From positions 310,001 to 374,000 of the forward strand of contig JAODTK010004588.1 of assembly GCA_026419785.1 (NCBI GenBank): DNA of 64,000 nucleotides, read 5' to 3'. This DNA comes from Sclerodactyla briareus (taxonomy: Eukaryota > Echinodermata > Holothuroidea > Dendrochirotida > Sclerodactylidae). A program made the position numbers and the translations under genes. How positions within the stretch are numbered: the stretch's first letter is position 1; the number at the start of each line of letters is the position of its first letter. Of this stretch, positions 1 to 64,000 are shown in pieces. The notes under the pieces are model-generated. The model did not search any database, was not told the DNA's origin, and worked only from the letters and a program-made list of their open reading frames with translations.

Positions 1-1029
1 ATGATTTCAATTTTGTTCGCACACTAACTCTTGTATGGGTGTTGTAACGTGTGTTTTTAATTCAGAGCTTGCTTCGAGTGGATAAAGCACTCACAATATG
101 AGCCATACAATCCTTTTTGTAAATAGAACAAAGAATAACTCGAATACTGTTCATTTATGATGCTGTGGACACGTGCTTATCTCTGATGTAACCTCTTCTA
201 ATCTGCTGGAAGTCAGGAGAGAATAATCCTCAAACAGTATTGCTGTGTCCTTTCATCTGAAACAATAACCAAGAAAGAATTACTAAGACAATTAATAAAA
301 AATAGAACTGAATAAAATGGCATATTTGAAATTTCATACGGTCTAATGGAGTGGAAGAGTGATTACAAAAGGGGCCATAACATCGAGGTTGGGGTTGACC
401 TGCAAATCAGGATCTTTACTGAGCGATCAGAATAAATACCATAAGAAAAAGCAGAAATAAAGATTTAATCTACATCCCTTTCAGGGTCACTTCTTACAAT
501 AAGGCGGGATTCCATAGATGAAGATGTGGTATGCGGTATATGAGTGTGGGGAATCATATTTGTGCGGGAGGATTGCGGATTTTGTAGAAGGAATTAAACT
601 GTAAAATAATGTGACCAGGGCGCGATAAATCTGGCAACTATTTATGAATAAGGAAATGAATGCTTATCTTCTGAGGAGGCAGAGATTCAAATTTCCATAG
701 AATTCATTCGCTTGTTAATGGTTTTGATATTGACAGGCACAACGTAGTCTGATCTTTTGCCAACTCAGTGTTCATTCTATTCTACTTTTGTGATTTTTTT
801 GATTTATGTATTGTTCGGATCTTGTCAATCTCTGTACAATACAGTACCGCAACTCAATTGTGCATGTCCAAGGTTATACAGCCGCCTGGAAAGAAGAGCT
901 CCATTTCCTCCTACTCAGTATTCAATGCTGAGGCCTGGATACACTCACCCACCTGACCTACGGCAGTTCAAGGGTCATGAAGATTTCCTGATATTATGTC
1001 TAATCCTTGATCGCATCTTCTTCTTATGG
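1..1029. other. Intergenic, nothing recognised
   Basis: AT-rich DNA with only short open frames on either strand. I see no splice-supported coding block, no tandem repeat and no terminal inverted repeats. The open stretch near 757-1086 runs into the dispersed repeat that begins at about 1030, which argues against it being a gene. Confidence 0.5.
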
Positions 1030-1535
1030 GCCAACTGCAGGCTTGGATACAACACGTTATATGGTGGGATGGACAACTGTATATAGTATGGTCCAACCCC
1101 TTCCAATAACGATGTTGTTCCTATGTGGATGTGATTGGCCTTTCAAAGTTGGTCCATGGTCATTAGCAGAGATTATTGGGGATGAATCACCAATTGCTTT
1201 GATAATAACGCATGAACACCACGTGGACACACCGGAAGGAAAGTTATGAATGTGTTTCATTGTTCATTTTGTTTGAATAAGTCAACATTTGCAGAAGTTC
1301 CGTTGGGCTATCTCTTCACCACAACAGTAAACATCAACATCTACCAACCCAAACAGCATCATCTCCCTAGAAAACGTGTCCGAAGTGAAAAAATTAGTGA
1401 TTTCAATCGAAAACAAAGATGTTTTGCAGGGTTTTGGTGAAAGATGCATCATTTATATTCATGATGTTGAATCAATCTTTTGATCTTGCACTTAGACACA
1501 CGTCACAAACTTCAAAGGATGTAACTACGTGAAGC
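1030..1535 (+). repeat. Dispersed ~500-bp repeat (family H), copy 1
   Basis: This stretch aligns by eye along its length with 26020-26555. Shared blocks in the same order are CTTGGATACAA, CCCCTTCCAATA, TTTCATTGTTCAT, AATAAGTCAA, a run ending CACCACA and a block near GAAAACAA. The two copies are diverged with small indels. No coding capacity is shared, so it is probably a non-autonomous element or a fragment of a larger one. Boundaries are approximate. Confidence 0.7.
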
Positions 1536-2169
1536 AATCCGCTAGGGTTCGGACGCGACAATCGTCATAATTCATCTCCCCCCTTGCAGTGGCTCCTTTC
1601 TAAGATGTCACCATCTTTGGGAATTTGTAATAAATTCAGTTCATGGTTTATTAGAGCTTGATAGGTATGGCTATTAAGTTAGGGGGGGAACATTGTGAAG
1701 TTTTGTGCTGGTTCTCTTGGCGGGGGACCCATGTGTAACTTATCCTTGAATGTGTAACCCTATGTAGAATTTTCATATCATGTAATTTTTGCCAAACTGA
1801 TGTAGCTTGTATTCAAAATAGCCCCCAAAACATAGTGATCGTGAGGTTAGAAAGAATACCTTGATGGTTTGCTGGGGAAACTTACAATGAAAGGAGATTC
1901 CTATGGCCTAATGATTTTCAATCAGCTATTACAAAGTGGAAGGTCAAATCAATGTGATAGCCATTAATAGCGACTGAACGAATAAAATGGTGCCACAGGA
2001 GGCGCTGAGGGGAGGATCCTTGCAATCTGAGGAAGTGCCAACTTGCTGCCAGTTGTGGGGCCTGGATCTTCCTACTCACGCTTATGCAGAGTAAAGCACT
2101 ACACACAATATTTTGTGTGAGCGGCCCTCAATCGTCATTACTCACATACCAAACAAAATGACATAATAA
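1536..2169. other. Intergenic, nothing recognised
   Basis: No coding block, tandem repeat or recognised dispersed repeat is visible here. Confidence 0.4.
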
Positions 2170-2605
2170 GGAATTGGTTGAGGGGTCTAAGTACGGATTT
2201 AAACAGAGTCCAGCATTCCAAGGGAATGAAATTCCATGATTTATCCATGATTGAATTTTCGAAATCCAGATATGAAAATGTTTAGCACTTTACAAAATAA
2301 TGTAAGCTTAGAGATACATCATTGTGTAAACGAAGAAGAAAACAGCTCTGAGATAAAGCATGCTACTACCCTTAGATGGTTCATTGCGCTCGCGGGCTTT
2401 AGTTCATGTACAACAACCACTAGGCACACAAAAAGCACCATAGCCAGTCAATTCTTCGTGTTGTCTTTGGCCAATCGATTTCCATGATTTTCCAGGATTT
2501 AAAGCAATAATGCCTCACATTCATGACTTTTCCATGATTTGAGCGTTTTTCAAATCTAGAACTTGCCAGGTTTCCAAGTAAGGCTGGGGACCCTTGGAAC
2601 ATGGA
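2170..2605 (-). repeat. CCATGATTTTCC-rich degenerate element
   Basis: Both ends are rich in variants of CCATGATTT and TTTCCATGATT: near 2232-2260, and 2484-2540 on the other side. The right end reads like a reversed DNA-transposon end with CCAGGTTTCC followed by GGGGACCC. Elements built of iterated TCCATGA motifs are common non-autonomous DNA transposons in aquatic animals. No target duplication was identified, so the superfamily is not assigned. Confidence 0.45.
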
Positions 2606-3399
2606 TATTCGTACTTTGATCTGCCATCATCGTCACAAACTGTCAGTGGGTGAGTAGTCACGTTGGGACTAAATGCCTCCGCTCTGGAGTCACTGATCGC
2701 CCTTTCAGATGGGGACGTGTAAACTGGCTATTCCAACGGAGAGGTTGGGATTTAACAATAATAACACCACTACTCAATATGGACGAGCGGCAGTTTCGCC
2801 ACTTGCTCATTTTAGAAAATACCACCAGGGTTCCTTGATGGGCCTTGTATGGGGGGCTTTGAAACCCACAGGAACCCAATCGTGCGAGCAACTGCATATA
2901 CAATGTAAGAAGATTCAGTCTACCATTTTTTGGTATGGCAGGACAAGCACAAGGCGGCGATTTGTATTGGGACGGTTGGGGGGGACGGACAAGATAATAC
3001 CATCTAAGCGGAGCGCCATCACTGGTTGGCGCGGAGAGTACAAAGAAATTTTTCGTTTGCCCAGACCACATAGATTGCAGGGGAAACGGCAACTTCCATG
3101 CCTCAGGGACAGTCAGCAGAGTTCACATTGATAACATTTTTTTTATTTCAGGGACGGTCTCCAAAAAATAATCGCCAATAGGGATCAATTTCAAGGTTTT
3201 GCGTTTTGGGCGCTGTGACATTGAAATACTGATGCAAGGGACGTTGTCAGATTGTAAAGGATCAATCGAACGGACATGCCACCATCAATATTCGCGCGAA
3301 GCGCGAGATTGCAGGATCCAATTTGCCAACTGAGAGACCAGTGCACTGACCACTTCTGACCTATCACTTACGATAGGGGCAGGCCTGACCTGAGTTTTT
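2606..3399. other. Intergenic with one solitary satellite-like unit
   Basis: The segment 2975-3130 carries a G-run, then CTAAGCGGAGCGCCA, AAATTTTTCGTTT, AGATTGCAGGGGAAACGGC. These are the landmarks of the decayed satellite units at 13680-14620, so it is a solo relative of that family. The rest is unrecognised. Open frames on both strands here overlap each other and look like chance. Confidence 0.5.
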
Positions 3400-4060
3400 T
3401 ACTTAAAGATTACGGCCCCCCGTTTTTATCTTCTTTGGGACCACAGGCGCATGGGAGGGATATTTCTTGTACTTGGAGCCAGATGTGTGTCAAAAGGAGT
3501 TATTAACACTAGAAGAAAGTAAAACAGCAACTGGCGCGAGCTGCGCGCAACAAAAATTTACACTTTGGACATTCCATCCTAAAGATTTTTGGATATTTGG
3601 ATATAAAGTTGTCTTCACCAAAATTTTAATCATGTTTTGCCACGAAATGTGGCGTTTCTGGGAATCTCGGAGTGACTATTTATGGGGTTTCCCCCGCACC
3701 GTGTGCGGCCCATTATTAGGTGCACCGTGCACGCAACCCAACTTTCAAAAAAGGGTTCGCACCCATAAAATGCTTGACCGAATTACTCTATTTTAAATTT
3801 GCAGATAGGGACCCTATTTTGCCAAAACAAAATCATCGGGTCTGCCTGGTGGCAGAATAGCCTCATGCCCCAACATTCTTCCCTTCAAAGACAACAGAGT
3901 TACCACTTGGGCATTCCATCAAAACATTCAGGCATATTGGACTTCACTTTTGACAGCCTTTCTTCACTTAAATTTGAATCATGTTCTTTCCGACAACGTA
4001 ATTTGTGGCGTGCCCTGGTTGCATTTTCGATGCGCACCGTGTGCCCTCATTAGTGATAGT
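3400..4060 (+). repeat. Diverged tandem duplication, two ~400-bp units
   Basis: Two successive blocks share ordered landmarks: CATTCCATC, then a GATATTTGGA / GCATATTGGA stretch, then AATCATGTT, a TGTGGCG block and GCACCGTGTG. The first spans about 3400-3790 and the second about 3800-4060. They are strongly diverged, so the duplication or array is old. No gene is supported. Confidence 0.55.
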
Positions 4061-4527
4061 ATGTGCACAGCTATAGTGCACTCAACTTCAACATGTGGTC
4101 GCACTATGATTAAATAAAAAAATCACCGATCCAGCCAGGGGGTTGGACCGATCACCCGTGTCTCAACCCCTTCACCCTCAGGATAGCGATTGTTTGGACA
4201 AGTCCAATGAAGAGAGAACACCTTAGCTGGTGAAAGCTCGGCATATGTAAACGTAGGGATTGGAGGAGAACCCTTCTTCTCATGGATATTGAGAACAAAC
4301 CCAGAGTAAAAATTTCAGGCATTTTGTGAAAGAAAATATATGTCTGGATAGAAGCCACAATCATATGTGCTGAACAATCCGACAATGAAATATCGCGGCA
4401 GGCGCGCAAAAATGCGAAAATGGAGCAGCAAAGGAATTCCCTCAACTTGTCAATTAGGTCATTATGCAATCTGTTTAAACATGGTTGTGGATGGATTATG
4501 TCGGATACAGTGTCAGCGAAAATAGCA
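4061..4527. other. Intergenic, nothing recognised
   Basis: No supported coding or repeat structure. Confidence 0.4.
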
Positions 4528-4636
4528 GGTCGGCGCTCCTCAAATATTGGGGGGGGGACAAATGCATTGCGTCCCCCCCAACCCCAATATGGGGGGACGC
4601 CGTCACCCCCGTCCCCCCATGATCGCCGCCCGTGAA
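4528..4636. repeat. Short G-tract/C-tract foldback element
   Basis: The segment opens with CAGGTCGGCGCTC and CAAATATTG followed by a long G-run. It continues with paired C-runs and G-runs and closes with CCCCCCATGATCGCCGCCC. Start and end are imperfectly inverted. The same end signature (CCCCCATGATCGCCG) closes the longer element at 15.8-17.0 kb, so this looks like a deletion derivative made only of the ends. Confidence 0.6.
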
Positions 4637-6167
4637 GCCACGCTAAACTGGTGAATAATGAAAAAAGAAATATGAAAAGAGTTCATCTGTAACTGAGTAT
4701 CTACTTGATATTCCATATCTTCAGACCTTGATGACACGTCGCATGGAATCATCCTGGACTTGTTGATACGGACTTCTCATCCACACATGAGCTGTATGTA
4801 CACACCAGGATCTCTTTCAGGTGATTGGAGTCATAGCTTCCCCAACATTAATCCTTGATATCAGGAAGAGAAGAAGATATCAGTGGATGCAATACACAAT
4901 GTCAATCTCAACAAGTACTGGACTGCTCAAATATAATTCTGTTCTCAGGTTTCAGTTTTGATTCTTAAAGGATTATTCCGGAGTACTACAGTCAATGTCC
5001 AAAATATAATGAGGCAAAATTTAGGAGTGGGAACTGTGTAACTACATACTGTACTTCCTGATTGACTGAAAATAATTTCTGCTGTACATTTGTCAGTTAT
5101 TTTTTTATCTCATTTTTCCAATGCCATGGGTTCAGGAAGCCATAGTGAGGATCATCAAGGAAGGAAACCTGGCCTATTGGTCATGGATCTCTCGACTCTG
5201 CTCAGTGATACGAGGCAGAGGTGTTGTAACCGATGCCAACCTGCTCCCAGGACGGCCATTTTAATACCCTCCGATGGGATCAGTGATTTCCAGGCCTTCT
5301 TGGAAACCTGGAGGAGCGGAAGAAGATTCAAGTACAACATGATTGCTTGCAGCCGTCAAGACAAGACGCAATTGCATACATGTATATCCTGTAACACTCC
5401 CTAGTGTAACCCCACGAAGTCCACCTGCATTAACAGGGAACAATAAAGTGAAGACCGGAGACCTAGCCATCTCAACTGCGAGTACCGCAACATAGTGGGT
5501 GACTCTGCATTCTGAGAATGTCACTTACGAAAGTGTCCTGAAATACTCTTCTACCGCCTATCAGTATGTTGTTGAAGGATGGAATACCCACTCATGTAAA
5601 CTGTAGACAATAATATTTTGGGAAGGATTTGTGGGTAGTTCAGTGGAAACTACTACTCACCATACCTCTGATTGCTGAAGCAATTTTTATCTCCTTTTTC
5701 TTTTGATGATTTCAAATCCTGCACCAAGGTAAAAGGCGAAGGACAATTATCAGTTACTCCACAATCGCCCCAAAACATTTCAAATGTGGATGTTGAGACA
5801 GAAACTTCCTGTATATTCAGAGATTGGTAGGATGATTATTTCAAATTTAAAACAAGGTAACACAGTTATCAAAACTAAAAAAAGAGGGTTTCCTAGGCAA
5901 TAGGCTAGAAACCTTCTGAAATAACTACTAATATGTATTGGTGAAGAGGGGGGGGGGGGGGGGGGTTAATAAGACATATTTTTGAGGTATATTCACTATT
6001 TGCAAACTTTGCAAGATATTTGGATGATAGAAAAAACAACTAAATAGTTCCACATTTTTCAGGATGCACATCAGATCCTGAAACTCCAGGCTTGCCCTCT
6101 TGTTGTTTCTCCATGGTATGAGTGCTATGTACTGTACTCACTGTCAACGACCGGACTGTCTAGTATA
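4637..6167. other. Intergenic, nothing firmly recognised
   Basis: A short block at 5136-5404 follows a pyrimidine-rich stretch ending CAG and is open in more than one frame, but no frame resembles a protein I know and no partner exon was found. The copy of ACTGTCAACGA near 6140 recurs near 7558, indicating a further short dispersed repeat. A poly(G) tract lies at 5948-5965. Confidence 0.4.
5948..5965 (+). repeat. Poly(G) tract, 18 nt
   Basis: Uninterrupted run of G. Others of 13 nt or more lie at 13912-13934 (C), 14500-14513 (C), 15458-15472 (C), 18002-18016 (G), 18670-18689 (C), 23360-23372 (C), 25271-25290 (C), 30529-30543 (C) and 51682-51700 (G). Confidence 0.95.
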
Positions 6168-7004
6168 TAGGGTTTGCGCGGTACGATATACCGGTATCCG
6201 TTAGTAGTGACCGAAACTGCAGCATGTTACTCGCAGTACCGACGGTCAAATTGCACAGTACTACTTACCGGTTACTGGGGGAAATTACCGGTATTGGATA
6301 ACAAATCCGAGTACTAATTGAATTACCAAAATCCAGTGCGTCATACTTGTATTTTGCCGATCCCAGCCGCCTCCGCGTACATCGCAACTTTACCTGCAAT
6401 CTGTTAAAATTGGTAAAACTGCCCCCGTGTTGCAGGGCTGTGGTATTGATTATTTGCCGAATATATCCGACTGCTGCGGACATCGCAGCTCACGTCTTAA
6501 GTAACTTGCAACGCTGTATGTTGCTAGCTCACTCGCCCAATGCTGTGCATTTTACAATTAATTTTAGATTCCTTAGGTTTTCTTGCTAAAATCATCACGT
6601 TACGTTAGGGTTATGTAATTGCACTAGCGACCGTGTTTCGGCGGGCCATGGGCGCCTTACATACATACATATGGAAGAATTGTTGTACAGTATTTCTGAA
6701 TGCGTACTAGTACTACCAACACGACAGTGGTCACATGTAGGTGCTGTTCGCCATACGTACGCTGTCATAATTTCAGCTATCGATACAAAAACGAAAAATT
6801 ATGAACAATTATTTGATTCAAAAATAATCTTTTTTTGGGGGGCACTCTTTTCACATGAAAAAAAGAATGGATGGAAGAAGAAAAATTGTGAAAAATAATG
6901 CCCCATCAAGCTGAGCTGCAAGTATGCTGTGTAGTTTAACGATCGCTAGCAGTATTCTAGGCAAGCGCGAATACCGGTGACCATACCGATACCGGTTGCC
7001 AGGG
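6168..7004. mobile_element. Putative hAT-like non-autonomous element with ACCGGTAT-rich ends
   Basis: The left end starts TAGGGTTTGCGCGG and carries ATACCGGTATCCG. The reverse complement of the right end starts CCCCTGGCAACCGGTATCGG and also carries ACCGGTATTCGCG. Short diverged terminal inverted repeats with iterated ACCGGTAT are typical of some hAT elements. No transposase frame is present in the 0.84-kb interior, and I could not identify a convincing 8-bp target duplication. Confidence 0.45.
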
Positions 7005-10000
7005 GACTCAGTAGTTTAGTTTTGTGTTAAGATGATTATTGATTTTATTCCTCACTCGTTTGAGTGAATTCACCCTTATCTGGCTTTGCAATTAAAAAAA
7101 AATGCCCGTATGATTGAAAACCACAGCTCTGTGAATTATGAATCGTCTTGTCCAATTTTGTCTGAAGGTGTGTACTCTATCTGTTTCCGTGATTGGCTTC
7201 CCTCCAATATTGTAAGCAACTTGTCTTATAAGAGGCCCGCTGGGGGCCCTTGACAATCGGAACAAGGACGTTTGTACGGTTGTGAAACACTGCAATGTTA
7301 CTGCGGGCGCACCTCAGAAATGTGAATAGGCTTACACAGAAAGGAAAAGCGGCAATCGGGCCGGGTTGTCGATAACCACGTCTTAAACACAAGACTAGGG
7401 CATAGTAGTACAGTCCAAAAAAAATATAGGTACTGCGAGCAATCTACTAGTTATATTAAGAATGGTTTGTGATGGTAACCAATTTACCTGTACTTTGATT
7501 GCCTCCAGCTAGTTTCTGATCTTTGTAGGTTTGGTGCTTGCTATGTGTGTGAAGGAGTACCCACTGTCAACGATCAGACTGCAGAGCTCCCGAGGGTGGT
7601 CTGTGGTTATTTGTGGGCATAAGAGGTACCAGCTGAAAGCAGAAAAGAAAAAAAATCCATGAAATGTGTCAAGGAAACAATAGCAGAACATTGTTAAACA
7701 AATATTATAGGCAGGTTGTTTGATACATGGTAATTTTAGTGATGGATATCTATTGTCTATTTTAAGCCAGACTCAGAGAGAAAACAAATTTACACCTGAA
7801 TGAATCACAGCTGAAAAGATGACAATGTCTTACAAAATCTGGAAAGTGGAATTGCTGCAGATTCCAGTTAACTTTTGCGAACCTGATGAAGGGCAAAGAT
7901 CATGTCAAATGTGGCTACTCGCAGCACCGAAACAGATATTGAAAATATCTCCAAGCGAAACTCTGGAAACCACAAGTTACAGCATACATCAGAAATATGA
8001 AGTCAAGACCAAGACTTCACCATTGCAATGCAGGTTACAACTACTGTAATAGGAAAAATTGCGGTGACTGCTGGCGCAACACTGATACCACTCTGCGTTT
8101 CTACCCAGAAAGGAGAAAAGAAGCAAGTTATTACCGAGAGAGAGAGAAGGCAGAAGAAAAGAATTTACTACAAAGGATGCTCAAGATATACATTCTGGGA
8201 CCTTCAAGCCACAATCAAAAGAGTACCATTAGTCGTTAAGGGCCTGGAACTGATTTCTCAAAAGAGACTCATTATAGACTCTTGGATTGCGATGAAGTTA
8301 AAGTATGGCTCTGTGATGAGGAGGTTTGTATGGAGGGTTCTGCGCCATGACATCCTTGCGAAAGCTGTGTTTCCCAGACCTGTCTTTGTACATCCCAATT
8401 GACCAGGATACCCCTGGAAATGGAGAAGAAAAATTGAAACAAAGATTGGATACATTAAAAAAAAAAAACATCCTTAACTACTAACCTTTCAAAAAAAAAA
8501 ACGACCACCTGACTATTATTGTGGGAATTTAATCCCAACCTCATTCATTCATCCGAGTGGAAGCATAATCAGCCCCATCACATGGGGTATCAATTGATGG
8601 ATGGGAACTGAAATAATGACTACCACTCAATCACCATCTATTTCAGACCCGGATTATATGCACCTCGTAGGAAATAGCCCCTCTCGTTGGAGCCAATTCT
8701 ACCAGGCTACAAATTCCCTGGGTGATCTTGTTGAAATTTTCTTTAAATAACTATATTTACCTCACACTTGGTGATACAGTAGATAAGAGGTTGAGCCCAT
8801 CATCCCAGACAATCTTAAGGGGTTTGCCGTTCGTAGATGGTTAGGCAAGTTCAGTTGCATATCAACACATGTTCAGTCAGGAAGGGTTCAATGTAAAAAG
8901 TCAGGGGACTACTTGGAGAAAAAAGAAAGTAAATAGCCTACTAGTGATTTATTTTCCAAGGGACTCTAAACCCTGTCACATAGGTAAGACCAACCCTTTG
9001 ACAATGACACCACCCTGTCAGGTATGTGAGAGGTGCATCTTACAATTGGCATGTAGGTCAGTTTATAGTCAGATGATTTTCTTCAGCCCCTCTTACCAGA
9101 CGGTGTGAGATTCTACAAAGCCAGCATAATGTGGACCCAGGCTAGTGGGATGGAGGGCTTTTGGTTATTATATTTGAAACCAACTCATTAAATGAGACGA
9201 GGGATGTGTGAAGGGAAGGGGACAATTGCGGAGCATTTGTTTCATGATGTCTTGGTTGGCACTGTTTTCGCCAATTCCCAAAAATCATTTACATCACTTA
9301 TTTATCAATAACCAAGCTATTAAACTTGTAATTTAACTTCTCCTCAATCAATACGCCAGGCCCAGCCCACAAAGCTTTGTCTCCTTCCTCATTTCCTATC
9401 CATGAAGGGAGGACTCGACCGCAAATTATGGTTATATTGCCATGTTAATAATGATATAGACATGAAATTTTACTGTATAGGATCAACTAGTTGCCAACAG
9501 ATCCAGACAAATATATAAATGAGTAAAAACAAGTTTCTGGAAGCTAATGTAGTTCATAGAAAAGATGAAGTAGCCCACGAAGGGCAGCTGTTGTGGCACA
9601 CAGAGGAAAGCTAGATTGTGGCACACAGAGGGTAACTATGTAGTCCATGGAAACTTCTTGGAGGGGAGGAGCCTAAATGTAACCAACATTTTTGAAAAGG
9701 AGTAGATAGTATAGCCCAGAGAGGTCACGGCACATTCTTCATATGGTGCCAATAAACTGCTTCCGTCGTTCACTCTTTGCCTTGGCTATGCAATTTTGTA
9801 TGAGGCCTGGAACAAGAATGAACGGAGTGGGAAAGATGGTAAAATACACTAAACCAAGAGAGTCAGGGCTAACGACACTGAGCTCAATCCACTAGGACCT
9901 TTGTCAAAGTTATTGTGTTCACAGGCAAATATAGACCAAATATTAAAAACATTTCTATTTTCAAATCCAAGAAAGACCCTCACCCCTCACCAAGGCCAAA

Positions 10001-10247
10001 AAGATTCTTGTCCACACTCCACCCGTATCCATAACAAAGCTAGACACTTATTTTAGTTTGATCAGACTGAGCATCAGGAGTTATCAATAACACTGGTGCT
10101 GTATTAGAAACGTTTCGTGTAGGCATTGCAAAATATACAAGAAAATAACATCCGTAAATTCATAGTGATAAATTACTGTGTACAGTTGTGCTTGCTGTTG
10201 TGAATCCAGTTTTTTACATTTGAAGTGACTATCACCAGTGTTGTAGT
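7005..10247. other. Intergenic, nothing firmly recognised
   Basis: About 3.2 kb without a recognisable gene or repeat. The block 7819-8402 has overlapping open frames of 76, 80 and 124 codons on the + strand, the longest beginning at 8028. None resembles a family I know, and the frames compete with one another. It could hold an unrecognised exon, but nothing in the sequence decides it. Confidence 0.4.
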
Positions 10248-10363
10248 CGAGGCCGATGCATCCGAGGCCAGTCGAAGGCCGAGGCAGCACCACCCGAGGC
10301 GAGGGCCGCACCCTCGGAGCCGAGGCCGAGGGCCACAACCTTCCGAGGCCGAGGGCCGGGGCA
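10248..10363. repeat. GC island of iterated CGAGGC motifs
   Basis: A sharp GC-rich island in AT-rich DNA made of irregular repeats of CCGAGGC and GAGGGCCG, with no regular period. A second island of the same composition lies at 12062-12195. Confidence 0.8.
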
Positions 10364-10799
10364 ATGTAATATGAAGAAGCAGACATTGAATTACCAGTTT
10401 GTTTGAATATCAAGTAATGTTGTTTTGTCCGCCCCATAGACAGATCCCGAAAATGAGGACTGAACAAGCAAAAATTGATATGCAACCAATTTTCTTCTTG
10501 CTGTCAGTACTCAGGAATGAAAAAAAAATATGAATGCTTACTTATACCATCACTATAAATACACTCTTCAATAGACTCTTCATAAGTGCACAGGCGGACA
10601 GAGTAGCCTACTAGATTAGATGCTAAGGACACGTCTGCACTGCATTTTGAAACATTAAGTATTCCAGCATCTGCGGGGAAAGCAGAGTGGAGTACTTGAT
10701 TCTGGCCACACCATCTGGCTTCCCAAAGGCCAAAGGGCGGGATTTTAATCAGCAGATGACCTGCCCATCCAATCAATGGTGATACGACACATATTTTTT
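10364..10799. other. Intergenic, nothing recognised
   Basis: Part of a long minus-strand open stretch (to about 10935) whose 5' part lies in a dispersed repeat, so it is not called as a gene. Confidence 0.4.
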
Positions 10800-10945
10800 T
10801 TTTTAATCTGTAAAGAGCCAAGAGGCTTAGTGATACTTTGACTGCCCTGAAGTTGGTTGACCTCAGATGACCTTTAGCCTGACCGAAAAACAATAGGGGA
10901 TCAATATACTCATTATGGGGAACCCAACATACCAAGTATGAGCTG
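10800..10945 (-). repeat. AGGTCA-repeat family (family I), minus copy
   Basis: Read on the minus strand, the segment contains CAAAGTATCACTAAGCC, which matches the end block CAAGGAATCACCAAGCC at 62047 and its counterpart near 44980. It also carries AGGTCA half-sites (here TGACCT and TGACC). It is a fragment of the same family that fills MED26 intron 2. Confidence 0.55.
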
Positions 10946-12061
10946 AATCCACCAAGGGAGTCTAGTTATCTTGTTAACAATCATCGTCCACAACACGACA
11001 CACCAACGCAACACCGCACAACTCACACTGTCATGACCTTCATAGATTCCTTTGCTAAATCAACCATACACTCCATCGCCTGGCGGGTAAACCAGCAACG
11101 TATATCCACATATTTAGCAATCCAGTGGCTGGGAGATAGACAATGTCGATCTCTTCCGATACGACTGAGATCTGTGGGTCACTGAGCTAACACATTGTTA
11201 ATCTTAAAACGATCACCAATGTTCCAAACGCGCAAATCAGCGTAAAAAAGTCACGTTCAAAATCCAGGATCCCGGCCCTCGTGAAAATAGTGGGGGACTC
11301 CCATTGCTCAGAACTCATTCCAGATTTTTATTCGATAAACTGTGTGCAAGTTTTCAAGTCACCCCCGACAATGCTTGGAGAGTTTAGTCCCGCGCTAACA
11401 TTAAAATCTCCGTCGGGCGCTGGCGAAGACAGACCATAATATCCCCATGTGGGATATAAGCATGTAGGAATCAATAATATTAGGTGTGATTTTTCTCATG
11501 TACACACTACCGCACCAGTGTCGTTATATAACAAATTGTAATTGAATTATAAAATACATTCACAATCTGCAGAACAGCCGAGGATTCTTCGGATTTTATT
11601 GGTCCAGGCTTATTCACAGTTTTTATGCACTGGAGACTAGAATTTTCATCGCGCAACTCCTACAACGATGTAAGTAGGGGCGATCAGTGAGTGGTTGTTC
11701 ACCGTGGCTGGCCGCCGCGCCAGTGCAGGATTCGCTGTTTTGTACAAAAGCTCACATAGCCGTATGTGTGCACTTTGCAGTGAAAGGTGTTCAGTAGTGT
11801 AAATGTCTATGGCCAGCTAGCTCGCAGGCAAGCCGCCACTCCTAGACTGCCTGGGGACATTGCAAACCGGCGGCGAGTGCAGCGCCGGTACTTTTATTTT
11901 TTTTTTTTTAATTTTGGGGGGTGGGGGGTGACCGAGTATGCCTACGTTCGTTCCATTGCGCGAATTCAAAACGCAGCCTGAAGGCATCATTTGTACATAA
12001 AGCATTTTCATGTTGTCTCTTCTTTTATCGCAAAAAAATATTGTCCCGCCCCCCCCCTGAC
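10946..12061. other. Intergenic, nothing recognised
   Basis: No supported gene. Some local CpG enrichment around 11380-11900 but no accompanying coding exon was identified. Confidence 0.4.
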
Positions 12062-12195
12062 ACTCCTCGGCCCAAAATCGAGGCCGGAAGCTCCGCGGCC
12101 GAGACGAGGCCGCCAGCCTCCGAGGCGCAGGCCCGAGGGCCTGCCAAAACTGGCCTCGATGCCGGCCTCGAGGCCGAGGCCGCCTCGAGCCTTCC
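12062..12195. repeat. GC island of iterated GAGGCC motifs
   Basis: Irregular iteration of GAGGCCG and GGCCTCGA with the near-palindrome GGCCTCGAGGCCGAGGCC. Same motif as the island at 10248-10363. Both strands appear open over it only because the GC-rich motif lacks stop codons. Confidence 0.8.
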
Positions 12196-13589
12196 AACAC
12201 GGCTATTCACAGGGTGGCTAGCAGCCGTGCCAACAATCAGGGTAGTCTGCTCCATTTGCATGGAACATGTTTACCATTGCAGACTGCCCCGCATTGGGAC
12301 CTGTTTGCTAGCAGCTTGACAACAAGCAGTACAGTCTAGATTGCATATTCCCATAGGATATATTTTATAGTAATAATACTATGCCTGTGTTCTGGTAATG
12401 CAGTACCGACCTGTGCCAAACCAGAGTGTGTACAGTTTTTACTGTACACCATGCAACTGTGCGGTATGCAGACAAAATTGCTCAGGTCACATTATCCCCA
12501 TAGCAGCAGCAGAATTTGTTTGTTCACATTACATATTACTCATTCGTATAATAATTTGGGAAACGGACTGTAATGACCATATTCCCTTTATATTCATTTC
12601 AAAAAACTCAACCATTTTTAGATCCACACCAACCAATAATCCGACAACTTTAAACCTCGTACACTTGAGAATATGAGACGGCTCCTGAGATTTCTTTCAA
12701 TTTTTTGAATTGGACAATTTGAATTCCGGAAAAGTGAGCGTTAGATACCGCACATATTTCCTGGTTACCCCAACACTCCTGTTGGGAGCAAAATGACTGA
12801 GTGAATGTTATCGACATTGTGGGAATGTCAGTGACTCGCACATGAAAAAAGTTTGTGAACTTGGGAGTGTCACTGTCACCAGTAATCCCTCAACTAGTTT
12901 TGGGACTAGATTCAATCTCAGTAATTGTCGATTTAGGTCGAGATTGAGAATATTTCGCATATCTAGTTCACACGATGAGTCAGTTGATCAGCGAAATTTA
13001 AATACCGGTACGAATGGACAAAATTGTAAGGTTATTGAAACTTGTTCAGATCTGTGGAAAAGCCTTTTTCTGTATATGCTTCCATTGTCCAAGCACGACT
13101 TTCTTGCTCCATAACCGCAAACCTGGAATTGGACATGACAATACTGCATGTGGGTGATGCCAGGAAAAAAACTGAACGAGTCCGCGATCACAGACATATA
13201 CGGTCGCGATGTGTACGATGGCCCCCGGAAAAAAAAAGCCCCCCTCGGCCATGATATAATTTTTGGTTCTGATATGACTGAGAACATGGCCCAATCTACT
13301 GCAATTTTACATACGTAAGTACGTTCAGAGTACGTATCGATTCCTTTCTGACGTGTGCAGGATAGAAATGGGCCATCATGTATGTTATGTATAGCAGGAC
13401 TATTTTGTGTACTGGTTACTCGGTACGAGAACATGGGGTTGATTTCTCGAGGCCTTAATGGTCAAATGACACTTTCCAAAAAGACTACTCGCAATGTCCT
13501 CAATCAGATGGACCAATAAACAATTGGATAACAAACGAAGAACTCTATGATGTGACCAATAAATTCCCTTGGCATCCGTAGTTGCACAT
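12196..13589. other. Intergenic, nothing recognised
   Basis: No supported coding block. Long minus-strand frames at 12988-13434 do not resemble any family and overlap equally long frames elsewhere. Confidence 0.4.
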
Positions 13590-15510
13590 GCAGGGGCGGC
13601 GGTCCGTGTTAAATATTGGGGGGGGGATATGATTAGGGTAGCACCACCTAAGCGTAGCGCCACCAGGTTTGGGCGGTATCGGACCAGGGAATTTTTCGTT
13701 TGTTAACAGACTTCCCAGATTGGCAGAAACGGCCTTCCTGGGGTCATATTCAGTAAGCAACATCCCTGAAATTGTCAATAAATTCCCGAATTTTCTTGAT
13801 TTCAGAACTTCCTTGAAGGACCTGATCAATGTTCACCTCCTTCCGTACAATTTCGTACCACCGTCGGTTGTTTGACGCGTAGTGTACAAAAAAAAAATGT
13901 TTTACACAGCTCCCCCCCCCCCCCCCCCCCCCCCTCCAAGATTGCAGGAAACTGCATTTCCCGGACCGTATGGCAGTGAGCGACGTCCCTCCAATTGGCA
14001 ATAACTTCAGGATCATATTTCGAGAAACGTTCTTGAAGGACTGATCGTGTGTATTCCTTACACTTCGGGCTACCGCCACCATCAGTGGACACGTAGGGTA
14101 CAAGGAATTTTTCGTTTTACAGCCCCTCAGATTGCATGAAACGGCAATTCCCGCGCTGTATGGCATGAGCCTGTCTCCTAAAATTGGCAATAATTTGTTC
14201 CAGAAAATTTGTATTTCAAGAACGTTCTTGATGGACTAATCGATGTTTTAATCCTTAGAATTTTGGGCAGCACTGTGGTCCTTATAGGTACAAGGAAATC
14301 TTGAGCCTATTACGAATCCCCCAACTTTGTCGGAAACGGTACTTCCCAATGTCTTATGGCAGTAAGCACATTCCCCAATTTGCAATAAATTTCTGAAATG
14401 TAATATCAGAAACACTTTGAGGAACTGATCTACGTTTTATTCATTACAATCGCGCCACCATCAGTTGACGTGTACCGTACAAGAGAATAGTCTTACAGAC
14501 CCCCCCCCCCCCCTTGATTGCAGGCAGCTGCGCTTCCCGCTACTTTGGCAGTATACAATGTCTGAATATGACAGTGTAATTCCGAAAACTGATCGATGTT
14601 TTCTCAATTTCTTCACGTGGCTCCTTTCCTACAATGCCTGGTCTGAGATATATTCCTCGAGGACCCTTCCAATTGTTTTTGAGGCTGCCCGCAGATTGAA
14701 AATTTGCTTGAACATCACCGTCATGACAATGTGTGCCTTTTTCGAAAGGAATTGAGCCAGTTAACGCGACAATTTGGTCATTTTTTCAGATTGTGTATCC
14801 GCTCAATTTTTCGTCAAATTGTCCATGTCTCAGAATTGTTTTCCCCCCGCTCCGCGGCCTGTATAGTTCCATACGTTAATCACGTGAACTTCCATAGTGA
14901 TGTGAATGATCCCCTGCCCTGTTGTTTTTCGTTACATATAGCTTTTCATCTTCTATTAAAAAACATCACGTCAGGCTGGCAAAGCCACTCTGAACAATAA
15001 GGATCATAATTAGACTAAACTGTGTGCAGTGTTAAGTAAATGGGCAATTAGAACTCCGGCATTGTGTAGTGGGGAGGGGGTGCAACATGAATCGTCCGAA
15101 ACCCAACCTCCTCGTGGCCCTACCTGTATGCTCACCCAACCTGAGGATGCCACTTATAACAAAATCATATTTGCCAGAATCTGACAGTTTATTGTACACG
15201 TAGCCTACTGTATTAATGCTGTAACGGAAAAGATAAGATACGGCGCGCGCAGCGGGATTTTTTATTGCATTTCGGCGGGGCCTTCACAACATAAAGTTTT
15301 GAGAACTCTAATAAGAATATTATTTGACTTTGTGTTATGGCCGTACTGGTTCATCATGATTATAGGTTTTTTTTCACCAGTCCGCAAAATATTGGGGGGA
15401 GGGGGTATTTGGTATTATGCCCCCCCACCAAAATGATTGGGGGGGACATGTCCCCGTCCCCCCCCCCCCCCCTCCCTCGTGTCTCGCCCCCCATGAGCCC
15501 ACTGGACGAT
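13590..15510 (+). mobile_element. Composite GC-tract element with internal satellite, copy 1
   Basis: Order of parts: a GC-rich start (GGGGCGGCGGTCCG then AATATTG and a G-run), a satellite block (13680-14620), a block with GAACATCACCGTCATG, a block with GGCTGGCAAAGCC and AGACTAAACTGTGTGCAGTG, a CGGCGCGCGCAGCG palindromic spot followed by ATTTTTT, and a G-run/C-run hairpin ending CCCCCCATGAGCC. The same parts in the same order recur at 15786-16985. No transposase is visible. Most likely a non-autonomous DNA element, though the superfamily is not certain. Confidence 0.6.
13680..14620 (+). repeat. Decayed satellite, about five ~200-bp units
   Basis: Units begin near 13685, 13889, 14102, 14292 and 14483. 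Each has AATTTTTCGTTTTACAG or a variant, AGATTGCAGGAAACGG, TATGGCAGTAAGC, CCAATTGGCAATAA, GAACGTTCTTGAAGGACTGATC and ends ACGTGTACCGTACAAG or a variant. The units are strongly diverged. Several hold C-runs at the same place (13912-13934, 14500-14513). Solo relatives lie at 2975-3130 and 15945-16015. Confidence 0.8.
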
Positions 15511-15785
15511 TGAGATTTTTAGGTTACGTTCCGCGAGACGCCAAGAAGAAGCCCCAGCAAAGATCGCTCTTAGAGAAGCATTGAGACATCTACTAAGCCA
15601 GCTGTGAGACCCGTGACAACCTTGCTCGGAAAAACAAATCGCAATTCAGGGACATCCACATTAACAGTTTCGAGGAAACAGTAAAGCTTGCACAAGATCG
15701 TGACGTGGCGGAGGTTACCACTGTATCATTCGGATACACGAGACTCAACCTACTACTACTACCATGAGCGTACCACCCTCTCCAC
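15511..15785. other. Spacer between composite elements
   Basis: Unique-looking spacer with no coding support. Its right part carries a short run of CTACTACTACTAC at about 15750. Confidence 0.4.
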
Positions 15786-16985
15786 AGTGTGGGGGGGGGG
15801 GTATGGCCACTTTTTTCGACATTTTTACTACTGTGTGAAAATGTTAAAGTCAGTGGGAGGCATTATCCAAAAAATGTAGGGGGGGACATGCCCCCCCCGT
15901 CCCCACACCTGTTTGACTGCCCATTACTACTACTACTAACTACTAGGGTCAGTAAGAGCAACACATCCTAAAATTGTTAAATTGAACAATAAATTTCCGA
16001 AAACTGATCAAGTTTACTCCTTTCAATTCTCCATCTCCATTCATTCAATTCTCCATCATTTCTTACATAAAACTTTTTTTCATTCCTCTTGGCTGGCCCC
16101 TTGAGGCCAACAGACACTCTCTATTATACGTCTGTATTAGGTTAGAGGTTGCACGCATCTTTGAAATTTGCCCGAACATCACTGTCGTGGGAATTGTGTG
16201 CATTTCTCGTGCATATTTGATGAAAAATCGAGCAGTTCAGCCGGAAATCTCAAATATTTTTCAGATTTGTTTTCCCATTTTCATGTATCATGCCAGAACT
16301 TGGTTTTGCCGCCGCCTCTCGCCCAATAGTGCCCAAACTGGCGATACGTAAAATGAAAACCCTCCATACTGATGCATGTGCACGGTCCCCTGCCGGGTTA
16401 TTTTTTTGCATTGCATCTTCATCTTATCAGGATCCGCACATCAGGATGGCAAAGCCCACGGCTGTTATAAACAATAAGGACAGAAGTAGACTAAACTCCT
16501 GCCGCTGTTTGGTTTGTGCAGTGTTTAGGAAATTGCAGTTGAGGTATCACCACATTGGTGGAATGGGTGAGGGGGGGGGCGACATGAAATCGTGTCCCAA
16601 TACCAATTTCTCTTTGTGGCCTTCTCATTTGTTCACGCACACGAATTGTATAGGACACGTCTGGGAGAAAAAATAAACTTGAACATATCTGACGATTGAC
16701 GAAGGTAGGGTACCTTGAGGCTACTACACTGTAATTCTACAAGTAACGGATAATGACAAACCGCGCGCGCAGCGCAATTTTTTCGCATTCGGCCGGATAG
16801 AAATAATGCAGCCTTGTGGTACTGTACCGCAACCTTTGATTGCTAGGGAGTGTTCACACAAAACCGAAAAAGTCTGCAAAATTTTGGGGGAGGGGGAACA
16901 TTTGATATTATGTCCCCCCCACCAAAATATTGGGGGGGAATTTTCCCCTTTCCCCCGCCCCCATGATCGCCGTCCATGCGGTCAC
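15786..16985 (+). mobile_element. Composite GC-tract element, copy 2
   Basis: Opens with a G-run near 15790 and a G/C-run pair at 15880-15905. It holds one satellite-like unit (about 15945-16015) and the block CCGAACATCACTGTCGTG (about 16170). Next come GGATGGCAAAGCC and AGTAGACTAAACT (16440-16500), then CCGCGCGCGCAGCGC with ATTTTTT at 16762. It closes with a G-run/C-run hairpin ending CCCCCATGATCGCCGTCC. The order matches copy 1 but with one rather than five satellite units. Confidence 0.6.
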
Positions 16986-17164
16986 GGTGAACTTGAGAGC
17001 GTGCATGTAGGCAAACCGTTCCCCTCCGATGTATCAAGTTATTCCAATACGTTGGGTTTTACAGGTGAGCTCAAACGGCTCTGCTCGAGTGTTTCTACGC
17101 TCCATTTAAACCCAGCCTTGAGATGGCCTAAGTACGTTGAACATATGGAGAGGCAACAAGGCGA

Positions 17165-17380
17165 CTCTGTTATATATGCCCCCCCCCCCCACCCCCCTCA
17201 CATTTTGGCATTTTTTTCTAAACACTGCACATAACCAATAGCTTAAGTTTAGCCTACTTCCAATCCTAAATGTTTATAAAACAGTGTTTATAACATACTG
17301 ACTTTGCCAGCCTGACGTGCTGCTCCTTGATTGGTGGAAGTACCATGCAACGGAAAACAATTGGGCAGGGATCGTGAATC
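17165..17380 (-). repeat. Fragment of the composite element, inverted
   Basis: On the minus strand this reads TGTTTTCCGTTGCA, CACGTCAGGCTGGCAAAG, GTAGGCTAAACTTA, GTGCAGTGTTTAG and a G-run, i.e. the central block of the elements at 13.6-17.0 kb in the opposite orientation. Confidence 0.7.
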
Positions 17381-17399
17381 TCCGTATGACGGTTTACGT

Positions 17400-17957
17400 G
17401 ATTGAACGTTTGGCGCGAAGGCGGGGCCAGAACATTCTTGAACATGAAATTTTCATTTTCTGAAACATTTTATTTGAAGGAAAAAACGAAAAAAAGAAAT
17501 ACACATTGTTGAGGGCAATGTTACTTTCAACTAGCTTTCCACTCATCAGGCCTCCCTCATTAGTAGAAAGGGTCAGGTAATTCCCGATAACTGCAACAGA
17601 CATACTGGGCACTGCACACTCGTGACGCACACCACTCTACACAGAGGCAAAACAGTGTAGACGGTATAACGAGCATCCTCCCAAAAAATGGTAACCTTTA
17701 ATCTCTTTGCATGGACATTTCGAAGATATCCGTAAGCTTGTGTATCCCTATCTATATATGCCAACGATTAAATCGTCTGTAGGATATGGTTACGCTTATC
17801 TTAAATTCGAGGCGAGGAAACTTAGGCATACTATAGAAAATTTTTCAGCTTCATATAGGAATTTTCCTTCACTATAAAAAGAAGTGTGGAAATATATACT
17901 GTCAAGGGCAAAAAGCCCTCATCGGATGTGTTACTTTTAGGCGTACCACTCGGAGTG
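17400..17957 (+). mobile_element. GGCGCC-ended MITE, copy A (left-truncated)
   Basis: Shares with copies B and C the A-rich CGAAAAAA stretch, ACAGAGGCAAAACAGTG, ACGAGCATCCTCCC, TAATCTCTTGCA, GACATTTCGAAGATATCC, AATTCGAGGCGAGGAA and the AATATATACTGTC block. The GC-rich left part present in B and C is missing. It abuts copy B directly, giving a head-to-tail pair. Confidence 0.7.
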
Positions 17958-18832
17958 GTGGCGCCAGGATGTCCCCGACGAGGGGTCCAAGTTCGCCCGA
18001 CGGGGGGGGGGGGGGGCAAGTTTCCCCGACGAGGCTCACCCTACACCCTAAGGTCAAAACCTGCATTTTTATGTTTCATCATTTTTTTGAACATTTTCCT
18101 GAAGAAAAAAACACGAAAAAATGAATACACATGGTGGAGAGCATGTTTACTTTCAATAGCTCCCACTCAAATCCACCGCCCTTCTTCGTAGAATAGGTCA
18201 GGTATTTCCCCATAACTGCCCAGGAATCCTGGGCACTGCGTCGTGAAATCCACCACCTACACAGAGTCAAAACAGTGATAGATGGCAGAACGAGCATCCT
18301 CCTCCCAAAAAATGTAAACTTAATCTCTTGCAGAGACATATGAAGATATTCATAGGCTTGGTTATATCCTATATATATTTCCTACGAGTGTATAGTCTGT
18401 AAGAAGATGAGTACTGTGATCCTTAAACTCGAGCGAGAACTGGCATTACTATTAGAAATATATGAGGCGCGCGAAGCGCGGCAAAATATTTCAGTTCACT
18501 AAGGCAAGTTTCACTATAAGAAGTTTGGAATATATAACTGTCGGGGCAAAAGCTCGTCGGGGTGTACATTTTAGCGTACCCACTCGGGCTCCCCGACGAT
18601 ATGGGAAAACTTCCCCGACGGGAGGGCCAGGCTTCCCGCGACGGGGGGAGGGGGGCAATTGCCCCCCTGCCCCCCCCCCCCCCCCCCCCGCCCGCTGGGC
18701 GGCGCACCTGCCACCTCGGGCTCTCCGACGATATGGGGAAAATTCCCGACGGGGGGCAAGGCTTTTCCCGACGAGGGGGGGGCACGTCCGTCCTGCCCCA
18801 CCCCCCCCCCCTCCCTGGGCCACCCTTGAATT
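17958..18832 (+). mobile_element. GGCGCC-ended MITE, copy B
   Basis: Begins GTGGCGCCAGGATG followed by CCCCGACGAGG repeats and a 15-nt G-run. The middle carries the conserved ~500-bp AT-rich core seen in A and C, including the GAGGCGCGCGAAGCGCG palindrome near 18463. It ends in CCCCGACG/CGGGG repeats, a 20-nt C-run and CTGGGCCACCCTTG, an imperfect inversion of the start. It encodes nothing: the long proline- and glycine-rich frames here come from G/C runs. Confidence 0.65.
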
Positions 18833-20929
18833 GGAAAGGGTCTGTCTATGGGCAGAGGAATACCTCTAAAAATTAGTGGTATGGTAGGAAGTGACGGCCA
18901 CGATGGAGAATTGTAATGAATAAACATTGAACAGTTTATTGTCACTTTTAGTGTTGCCATAAGGGCCCGGGACTTTTCCGGCTTCCTCAATCTGGGGGTC
19001 TGTGAACCGATATTTTTTTTCTTGCATGCTACGTGCCAACCTATAGTGTGCGCTAGGCTGGACGGTACTAACCAACCCACAATCCGTCCTCCCTACCGTA
19101 CCCCAAATTTTGAACAAATCGCCGTCCCCAATATTGACGACGATGTCGCAGTTTTAGCAAATCAGTGCAGGTATTATGGATTTCAAATCACGGACAAGTC
19201 TGGGACATGTAGGCCTAGGTATGGGCTGTGAGGGACAAATGTAACTTGCGATATGAAGGGCAAGTATGGAATGAATGAAAGGGAGTGCATGGTAGATATG
19301 ATTCCTTATAGATCGACTCATCGAATATGTATTACATTTCCCTAGATTGATTAATTTATCATTAAATTAGAATTTGCAGACATGAGATACAGATGTTACG
19401 TTAGTCGGGGGGGGTTTTCACCCCTTTCCGCCATCCGGGTAGCCGTTGGGTTGCAAAGATGGAGGGCGCACGGCCCCCAATCAGGAGTTTCGAGGAATTG
19501 ATCCTCCAACTATCTTGCTGTGTTCAGTTTCCCCGCAGTAGGAATAATGTATTCCTTTAGTTCCCAAGATAAGACGTCAATGAAATAGACTCGCACACAC
19601 AAAAGGTCCAGTGGGTTTCCCTTTGATTTTCTTTTTAATTCTTCTTCTTGATTAAACGTGATTCTTACAAAAAAAATCTGGAGGGCCGGACTCTAACGTT
19701 AGAGGCCTATGATTCACACTTATTAACTAATTAAACAAACCAACAACATTAATAATTATATTTAATTCTAGTGTAAAATTCACACCTATCTCTTATCCTT
19801 AATTTAGAGAGTCAGTGTGGGTACCAAATACAGTAACCTGAATGGTCAATAACTGGACAGGGTTTTAAACGACGAGAGAATACTTCGGAGGGGCAACCCA
19901 AAACATTCTAATAATTTGAATAATTCACACCTACGTTAAACTGTACCATATCAAATAAAGTACCTGGGCAATTCTAAAAGACTAAAAAAAGGAATCGACC
20001 TATCGATAAAGGGGAGCAGCCCTACCTATCAACATGAGAATGGGCTAGATGATGAAAGTTGAATTGACTCGCATCAAAAAAAACATTGTTTTAAACTAGG
20101 ACAAAGATGACACTCTTTACGAGAATACTATCATATGAAGAGCATTAAATTCTGAATAAGAGGGAGATCCTAGTAAAGTCATAACCTAATCTGATAAGAG
20201 TAGCTGAATAGAAAGAGTTGAACTAGTACAGAATCAACAGATAACGAGTAAAAACACACAATCAAATATGCATAGGGGCGGTTCCTAGTGATTGGTAACT
20301 ACCATATCATTACCAAGGGGGGTGCATCGATCTACTACACGACCAATATTCGGACGGTTGAATGCAGCTCCAAAACACCAGCAAGCGCATTTTCCGGCCA
20401 TCTGAAGGTATAAAATCCAAAATTTTAAATACGCTTAGACGCCAGGCCAATGTGCGCTCGCTTAGATAATGTTTCGTACCAGTTATCACCAAAGCCTGAA
20501 CCAAATCTACGCCACTGCCCAAAAACCAAACAGCATCTTATGGGTTCAGTGTTAGTGTCCCCCAAGCTATGGAACTCCAATTCCGCGCATATTCGCAATT
20601 CGGAGACTCGGGGGGCCAGCGTAGAATGAAGACGCATTCTTTTCATGCTCCGATTTTTAGGTATTTTTTCCCGTTTCCTGTCAAGTATATTGTAACAATC
20701 GTATAAATCCAGAAACTCCAACGGGTCCAACATTACGCTGCCATCCGTTATACTCAAACTGTCGCTTATTGTAACACGTTGTTATGGTCTGACCATTCAT
20801 CAAAAACATCTCAATATTCAAGCGGGGGTTCTCTACCAGTGGAGTAGTTGGCCGCTTCCAATATTGGAAGCGAAACTACAATCGGACAAGACATCTAATG
20901 TACTTCCATGTCGTCTTGTTATATTCCAG
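18833..20929. other. Intergenic, nothing firmly recognised
   Basis: AT-rich, with no supported gene. A minus-strand frame at 20425-20757 (110 codons) is unusually clean but resembles nothing I know and overlaps a second frame at 20310-20522 that shares its sequence. No flanking exon was found. Confidence 0.4.
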
Positions 20930-21064
20930 CAGGCCTGCATGGACAGCTTTATCACTACTTTCCAAGTTCATTTCTTTGCTTCACTATTGGCAGGACTGGG
21001 TATCGCAGTTTCCCTTCAACTAATGTTCCCTAGGAGGGGCAAGTGTCATACATGCAGTGTACAT
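20930..21064 (+). CDS. Possible membrane-protein exon (tetraspanin TM4-like), unconfirmed
   Basis: A pyrimidine-rich TTGTTATATTCCAG acceptor precedes an open block reading QACMDSFITTFQ followed by a long hydrophobic run (FFASLLAGLGIAVSLQLM). A Cys a few residues before a final transmembrane helix with a GxGIA core is the pattern of the last tetraspanin membrane segment. The CCG motif and the other three membrane segments are not visible nearby, and the reading stays open only to 21124. The right boundary is not decided by a good donor. It could equally be chance or a fragment of another multipass protein. Confidence 0.22.
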
Positions 21065-21314
21065 CGCTCATCGTGTCCATTTTGCTCTTGTATCATGTAC
21101 GACATACAACTGTCTTGGGTATAGCACTGAACTTCATACAAGCAGGTATGGAAGCAGGCCTTTCTGGGTTTTGGAGCAATTTGGGCAGCCGCTGCTTCAC
21201 GTTAAATGACTTGGTTAGTATCACCTGCTGTCAGACGACTGGCGAGCTCGGTGGTCACAGTTCATGACTTGCACTGATTCCAGACAACTGGATCAGTTGG
21301 CCATGTCACTACTT

Positions 21315-22507
21315 CCAGCCAACCAACTAAATCCGTTGGTCACATTTCATGGAATTCACTGCTTCCAGACAAATGGATCAGTTGGTCACAGTTCACTATT
21401 CCCAGCCAACCAACTAAATCCGTTGGTCACATTTCATGGAATTCACTGCTTCCAGACAAATGGATCAGTTGGTCACAGTTCACTATTCCCAGCCAACCAA
21501 CTAAATCCGTTGGTCACATTTCATGGAATTCACTGCTTCCAGACAAATGGATCAGTTGGTCACAGTTCACTATTCCCAGCCAACCAACTAAATCCGTTGG
21601 TCACATTTCATGGAATTCACTGCTTCCAGACAAATGGATCAGTTGGTCACAGTTCACTATTCCCAGCCAACCAACTAAATCCGTTGGTCACATTTCATGG
21701 AATTCACTGCTTCCAGACAAATGGATCAGTTGGTCACAGTTCACTATTCCCAGCCAACCAACTAAATCCGTTGGTCACATTTCATGGAATTCACTGCTTC
21801 CAGACAAATGGATCAGTTGGTCACAGTTCACTATTCCCAGCCAACCAACTAAATCCGTTGGTCACATTTCATGGAATTCACTGCTTCCAGACAAATGGAT
21901 CAGTTGGTCACAGTTCACTATTCCCAGCCAACCAACTAAATCCGTTGGTCACATTTCATGGAATTCACTGCTTCCAGACAAATGGATCAGTTGGTCACAG
22001 TTCACTATTCCCAGCCAACCAACTAAATCCGTTGGTCACATTTCATGGAATTCACTGCTTCCAGACAAATGGATCAGTTGGTCACAGTTCACTATTCCCA
22101 GCCAACCAACTAAATCCGTTGGTCACATTTCATGGAATTCACTGCTTCCAGACAAATGGATCAGTTGGTCACAGTTCACTATTCCCAGCCAACCAACTAA
22201 ATCCGTTGGTCACATTTCATGGAATTCACTGCTTCCAGACAAATGGATCAGTTGGTCACAGTTCACTATTCCCAGCCAACCAACTAAATCCGTTGGTCAC
22301 ATTTCATGGAATTCACTGCTTCCAGACAAATGGATCAGTTGGTCACAGTTCACTATTCCCAGCCAACCAACTAAATCCGTTGGTCACATTTCATGGAATT
22401 CACTGCTTCCAGACAAATGGATCAGTTGGTCACAGTTCACTATTCCCAGCCAACCAACTAAATCCGTTGGTCACATTTCATGGAATTCACTGCTTCCAGA
22501 CAAATGG
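21315..22507 (+). repeat. 87-bp tandem array, 13.7 near-perfect copies
   Basis: The 87-bp unit repeats with no visible change from the second copy to the end; only the first copy differs slightly at its left edge. Each unit is an old dimer: two arms of about 46 and 41 bp that both start GTTGGTCACA(T/G)TTCA. A diverged monomer series leads into the array at about 21190-21314 (GGTGGTCACAGTTCATGAC, CAGACAACTGGATCAG). Because 87 is divisible by 3, one frame is open for 422 codons from 21264, but the 29-residue repeat resembles no known domain. Each unit has one GAATTC. Confidence 0.97.
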
Positions 22508-24524
22508 CAATTTCACAGTGAGCTGCAGTTAGTTATCTCCTGTGGCTCAGGTGAATAACAGGATCATAATACCTTCACTGGACAAGAAGAAACAATGTTG
22601 AAAACAAATAATAAATTATACTTCTTGTTTATTCTATCATCTCTGTAAGGAGCGAAGTACCATTTTTCATATTAATTCCCCATAAAACCACTGTCACTGT
22701 ATCATCAGTCCTGAGGATGTAAATGACTGCACCGCCTGCAAAATGTATATCTCCAGATCGTTTCTCAGGGGAGAGAAAATGAAAAAACTGCACGATACAA
22801 AGGGCATTACTATCAAGCAGTTTATGAAAATGGACAGTGAATTGCTCTTTGTAGTGCTGCGGAAGTCAAAATAGCTAAACTTTCGCCCATTTCACGATGG
22901 GAGCTATCCACAGTCTGATCTGGTGGGCCATCGAACGTTTGTAGAATCGAACCAATCAAGGGACTATCCAGGAACCAGGGTTCACTCTGCTCTAACTGCT
23001 CTCCTGTCAACTGGTATTATGTAATGAAAGGCCATCTATTGTGCTTTTGCTAGTTTATTGGCTATTGACTTTCATGCGAGTACTACGGCTTGCCTCCATC
23101 AAGAGGTGATTGATCTGAAATGAATAGAAAATGAAATGTGTTGTCTTTCATTGAACGCCAAGGAAAATGCTGAACGGTCAAAACAATTCCATGGATTTGC
23201 TTGACTAACACTGCTGCAGCACAGTCCCATGGCTTTTCTCTTCAATGCACAATATGTTTATGTTTATGTGTTATTTATGTGCTCTATTATGTCTGCTCAC
23301 CATTGTCCCATGGCATGGCAACCATTTACAGTGAACAGTTGCACCCACTCCATGTTGCTCCCCCCCCCCCCCACCCCCTTATTTGATTTTTGTGTTGACT
23401 GTTATGGCAATTGGTTCATGTTTTGGAATTTCATAACAATGTGGAACAGCTCCCTACATTATGACATGCTCAGCCATAGCCATGTCTGATGGTCAGCTCG
23501 ATTAGGCCAGACAAACAGAGCACCAGACTCCAGAACAATCGCTTGTGAGTTCAAAACTGATTACTTCATCATGTATGTTCAGTTGAAGTATATAAGTCAG
23601 TTGCACAATGTGCAGTATTATGCTAATTGCTCACTAAATAGTTTGTTTTCTGTTAAGAACTTTTTACCACTACAATAGATAAGTTTGATGCTTTAAAACA
23701 GTAGGTTGCGTACCAAAATGTGTGTTGGGTGAACCTGTACATAGAACAGGATACCCCCTACAGTGTAGGATTCACTCCCGATACAACATGCTATGAATGT
23801 CATCTCATTATCACTTCTCCTAGATTGATAATCTTGGAAGTAGCTTTGAGGCCCCTCTGAAAGTAAGATATAGGCAGATATGGATAAACACTGATAAGGA
23901 CCAACAACTGCCTCAAATCACTGACTGCTGAAGGAATTCTGCCCCAGAAAAGAGAACCGATCTAGTAAGCGAGTCCTCACAGCTTTACAGCAACCATCCA
24001 ATGAGAATAAGGGGAATATGGCAGAAATAGAATGACATGGAAGAAATTCAATGATATATGATAGAGTGTATCATGTGGTGCAGGAAACAGTTAGGGAACA
24101 TAGGTGGGCTTCAGACTGCTGGGTGATGGTGATAGAGAATTTATGTCATTAGCTTCCAATAAAGAGACATGTTCTGATGGTGACAGTCACACATGACAAT
24201 CAACATCTAAACGAACAGTCACAGGGACTGATGTAGGGGCCCGCCACTCCTAGCTCTGATTTGTACACAAAATTACACTTCCTTTGACAGCACTGATTAC
24301 AGATCATGTGAAACATTTCCTGTTGGGGTCACCATGCAAATGATCCATCACTAACAGGCAACTAAACACCCCATAATTTCAGCCATATTGTAACACGTGG
24401 AATGACGTGGCACTGCAGCCATTATTCCTAGTTATAGGGATACGGCGTTGTGCCCTTCCTTCTGCCGATGCAGAGCTCCTATGCAGTACCCATACAACGC
24501 AGTCACAAAATCAATCAGTTGTTC
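22508..24524. other. Intergenic, nothing firmly recognised
   Basis: Contains a 13-nt C-run at 23360-23372, a weak tRNA-like patch at 23490-23560 and a fragment near 23740-23770 that ends CCCCCTACAGTGTAGGAT like the family K repeats. No gene is supported. Confidence 0.4.
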
Positions 24525-24650
24525 GGCCAGGACAACACCTCCAAATTTTATTAATTCAAAGCAGAGTAAATTGCCCTGATGAGTTTACTTATACTACATG
24601 TTTGTTTTGGGCAAACCAGCACATGGCAGCTAGATACCCCCCATTGTTAC
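24525..24650 (+). repeat. Dispersed repeat family K, copy 1
   Basis: Carries CAGGACAACACCTCC, CAAAGCAGAGTAAATTG and CTACATGTTTGTTTTGGGC followed by AACCAGCACATGGCAGCTAG and ATACCCC. The closing CCCTACAGTGTAGGAT of other copies is lost here. Confidence 0.75.
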
Positions 24651-26019
24651 TTACGATAACATCATAGAAATATACATTCAATACCAAGATACAAAGTATC
24701 TGATTTTTTTTAACTGGCAGTGTTTACCCAGATATTGGTCATGGGCTCAGGTATACCCAACAGTTTAGCAGTTCTATTTCTCGTTTTGTTGTGGCAGTGT
24801 TGGAGGACTTGAGGGCGGGCTCGATCCTGAGTATGTTGTAGGCCCGGTCTCGAAGCAAAAGCCTCGGACCCCGCGACATCCCGGCTTAAGAAATTGAACG
24901 CCAGATGAGTCTAGCTTAGTGTCCCGTGGTGGTAGTCATTGTTTATCAATTAGTATCCATCATAGGGTCAGAACCCTCAGATTGGGATTATTTGCATCAC
25001 AACAGCTGTTAAATGTCCGTTTCTTTAAAAAATCTACATTGCCAAAAGGCCTTCCTGGAAACTGTTGACCTTTATGCTCCCTTGGTATCCTCCACGCCTC
25101 ACCCAGCAAATACATCCTTCACGCTGCCAAGACTTATCAATGTTATTTAGTGATTCAAAATAATTTCATTGACAACCACTACTTCAGCTTAGAACTCTGT
25201 GAGCAGACATCTGACCTGAAGATTCAACAACATTTGGTCGAGGTACATCCAAGGGTACTAACGTCTTGAACCCCCCCCCCCCCCCCCCCCTCCACAAACA
25301 ATACCATAGAATGATCCTAATAGCTCAGACTATTACCTCATCACGTACCCCTTCCTCTTGTAATAAGATACCTGTCTCACCTCTACTGAGTGCTCCATGA
25401 TTGTAGCCGTGACAGTGAGACATCAGCCTCAATGGGAGGATTGAGCCTGTGAGGAATGGAAAGGGGTGTGCTTTAGTATTGAGTAATGCACTTTTCAATT
25501 GCATGAGCACCCTCTCAATAGTCAGTGTCATCATTATCAAACCAAAAAGGCCTCACATGTGTGCGTCACTCTCACTGTATGGTCAGTATGGTCAGTCACA
25601 AAGCTGGGTTTGTCATCCTACGCCGACTGTACAAAAATAATTGGAACCTGGCCCTATCCAGTGCGTCATTTCCAGTATTTTTTTGAGTACAGAGGGGAGC
25701 TCATTGTACAATAATTGTATGGCCTACCCTCCACCACGCTCACACTGTCCGGGTATGTGGGTGCATCGTACAATTGAAAAGTGTGTGAGTCTTTTACAGT
25801 GGCAGCTGACGTCCTGATAGCTTCACAGCATGAGAATAGCTAACGATTCAACAAACTCAATGCGGGAAATGAAAGTCTGACAGCATTGTATGTTGCATCC
25901 TGTGGTGCCTCTCAATTTTTGTGCAATAGACCTATAAACCTCAAAAGCCTTCATTTTGTTTAACTTGAACATCAGGTTCGACTGCTTAATTAATTTTTTT
26001 CTTAGCTATGGTACGAGCT
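24651..26019. other. Intergenic, nothing recognised
   Basis: No gene or recognised repeat apart from the 20-nt C-run at 25271-25290. Confidence 0.4.
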
Positions 26020-26555
26020 CCTTAAAGGACACTGCAGCTTGGATACAATAGAGGTATTATCTTGGAGAATGGAAAACTCCATCCATAGGTCCAAAACCCC
26101 TTCCAATACGATGTTCATTTGTGGGTATCGCCGTCGGAGTTTTGGGCCATTAAGCAAGAGAAATTGGTAGAATCCCAATTGCACAATTACGTGACAACAT
26201 GGCAACACAGAAAATTTTGTTATGTATTTCATTGTTCATAATAAGTCAAAACATTTAGCAGAGGTTCTGTTGTCTTGCTCTCACCACAAAGGTTAACTAT
26301 CAACACCTACAAAACCATCAACAACAATCCTCACCCAAAGACTAAATGCTTTTCGAAGTGAATTTGTTGAATTCAATGAAAACAAGAATGTTTGCAGGGG
26401 TGCAAGTATGACATCAAATATTATTGCATGATGGGTCGGGATATTTTTCGATCTTGTGCAACACAAATGCTTCACAATACACAAACTTAAAAGGACTATA
26501 ACTCCGTAACGAAAGGCATATTGAACTTCCGGTTTGGACTGACGACATTCAGTTG
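26020..26555 (+). repeat. Dispersed ~500-bp repeat (family H), copy 2
   Basis: Same ordered landmarks as 1030-1535: CAGCTTGGATACAA, AACCCCTTCCAATACGATG, TATTTCATTGTTCATAAT, AAGTCAAAACATTT, CTCACCACAAAGG and AATGAAAACAAGAATG. It continues into GACTATAACTCCGTAACG, paralleled by GGATGTAACTACGTGAAG in copy 1. Confidence 0.7.
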
Positions 26556-26789
26556 TCATCAGCTTTTATAGTAGCCCTTTATAAATCATCCTGCAGCTGT
26601 CCTTGATATTTACTGGATGCATCAAGAGGGAGTCTTTCATATGAATGTAAAACATCAATCAATCAGGTCAGAGGACATGTAAGTTGATGAAATGTTATAT
26701 TTTGTAGGGAGAGTTGAGGGAGGGTGCCGCGACCCTGCGTAAAAAATGGAAAGTCACCATAGGCGAATCCACTGTCGACCATACTATTG

Positions 26790-26940
26790 TCTGGTCAGGG
26801 TACAAGCCTCTACCTTATACAGTACCAAGGAGGAGGTAATTTGTCCTTCACAACTTAATGTACCTACATGTTTGTTGGGGCAAACCGCAATGGCGCTAGT
26901 ACCCCCCTACAGGTAGGATAGTTGTGGCCCTCACACTTAG
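26790..26940 (+). repeat. Dispersed repeat family K, copy 2
   Basis: CTGGTCAGGGTACAAGCCTC, then AATGTACCTACATGTTTGTT, a degraded AAACCGCAATGGCG block and CCCCCCTACAGGTAGGATAG. Confidence 0.75.
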
Positions 26941-28290
26941 TGATATGAGTAAAATGACTTGCGAGTTTAATTAAAGTTTGGACACTTGGGTAGCAAAAAA
27001 CGTGGGGAGTATTGTAGAAACCTGTATGCTGTCCATTTTTGTGTACAAACTGAATGCTATTGCACATCAAAAGTGTGTAGCAATCTTGCTCATTTGAGGA
27101 GCATTTCGCGTTGCTACACCAGCTATTTCGAATGCTGCTGAAATTGGGTGCAGTTCTTGAAGGTGTGTTTAGAAGGCTCCCATGAGTGGGTTGCAAGAAC
27201 AATGACCCCAACCGTCTCTTTATGTAGGCCTCCTCTTTCTTTGTAACAAGAAACCGCCTCAACTGTGCGGAGTGACTAGTTCGCTCCCAACATAGGATGA
27301 TGGACATGGACCATCCTCTCCAATGGAAGGTGGTGAATAGTCAGGGTTGAACAATAAATTCAATGGACACAGGATGAGGATGCTACCAACTGGAGATAAA
27401 TGTACATTGTGAAGAGGGGCCTTAACAAGCAGCTTGACCACATCTCCCTTCTTTGCTCAGAACAGACCAATAGTACAATGGTCACAGAATGAATTTTCTT
27501 AAAAAAAAAATCAATTAAAGATATATATGGTGTGTACTGCGTGTGCGAGAAATAGGAACGCAAGTGTGCAATGTTTCTGTGCAGATTCTCTGTAGCTTGT
27601 TTAGGCGCGCCGCAGAAATTTGGAACACGCGTGATTCTTCGCGTATGTGCTGATTTTCAGGCGTGCTATGTTCAATAATCTTTTGGACGCGGCATATTGA
27701 TACGAACAGTCATGGCACCAATCTAGCAGAAACGGTCCCTCGGACGTCACAAAGGGGCCCTCGGGACTGGTACAAAATCCCATATTTTCTGACTTTGGAA
27801 GACTTTGATAACATTCCCAACAAAATATGAAGTTACTTTTCGTGACCATTGACTTCAAGGGGATGTATTAATCAGGTGGGAGATTACTCATTACATATGC
27901 AAATAATAACTAAATAACCACTACTGATACCTATTAGCTCTCTCTAGGACAGGAACTGGGAACTAAACTGTAATTACTTCTTTCTATGGAAAGAAGAAGT
28001 GGGGGAAGAGTGGTGAAAATGGTTAAGACCCTTTCTAATAGCTGCAGGTCAACTCTCAAGGAAGAGCACTACTATTGACAAGCCACTCTCAACAGATGGT
28101 CCAAATGTATGACAGGCCAATCTATAGTACCAAGCAGAAAAAGCGTCTATGCTCTTATTACGTCAAGGACCTCTTCAACCTTTGGGAAAAACTTTTCATC
28201 CTTGCTGGTATGAACAGAATTGCCTGCTATTTAGCATTAAAAGGCAGGGTATTATGCACCTAGCAAATTGGTGAGGAGATTCGCTCCCAG
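26941..28290. other. Intergenic, nothing recognised
   Basis: No supported gene. Minus-strand frames at 26864-27307 and 27601-27858 do not resemble known proteins and the first overlaps a family K repeat. Confidence 0.4.
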
Positions 28291-28294
28291 CATT

Positions 28295-28455
28295 GTGGAA
28301 AGAAGAAGTCTACATATGGTCTGATTAGGACAGACACCTCCCAATTCTTCATGATACAAAGCAGGATTAATGTGTCCTAATCAGGTTGATATACCTACAT
28401 GTTTGTTTGGCAAACCAGCACATGGCAGCTGGATACCCCCCTACAGTGTAGGATC
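28295..28455 (+). repeat. Dispersed repeat family K, copy 3
   Basis: The longest copy: GTGGAAAGAAGAAGTCTA, AGGACAGACACCTCCCA, CAAAGCAGGATTAATGTG, TACCTACATGTTTGTTTGGC, AAACCAGCACATGGCAGCTG and CCCCCCTACAGTGTAGGATC. The left block GTGGAAAGAAGAAGTCTA also starts copy 5 at 33570, so it belongs to the element. Confidence 0.8.
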
Positions 28456-29084
28456 TTCATTTCTATTTTACCCATAACAACATGGCAAAACAGGAAAGAA
28501 ACATATTCAGGTAATCCATGATCGAGTACTACTACCTCAAATGATTTACCAATGAAGTTCTCTACGACAACTAGTGGGTCGGTCACGATCAGTAGTAGCA
28601 TGACGGAGAGCCTAATTTACACATGGGTTCACCTCAACTTTTGCACTATCTAATAGTAGTCAACTTGTTGCCATGTCTGGGTTCCCATGAGTGACAACTC
28701 CCAGTAATGTAGCATCAACATTTATACAGGTTTTTTGGCTCATACTCCACAAAATATACTTTTGAAAATCATGCTATACAACAAGGTGATTATCTTACCT
28801 GTGAAATGGAAAGAAGCGTAAAACAGTCCGAACTTTGGATGACTGCCTTGTCAGTAGAGAGATCAGCCATCTGTAAGGGGAGATAACACACTGTGAATTG
28901 TATTACTTCCAAAGACCATTGAAATGCACCCTTAAGCATTCTTATCAAACACCAATTTGCTGTGGATAGCTTTGATGTATGAATATAGCTGAAATCCATA
29001 ATCTTTACTTGATAATCTTCGGCATGAAGGTTCCTGACCACCTAACAATGCTAAGAAGAATCTGTGTGACAGTGACAAATCAAT

Positions 29085-29335
29085 GTTTCCACAACGTTTG
29101 ACCTCCGATGACTTGAAATGACCTCAACATTTTGCGGGATCAACTATAGTTCCCACCCACCACGTTTCGTTGAATCCGACAAAAGTTTGAAAATCGTAAA
29201 TTCGCAGATTTGACTTCAATGCCCTTGAAATAACCTCCACATTTTTCATGATCAACTATAGTCCCTACCCACCAAGTTTCGTTCGAATCCGACTAACTTG
29301 AAAATTTCGCGTAAATTATGCAAATTAGCAGCCCC
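29085..29335 (-). repeat. Dispersed repeat family R, inverted fragment
   Basis: Two ~120-bp sub-units read on the minus strand contain AACGAAACTTGGTGGGTAGG and GACTATAGTTGATC, matching the sub-repeats of the elements at 42.1, 46.3 and 47.0 kb. Confidence 0.75.
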
Positions 29336-29774
29336 AGCATTGCAGTGATGCCCACTTTCGAACTCATCCGAGATTTTACTAGGGGCGGACATGTGAACCA
29401 AGCTCAGTCAATTTCCAGAATAAAGCGTTTAAAGTTATGCCATACGCCTAAAGTTTCCGGCGACGGCAGCAGAGCCTGGGACGGCGGCGGCGACACACCA
29501 AAAACCATAATACCCCAGTGTCGTGGGCATATAATGACTGAGGGTGGTGTAGGGTTCGAAGTCCAATCTGTTGGATGTGCATTACCTTGGAGATTTGAAC
29601 AAAAACAGAATATACAGTTGACATGAATCATTTGCAACTCCATCCATAGAATGATGGTGAGATTCAATTAGCAGTGTTTCGGGACTTATGGTAAGAGGAG
29701 AATGCAAATTGTCTGCGTACCAGTAAAATGCACTCCAAACTGATAACATGAAGCCGGAGTAATATGCCCAAGCC

Positions 29775-29855
29775 AAGATTAATGTACCTACATGTTTGTT
29801 TGGGCAGGCCAGCACATGATAGCTGGACACCCCCCTACAGTGTAGGATAGCAGCT
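29775..29855 (+). repeat. Dispersed repeat family K, copy 4 (partial)
   Basis: AATGTACCTACATGTTTGTT, GGCCAGCACATGATAGCTGG and CCCCCTACAGTGTAGGATAG; the left part of the family is absent. Confidence 0.75.
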
Positions 29856-30825
29856 GTAGTCTCCACATCCACTCCATTTTCACTCACAAATCACACAATA
29901 GCAAACAAACTAGCAGGACTAAATTCAGGAGAAATGGTATAAGCAGTAGACAGGTAATGTGTGAAAAGTTATCACTAAACAAGTGGTAATATCGGCCTCT
30001 TCCAATATTTAATACTGTTCACAATTTAATGTTCTATTTGGTCAAACTTTCTATATACATGACACAAAGAAGAACCTGGGCCGATTCTATGAACGCCCTT
30101 CCCCCCTTCTAATAAATCACTTCACACAGGTCAGTCCTGAAGGAACAAATCTCTTGTAATAATCCATATTGAAATTGTTGGACAGTGCGTCAACAATACA
30201 AGTTTGCTGGAAAGCTAAAACAACTCTTCATACAAAATATTCTTGAAACCACCTAAACGAAGTAATCGCCTCACCTGTGCAGTGTGGATGTACCAAGTCC
30301 TGCCTACCAAAACTGTATGAGAAGTAGATGACTGCATACTGCCATTGAGAGAGATTAGTGGATCTACATGGGGTGGAAAAAGGCAAATCAGTATATTAAC
30401 AAACACACTGGAAATGGTATTATTATACCCAAGTAGCATGCACTCCACAAGACTACCAAACATGGACCTAAAACCAATCTTAATGGGAACTTTCAGTTAC
30501 ATGTGTCAATTGCATGAAGCATGTACCTCCCCCCCCCCCCCCCATTGAGTAGGCGAGTCACTGTAGGGTCACAGTCCGATGGCAAGGTAACACAGCCAGA
30601 GTCATTGTACCGATGTTGTCAGTCACTGAACTGACTGAGGCGACAGTTGTTTTCATTATTACACCAGAGCATGGTCTTCAATCCCTTGAAGTGACTGACG
30701 CTGTGTCTCTTTGCATAAATTGTCAGTCACAAACATGACCAACAGGTGGGTCATTATCAGTTTTAACTTTTTAACTTCTACCATTCAGGCCTAATTTCTG
30801 GGACCTTCTCCCTAATCAGTGCAGT
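29856..30825. other. Intergenic, nothing recognised
   Basis: No supported gene. A 15-nt C-run lies at 30529-30543. Confidence 0.4.
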
Positions 30826-31310
30826 CTTCAATAACTGACATCTAATGTGAAGCATAATTGGTTTTAACGTCTACCATCCTGGCCTATATCCAAAGAGCAT
30901 CCCTCTATCAGTGTGCCAACCTTGATACTTCACCAGGAATGGTAAGAAAAGGCATTCATCATATAGAGGGAGGTGAAAAACACAAACATGAACACCAGCT
31001 GTAACTGCACAAATATAACAATCATTTCATTGCACAGAGATCAATCTGCACCTTATTTGATCAAGCTATCTCTCATCCTCAACCATTGAGAAAGGACACA
31101 CGAAAGAGCAGTCATTCACAAAACCCTTCGTTGGTAGTACTTCACTCACCATACGTAAAGACCTCAATCAGCAGTGGATTTGGCATATTCTGTTTCTTCG
31201 CCAACAAATCTGACTCTTCTCTTCTTCATTACTCATCATCCTGGTAAGTGGGCTCCCCTGGAAGGCAAAAAGTTTCATTCACTATGTTGAATGTTCAGCC
31301 AATATTCCAT
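30826..31310 (+). repeat. Dispersed repeat family F, copy 1
   Basis: Holds TCAATAACTGACATCTAATG, AAGCATAATTGGTTTTAACG, CTATCAGTGTGCCAACC, ACTTCACCAGGAATGG and CATTCATCATATAGAGGG. It continues after a gap into CACTCACCATACGTAAAGA and CCTGGAAGGCAAAAAG. The same blocks occur at 33830-34060 and at 35862-35960 plus 36510-36660. Confidence 0.75.
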
Positions 31311-31690
31311 ATAGTAGTATGGTATAGTGAGAGTGGTCAGTTAGCTCGGACTATCAGTGTTTTATAGCTCTAAGTCCAATGGTCATGACACAGAACTGGA
31401 ACAGATGAATCAGGGGCTTTTCCCAGTGTGGGGTTCTGACCATGTTGCCTTGTTGCGTTATTCCATACAGAGGGGGCAGCTGACCCATGAAGCACATGCC
31501 TGGAAGGTTAACTGATACACTTAATGAGCCAGATATAGCAAGCATGATATTATGTGAAGTACAAAGCAGGGTATAGCGGTCTGAAACATCACAGACATTC
31601 TGATTTTTCCAGTGTGCTTTTGAATCAGACTCTTGTGTCACTATTGCTTCATCTGAGTTTCTGAGCTTCTAAACTGAGTACAACAATCAG

Positions 31691-32049
31691 GAGGTGGATT
31701 AGCTCAGTCGGTAGAGCTCCGGACTGCAAAAATATTGATTTGAGTTCAAATTCCATTGAGAGCCAAGGACTTTCCCGCAGTGCTGTTGGCAAGGCATGTT
31801 TCCACGCCTCCCATGTGTAAAAGAAGGAGCCTGTGAGGTGACTTGCATAGAGTAGCGAGAGCTGTATGTGGCTGCTCTATTGAGAAGTTCACTGGGGGAC
31901 ACGATATGGTGATATACTTAAATGGTGCATCAAGAGAACAAACCAGAAAGGCATGCTGTCTAGTTTCAGGGGTAATATCAGTAAAGAAAGCGCTTTGAGC
32001 ATGTGGAAAAAGCGCTCTATGAGCACTAAATATAATAATCATTATATTA
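31691..32049 (+). mobile_element. tRNA-derived SINE (family S1)
   Basis: The head reads like a tRNA: box A TAGCTCAGTCGGTAGAGC and box B GAGTTCAAATTCC about 30 bp later. No closing acceptor arm follows, so it is not a functional tRNA gene. A ~250-bp body follows, ending in a GCGCTTTGAGCATG / AAAAAGCGCTCTATGAGC tail and an AT-rich ATAATAATCATTATATTA end. Such tails match the 3' ends of L2-type LINEs, which suggests an L2-type partner; that last point is family knowledge. Confidence 0.85.
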
Positions 32050-32319
32050 AGCCGAGCTAAAATGGCAGCAGCTTATACTCTGGAATTGTATGTGCCTGAT
32101 TCCCATGAACAGGTAGTATCTGTGGAGCTCTTTGAGCACTTAAGTGGAGAGATGCAATACAAATATGTGTTACATTGATCAGGATATTGAAAAAAAATGT
32201 GTGAAGAGCTAATATCAGTAAATCTGAGCCACAAGAAAATTCATTCAATTCGATGTTGTCAAAGATGATAATGTTGGACCAACAGTAACATGTACACACT
32301 AACAACTATGTACTCCTGA

Positions 32320-33035
32320 GATTGAATGTCTTCTGTGACCACTGGCAAGGCCAAGAAGAAAGCGAGAGGAGGCTGTTACATTATTCTTGCAGGATATATC
32401 GTCAGAGCAGAGACTTGCAACCAGACTGCCTGATAACCTGTGTTCTTGCATAGCTGGGCGAGACAATCAATACTCAGGATATACCACTAACCTTTGATCC
32501 AGGTCTGTGTGAGATGGGGTTCACCAGGGGGGTCAGAGTGGGATGCTGGTAGGCCAGGCTCCTTTGTCTTGATGAGCACCACTAATAGGTCATGGTACCT
32601 GTAGCAAGAGGCATATGAGCATTATGACAGGCAAATTGTTAACAACCTGGCCTTCAGGTGGTGGCAGTTCGATATTCTAGTCTCACACTCATTTCATTAC
32701 CTCTTATTTGAACTTGTGGTCACCACAGCCTTTTTTTCTCAGATTTGGGGGCCCACTTGATTGTTTAGGGTCCCACTCAACTGTGGACGATCTTGGCCAC
32801 CATGTCCTATCAGTACAGGACTCAGTGGATTGGGGCCGCTCATTGGGATGTCCCTATAGCTCTGATAGGTGCAGATTCACAGTACCTTGGGTAGCTGGGG
32901 CATGGGGCCTGGTCACTTGCCCGGAGGAAGCTGGATGATTGGACGCAGCAGGTGCCTGCTGCTAGGAACGCCCAGCTGGGCGTGTGCCTCATTCAGTGAG
33001 CCAGTCCTTTGCTACACTCCATCGCCTATGCAGGA
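32320..33035 (+). repeat. Dispersed ~700-bp repeat family G, copy 1
   Basis: Aligns in order with 42955-43825: GAATGTCTTCTGTGACCAC, AAGGCCAAGAAGAAAGCGAG, TATATCGTCAGAGCAG, CCACTAACCTTTGATCCAGG, TCCCACTTGATTG, GTGGACGATC and GGTCACTTGCCC. No shared open frame spans it. A (CA)n microsatellite follows at 33039-33057. Confidence 0.8.
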
Positions 33036-33038
33036 CAT

Positions 33039-33057
33039 CACACACACACACACACAC
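33039..33057 (+). repeat. (CA)n microsatellite
   Basis: About nine CA dinucleotides directly after repeat family G copy 1. Confidence 0.95.
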
Positions 33058-33569
33058 CAGCAATAGGTCCTTTTTTGTTACAACTCAATGAAGGATTTAT
33101 TGCACCATATCAGAATTCAATCTTTGGGATTAACCCTCAGTGTTTCCTACCCAACCATACAGGACTAGTTGGTTTGTAACTGTCACCAGGACAGATTAGG
33201 ACCTGTTCTTACACATTCATCAGAATACAAGATTTGAGAAGCTGCCTGGACATGGGCTGCCTGAACCCAACACTACCTACCTCTATAAGAATGTTACCAC
33301 TACATTGTGTGACCATTTTGCATGCAAATCTATAAATGTTCATCTCTGTCCGTTGAATTTACAATCTTTAGGGTGGGTGGGCCAACAACTATTCAGGTGT
33401 GGTGTATGATTGTCAGCAAATAGAGTGAGAAATTATCATATGGACAGTTCTGTTGCATTCTGCCTCTTGTCCTGGCTGCGGAGCCTCCTATCTTGTCAGT
33501 ACAGAGTGAAGTACTATGCATTTATCACAGTGACAAATTGAGTAGATGAGTCAAGTGTCCCTCCAAACA

Positions 33570-33735
33570 TTGTGGAAAGAAGAAGTCTATATCCTTGTTC
33601 AGCCAGGACACCTCCCATCTTTACAGTTCAAAGCAGACATCATTTGCCCTAAAAAAAAAAGAAGGTTTAATTACCACTGTTATTGGGCAAACCAGCACAT
33701 GGCAGCTAGATACCCTTTTAGCTATGGGAAGAATT
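33570..33735 (+). repeat. Dispersed repeat family K, copy 5
   Basis: GTGGAAAGAAGAAGTCTA, AGCCAGGACACCTCCCA, TTCAAAGCAGACATCATTTG, GGGCAAACCAGCACATGGCA and GCTAGATACCC. The TACCTACATG block is lost and replaced by an A-run. Confidence 0.8.
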
Positions 33736-33829
33736 TACTCTATTGCCCAGAGCTGTTCCGTGGTTAGGGCCAGTCCTCTGAAGAGTTAGGGGCGAGTCAT
33801 TGTTAGTCAGTTTTTCAAATTCATACAGC

Positions 33830-34060
33830 AGGTAATCTTCAATAACTGACATCTAATGTTGGAGCAGTTTTTGACTGATTAGGGCGCTATATAAATTGTG
33901 TAACATATTATTATTATTATTAAGCATAATCAGTTTTTAACGTCTACCACACTGGCCTATATCCTAAGAGCACCTCCTCTATCAGTGTGCCAACCTTGAT
34001 ACTTCACCAGAAGAGGTAAGAAAAGGCATTCATCATACAGAGGGAGCAAACAATTTGTAT
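33830..34060 (+). repeat. Dispersed repeat family F, copy 2, interrupted by a SINE tail
   Basis: Matches copy 1 on both sides of an extra ~62-bp segment at 33860-33921. The inserted segment has GGGCGCTATATAAATTGTG followed by (ATT)n, the typical SINE 3' end. Copy 1 at 30845 shows the uninterrupted order TCTAATGT then AAGCATAAT. Confidence 0.8.
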
Positions 34061-35861
34061 CAAGTGACAAAATGTCTATGATTGACTAAATAGCAGTTAA
34101 TTCCAAGAGGACAGCGAACAAATCCAAAGCATATAGAGTTGAGAATATAGGCAGCATCGTCAGTGCAGCTGTATTATTTGATTTTTCTAAGATAATTGTA
34201 CCACGGGATATTTCGAGGAATCAATAAACTACATGGCATCAGGTTGATTCTCCAAGTTCGACTGTGCTCCACTGAAGAATAATTGATTATTAGTTGCACC
34301 ATCGATTAATCAATTAAGAATATCAAGTTCGATTGATCAGGAACTATAAATAGGCATGTTTTTTGCCTATTTTTCAATGTTCATGTTCTCCAGTGTCATT
34401 AGGCTACACCCTTAGTAATTGTAACAAAGAAAGCTTAGCCATTCAGCCTTATTTATGTAATTGATACATGTAATGTGCAGGAGAATTATCGATTCAGCCC
34501 ACCTTGTATTACATACAATCACCTACCAGAACAAATACAAAAAGAATTGATTAACCGATAATGAGCAATCGTGAGGGCACAGCCATATTTCTGAGTATGA
34601 TACAAAGCACTGCTGCTGAAAAGTAGCACTGACATGGCAGCTAGTTGGGGGATTCACTTTTGATGGCATTCTGTGTGGCTGGGGATCGAAGGCTGGCCCG
34701 GAATCCCATCTAAGAGAAACAAAGTGAGACTCTATGAAGTTTTGAACCTCCCCAGCTGTGAAGGGGGGGAACCAGCCGACGTAGACGCGAGGTTCGGCGG
34801 TACGGGATTTGCTAGCTAGTTGATGCTGTATCGAGAGCGCGGATATGCAAGCGCGGGTCAAGCTCCTCGATGGAGACCAAAGTACCTGGCTCTCCCGTCC
34901 ACTGGACCCGCACAGCTTGTAGGACAGCTGTGAGAGCTGCCAGGAATGTCGTACCCACCAGGCGGTTGTGATTTTAATTCAGACATTAGAAACAGGAGGA
35001 TTGATGAAGATGAATGAGGATGAGAAGCGAATCATTTGTACCCATTACTCCCAGAAGGCCTGTTTGTGGTTTCGACCCCATAGGTTCAGTGAAATGATGG
35101 TTTGGAGCCTCCCAGACAGGAATCACCATGAGCCTCTTCTATCACCATATTAGGTGGTGCTTCATTATAAAATATGTATGGGATCTCCCAAGTTTAATTT
35201 GCTGATCACATGATCATATGCAATGAATCAATAAATACTACATCAGGAGTGAAACAGTTCCGTGCTATCTTTTCACACTCACCCGAAAGTACCATTCCAC
35301 AGCCCAGTTCAAAGTGACAGTTAATGAGATGATAATGATATTGTGTCAAAGGTCACGACTGCAGTTCGACGTTGAATGTACAGCGGCAAATGATCTTTCG
35401 AAACTCCCCTATAAAATTACAAATCCTGACAACGCAAAACTTTACAGATTTCCCCCCATTCTTATCAAAAATAACATCTGAAAACATGGGATGGATTGGT
35501 TGCGTTTTTCAAATAGTACCACCCATATCAATATTGCTTATGGGGGGAATCTCGTTTATCACCCAAAATGTTAAGTGGTCAGCATGCGCACTTATTACCA
35601 CAACGGGCTTAGTCTGAGGGATCCCAGCTATTAGGTTGTCTCTAAGTTCCAATGTTAGGCTTCAGTGTGTAGCAACAACTAGAAGCAATTTATGGAGAGG
35701 GCCAACTATGACAACTCTGGATAGGTTGCATGGCATTCATCGTTCCAGGGACTCATAGGACACAGATGAATGTAGCAGTATGCATTATTACCAAACACAC
35801 TGAACTCCTCCAGGGATCAACAGTCGTATTTTTTATTTTCATCATGGGGTTCGCTGTGGAC
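34061..35861. other. Intergenic, nothing firmly recognised
   Basis: No supported gene. The segment 34640-34960 is relatively GC-rich with competing frames on both strands, none matching a family I know. Confidence 0.4.
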
Positions 35862-36660
35862 CTTCCCTCCTATCAGTGTGCCAACCCTTGATATCACCAG
35901 GAATGGTAGAAAGGCCATTCATCAATATAGAGGAGGTGAAAACACAAAACATGAACCATTCCTGAATAAATTCTCATTTTTCGTATTGTAAGAGGCTGGG
36001 AAATATTGGAAGATTTCTATACATAATTATAATTATTTTTCGTGTAATATATTCAGGATTGTGTTTTCATGCGAATATTGCATCTACGTCCCTGAATTGC
36101 TAATGAGCAAATCCCATTTTGGGGGATTTGTCAAACAAAGTCCTGAAACAATATGTTGTCAATATACAACCATAATGCCATATACCGAGTAGGGAAAGCC
36201 CCTTCTATTTTCAGAAACGGCTTCATATCTTCTGTTTCATCAGCAGGCTATACAGTCCGGTAACAGACAAACATCTTCGTGAAAGAACAGGTGGTGTGCT
36301 CGTGAGGCGCAGCACACCGTGTGTCTGGTTTAATCCCACAGGGGAGATATTCAGGAGAAGTGAATCGCGAGGAACAAAATGTTTGAACTATATATCCCAG
36401 ATGTCATGTATCAATCAACTATACCTCCCTACCCTACCATGGCTTAATACTGCAGTAACAGTGGAGTAAAGATATACTTATGATGTCAAAGAGCAACCAG
36501 CTACTTCATCAGTTTCATCACTCACCATACGTGAAGAGCAGCGTTAATTCTGTTGTTGTGCCACCAACGCATCAGCTTCTCCGCCCTAATCGTCATGGTG
36601 ATAGTGAGCTTCCTGGAAAGCAACAGAGTTAGCATTCAATATGAGGATTGTTTCGGGTCG
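35862..36660 (+). repeat. Dispersed repeat family F, copy 3 (two blocks)
   Basis: Block one, 35862-35960: CCTATCAGTGTGCCAACC, CACCAGGAATGGTAG and ATAGAGGAGGTGAAAACAC. Block two, 36510-36660: CACTCACCATACGTGAAGA, CTTCCTGGAAAGCAACAG. They are separated by about 550 bp of other sequence, more than in copy 1. Confidence 0.65.
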
Positions 36661-37854
36661 ATAGCCTGTAGTTGTATGTGGCAGATGTACACAGTAGCAC
36701 AGGGCCACAGTGTGAAGTACCATGGCCATGCATCAGATAGTCAACTAGTGCGATTGTCCATTGTATGATGCACCCCCCTATACGCCGGGCAGGGTTAGTC
36801 ATCGTTGAAGTTGGGAAGTAGATTGGACGCAAAAAAAAAGCCCCTCCATTCCATTTGGGAACAATTTGACTTAAAATTCCTTGAAGTGGACCCACATCAC
36901 AATGATGCACCCTGAGTCAGTTTCAAGACTCCCCACTAGTGAAGGGTACCCACAATGAGTCACTCAATCTGGCCTAAAACTGACTGGACCCATGTTTCGG
37001 GTATCGAGTGCTACATACTGCTGATGAAAGCATGTTTAACCAGCTTCTGTGAGTAAACTGCGGCATGCAAAAAATATTTACCTATACATTGAGACTGATG
37101 GGGAGTGTAACACGGGCCAGCAAGACAGTTGATTCAATAGTTCAAAATGTGGCCTCAATGATAATTAATGAAAAACCAAAACACATCCCTAGGCCGAAGA
37201 CAAGTAGGTAGGTAGGTAAGGATCTCAGCAAGGATATGCTGCACTGGTCAGCAGGGGGCCTTAGCCGTGGGGCGTCTCACATCACCGTCATTGAGACGGC
37301 CAGGACACTGATGGGGGACGGCCCGATTTTGCGTGAGACGGCCCCCCCAAAAACAAGAACTTTTTTTGGGGGATCACCACCGTTTCCTCCTCAGTCACAT
37401 TGACATAGTGCATTTTGGCGTGCAGTGGGGCATAATATGACATGCCAAGAGTTACTTGACTTCTTCCACCAAAACTGACGTCTTTCGGTCTCGATCCGCG
37501 CTCCGCGCTGGTGCCCACATTTGCGAGTGCATTTGTGCTATAGTGATTTCCATCTTCACAAGTGAGACCCCCTATTTCGAATTCTGGCTACGCCCTGCTG
37601 GTCGTGCTGATTGGTGTAAGCCAGCACTCAGCCTGACCGTCCAGCACTCACATCAAGTTCAGGTCTTACCAACCAGCACATGAAATAATATCTGCTTCAT
37701 CATTTTACATAACTTGTCACCAGATTAGTGGAGTTTGACTGCAATTGGTCCCACTGCAGCCGGCACTAAAATTTGACTGGCTATGTCCCTGTGTCTCAGT
37801 AACAAGACTAACGAAATACTAACAACTACGCGTCAAACACAGCCTAATAACATA
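36661..37854. other. Intergenic, nothing recognised
   Basis: No supported gene or repeat beyond a short GTAG run near 37200. Confidence 0.4.
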
Positions 37855-38110
37855 CAAGGCGGGATCAGAGTGGTTTGTAACATCACAAACAGCAGTACCA
37901 AAAGTCTGCGATGGTGAGAAAACTCATCATATCCAGAAACTTTAACCACAACTTGGGAACCAAGACCATGTACCACAAGCTTGGGAACCAAGAAACTTTT
38001 AACCACAGCTTGGGAACCAAAGATTGTTCCCAGCACTATTGGGGCGTACCGGGAACAAGAAGCCTGTTTCGTAACACCAGATTTTGATTCAAATCTTACA
38101 AATAGCAAAG
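37855..38110 (+). repeat. Dispersed repeat family J, copy 1, with internal minisatellite
   Basis: GCGGGATCAGAGTGG, GTAACATCACA, AAAAGTCTGC and GAGAAAACTCATCATATCC match 40488-40580. Here the match is followed by three copies of a ~28-bp unit with core CTTGGGAACCAAG (about 37945-38025) that copy 2 lacks. Confidence 0.7.
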
Positions 38111-38654
38111 AACAAGTATCAAAATATGCCTATGTGGCAGCAAATTAGGGCATGCAACCCAATCATGGCAAAGATTCATACTCTCTCTGTGCTATACCAT
38201 GGAAAAAGCTGCAATTATCTGAGAATATAAGAATATGTACTCTTTGTCTGTTTTACTATAAACAGTCCTATAAACTTTAGAAAGACTACGTGATGGGTAC
38301 CACTGTCACACAAATATTAGAGCGAGGAAGAAGTGTAACTTTTAGACAGAACTACATGTCAAGTGTAGATTCGTCTCCCTCAGCGTAACCAATCAACTGT
38401 ACTATTCATGCATTAGAGAGCAGCACGGATATTTGAAGGTGTAGTATGGATCATCACCAACAATCAACCTCTCCTCCAGCTCATCATGACACGTTGCTGG
38501 AGGGAAAGCAAGGAGTAACATTACTATGTAGTTTTATGGTTAGTTACTGAGTTGTGGAATATGTTATATTCAAAGGGCTTCACTGCATGTTGGAGGGTTT
38601 GCCATCACAGAACATTTCATGTTAGGGTTCCAGCCTGCAGCTTCATACAGAATT

Positions 38655-38980
38655 GCAGAGTGGTATCAGTGAAGCTTTGCAAACAATCATTCCGGGTCAA
38701 ATTCCAGCAGTCACCCAGACATTTTTTCCATAGTGGCAGTACTGGCTGTTTGATGGAAGAGGTCCTCGTCTTCACTTCAGGTTCTGCTGAATGCATTGGA
38801 TTTGTGTAAGAGTTTCTGGGGTATGTTCCCAAAGATAGCAGTTTATTCTCCTCCGTCGGTCTGAGCGATAAAATTTGACATGAATCTCCCATTCTTGAAG
38901 TGCTGAGAATCAGAAGAAGATCCTGGTGTTCACTGATCGTCTTCGGAGGGGACGTAAAATGGCGGATAACAGGAGGCAGG
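38655..38980 (+). mobile_element. tRNA-derived SINE (family S2), copy 1
   Basis: Begins GCAGAGTGGTAT and has a box B-like CCGGGTCAAATTCCAGCAGT. Body blocks GAGGTCCTCGTCTTCACT, GTATGTTC, TTGAATCTCCCA-type and CGGAGGGGAC match 41536-41870. The box B here lacks one T relative to copy 2. Confidence 0.75.
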
Positions 38981-39316
38981 AGGCTGCTCGATACAGTGTG
39001 CAACAATCTTTCCAATCCCTTGAGGAAAACTACATATCCGACCAGCACAGAACTTACAAGATTAACCTAACCCCCATACGTATTAACAGTACCTTCATAA
39101 GGAGGAATATTGGTTCTCACGATGTGGTGACAGTTTAGAAAATCCGATGGTTATAATAGAGCTATTGGGAAATAATCTGGTCCATACCTGAACTGCTCAG
39201 TCGTGAGCTTTGAGAAGGGCACCTGAAGCACTCATTGGAGCACAATGCCTGGCAGGCACCTAGCTGAATCACCAATCTGCTTCTGCAACCCCTGGCCAGC
39301 TCTGGACTAGGCAACC
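38981..39316. other. Intergenic, nothing recognised
   Basis: Nothing supported. Confidence 0.4.
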
Positions 39317-40132
39317 GTGGTGGCGCCAGGGATTTCCCCGACGGGGGTCCTAGTTCCCCGACGGTGGGGGTTCCGAGTACCCGAGGGGGGGGCGGGGTCG
39401 CGATTCCCTGACGGTGGGGGTTGGGGGGGGGGTTGCAAGTTCCCCGACGAGGCTCACCCTACCCCCGAAGTCAAAACCTGCATTTTGATGTTTTCATTTT
39501 TTGAACCTTTTTTCTTGAAGAAAAAAAAAACCGAAAAAATGAAAACACACTGTGTGAGAGCAATGTTTACTTTCAATAGCTTCCCACTCAAACAGCGCCC
39601 TTATTAGTAGAATAGGGTCCGGTATTCCCAATAACTGCCCAGGAAATACCTTGGCACTGCGTTTGTAGGCACAACCAACCTCTCCACAGAGGCAAAACAG
39701 TGAAGATCGGCAGAACCGAGCATCTCCCCAAACGAATTGTACCCTTAATCTCTTGCAAGGGACATTCTCGGAATGATATCCATAAGGCTTGTGGTATCCT
39801 TATCTATAATTCCATCCCACGATGTATAGTCTGTAAGAAGAATGATTACGCTGATCTTAAAACTCGAGCGAGGAACTTGGCATTACTATAGAAAGATATA
39901 TGACGCGCGAGCGGCGGCGAAATTTTCAGGCTTCAATAGAGAATTTTCACTATAAAGAATTTTGGAAATATATACTGTCGGGCAAAAGCCCTCCGTCGGG
40001 GTGTGGGTACATTTTAGCGACCCCACTCGGGCTCGCCCGAACGAGAGGGAAAAATTCCCCGACGGGGGGCCAGGCTAACCCCGCCGGGGGGACATGGCCC
40101 CCCCCTGCCCTCGCCCGCTGGCGCCACCCCTG
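39317..40132 (+). mobile_element. GGCGCC-ended MITE, copy C, with target duplication
   Basis: Left end GTGGTGGCGCCAGGG and right end CTGGCGCCACCCCTG are inverted repeats. The flanks carry a likely 8-bp target duplication, ACTAGGCAA on the left and ACCTAGCAA on the right, i.e. ACTAGCAA with one extra base on each side. An 8-bp duplication and CAGGGG-type ends point to hAT. The AT-rich core matches copies A and B at 17.4-18.8 kb, including the GCGCGAGCGGCG spot. No transposase is present. Confidence 0.75.
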
Positions 40133-40487
40133 ACCTAGCAATCAGGCTCTGGGCCTGCCCAACCCCTCGAGACTACCGAGGCGGTAAATCCCTCGAGGAA
40201 GAAGGGTCGGGTTGTAGATGAGGCTCTGGGATAGGTTTACACAGTTGTGTTTATGTCTAGGACACAGTGGTACCGCCATCTTGCCTGTCCGCATACTATA
40301 TGCTCATATGTTGGAGACAAGGTCATGTAGCCACAGAGGTGTAAAACCAATCTCAATCACTATACCATAAGATATTAACTCTACAGATTAGCCAAACTTT
40401 TGAGATGAACTATGTACATACGTCCACCACTGAACAAAGGATAGCATGGCACAATAATTGGTAATATATATGTGAAATGTAGTATAC
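40133..40487. other. Intergenic, nothing recognised
   Basis: Nothing supported. Confidence 0.4.
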
Positions 40488-40700
40488 ATACAAGGAGGGA
40501 TCAGAGTGGTTGTAACATCACATGCAGTTCGAACAAAAAGTCTGCAAAATGTGAGAAAAACTCATCATATCCCCTAAATCTGTAGGTAGGGGTGTCTACC
40601 CCAAACATGCAACACACCCTAATTTCATGAGGTTGTTATTGTTCAATCACTGAAGAGGATTTTGACAAGACCACAAATCTTATATCATGCGCACAAAATC
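40488..40700 (+). repeat. Dispersed repeat family J, copy 2
   Basis: GAGGGATCAGAGTGGTTG, TAACATCACATG, AAAAAGTCTGCAAAATG and AAAACTCATCATATCCC. The minisatellite seen in copy 1 is absent at the corresponding point. Confidence 0.65.
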
Positions 40701-40952
40701 TTACTACAATTTTTTCTTCAGCATTATTGACCTATGGTCGTTTAATCCTCTCTGTGTTACATGTGGTATTACTTTTTTTCAAAAATACTCCACTCTGGGT
40801 CACTCACGATGCTTGCAACCTCTTCTCTATATGTCTCGCTGTTCTTAGCCAGAGCTCTCCTGAACGAGAAGAAGCAACTGGGTGGACGAAGGCATCGGAA
40901 TGAAAACTTAACTTTCACATATCCCCATTCAAACATTCATGATTACATAGAG

Positions 40953-41212
40953 CAGTGGTTCCCAACTAAGGGGGAATTTTCCAGGGGGGAAAATTTCAGA
41001 TTCGGGGGGGGGGAGGAATGTAACTACAAAGGTCATAATTTTTGCAGGAATTTTTCGAGTTCTGAATTCTTCTTGTTTACAACAAATTACATAGCAAGTT
41101 TAAACTCTTTCCGCACCTCCCCACCTATCCACCTTCAACTAGTTAAGTTACGGGGGAACCGGCTTCAAGCGAAGGCAAACGGGGAAATTGGGATAAAGGT
41201 TGGTAACCACTG
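40953..41212. mobile_element. 260-bp hAT MITE with intact ends and target duplication
   Basis: Ends CAGTGGTTCCCAAC and GTTGGTAACCACTG are a nearly perfect terminal inverted repeat of the classic hAT type. Flanks are ACATAGAG (40945-40952) and ACATAAGAG (41213-41221), an 8-bp target duplication with one extra A. The interior has GGGGGAAATTT-type stretches and no coding capacity. Confidence 0.92.
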
Positions 41213-41535
41213 ACATAAGAGTATGAAAGAACCTCCACTTGTGGAGAATACACGGATAACATGCCTTATATTGCCTCCGTCAAAGAGCGATCAATTGCAG
41301 GAGGGGTAAATTCAAATCAGACCACCCGTATGACCAGCTAAAACGTTTGCGTAACCACAGGAATATCCTCAACATTGGGGAAGACATCAGTCAGTCACAA
41401 TAGCAATACTGAGAATAAATACTTGCAAACCACATGTTCAGTGTCACCCCCTGGCCCCCCCCCACACTAGTAACACAAATTGTTTAAGAAACCGCTTGAA
41501 CAAAGTATACACTGAAATATCCAGGTGCAAAAGAT
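41213..41535. other. Intergenic, nothing recognised
   Basis: Nothing supported. Confidence 0.4.
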
Positions 41536-41870
41536 GCAGAGTGGTATAGTGGGCTGTGCAAACAAACATTCCGGGTTCAAATTCCAGCAGTCACCACACA
41601 GTTTTCTCCCTAGCTGGCCAGTACTAGCGACTCGATGGACGAGGTCCTCGTCTTCACTCATGGTTCTGCTGGAATGCCTGGATGTGTAAGAGTTCTGGGG
41701 TATGTTCTGGAATATCTCCGTAATTCGCCTCAGGTCGGCTGCAGCAAAACATTTGAATTGAATCTCCCATCTTCAAGGTCTGAGAAATTCTGGGAAATTG
41801 GTTGGATCCTAGAGTTCACTAATCGTCCTTTCGGAGGGGACATAGAAATCGCAATAACAGGAGCAGCTTG
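41536..41870 (+). mobile_element. tRNA-derived SINE (family S2), copy 2
   Basis: GCAGAGTGGTATAGTGGGCT resembles box A and CCGGGTTCAAATTCCAGC contains a perfect box B. The body matches 38655-38980: GACGAGGTCCTCGTCTTCAC, TCTGGGGTATGTTC, TTGAATCTCCCATC and TTTCGGAGGGGACA. Confidence 0.8.
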
Positions 41871-42089
41871 GGGGGGCCGAAGAGGCACACCCCTGCCTTA
41901 CATCATCTGGCACGAGGCGAGAAGGCAGTAAAGTTATCGCCTTGTACTCATTCACGATCAATATGGCAAGGGTTGCTAGATTGAGCCTCACGTAAGCTTC
42001 CTGAACTGAAGAAATCATATCAAATTATCCATTCCAGGAGCAGATTGGGGACCTGTGAAAACTGGATCATAAATGCTATGTGATAATAT

Positions 42090-42740
42090 ATCCCCACAAC
42101 ACTTTTTAGCTGTTCGGGATATTATGGTTTTGGGCGTGTTTTAGCCGCCCTCGCCCATCCGGAAACTTTGGGCGTTGGTACAATAACTCTTTACCCAATT
42201 TGATCTGAAACTTGGTACACATACCGCCCTGGTGAATCTCGAATTAGTTCGGAAGTGGCATCACTGCATACCTGCTGCCCTCTATTTTGCAAAGGTTCAA
42301 CACGAATATACAGAGTTAGACCGATTCACACGAATCTTTATGGGTGGGGACAAAGGTTGGTCCCGAATAATCATGACAGTGATTCCAAGGTCACCAGAGG
42401 TCAAATTTGTGTTTTTTTTTCGCGATTTTTTCAACTTTGTCGCATTCGAACAAAACTTGGTGGATGTGGACTGTTGTTAGTACTGAACAACATGAAGGTC
42501 AATCCAAGGTCACAGGAGGTCAATTTAGCATGAATCTTGCGATTTTTCTAACTTTGTCGTATTCAAACACAACTCAGGGAATGTGGACTGCAGTTGGTCT
42601 TCAACAAACGGGTCAGGGAGGGAATTTCAAAGTCACTGGAGGTCAAATGTGATTCTTTCTAAACAAGGTCCACAAAGGCTGTTTTTGCAGGGATAAACGG
42701 CGGCGGTTTACCCGCAGCCACAGGCACAGTAAGTTATCGG
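42090..42740 (+). repeat. Dispersed ~650-bp repeat family R, copy 1
   Basis: Starts near ATATCCCCACAACACTT with GGGATATTATGGTTTTGGGC and AAACTTGGTACACAT. It then has three ~115-bp sub-repeats, each with an AACTTGGTGGATGTGGAC-type core followed by AAGGTCAC and GAGGTCAA. It ends GGTCCACAAAGGCTG and GGCGGTTTACCCGC. The same start and end are seen at 46340 and 46975. Confidence 0.8.
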
Positions 42741-42954
42741 AAAGAACTGGAAGAAAGTGATACGTGTTGAATGACTAATTTGAACGCATTACTTTTGAAG
42801 CTATAAGTTATAAATAAGAGAGGGTTTGGTACTGCAAATCAGGTGCACACAAGGGAATTCACTTACATGATCATCAAAATGAGGAAAAATGGCAATTTTG
42901 ACTCTCTGCTGAAATTTTTTAGCGGAAACACTGGTCAGTGCAACATGACTGGTA

Positions 42955-43825
42955 ACCTCGCTGAATGTCTTCTGTGACCACATGACAAGGCCAAGAAAGA
43001 AAGCGAGAGAGGGAGACTGTTAAATTTAATCTTGCAGTGATATATCGCTCAGAGCAGAAGAGGGACTGCCAACCGACTGCTGATAACATGTGTCCTTGCA
43101 TAGATGGCGAGCACGGTCAATTTACTCAGCGACATTACCACTAACCTTCGATCCAGGTCACGGAGGCGCAGGTTGGGAAGGGTTACATGGGGGGTTAACC
43201 AGGGGGTCAATGTAGACTGCTGGTAGGTCTGTGTCCTCATAAATCATCGCAAGTGAGGTAGTACCTGCAGTAAGAGAGCAGATGAGTAATGATATAGAAC
43301 AGGTAGGCTACATGTTATACACAGTGCTGGCGAGGGGGGGGGGGAGGGGGGGGGACACTGAGGTCTCAACAGGCCAAACCCGCTCTAAGACCTACTTTCC
43401 TGGTCGCGAAGATGTTCGAGCCGAGCCTATTTGTTACATCAACAATCAATTAACCTCATCTGGCCCCTGGAAAGGGCTCCATAAGTGTTTTTGAGCTCGA
43501 GTTGCAGTTGGACAGTTTCATCACACCTTTATTTTATTACCTCAGATTCAACTAGTGGTGCCAACAACCTTTTCACAGTTTGGGGGTCCCACTTGATTGT
43601 GGACGATCATGTCTACTGAGTACTGTCAGTATAGGACCGGGCGGGTTGGGTGCCTCTGAGCCTATGGCTGGTGCGGATTCCCCAACACCCATGCCTTGTC
43701 ACTTGCCCAGTGGAGCCTGGGTGATTGGTAGCGGCAGGTAGATGCAGTTAAGAGCCTTCCAGACACGTCCTCCCAGGGATTGTTGGCTTGCTACTGGACA
43801 CTCAATTGCCTACCTGGGAGTTAAA
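42955..43825 (+). repeat. Dispersed ~700-bp repeat family G, copy 2
   Basis: Same ordered blocks as 32320-33035, with extra sequence including a G-run at about 43335-43355. A third, partial copy is at 44105-44260. Confidence 0.8.
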
Positions 43826-44104
43826 ATCTGGTTTGACTTGATGAGGCTATAGACCACAGAGAAATTCTCTCTGCCAAAACCAAACACTTGCAGTACATAG
43901 ACAATAAAAATCAGACTCTTATGTACAGCACACTACTCGGCCACTATAATTCCTGGAGCATACACCCTGGGAAAAGTGTGGGTACCCAGGACACTGCGCA
44001 GATGTGTGTGGGGGTTTGGGTTCAAATAGTCACAAAAGGATGGTGGGAGCTGGAAAGTACAGCATTGTAATGACAGAAATTAGAAACAAAAACCAATTTT
44101 GTAC

Positions 44105-44260
44105 CTCCAATAGTCTTCCATAACCACAAGATTAGAAAGAAAGCGAAAGAGGTGAATGTGTACTTTTTGCAGGAGTATCGTCAGAGCAGCTATGAGAAAA
44201 ACGTCTGATTAACCTGTTGGCCTCATTACAGGAGGATTGCTAGATATCTCAATCTGTCAA
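44105..44260 (+). repeat. Dispersed repeat family G, partial copy 3
   Basis: TAACCACAAGATTAGAAAGA, AGCGAAAGAGG, TTTTTGCAGGAGTATCGTCA and GAGCAGCTATGAG align with the left part of the other two copies. Confidence 0.65.
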
Positions 44261-44944
44261 TACGGTAATATTGGCAATTTTTTTATAGGAATATGACAAA
44301 ACTTTTAAGAAGGGATCTAACACTTGATCCACTGAGAAACTGCAACCTATTGTTATCAACAAGATTTAGTGTTGACCCTCAGATTGTCTTGACCCGACCC
44401 CAAACACCGGTTCATGTACTACCATAGGGCCATATGCAGAGGCATAAACTTTACCATACACGTCTGATTGAGTCACTATGCAGTATGCTTGCAAGCAAAA
44501 ACTTGCAGGAATATACAATTACCACTCCCCATTTTATACCAAAATGTCCTCTGGATGGTACCCACAACATGTGTACTAAATAAGGAAAAAAAAAAAAAAT
44601 ATCTCCTTATGGCTTCTTTAACTCTGAGCTATGAATTAAATATAACTTTGCCTATATAGTTATCTAGTTCAAACGAGCAGGCACCTAGGGTGATTGTTAG
44701 GGACACGTATGGGAGTCTCATTAGGACCAGTTTCTTATAAAGTGTATTTTCAATTATTATCAGGTGTTGTCTCAACCCGTGCTGCCTATGCGAAGACATC
44801 CAGCCAGATCTATGGGAGTCTAAGGTCTGCACACTGTCAGATGAGAGATCAGCGATCTGCTATGGGGGGAAAAAAAAAAAGACTTATCAGTTATTCAACA
44901 TTCACTGTCTGGTGTCCACTACTAAGTGTGGAACCAGGTTGTGT

Positions 44945-45250
44945 GTTTTAAATTTAATTAATAACCAGAAAGCCAAAAAGGCTAAGTGATTCCTTGACTC
45001 TTTCTGACAAACCTTATAGTCAGACAAGGATCAAATGTAGATGTACCAGGCTCATAAGGGGCAACAGCTACACATCTGACAAAAATTACCATTTTGCCAA
45101 AACCACCTACATGTATACTCTTGATAAGGAACTACACACTAACACAAGGTTCCTCAGACTTGACCTCTGCGTGACCTTGACCTGACTCCAACAATGGGTT
45201 CATGTACGTCATCATGGGGAAAACACATACCAGTATGAGCCTCATTCATC
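44945..45250 (-). repeat. AGGTCA-repeat family (family I), minus copy
   Basis: CCAAAAAGGCTAAGTGATTC matches, inverted, the end block at 62047-62075. It continues with TGACCTCTG, TGACCTTGACC, a TGGGTTCATGTACGTCATC block and CATACCAGTATGAGC, landmarks shared with the copy in MED26 intron 2. A related scrap is at 44340-44470. Confidence 0.7.
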
Positions 45251-45589
45251 CGGGAGTGGGTCGAGTGGCGAGTGATCGTGTGTTTACAAGCCAAAATTTG
45301 CCAAAAATATTGAATCTTTTCACAAATTTCCTTTTTCTTGACACAGGCATTTGCTTAAGAGCATGCTCCAGCCTCTTGTAATCTGTTACTCCTAGCATTC
45401 TGACATCTCTGCAAAAAATTAAAGGAGTTAAAATATTAGGATTGTGAATAGTGGGTAACTTCTGCTTTCCAAGTTGAGAGAGTTTGACAGTAAAAAAAAA
45501 CTATGTTTCATGTAGTCTCTGAGCTGGAGGGACTACTCCATAGGATATTATCTCATCCCATCCTCATGGGAGAGGGGGGGGCAAAATCA

Positions 45590-45745
45590 AAACATATGTC
45601 TGGTCAGGACACAAACCTCCATTTATCGTATGAAGTAGGAGTAATGTGATTCCAATCAGGGTAATATACTGTACCTACATGTTTGTTTGGGCAAACCAAG
45701 CACAGGCAGCTAGATAACCCCCCTTACAGGTAGGATAGCTAATCT
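45590..45745 (+). repeat. Dispersed repeat family K, copy 6
   Basis: CTGGTCAGGACACAAACCTC, AAGTAGGAGTAATGTGATTC, TACTGTACCTACATG, TTTGTTTGGGCAAACCA and CAGGCAGCTAGATAACC. Confidence 0.8.
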
Positions 45746-45899
45746 AGCTATTCTGCTGCTAAACAGATAGTGGTGCTATGACGGGTTGAGGAATGCCACA
45801 AACTTTTTTTCTCAAATTTATGGAAGGGAAATCTGATGATACCTGTCTGGTTCAAAACATAGTCAACATACACATATACATGTATCTTCATCATGAAAA

Positions 45900-45980
45900 C
45901 TAGTATGTTCGTTTGGGCAAAGTCCAGAAAACCAGCACCATGAGCACATATCTAGATACTGCCCTACAGTGCAGGATAAA
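45900..45980 (+). repeat. Dispersed repeat family K, copy 7 (degraded)
   Basis: GTTCGTTTGGGCAAAG, AAACCAGCACCATGAGCAC, ATCTAGATACTGCCC and TACAGTGCAGGATA. Confidence 0.6.
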
Positions 45981-46339
45981 TGTTGTCCATATTTCATGCC
46001 CAAATAATAGCACATTGTCACGGCACAATATTTTTAGCAAAACGGCAAATATTGAAAATTATCCCAGTTTCCACTGGAAGTATTCACCATATCTCGAGAA
46101 AATATTTACCAATTTAGAGACTCAAATCGAGTTCTCTTCTCACTGGATTGCTGGCTAAGATCTATGACACATCCACAGAGAAGTGTTACAGTTCATCACC
46201 AACCCAAATTTTCTACAAAATGCAACTTGTGTAGGGGGGGGGGGGTCTGGTGTGATTGGTGTTACTGCATGATTGTGCTGTGACAGTATCATCCACGCAG
46301 GAACCCCTTTGCCTACATGAGCAAGCAACCATAGGCGAT
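45981..46339. other. Intergenic, nothing recognised
   Basis: Nothing supported. Confidence 0.4.
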
Positions 46340-46960
46340 ATAAGCTAGTTATATCCCGCGACACTGGAAGTGTCCGGGGATATTATGGTTTCGGGTGTGT
46401 ATGCCGCTGCCGGAAACTTCAGGCATTAGCGCAATACTCTTTAACACTTAATCGATTGATCTGTAACTTGGTACACATGTCGGCCCCAGTGAAATCACGG
46501 ATGATTTCGAAAGTGGCATCGCTGCAATTCGGGGGGCCGATAATTTTGCAGCAATTTAATGCAAATTTTCAAGTTAGTCGGATTTGAACAAAACTTGAAT
46601 GGGTAGGGACTACAGTTGATCCCTAAAAATGTGGAGGTCATTTCAAGGTCATCGAAGGTCAATTTTGCGAAATTTATGCAATTTTCAAATTTGTCAGATT
46701 TGAACGAAACTTGGTGGAGGGAGCTGATTTGTTCCCTCAAAAGTTAGAAGTCATTTCAAAGCCATCGTGGGTCAACTTTGCATTAATTCAGGTGCCTATT
46801 ATCTTCCATGGATTATAACAGAATTGGTGTATGAAGTTTATCATGGTTTCTGACCAAAATGGGGGTCTTTTATGGCGTGTTAGATACTTCTCCCCAATGA
46901 TCGATCAAAAGCGGGGATATAAAAACGTGGGCGGTTTACCCGCCTACACATGAATAGTTC
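46340..46960 (+). repeat. Dispersed repeat family R, copy 2
   Basis: GGGGATATTATGGTTTCGGG, TAACTTGGTACACATG, two sub-repeats with AACAAAACTTGAATGGG / AACGAAACTTGGTGGAGG and AAGGTCATCGAAGGTCAA, and the end GGGCGGTTTACCCGCC. Confidence 0.8.
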
Positions 46961-46974
46961 AGTGATGAAATCCA

Positions 46975-47690
46975 TTATCATATCCCTGCGGCACTGGATG
47001 TGTCCGAGAATACTCATGGTTATGGGGGTGTGGCCGCCGCTGTCTCTGCTGACGCAAACTCTAGCCATTAGCGCACTAACTCTTTAACGCTTCATTTGAT
47101 TGCTCTGAAACTTGGTACACATGTCATCACTAGTGAAATCTTGGCCAAGTTCGAAGGTGGGCATCACTGCTTCCCTCTATTTTGCAGGATTTGCATGGAA
47201 ATACCGAGTTATCCAAGTTACAACGAACTTGGCGGAGGGTGGACAAAAGTTGGGTCCCGAAAAACATGACTGTGGATTTCAAGGTCACATGCGTGTTTTG
47301 CTTCTGCGAAAATACAGTTACAGTAGTCCGATTCACACAAAACTTGGTGGGTGGGGACAAAAGTTTGTCCCGAATAACAAGACATTAATTCAAGGTCACC
47401 AGAGGTCAAATTCGAAACTCGGTGAATGTGGACTTGTTAATCCTAAACAGCATGAAGGTCATTTCAAGGTTGCAGGGGGTAAAATTTGCATAAATCATGC
47501 AATTTTTTCTTAACTTGTCGTACATGTAATTGAACAAAACTGGGGGAATGTGGACTACAGTTGGACCTGAACAACAGGTAGGGCATTCCAGAATCCAGAG
47601 TCACTGGAGGTCAAATGACATAATTAAAGGAGGTCCACAAAGGCTATACACGTCAGCCGGTTTACCTGCCTGCACATGTCTAGTTTTTGG
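46975..47690 (+). repeat. Dispersed repeat family R, copy 3
   Basis: Immediately follows copy 2 in the same orientation. TATCCCTGCGGCACTGGATG, GAAACTTGGTACACATG, several AACTTGGTGGGTGGGGAC-type sub-repeats, GGTCCACAAAGGCTAT and CGGTTTACCTGCC. The head-to-tail pair suggests insertion by recombination or insertion at the element's own edge. Confidence 0.8.
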
Positions 47691-48313
47691 TTCACTCTCT
47701 GTACACTTGACTTGGCATACAATCGTCCCCTCCAGGATCATTCATATATTATTATGTTTAAGGCCAAGTGAAAAAAAAAAAAGTTTCTCGTCCTAACTTT
47801 TCCGCAATTTTGGGCGTGAGGGCCTTTTTTTGGGGGTCATGCTGCTGCAGAGAGTACGGAAATACTGCCAACGGTTAAAAACAAAACATGCTGATCAGAC
47901 ACGCTGAAGACTAGCGGAGATGGTTGTTGGGTCAGGCTAGCATTTGGAGTTACAAAATTTTAGTTTTGGCATATTTAACAAAAAAAAAAAATGCCATGCG
48001 GCGTGAAAAGAAGCGTGCGGGCGGGGACGAGAAACTTATTTTTTTTTATTTGGCCTAACACACCGTGTACAATATGCTCTAATATTGTGTACAGTATAAC
48101 ACAATTTGAGCGAGAGAAAAAAAAACCTCTACAAAGAAACATTCCCATGATTCCACCTTTACCCTAGCACTGATCCTATTATTGCAGTAACACTAACACT
48201 TATTTTGTGGCGTGCATAATGTACATTATTTGCACATTGAGGTAACAGCCATAATGTACTGTATTTACACTGAACAGTACATTCAGACAGTTTCATTATT
48301 TTTTAGGTATTCG
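47691..48313. other. Intergenic, nothing recognised
   Basis: A-runs and T-runs, no supported gene. Inverted partners CACTTGACTTGG ... GGCCAAGTG near 47705 and 47762 are short and may be chance. Confidence 0.35.
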
Positions 48314-48490
48314 CAGTGTTGTATCGAGTCATGACTCGAGTCACTACTTTTCAAATATTGAATTGACTTCCAAGGCAACTCGTGGATATTTCGCCCATTG
48401 AAACAGTACAGTGATCGAGTCAGTGACTCGACTCGATTTGCATAAATCTCTGTAAGTCAGTGACTCGAGTCATGAAATGAAGTGACTGGG
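48314..48490. repeat. TGACTCGAGTCA palindromic repeat cluster
   Basis: Left edge CAGTGTTGTATCGAGTCA resembles a hAT end. The 180 bp hold at least five GACTCGAGTCA / GAGTCA-TGACTC variants. A clear right-hand inverted end was not found, so the element may be broken. Confidence 0.7.
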
Positions 48491-48625
48491 TTACAAAATG
48501 GGTATTTGTAACTTTTAAGTTACATGAAAAATGTCCTAGATCGATGGAGCTCCCCTTGATTGAAAAAAAAAATCAGATTAAAATTGAATGTTCCATTCAG
48601 CCTTTATTCCATGTCCTCCTGGAAA

Positions 48626-48672
48626 CAGGACGTTTCGCCCCATTTCATTCGCCCCATTACGATTTCGTTGTA
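48626..48672 (-). repeat. TTCGCCCCATT motif pair
   Basis: Two copies of TTCGCCCCATT flank CATTTCATTCG. This is the inverse of the GGGGCGAA minisatellite at 54409-54565. Confidence 0.65.
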
Positions 48673-51600
48673 ACGAAAACGCGTCCGTGTCATGAAAATA
48701 TATAATGGAAGACCCGATAGATAGTTGGGATCATGATATAATGTTTATGGTGTTCAGGAAGTGGAATTAGATGATTGAAGGGCTATATTGGGTTTTTTTG
48801 TCTATTAAGGTTTGAACGGACTTGATCCTTGTATGCCCTTGTTTATAGGCTACACCCAGAGCCGCAGTAATGAGGAATCACGATATGTTTATATCAGATA
48901 GACGGGCGAGGACTCACTCGAAAAGAGAGAACCAGTTGGTCAGGGAAGGCAATATAAGTTTTTATTCGATCACTAGCTGAAAATGTCAGATAAATTTACT
49001 ACGAAGTTAGTGTGATATGCCTAGGTATATGCTAGTCCACGTATGAGTGTTGTCAGGTTAATTGTGATAACAGAGTAAACAGAATCAATTGTAAAAAAAA
49101 ATAGTATATGTATGATGGTGTTGCGTCCGACACGGGCACCTGTACCAGTAGGCTAGCTCTCGACACCGGTATCGGAAATGGGAGCCCAACACCAGCCGAC
49201 ACCAGAAGGGTACGACACTAAGACACTAACACCAGACTCAAACACTCTAAAATCGGTGTTTAAGAACTAAACGTTATTTAGCCATTACTTCTGAAAAACG
49301 CGTAAACACTGACGTAGTGTCAAGTTGCTAAACGTACTGCGTTTATTTACTGGAAGTAGGGCCTATAGTGTTTAGCATGTTCAGACGTTTGATATAAGCA
49401 TGTTCAAAGTATGGGCATATCGCAGAAGTGATTGCAAAATAACTCAGTGTTTAGATCAGTGTTCATGCAATTCAAAATATTTTTTCACTAATAACAGTGC
49501 AGTACTAACAATTTCCGTATGCCCTATGAGGAGCTCCTAAAAGTAATCCACAAAGTGCCTAAGAAGAATAAATAACTTTGTGATACTCTATCTTAGAAAT
49601 AATATGTATATTCTATGAAAATGAGGCCAAGTGACATCAGTAAAATAGATGGACAACTCGCTAAATTCACTCCTATGCGGGTGCATGGAATATGAGGGAT
49701 TTGAACTATATCCAGGATTTTCCCGGCCGGGCAGCTTCGAAAAATGCCAGAGGGTGGAAACATCGTGTGAGAATCCAGATAGAGGAATAACAGAGTAACG
49801 CTAACACTGGACAGTGTCTTTATATATTCTCTATTGCATCGGCATCGGGACGCGATGCATGCTCGAATGATCCAAACCAAGTCAGCCCTCAGCGTCGGAA
49901 AAACAGGGGTGCGGAGTGCGATTCCGCACCCGAAAGGTCCAAAACTGCACCCCAATCGAAGAGAGGGGTGGAAATTATTTTATTTTTTTTTTTTTTTTTC
50001 GTTGACATATTGAGCAAAATCGCCCCCGTAAATATCGCGCACCAGCATCCATAAAATTGGAACACCTTGTACGTAAACACACATTCAAAATATCCACACC
50101 GGTTGAAGCAAAATGTCTTGCAATTTCCACAAGCGCTGGACATTCCCCCCCCCCTCCGAAACCCGCCCAGCCCGATAAAGAAACTCACAAAACGATCATT
50201 CATTCAGCCGTAACATAACTAGGTTATATGTGTGCATCGCGCTATACACTGCACATATGACATGAGACACACTCAAACTTCGAATGGCATATGCTACCGC
50301 ATAACCATTGTCTCGATTCGGCATGGTTATGAAGCAAGACACGGCTTGGAATTTGATTGTGAATGTGCTAAAATCATTGCAAAAACTAATAATTATCATC
50401 GTTGTATCCAGCGAGAAATTGGTGAATTAAACCATTTATTCATGCATTGAGTAACTTAGTCTACGCGATCCCAGGACACGGCAACATTTTAGTGGATCGG
50501 CAACCGCTACCGCCCGAGTGTTTCGGTCTTAACCACAGGGCCAATGGGAAAAACCCCATAGACGTTAAGTGTGTGTGGAGAGATGATCGAACGTTGATGT
50601 TACCACACTACAATTGTGTACACACATACACACTGTTGTTTGTGTACGGTGTATGCACGGAAAGTATTTTCAGCTTCCGTGCAGCTGGCCGTGCGTATCG
50701 ACTTTATGATATTCACAAGAGTATCGGAGCTTCCGAATCCATTTCGAAAGCTGGCGTATGATTATTTTTTTTACCTTCACCGGGAACCAAACATATGCAT
50801 GCAATAAAAAAGATGTAATCTGATAAGTAATGACTTGAAACTAAAGCTGAATTATGACTACCCCTGTAGGCCTATTGATGGGATTTAACTCAAGTTAAAA
50901 GTCCACAAATGCTAAAACCTGACAGCAAAGAAATACCAAAACGGGGAAAGATCTGGATATAAACTAGCCGAGAAATGGGAGTTGGCAATTCATTTCTATC
51001 TTGCAAGTGCGTGCGCGGCAGTGTGTGCGTTATTGATAGCTAACCAATTGCTGGCTTTAGCAATGCTATTCGGGACCACTTTTTGATGGGTAGGAATAGT
51101 ACCCCCAGTACCCCCCCGAAATCCCAAAGTACACACCCAAATGGGATTGAGGGGTGCGATTTTTTTTTTTTAAATAGCACCCGAAATGAAAAAAATGTTT
51201 CCTACCCTGTCAGCCGTACAACAAACTCACTAAAAACTTCTCAAAACAGACAGTTAGTAACATAGCACCATACCACATGGGCTAAACTTTCCCCAAATAA
51301 CCCTAGCGTAGGCCCCCACAAAATTAAAATAAGCATGTACCAATTTTGCCCGAAGACTCTTCGGAAGAGTAAAGAGACACTGAGCAATCTGTGGTCGCTG
51401 TCTATAAATATAATGTTTGAAATTGTGTGTAGGGTTGGCTGACCCTCAAAGTGAATTAAATGCACAACACACTTCGTTGGAGCTAGCAAATACCGTATTG
51501 TAGGTGTGTAGAGATACTGCTAACTCGCAGGCTCTTCCGTGAGTTCCTGAACACATGTTTCGAAAATTTGTGGGTAATTTGAAAGGATGAATGTTATTAA
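48673..51600. other. Intergenic, nothing firmly recognised
   Basis: No supported gene in nearly 3 kb. Frames at 49593-49955 and 50447-50761 resemble nothing I know. Two related GGGGTGCGATTTT-type stretches occur near 49970 and 51155, each followed by a T-run, and may be ends of another element family. Confidence 0.4.
49907..49931. repeat. Perfect 9-bp hairpin
   Basis: Stem GGGTGCGGA / TCCGCACCC around a 7-nt loop. Not followed by a T-run in either direction at the right distance, and in animal DNA there is no reason to call it a terminator. Confidence 0.85.
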
Positions 51601-51639
51601 GTTAAATTGGTTAATGGCAACATTTACCCAGTTCGGAAG

Positions 51640-53660
51640 TCTCTATTTGCCCCAATGGATCAATGATTTGCCTGAATTGGAGGGGGGGGGGGGGGGGGGG
51701 CCGGGGCGAGTGCCCCCCTCCGCCCCCGCCTCGTACGCCTATTCCTGTGCCCTGTTGTTTTTCGTTACACATAGCTTTCATCTTTTATTAAAAAACAGCC
51801 ACGTCATCGCTGGCAAAGCCTCTGACAAAAGGATCAGAAGTACTGTAGACTAAACTGTGTGTAGTGTTAGGAAAATGGCAGTTGGATTCCGGCATGTTGT
51901 AGTGGGGAGGGAGGGGGGAGGGGGGGCAACATTAATGTCCCAAACCAAATTCTCCTTGTGCCTACCAATTTTCCCCACACTTGAAGATGACACGTATCTG
52001 ACAAAGTAATTGTATACATGGGCCTATTGTAGGCTTGTCGGTTTCCGTTTGATAAAAAAACGTTAACGGTCGTGTATCTTAACCGTTTAACGTGTACACG
52101 GATAGCGACCATTCGGATCTGAATTACATAGTCGATTCCTCCCGAACGGTAAAAGGCGAATCATGCAGCAAACTGTGTGGTGTGTTACGCCAATTTATCG
52201 ACTGTGTATTGTTTGTAAATGCGGCGAATCTGACGATTATGGGTTCAATAGAATAGTCCCTGACAAGTATTACGATCTCCATTTTGTTCTGCGCAACTTT
52301 CGGCTTGTCAAACTCACGCGAAACATACACAGTAGGCCTACTACCACGTGGTAATGATATACTACAGTAGGGCCAATTATTTTCCGCGATCGGAAAAGTA
52401 AAAAAATCTCGGAAACCATTGTAGAACGCGAATTCAGAATTCCAAAAAACATGTAAAAACATCAACTTTCGTCAGAAAAAAAGAGAAAACATCATGCTTC
52501 CTCACATGATTTTCAAAGACAGACTGAAAGCAGAACAAACACGAACATTATGGGACCCTTCTAATGGCTTGAAAACAGCGGTCACTCGTGTGCAAAATCT
52601 GAGTTGAACAGGATCGAACACGGCGCAGCGAGTGGGGGGCCTTGACACAAATAGCTTTCGGCTTCGTCAACCCCGCAGGCCCTTCGTACACATCAGCTGA
52701 ATCCAACTTGTATAGAGAGAGAGAACAAATTTGGCTTAAAAGCAGTATCGTTTTCAAGTCGCTCGCTAAACAGCCTAGTGCATTTGGTTGACAGCCGGCC
52801 GCCAACAGAGCCCTGTTTTAAATAGGTGGAAAAAAGGAGCTTACCAATAAGCAAGCAAGTCCGATTATTTTTAGATCGCCGAAGATGGCTGGCCTCCGTA
52901 ACAGTGTTACGGTCACATTCTGGCATGGCCCGCTTATATCGCTCTACAAGCCGTTATTCTTTGACCACTTCACTTTTTCAGTGTATTGTTTGCCGTAACG
53001 AAACACGTGGCATGGTCTACGTGCCAGACTGCCAGCGCTGCGGTACACATTAGGCAATATTGATAGCCTGACATGGCTTCGTTGTTAACGCCCGCGACGT
53101 TAAAAAATGAAATGATTTTATAAACTGCGATATAATTTTCCGCGAGCTACATTGTCTAGAAAATTGACAAATTCTAAGAGAGAACAGTTGTAGCTGTCGA
53201 ACATGCAAACTGGCGCATAAGTTCTTTCAATTCATACGTCTGAATCATATCGTAAATTGAAAAAAGTTTGAAAAAAGTTTTTGTCGCCGCTCTGCCATTG
53301 CTATTTCCTGCGAGAGAACCGTGTACACTCATCACTTGGATCCTGTACGGCACACTGCAATAGTCCTGGTTCCTGGATAATTACGGACGTCAGTGGAATT
53401 CTTTTATACTGAACACAGTGGAGCAAGACAATTTTTCGTTATTGGGTGACACAATGTGGGGGAAGTCCGCAGGGATTTTCCCACTTCCGTTTTACACTTA
53501 CGGAAAATTGTCAACGTTAAACGGCGCAATCGTTCGTTTAACGTGTACCCGTTAAACGTCGGGCAGCCTAGCCCTATTGATTCTACATGTAGCGGAAAAG
53601 ACACGTATACAGCGGGGGGGCGCGCGCGCGAATTTTTTGTCATTTCGGCCTTCCTAACAA
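51640..53660 (+). mobile_element. Composite GC-tract element, copy 3, split by a hAT-like insertion
   Basis: Left part 51682-52029: a 19-nt G-run, CCTGTTGTTTTTCGTTACA, TCATCTTTTATTAAAAAACA, GCTGGCAAAGCC, TAGACTAAACTGTGTG and TTGTATACATGGGCC. Right part 53571-53660: GTAGCGGAAAAGACACG and a CGCGCGCG spot then AATTTTTTGTCATTTCGGCC. The two parts are contiguous in copy 1 at about 14905-15290, so the 1.54 kb between them is an insertion. Confidence 0.75.
52030..53570. mobile_element. 1.54-kb hAT-like element nested in the composite element
   Basis: Left end TAGGCTTGTCGG and right end, inverted, TAGGCTGCCCGACG. Both ends are followed inward by iterated GTTTAACG/GTTAACG motifs. The flanks are GCCTATTG (52022-52029) and GCCCTATTG (53571-53579), an 8-bp duplication with one extra C. 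The interior shows no transposase, so it is non-autonomous. The matching uninterrupted site lies at about 15200-15220. Confidence 0.78.
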
Positions 53661-54408
53661 CATTTAAGCAATCTAATAAGAAATATGAGACTTTTTTGTT
53701 ATGGCCGACGACTAGCCATATTGCACTAATCTTATGGTTAATTTCATCTGCCATTTCTCAGTGATCGAATAAACTTATATTGCTTTCCCTGGCCAACGGT
53801 TTTCCCCTTTTTCAGTCTATCTCAAACATTACGAAGTTGATTCCTTGAAACGGCGACTCATGAGCCTATAGCCATAAACAAGGGCCGGATACGGGAAAGT
53901 CAGACGATTACCCTTGAAATCAATTGACAAAAATACAGTACAACCCCTCACTCAACCAGCCACAACCACCAGAAATATCATTTTATCCCAACTAATATTC
54001 GGGTCTGGCATTATAAATTATTATTACACGGACATTCTTGTTATCATATTGGGCTAATTACTTGTGACTGTGTCGGCCCTCGAGTTTTTCTTTCAAAGGA
54101 TGACAGCGGGCATAGCACCAGGCCTACGTTTCCTATTGGCCCATCTCATAGTGACCAATTATATTAATCAATTAGGCCTAATGCATGTATGCATATTTTT
54201 GCAACACAATTTGTAGACATATTTTCACTCCGAGGCCCGATTACGCATGAATGACTCTGAACACTGACCCTAACCTGATATTTTGAACCCTAATCCCGAT
54301 TTTGAAAAACGATTTCCTTGAAGCCCTAATGATCCTCTAAGTATCATCCTACGAAAAATTTTCAAGTGTGGCGCCACCAGCCAGCCACACTTAAAATGGG
54401 GGCAAACT
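53661..54408. other. Intergenic, nothing recognised
   Basis: Nothing supported. Confidence 0.4.
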
Positions 54409-54565
54409 AGAGTGAACTTGCGATGGGGCGAACTTGTAGTGGGCGAACTTGTGATGGCACGAACTTGCATATGGGGCGAATGTGTTTGGGGCGAACTTGC
54501 ATATGGGGCGAACTTGTAGTGAAATGGGGCGAACTTGTAGTGGGGCGAAATTGAAATGGGGTGAA
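54409..54565 (+). repeat. GGGGCGAACTTGTAGT minisatellite
   Basis: About nine imperfect copies of a 16-22-bp unit with the constant core GGGGCGAACTTG and variable linkers (TAGT, CATAT, TGATGG). The inverse motif pair is at 48626-48672. Confidence 0.9.
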
Positions 54566-54943
54566 ACCTCTCGCAACCGTCCTCCTTTCCAGCCACAAAG
54601 CTACCCCCACTGTAGTCATGGTGGGGAAAAAGTAGGGAATGTGGGGAAGCTCCCTCCTGGGAAATTTGGCTATCTGGAGGAAATTTTGTAGTAATTATTG
54701 TATGACTGACATGAAAACTGTAATGGAAAAAAAACTCTGTTATGAAATGATATAACTATTAACCTAGGCATAGGTCATAATTTGATCACCCCTTCTTCCG
54801 AGAATAGAAATGATTCGGGTGATGTAATTTGACTGAAGTTCTTCTTGCAGATAAGGTATCAATATCATTGACGCACATTTTCTTTCGAATATTTCAAAGG
54901 AACTTTAATAAATTAAGCTAGAGCCTAGGCTAGAGGTCAACGG

Positions 54944-55165
54944 TCAGGCTTCAATTTCACACAACACCTGACCTGGTACCATGGAATTGCTTGGATAACA
55001 CACACCAGTCATCACAATGCTGAGAGTGAAAGCATCTTTTCCTCCAAAGGAAGGAAATTGCAACTTCACAGGTACAGTAGGCCTAGTCATTTGAAAACAA
55101 TTCACAATGCAACAATTCACACCACACAGAAGAAAAGTCCCAAACACTTGAGACAGCAAACCTGA
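54944..55165 (-). CDS. Possible terminal exon of a divergent gene
   Basis: On the minus strand a strong acceptor (GTCTGTTTTTCTCTCAG) at about 55166 opens a frame running to TGA at 54944-54946, with ATTAAA 35 bp further on (54904-54909). The frame ends in KLQFPSFGGKDAFTLSIVM then GQVLCEIEA. Alternating hydrophobic residues suggest a small beta-sheet domain end; I do not recognise the protein. It lies head-to-head with MED26, so it would have to start in the few hundred bases between them or within MED26. Could be chance. Confidence 0.3.
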   Translation of the reverse strand, partial: SGLLSQVFGTFLLCGVNCCIVNCFQMTRPTVPVKLQFPSFGGKDAFTLSIVMTGVCYPSNSMVPGQVLCEIEA

Positions 55166-55585
55166 GAGAAAAACAGACTTGCTTCACTGCTTCTGTCACC
55201 TGGGCTGGAGTATACAAGTTTCTACACTACAGTAGTACACTGCTACTATTGCATTGCCCTACTGCTGCATCGCCACATGTATTGCTTGAGTCTATCTGCG
55301 CATCGCCGGCCCCTAACTCGCGCGAACATCAGACAGGTGCATGACGTCACAAGGAAGACAAAATTTCTATACCCAGCGAGCCAACACAACATTACAGCAT
55401 TCGACATGCACGCCGGCGCGCGCCAGTCACTCGAATCGTACTCGGCAACAGTGCGTGTCCGTGTATAACGATTCACGAGGTAATATATACTGCATGCACT
55501 GCACTATTGCCAGTGAGATGGTCTCCACTTACACGTGAGGGATGCCCTCCACTTTGGTTCTCCTTGGACGGCCGTTTTCGGTCAG
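55166..55585 (+). promoter_or_regulatory. Probable MED26 promoter and 5' UTR
   Basis: This is the only CpG-rich stretch next to the gene (GCATCGCCGGCCCC, CGCGCGAAC, CGCCGGCGCGCGCC). No TATA box is obvious at a fixed distance; TAATATATAC occurs at about 55482. Two ATGs (55518, 55542) lie upstream and out of frame with the start at 55586. The transcription start is not determined. Confidence 0.45.
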
Positions 55586-55648
55586 ATGACGTCGAGCCCT
55601 GCCCAAATTCGGGAGCTATTGCTCAAGTCCATCGACAAGGATGCCAAA
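55586..55648 (+). CDS. MED26: MED26 exon 1
   Basis: Twenty-one codons starting at the first ATG that gives the conserved MED26 N-terminus (human begins MTAAPASPQQIRDRLL). It ends in frame at AAA before the donor GTAAGC. A longer in-frame extension upstream has no ATG. Confidence 0.9.
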
Positions 55649-58600
55649 GTAAGCTTTTCCGATACAGAAATGGGTCATAAATCGAGTGATTTCTGCAGGT
55701 GCCGTAGGTTTTCGTTGGACGATCACATTGTCCATTGAAAATTGTATTGGCCACAAAATGGCCGTCGGGTGGAGTCGATCGTCGAAAGTTGACTGCTCAT
55801 AGTCTCATCGGCGGAGTGATTTTACTGAGCATCCTCCAAGCGAACTAGTGAACCGATTCCCCAAGACACTAAGATCAAAAGATTTCAGCTGTTAACGCGA
55901 TAAACAAGGAGAACGTCCAGTTTTCGAAACCAATTTTCAGATATCGCGAGAACTGTATTCCATGTAGACCGGCGGATCGCTCGTTGCAGAATGACTGTTG
56001 ACCCAATCACGGACCAAATGAGCGACACGGAAAAACGCATGCGCAGTGTGCTTTGTGTTTAACAGGGCAAAGGTGTAAACTGTTAGTGCATGGATCTGAT
56101 GCGTACGGATAACACTGTGAGCAGTTGCGCGACGACTTACATGCTGCTACAACGCACTGGCTATGCTTCTGCCTAACACATTTATCTGTGCAGTGCATAT
56201 TTACACAATAATCGGTATGTCGTTCAACTTCTCTGATTTGTTTACCTGTTTGTCTCTAATAATTTTCTACATTATGGCATAACAAATTGTGTGGAAAGGC
56301 ACATTATGGGGGGAACACTTGGGCAAGACTTACTTGGCCCAGCCTAGGCTATATGAATCAACTCCGAGTCGGACCTAGCCTTTTTGAGCTTGGGGTTGGA
56401 CTAAGTTGGAGACAGGCCTAAACACCCAGTGTAAGCATAGGATTAGAATCAGGGTTAGCACTGGCTTCTAAATTTTGGGGTCCAGTCAGCATCTGAAACA
56501 AAACACTGTCAATTAATGGGCAAAACTACACTTAGGCCAAGTAAAAATGGAAACATGTTTAGCGTCCCGCTTTCGAAAATGAGGAGGAGGCAGCCCCCTT
56601 CTTTTTTTTCTGCGCGACCCGACCATTGCTTATCAAGATGTTTATATACCAGATGGGTGTCCCACCTGTAGCTCGAACTAATACTAATATCCATTCTACC
56701 AAATTTGCTATAATAACCATTTCTTCTAAATAAAATGCAACAGGAGAAATACCAGATTGGAAGGTTTGAAAAAGAGGAAATGGGTCGAAGCAGGGTTTTG
56801 CCACTTGACCTTTCTCAGAGGAGGCGGCCTCTTTCATTCCTTTTTATTTTATGGTTTCACAGGTTCTACTAACCAAAAACATGCTTCAAATTGTTCCTTT
56901 GTCAAGAGCAAACTGATTCAATGGAGTTAGACTCTCAAAATATTCTTTCAAAAAGTTATGGCCTAATGAAGAAAGAAAGAAATTTTCAGAATCTCCAGAA
57001 AAGGAGGCAGGCAGGGATGCTAACATGAAGTTATTTTTATTTTGCCTTAGCGGGTTATATTATTCCCGGTTATTCCTAACACTGTATCTAATAGTACTGT
57101 TAGTTGGAATTGTTGGTGGGAAATTTGGGAAATGATTATTACACCCGCTAAAGTGGAGGAATGCCAATTAATGGAATAGTTATGTTCATTTTTGGTGGAT
57201 GCAAAGGGGTCCAGAAGTTCCGATAAGTTCAGAACCTGGCCTGACGCTCGCACTAGTACCTGTACTAAAACCTGCGTCACAACTCGAGGCCTAGCTGTTT
57301 TTTAGGGTAGCGCTAACCGCCAACTTTCTTTTTCAACTTCAGTTTCTGACAAGCTTGCATCTCAATTAATAAACCCAAATGACCCATTATTGTAGTTAAG
57401 AAAAGGTTTAAAACTCATTCATTCCCCATATGGGTCTTTGGCGGTGAGAATTACCGAATATTTACTCAGAATCAGTCAGTAATCTCCATAACTGCATTCA
57501 CTGATCACAAGTAGTTGTTTTTGAATACCAGTTGCCACTACAAAAAATCATGCAGATTTTTCCATAGTAATGACTTGCATGTGCCCAGTATGAATAGTAG
57601 GATCGCCAAAATGAGCCCTGAGTGGCAACACTTCTGTGCACGAACCTAGGTCTTCAAACACAACATACTGGGATAAAAACAGGTGGTGATTTTCTCCAAT
57701 TATTATGGTCAAAATTGAGCTTAAAGTATCAACTTCATACTAATGAACTTTCAACATTGCGTTGATTGGAACGTTCTTGAGTGATGTTTTGAAGGAGTGA
57801 GAGAAGTTGGAGGCATGAGGTGACGGAGTTCGTCATGGGAAGTGGTTGCTACAGTAAAAGTTCATCTGATACGTGGCTAGTATGACCCATAACCCCATAA
57901 GCTGGTGGGCATAGTGTAAACGGTATGATTGCATAACGTATAGCCTACCTATGTCAGGATGTGGTTACTGGTTGTATTGCATGAAGCAGCTTTGGGATCG
58001 AGTAGAGAGGGGTTAGGGTTAGTGTTGGTAAGGTTTAGTTTCAAGTGACAATAAGACTTGAAATTTCATCTGGAATTGGAATTCGAAATCGACCCTAACC
58101 CTACCCCTAATCTCTACACTAATAACACTGAGTATCATTCTGAATCATGCCGTGCAAGAACCTTATTTGGGCTGTCCATCTCGTCGGATCAGTTGTTATC
58201 TACTACACTATTTTAGAAGTGGAGGTATCAGGGAACAAGGATAATCTGACTCATTCTGGCCAAGGGCCTAACAGTGTTTTGTTTGGCTGCTAACCCATAT
58301 CCTGGTCGTTTGGCTCCTGACAGGATCGTTGACTAGTATCAAGTTCAAGGTTCAAGATTGAGCAAGCTGCCTTACCACATAGCTGCTATTACCAATCCTA
58401 GCAGGGCAGGGCCATGACCCAAGCCACAGCTATTGGAGAGAACTATTGTAGTTCCTTCTCAAAACGTTTTTGTTCCACACACTAGTCCTACTAGAACTAA
58501 CACTCAGTCGTTCAAAATGTTACCTGCAATGTTGGTGCTGCTGGCACTCATACTTCCTAGAACCATTTCCAGGTGGAACAAGCTCCCCCAGACATAGCCC

Positions 58601-61600
58601 AATTGGATATGAAAACACTTTCAGAGGGCATTTCCACTGGTGCCGCAATCAAATAGTTTCTCTCCACACCAGCTATCCTCCATCGAATGCCTGTTGAGGG
58701 CACATTGAGTATTTGAACACGAACAGAGCTGCGACTGATGTACTTTCAGTCTTTTCCTGCCCATATGGCTCCACATGATTGTTGCATACTCTCATTCCCG
58801 CTCATCTCTCACAGATACAGACTTGTTTTATTCCTCATGACATGTGCTTCGGAAATCTGTCAATGGGCTATTCTGTACAAACAGGAATATTGGCACAGTA
58901 TATTCTGAACTTCATGCTATTAAATGAATAATGAATGATAAATAATCACAACAAAAACATAATGTGATCCTGTCTGAATTTGTCTACCCCTAGGAGTGCA
59001 AATTTTGACAGAAATCTGCAGAAACTCTTTAGTGTGCATTTCTCAAGGCTTGATCTTCCCGAGTACCGTAACAGCATCTGCAGAAAAGTGATGTGGAATA
59101 AAATATTATACGGGAAGCTCTGCCTAAAGTGCATTGTGCAGTGGCCTTGTTGACGCACTAGCTACAGTTCAGTGTGATAGCTAAGTGTGAAGAACCAACA
59201 GGGATGAGTTATTTTTGGTGCCATTCTATAATGATCTTATCCTCCCTACTTGGCATTAATTGTAACTGTTTTGTATGAATCCTCTAACAACAAATAGCGG
59301 AGGAATGTGAATTGAGATGCGAGTGTGAGATCTTGTCAAACCGACCAGTATTCCCCAATTTATGGTCTGTACACTTCCAGGGTGGTAACATTCGATGTAA
59401 GGTATAGGGTGTATATTCTTTAATGTCCTCAGTGTAACTGTAAACATTTTTTGGGCGCAAATTTTGCCATGTGGGGGGGGGCCGCTTTTGCATCAAGTTG
59501 CATAATTATATTACATCTTATCTTTTTTAATCTTTATATATTTATTTGAAAAAGCCAGATTGATTTTGTTAGTACATTGCAATCTTCAACATATGCCCAT
59601 CATTTCATACATGCCATGTTCCACTAATCATTTTCATAAACCTGCATGCCTTGAGTCTTTGCATTCACGCAGTGTGCCTCCATCAGATGGTAAATGGTAA
59701 TAAATGCTTCTTCTAGATTAACATGCCTTTGGTAAACTTGAATACCTGTGCAATTTGTGCAGTCAGTAGTTTGTCTTCTAAGTCATGTTCAACACTTCCA
59801 TTGGCCTTGAGAATGATCCACTTCCCCACTTGTAACATCAGAGCATGGTAAATGGAGTCATGCCTCAACAATTAAAATTGCTACTATATGCAGACTTCGA
59901 AAGTTACTCGATGGCTGGATTCTTGAATGGATATGATTTAAATTAAATCTGTGAATTGAAAGTCACTTTTGAGTCACATTCAACTACGTACCACAAATTG
60001 AATATGTGGGCTACTGTGCCATTGGCATACAGTAATCTCCATCTTTTTACTTGATTTCATCATTCACCATGATGACCCTACCTAACCCACTAGTGTTGGT
60101 GTGTCACGTCACAACACGTCTCAATTTGGTTTTACCTTAACCCTCTCCCACAGTTGGATATCAGATCTGATTTGGTCTCTGAGGGGGCAGCGTGCAGGTG
60201 GGACAGCAAGTGAACAGCACGCCAAGAGGGTGCTTTTGCACTACATGGGAGGGCCATTAACCCACTCTCATAGTCGAATATATATCAGATCTATTTTGGT
60301 CCATTAAGGGGCAGAGCAATAGTGGGAGGTAGAGTAACAACAACCAAGAAGGTGCCGGAGAACTCCTGGCAGATCGACCTCCTTTGGGCATGACGTCTCC
60401 CCACTCCCCAGTCATGTTTCACCACATGGAGTGCTTGAAAAACGAGGAAGTGTGAGCACTTGAATGAACTGTTAGAGGGTTTATTCTGTTCATTCAATAT
60501 CTGTTACTTGAATATTTTCAAGGACATTCTCTCTATTATGCTCTCCTAGGTGGTAGACACTGACGGCGTTCTGAAGGCTATATAAGCACTTGAGGAAGAT
60601 GACTATAACCAACAGCGGGCTCTTGAAAGTAAGTTGTAATCAAATCATGATAGAAGAGCAATATAATCTACAGGCTTTTAGTATAGGCCTTTGGCTAGCC
60701 TGTTGAAATGGAGGTTTGAGGTTTTTCGCCTCGTATCAGCTCTATGCAGCTCTATACATCTCTATACATGAAATGACCCAACATTATTGGTGGATTGCCA
60801 CATTAAGCGCACATATTGTAGGAGTTGTTTTGTGATTTGAAGAATACACTATGGTGGGGATTCGTTGAAAGAACCCCTGCAGGCAGGCGATATGTTGAGT
60901 ATTAAGGGGAATCCTGGGTATCTTCCCAAAAGAGGAATTAGCTCTTTCTATTTTTAGCCCCAATCAGCTGTACTGGTTTAAGCTATTGTGATCTACCCAG
61001 CCTGTAAGCGTTTGTCCTTTGGGCTCTCAAATGTTTGTTCCTTGATGATGAAGATGTAGTCAGCAGCTTTCTTATGGAAAGAAGAAGAACATTATTGTTT
61101 GTGGTGTAGATTGGGAGTAATTTTTTAGGGAAGTTGCTATCTGGCAAATTTTGGCTTTTGACCATAAACTCAGCCCCACCTAGATGGATGTAGCTCATAC
61201 TTAGTATATGGGTTCATCGTTATGAGCATGTGATCCGTATTATTTTGGTGTGAGGTCACAGAGGTCAGTCTGGAATATGCCCCAAATCTGGCCTTTTGAA
61301 ACAATTACTTTGACCCAAATTGGATGGATGTAGCTCATGTGGGTTCTTGTAATGAGCCATAAGGCCATTATTGTTTTGGGGTAGGTCAAAGGTTATATGA
61401 GGTCAACAGATGCAAAGTCTTGGAACTTGTGATCACGACATTATTTGGTATGCAACTTTTCCTAGGGGAGTAAAGACATCTATTATTGTTTTAATGAGAT
61501 GAGCGGTTTATTTGGTGGATTGCTTCTGGAGAATGGTATCAAAATGATTTTTAGGCAAATCTTGGCTTGTGAACAGTTAACTTAATCCCCACGCGGATGG

Positions 61601-63826
61601 ATGAAGCTCATATTTATTAGGCAGGTTCCCCATAATGAGTACTTGGCCGTATTCTTTGAAGTCAGGTCAAAGGTCTTCTGAGGTCAACAGAGTTTCAGTC
61701 TTAAAACCTCATTAACATGATAAGTCACATATATATACTTGGCCCAATCAAGATGAAATTTGGTATGCAGCTTACTTATGGCTAGTACAAGAACCCTATT
61801 CAGATTGGCATTATTTCAGTGAAACATTAGAAAATTATGAAAAATTGATATTCTCACCAATTCCGGCTTCATTGGATTGTGAACAAGCAAACTCCACCCT
61901 GCTTGAAGGGCTCAGGCTTGTATGTGGAATCTCTATAGTCATGGACCCTTCTTTTGTGGTATCAGGTCATCTGAGGTCAACGCGGTCAGAGTATAGTAAC
62001 CTGTGGAAAAGAGTCACACAACAAGTCTACAAAGCTCAGTAGGTGTCAAGGAATCACCAAGCCTTTTTGCATCTGGTTCTTCCAAATAATTTTCCTCAGT
62101 GACAAAAGACATCTCTAAAAAGAGGGGTATATAAAATGTCCAAAATCAATTCCCCCTCCCCAAGGGCCCTCCATTGGAATGCGGGATTTGATGAAGAAAT
62201 GTATATTTCATACCCATATCACTTGCCAGGTGGATAGGTCTAATCATGATAGTTGTTTTCAATCTATACTAATAAAAAAATACTTCTACTTTGCTAAGGG
62301 GTACTGGGGGGGGTGAAATAGTGGAGGAGTATCCTACTATTGTACTATGGTCATGTAGTAATAAAACATGTCCCATGTCAAAATGTCCCTATTCTTGGAT
62401 AACTTCCTATTATGATCAAGAATTTTTCATTTGATAGATCCTCTACAGGGTTTCTATTGTTTACAATGTTGGAGGACTTGGCAGAGGTTTAGCTGCGGGC
62501 GGAATGGGTTAGAAAGAACATCCAGTGCAACTGGAACAAAGCCTGTAGGCATCGCTAGTCAAACCGAGGGGTTACAAATTGAGGCATATTAAACTGACCA
62601 ACCCCAGGGCTGCACCTGTGCTTACACTAGTGGGCATGTAATTATTAGTTTTTGAAAGTTCATCTTCTTTTTTTTCAGGGGACGAGGCTGGGCAAACTTG
62701 TGAACAACATCCGTAAAGCTGCCAGTGACTCCAAACTCAAGGACCCCGGTGCAAGCGCCTGATCCAGAAGTGGAAGGATGAGTTTGTTGTCAAGCAGAAA
62801 GCGGCTGACAGCAGCAGCAATGCGACCTCTGTTGGACAGTCCAAGGGTAAACCACCCACTAGGCCAGTAGTCCTCGGGTCTCTCCACACCTCAGCAAGAG
62901 TGGAGGGACCCCGTAGATGAAACAAAATCTGAGAACCGCAAACGGAGGAAGCCGGATAGCCCTACGATACCCGCAGAGGAAACAAGGCCTTCCAAGAAAC
63001 AGTCCACTGCTGGGGCTTCCTCCAGGGGAACAGGAATAACAAGGGTATCGGCAGGATAGCCCCAGGCCTAAACCAAGCCCTGGGGAGCAGGATGGCTCCT
63101 CTCCTAAACCACAAACTAGAGGTCCTGGGAGACTCGTAAGTTAAAGTCAAGCAAAATTCCTAATGCTAACAAGGATTCTAAATCATTACACAAACAGGTT
63201 CTCAAATCAAATGCAACCAAAGTAGTCGGAGCAACAGGCCTGAGCGAGGAGCAATCGCCTCTGGCGAAGGTAAAATCCAGGTCTCCCAAGCGAGGGCAGC
63301 ATAAGCGGAATGGGAGCGCAGGTCTACCGCCGAGTAGTGATTGTGCAGATGGATCAGAAGGTGGGGATGCAGCTGATGATGAACTTCCTTACAATGATGC
63401 ATCTTGCAGCCCTGTAGCTGCAGCAATAAATAATGTGGGAGAGGAGAGTTCAATATTCAATATAGAGGAGGAGCACACCGAGGGGGGTAGTGACGACCTT
63501 GCAATGTCTTCCGTGCCGGACAGTCCAGCTGATTCCGCTGGCTCCCATGACAGCAAGCTCCTCATCCCTTTCTAGACAGTGTGACAAGCTCCCCAGAGAG
63601 GGCACCGAGGAGCCTTCGACCATGCTGAGGATAGATTGGCTGACCTCAAGGATTCTAGGGTAATAACCGAGGACGACGTCAGGAGGTTACATCAAGAAAA
63701 CTGGGAGTCGGTGAATGGTAATTACAGTAACAATGGCTCCTGGAGAACCTGGGATGCCTGCTTGGTGAGAGAGATTATGGCGAAAACCACTCTCTACATA
63801 TACTGCCATACGTGGTCATCGATTGA
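55586..63826 (+). CDS. MED26: Mediator complex subunit MED26 (three exons, frame disrupted as sequenced)
   Basis: MED26 is an animal Mediator subunit in the nucleus. Its N-terminal TFIIS-N (LW) domain docks elongation factors (ELL/EAF super elongation complex) and TFIID, and its C-terminal domain attaches it to core Mediator. Exons at 55586-55648, 60550-60628 and 62679-63826 give, in order, MTSSPAQIRELLLKSID, VLKAI-x-ALEE, TRLGKLVNNIRK, KRLIQKWKDEF, a long Ser/Lys-rich linker with KRRKP, and the C-terminal WESVNGN...SWRTWDAC...SLHILPYVVID. Human MED26 has closely matching blocks at both ends. The whole would be about 430 residues against 600 in human, mainly a shorter linker. An in-frame TAA lies in exon 2 and about eight frame changes affect exon 3. 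Introns and splice sites are retained. Sequencing error and a duplicated pseudogene are the two explanations; I favour error for the indels. Confidence 0.9.
56035..56046. promoter_or_regulatory. NRF1-like site in intron 1
   Basis: ACGCATGCGCAG matches the palindromic NRF1 consensus (GCGCATGCGC) at all but the first position. It lies 390 bp inside the first intron, close enough to act with the promoter. Binding is inferred only. Confidence 0.45.
58001..58120. repeat. Foldback with telomere-like TAGGG motifs
   Basis: GTAGAGAGGGGTTAGGG on the left and, inverted, GTAGAGATTAGGGGTAGGG on the right, about 70 bp apart. Such ends are typical of small palindromic elements; two TTAGGG units are too few to call an interstitial telomere. 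Confidence 0.65.
60137..60355 (+). repeat. Two ~110-bp tandem units in intron 1
   Basis: Unit one: TTAACCCTCTCCCACAGTTG, ATATCAGATCTGATTTGGTC, GGGGCAG, GCCAAGAGGGTGC. Unit two: TTAACCCACTCTCATAGTCG, ATATCAGATCTATTTTGGTC, GGGGCAG, ACCAAGAAGGTGCC. It ends about 200 bp before exon 2. Confidence 0.8.
60550..60628 (+). CDS. MED26: MED26 exon 2
   Basis: Phase-0 acceptor CTCTCCTAG and donor GAAAGTAAGT, ending with one base of a split codon. It encodes VVDTDGVLKAI-stop-ALEEDDYN then QQRALE, matching human VLEVISSLEKY... at the LW domain. The TAA at 60583-60585 sits where the family has Ser. It needs a base substitution to be explained, unlike the frame changes in exon 3. Confidence 0.88.
60629..62678 (+). 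other. MED26 intron 2 (2.05 kb)
   Basis: GTAAGTTG ... CTTTTTTTTCAG. About half is the AGGTCA-repeat element (61130-62090). Confidence 0.85.
61130..62090 (+). repeat. AGGTCA-repeat family (family I) in intron 2
   Basis: Several diverged sub-units, each with a TGGATGGATGTAGCTCAT-type block, a GGTTC...ATAATGAG-type block and a pair such as AGGTCACAGAGGTCAG, AGGTCAAAGGTTATATGAGG, AGGTCAAAGGTC and AGGTCATCTGAGGTCAAC. The element ends GTCAAGGAATCACCAAGCC, also seen inverted at 10.8 and 45.0 kb. Confidence 0.75.
62679..63826 (+). CDS. MED26: MED26 exon 3 (linker and C-terminal domain)
   Basis: The acceptor is a T-run ending CAG. It encodes the second half of the LW domain (TRLGKLVNNIRK, KRLIQKWKDEFVVKQ), a low-complexity linker (e.g. 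SSSNATSVGQSKGKPP, SPKRGQHKRNGS, DELPYNDASCSPV, SSVPDSPADSAG) and the conserved C-terminus ending LPYVVID and TGA at 63824-63826. Frame changes occur at the acceptor (one extra G), near 62752, near 62880, near 63055, near 63135, near 63572, near 63610 and near 63765. Each is a one-base event by eye and several fall in short runs. The human middle motif RPRDYTVNLDG was not found. Confidence 0.88.
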
Positions 63827-64000
63827 TGACAAACAGAAGTGTATGCCCACTATTTTAAGGAGAAAATCATAAAAATGTCTATTTGGAAGTAAAATCAAAG
63901 GTACAGTGTCTAACAGTTCATAGGGGGAACGAATTTGGTGCTCTGCAAACCTGGATTATACCAGTAAAAGTCACCTCCACTTGTCAATTTCACCAGAAGA
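63827..64000. other. Presumed MED26 3' UTR
   Basis: No AATAAA is visible before the window ends, so the transcript end lies outside. Confidence 0.4.

Follow-up and report, generated by a model that had tools for sequence, protein, structure and literature searches.

A probable single-locus, non-coding minisatellite of identical 87-bp units with a diverged dimer at its 5′ edge

The tandem array described here is in our judgment, with a probability of roughly 0.78, a single-locus, non-coding and recently expanded minisatellite, situated about 41 kb from a stretch coding for the Med26_C domain. It is found in a window of 64,000 nucleotides (the whole stretch of DNA which was analyzed, C2467:310001-374000 of a contig of 524,286 bases). 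The assembly that we searched comprises 319 Mb in 3171 contigs. As a minisatellite the array is an ordinary kind of locus and it is possibly a VNTR. The coordinates of the array and of the neighboring features are compiled in Table 1.

Table 1. Features of the window, in positions of the window
Feature	Position	Strand	Basis
Dispersed short repeat of ~133 bp, 5′ of the array and separate from it	20760..20892	.	similarity search
Weaker resemblance to the unit, with many gaps	21190..21248	.	31 of 48 columns for 21180-21238
Older diverged dimer A′B′, collinear with the unit	21249..21311	.	63 bp aligned end to end
Open reading frame of 422 codons (ATG 21264, stop 22530-22532), product of the 87-bp period, judged non-coding	21264..22532	+	frame reading
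Full 87-bp units, n = 13, all identical	21315..22445	.	alignment, lag match
First 62 bp of a 14th unit, without differences; abrupt 3′ edge	22446..22507	.	
Med26_C-coding stretch	63654-63770		profile match, 27.4 bits (cut-off 25)

Structure of the array and its lead-in

The earlier note had described a near-identical array of 87-bp units. From position 21315 to 22507 we find thirteen full copies and one partial copy of 62 bp without a single mismatch over 1193 bp. A wraparound alignment to the 87-bp unit matches at 1193 of 1193 positions, and when the array is compared with itself at a lag of 87 the exact run amounts to 1106 bp. TRF, applied to the window, gives a period of 87 and 14.5 copies from 21252 to 22507, because it takes in the diverged lead-in as well. 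The GC skew is steady across the array (about -0.23 to -0.28), as is expected of any uniform array.

Aligned to itself, the unit shows a gap-free block at lag 46, and overall 32 of the 45 aligned columns are identical. By this alignment each unit is an old dimer of 46+41 bp, here termed A-B, just as had been proposed. The lead-in (21190-21314) also resembles the unit far above chance: the score of 94 was reached by none of 500 mononucleotide shuffles, the largest of which scored 38. In this respect the claim of diverged lead-in monomers holds, but the final 63 bp are one collinear dimer A′B′ and not unordered monomers. Compared with A-B this older dimer has 55 matches, 7 substitutions and four one-base indels (one inserted, three deleted). 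In local alignments A′ scores 42 with A and 26 with B, and B′ scores 44 with B and 26 with A. Since each half of the lead-in dimer is nearest to its own counterpart in the unit, the dimer predates the divergence of the lead-in copy. The weaker similarity further upstream (21190-21248) possibly represents an older monomer. The lead-in also contains a short palindromic core.

The similarity of the flanking sequences to the unit was evaluated in the same manner against 500 shuffles. On the 3′ side (22508-22600) it is at shuffle level, with 289 shuffles reaching the score; on the 5′ side it is at chance level for 21081-21190 (247 shuffles) and marginal for 20961-21081 (17 shuffles).

Occurrence of the unit in the assembly

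The earlier note had asked for a genome-wide search of the unit. Our similarity search of the 319-Mb assembly gave 15 matches, namely 14 in the array, the last of which extends 12 bases beyond the array edge, and one in the lead-in. A search with a 50-base pattern of the unit, allowing up to three mismatches, returned 14 matches, all of them exact and all within the array, while the reversed control pattern gave none. Within the sensitivity of these searches the 87-bp unit thus appears to be confined to a single locus. The similarity search skips common words and can miss diverged copies; a query with the lead-in listed only itself, though the related array directly adjoins it. The search is therefore insensitive to copies diverged to this degree and distant relatives may exist elsewhere.

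For the right flank, the first kilobase has no match in the assembly except itself. In the search with the left flank all scored places were filled by the locus itself and by a dispersed repeat (20760-20892), and single-copy status is seen for the right flank only. Among the 40 places scored for this repeat, itself included, out of 215 first-look candidates, there are 39 other copies with 79-89% identity. On its 5′ side the array is separated from this repeat by about 420 bp, and this neighborhood together with the limited sensitivity of the search could speak for the array being part of a transposon or of a dispersed satellite family. We consider this very unlikely, as neither similarity nor pattern revealed a further copy of the unit and the right flank occurs only here; for the left flank the comparison is masked by the dispersed repeat.

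The open reading frame

A frame of 422 codons which is kept open by the array had been pointed out before and is indeed present, starting with an ATG located within the lead-in (Table 1). Measured from stop to stop this frame has 437 codons, and a second frame of the forward strand is open for 426 codons. With a unit length divisible by 3 and an ATG-started frame the array could be viewed as a coding exon for a protein with a 29-residue repeat, the idea raised in the earlier note. Two of the six frames are open across the array, compared with a mean of 1.49 of six for 1688 87-mers of the window treated as units, and 46% of these 87-mers would keep at least two frames open if repeated. The number of open frames is near expectation and the 422-codon frame is therefore uninformative. 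In addition, the frame is not conserved between the diverged units: the 63-bp dimer of the lead-in has four one-base indels relative to the unit, and its bases are offset from their homologs in the array by 1, 2, 1, 2 and 0 modulo 3. All three frames are thus represented, so that none has been kept between the two diverged dimers.

A scan of 13.0-28.0 kb in six frames, array included, yielded no Pfam domain at an E value of 0.01. DUF2835, DUF1419 and Peptidase_A3B obtained Pfam scores above the cut-off on two open reading frames; no single stretch passed alone, and we rejected these candidates as sums of weak repeated matches. The copies are identical, hence they offer nothing for a comparison at codon level. 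We judge from these sequence features that the array and its long frame are non-coding, and consider the repeat-protein idea extremely unlikely.

Sequence motifs and folding

The motif TGGTCACAGTTCA is present in every full unit and in the older lead-in dimer, which amounts to 14 sites in 1.2 kb. DR1-type nuclear-receptor elements have the consensus RGKTCANRGKTCA, from which the motif differs by one mismatch. With at most one mismatch the window contains 25 DR1-like matches, where 5.47 are expected and none of 100 shuffles reaches 25. Fourteen of the 25 belong to array and lead-in units that share descent and are not independent. On the basis of this motif the array could be seen as a homotypic cluster of putative binding sites whose copy number would tune a neighboring gene and whose uniformity would be maintained by selection or biased conversion. 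We hold this to be extremely unlikely; given the many known motifs, a DR1-like 13-mer might arise by chance in any short repeated unit, and no cellular function need be assumed for the array.

No structured RNA was matched in Rfam at the gathering score, and a tRNA search of the window with ARAGORN was negative. Folded as DNA, the forward strand of the unit has a z score of -3.05 (one of 200 shuffles as good) and the reverse strand a z score of -1.04 (25 of 200). A hairpin of the unit might help slippage, and we have left it out of the evidence.

Comparison with other arrays of the contig

As a comparison sample we used 264 kb of the same contig, consisting of the window and 20 stretches of 10 kb; the sample contains no N and is not a random sample of the genome. 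TRF lists 96 partly overlapping rows in it, several of which are large minisatellites: 64 bp × 17 (96% match), 107 bp × 4.8 (94%), 43 bp × 4.9 (98%) and 53 bp × 3 (100%). For periods from 8 to 500 the longest exact tandem self-match is the 1106 bp of our array, and the next best in the 264 kb is 177 bp. Five other arrays, selected manually among the 40 longest rows of the TRF list, were aligned to their own units. One of them is perfect (159 bp) and two contain substitutions only, so that three arrays of 159-516 bp are without indels. The other two carry both: in L041 (64-bp unit, 1079 bp aligned) there are 21 substitutions besides 8 indel bases, and in L024 (328-bp unit, 983 bp aligned) there are 9 of each. 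Arrays of this type are thus common in the sample, but the degree of uniformity is exceptional there. As the identity exceeds that of every other sampled array, turnover has been unusually recent at this locus or the assembly has contributed.

Two of the other arrays deserve a short description. In the large 64 bp × 17 minisatellite of L041 (4937-6015; C2467:194937-196015) variants are mixed between the copies and several copies have one-base deletions. Within the window, positions 54414-54565 form an imperfect array of ~16 bp × 9 which contains a perfect 21-bp near-double (54503-54542).

A possible contribution of the assembly

The real array might be shorter or more varied than assembled, its uniformity or copy number being a product of read correction, polishing or gap filling. 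The demand of the earlier note that an artefact be excluded is sound. We consider such an artefact rather unlikely, although several observations are in its favor. The indels in two of the five comparison arrays have already been mentioned. Furthermore, at two loci the frame changes between abutting actin matches, three times in total, and at one further locus it changes once between overlapping HSP70 matches, as residual indel errors would predict. These changes, at G000:C1260:170309-170820, C2792:267460-267940 and C2424:94846-95132, were counted from match pairs that adjoin or overlap along the profile of their family. If there were 2-5 errors per kilobase, the Poisson probability of finding none in 1193 bp would be 0.09-0.003. 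Wrong tandem copy numbers in assemblies have also been described (PMC6868369), though the examples considered here mostly have too few copies.

On the other hand, the unit has no homopolymer of at least four bases (0 per kb compared with 19.9 per kb elsewhere in the window), so that fewer errors are expected in the array; only 18% of 2152 87-mers of the window are equally free of such runs. The 264 kb of contig contain no N, three of the five comparison arrays are likewise devoid of indels, and the indel-diverged lead-in as well as the abrupt edge toward non-repeat sequence suit a real array. The frame changes in actin and HSP70 may be due to pseudogenes or introns, and other matches to both families are unbroken, e.g., actin at C2792:242651-243052 over profile positions 264-410. 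Read correction across copies could nevertheless raise the apparent likeness of the units, and copy number and perfect identity are conditional on the assembled sequence being correct.

The Med26_C stretch of the window

The earlier note had set the strict identity of the array against an indel-laden MED26 exon in the same window. The Med26_C match (Table 1) is the only one found in the assembly, and the two best matches of this stretch in the PDB are MED26 chains (E values of 0.003-0.004); by these matches the C-terminal part of MED26 is real. They place the window in a eukaryote and, from what is known of Mediator, probably in an animal; a search for COX1 gave no match. We could not confirm the many indels: the reading frames around this stretch seem to switch, which may reflect introns or sequence errors and is suggestive only. 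The N-terminal family of MED26 gave no match, an uninformative result as the control was matched in none of 14 genomes. PDB searches for an N-terminal part gave no Mediator match.

Origin of the array and its relation to known repeats

The structure of the locus and the order of events, i.e., a dimer, then two diverged dimers and finally the amplification of one of them, can be read from the alignments. A monomer of 40-odd bp was duplicated and diverged to give the dimer A-B. This dimer was then duplicated itself, with the second dimer A′B′ diverging at the 5′ edge, and late in this history one A-B dimer was amplified or homogenized to 13.7 identical copies. The two steps proposed before, dimerization followed by recent expansion or homogenization, are retained in this scheme; what they lacked is the middle step, the duplication of the dimer before the lead-in diverged. 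We infer that repeated events of unequal exchange, gene conversion or replication slippage between units generated the uniform copies, with an amplification so recent, or a homogenization so continual, that no mutation is visible. The edge copy A′B′, which is diverged, would have been spared from homogenization. If there were no homogenization, zero changes in 1193 bp would bound the age of the array at ~8×10^5 generations, for an assumed, unmeasured rate of 3×10^-9 per site per generation.

Higher-order repeats of satellites are multimers of diverged monomers which are amplified as one homogeneous unit. The array is built alike, as a multimer of diverged monomers that appears to have been amplified homogeneously, but these higher-order repeats make up a large centromeric family whereas the array is one locus of about 1.2 kb.

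Minisatellite and VNTR patterns span seven to several hundred base pairs, and their copy number changes by unequal exchange, gene conversion and slippage (PMC8096271). The array, with 87 bp × 13.7, falls within this range and resembles the loci described there in unit size, in its tandem layout at a discrete locus rather than in a dispersed family (diverged copies can escape the search) and in a right flank found nowhere else. It differs in an exact identity longer than that of the other local arrays, and its copy number is that of one assembly. The amphioxus minisatellites called "mirages" (PMC3087553) have a homogenized center from which the edge units are excluded, and our array is similar in its homogenized inner units and its spared edge unit. 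Unlike the array, where no exon is recognized, the mirages span exon-intron boundaries; the six-frame Pfam scan of 13.0-28.0 kb would miss exons without a Pfam domain.

The locus carries a warning for gene finders, since a stop-free unit with a length that is a multiple of 3 produces a long open frame without meaning. It is also well suited for testing if an assembler preserves or erases the differences between tandem copies. With its uniform array and its diverged edge copy it is likely to be a variable marker locus, and we predict that the copy number differs between individuals.
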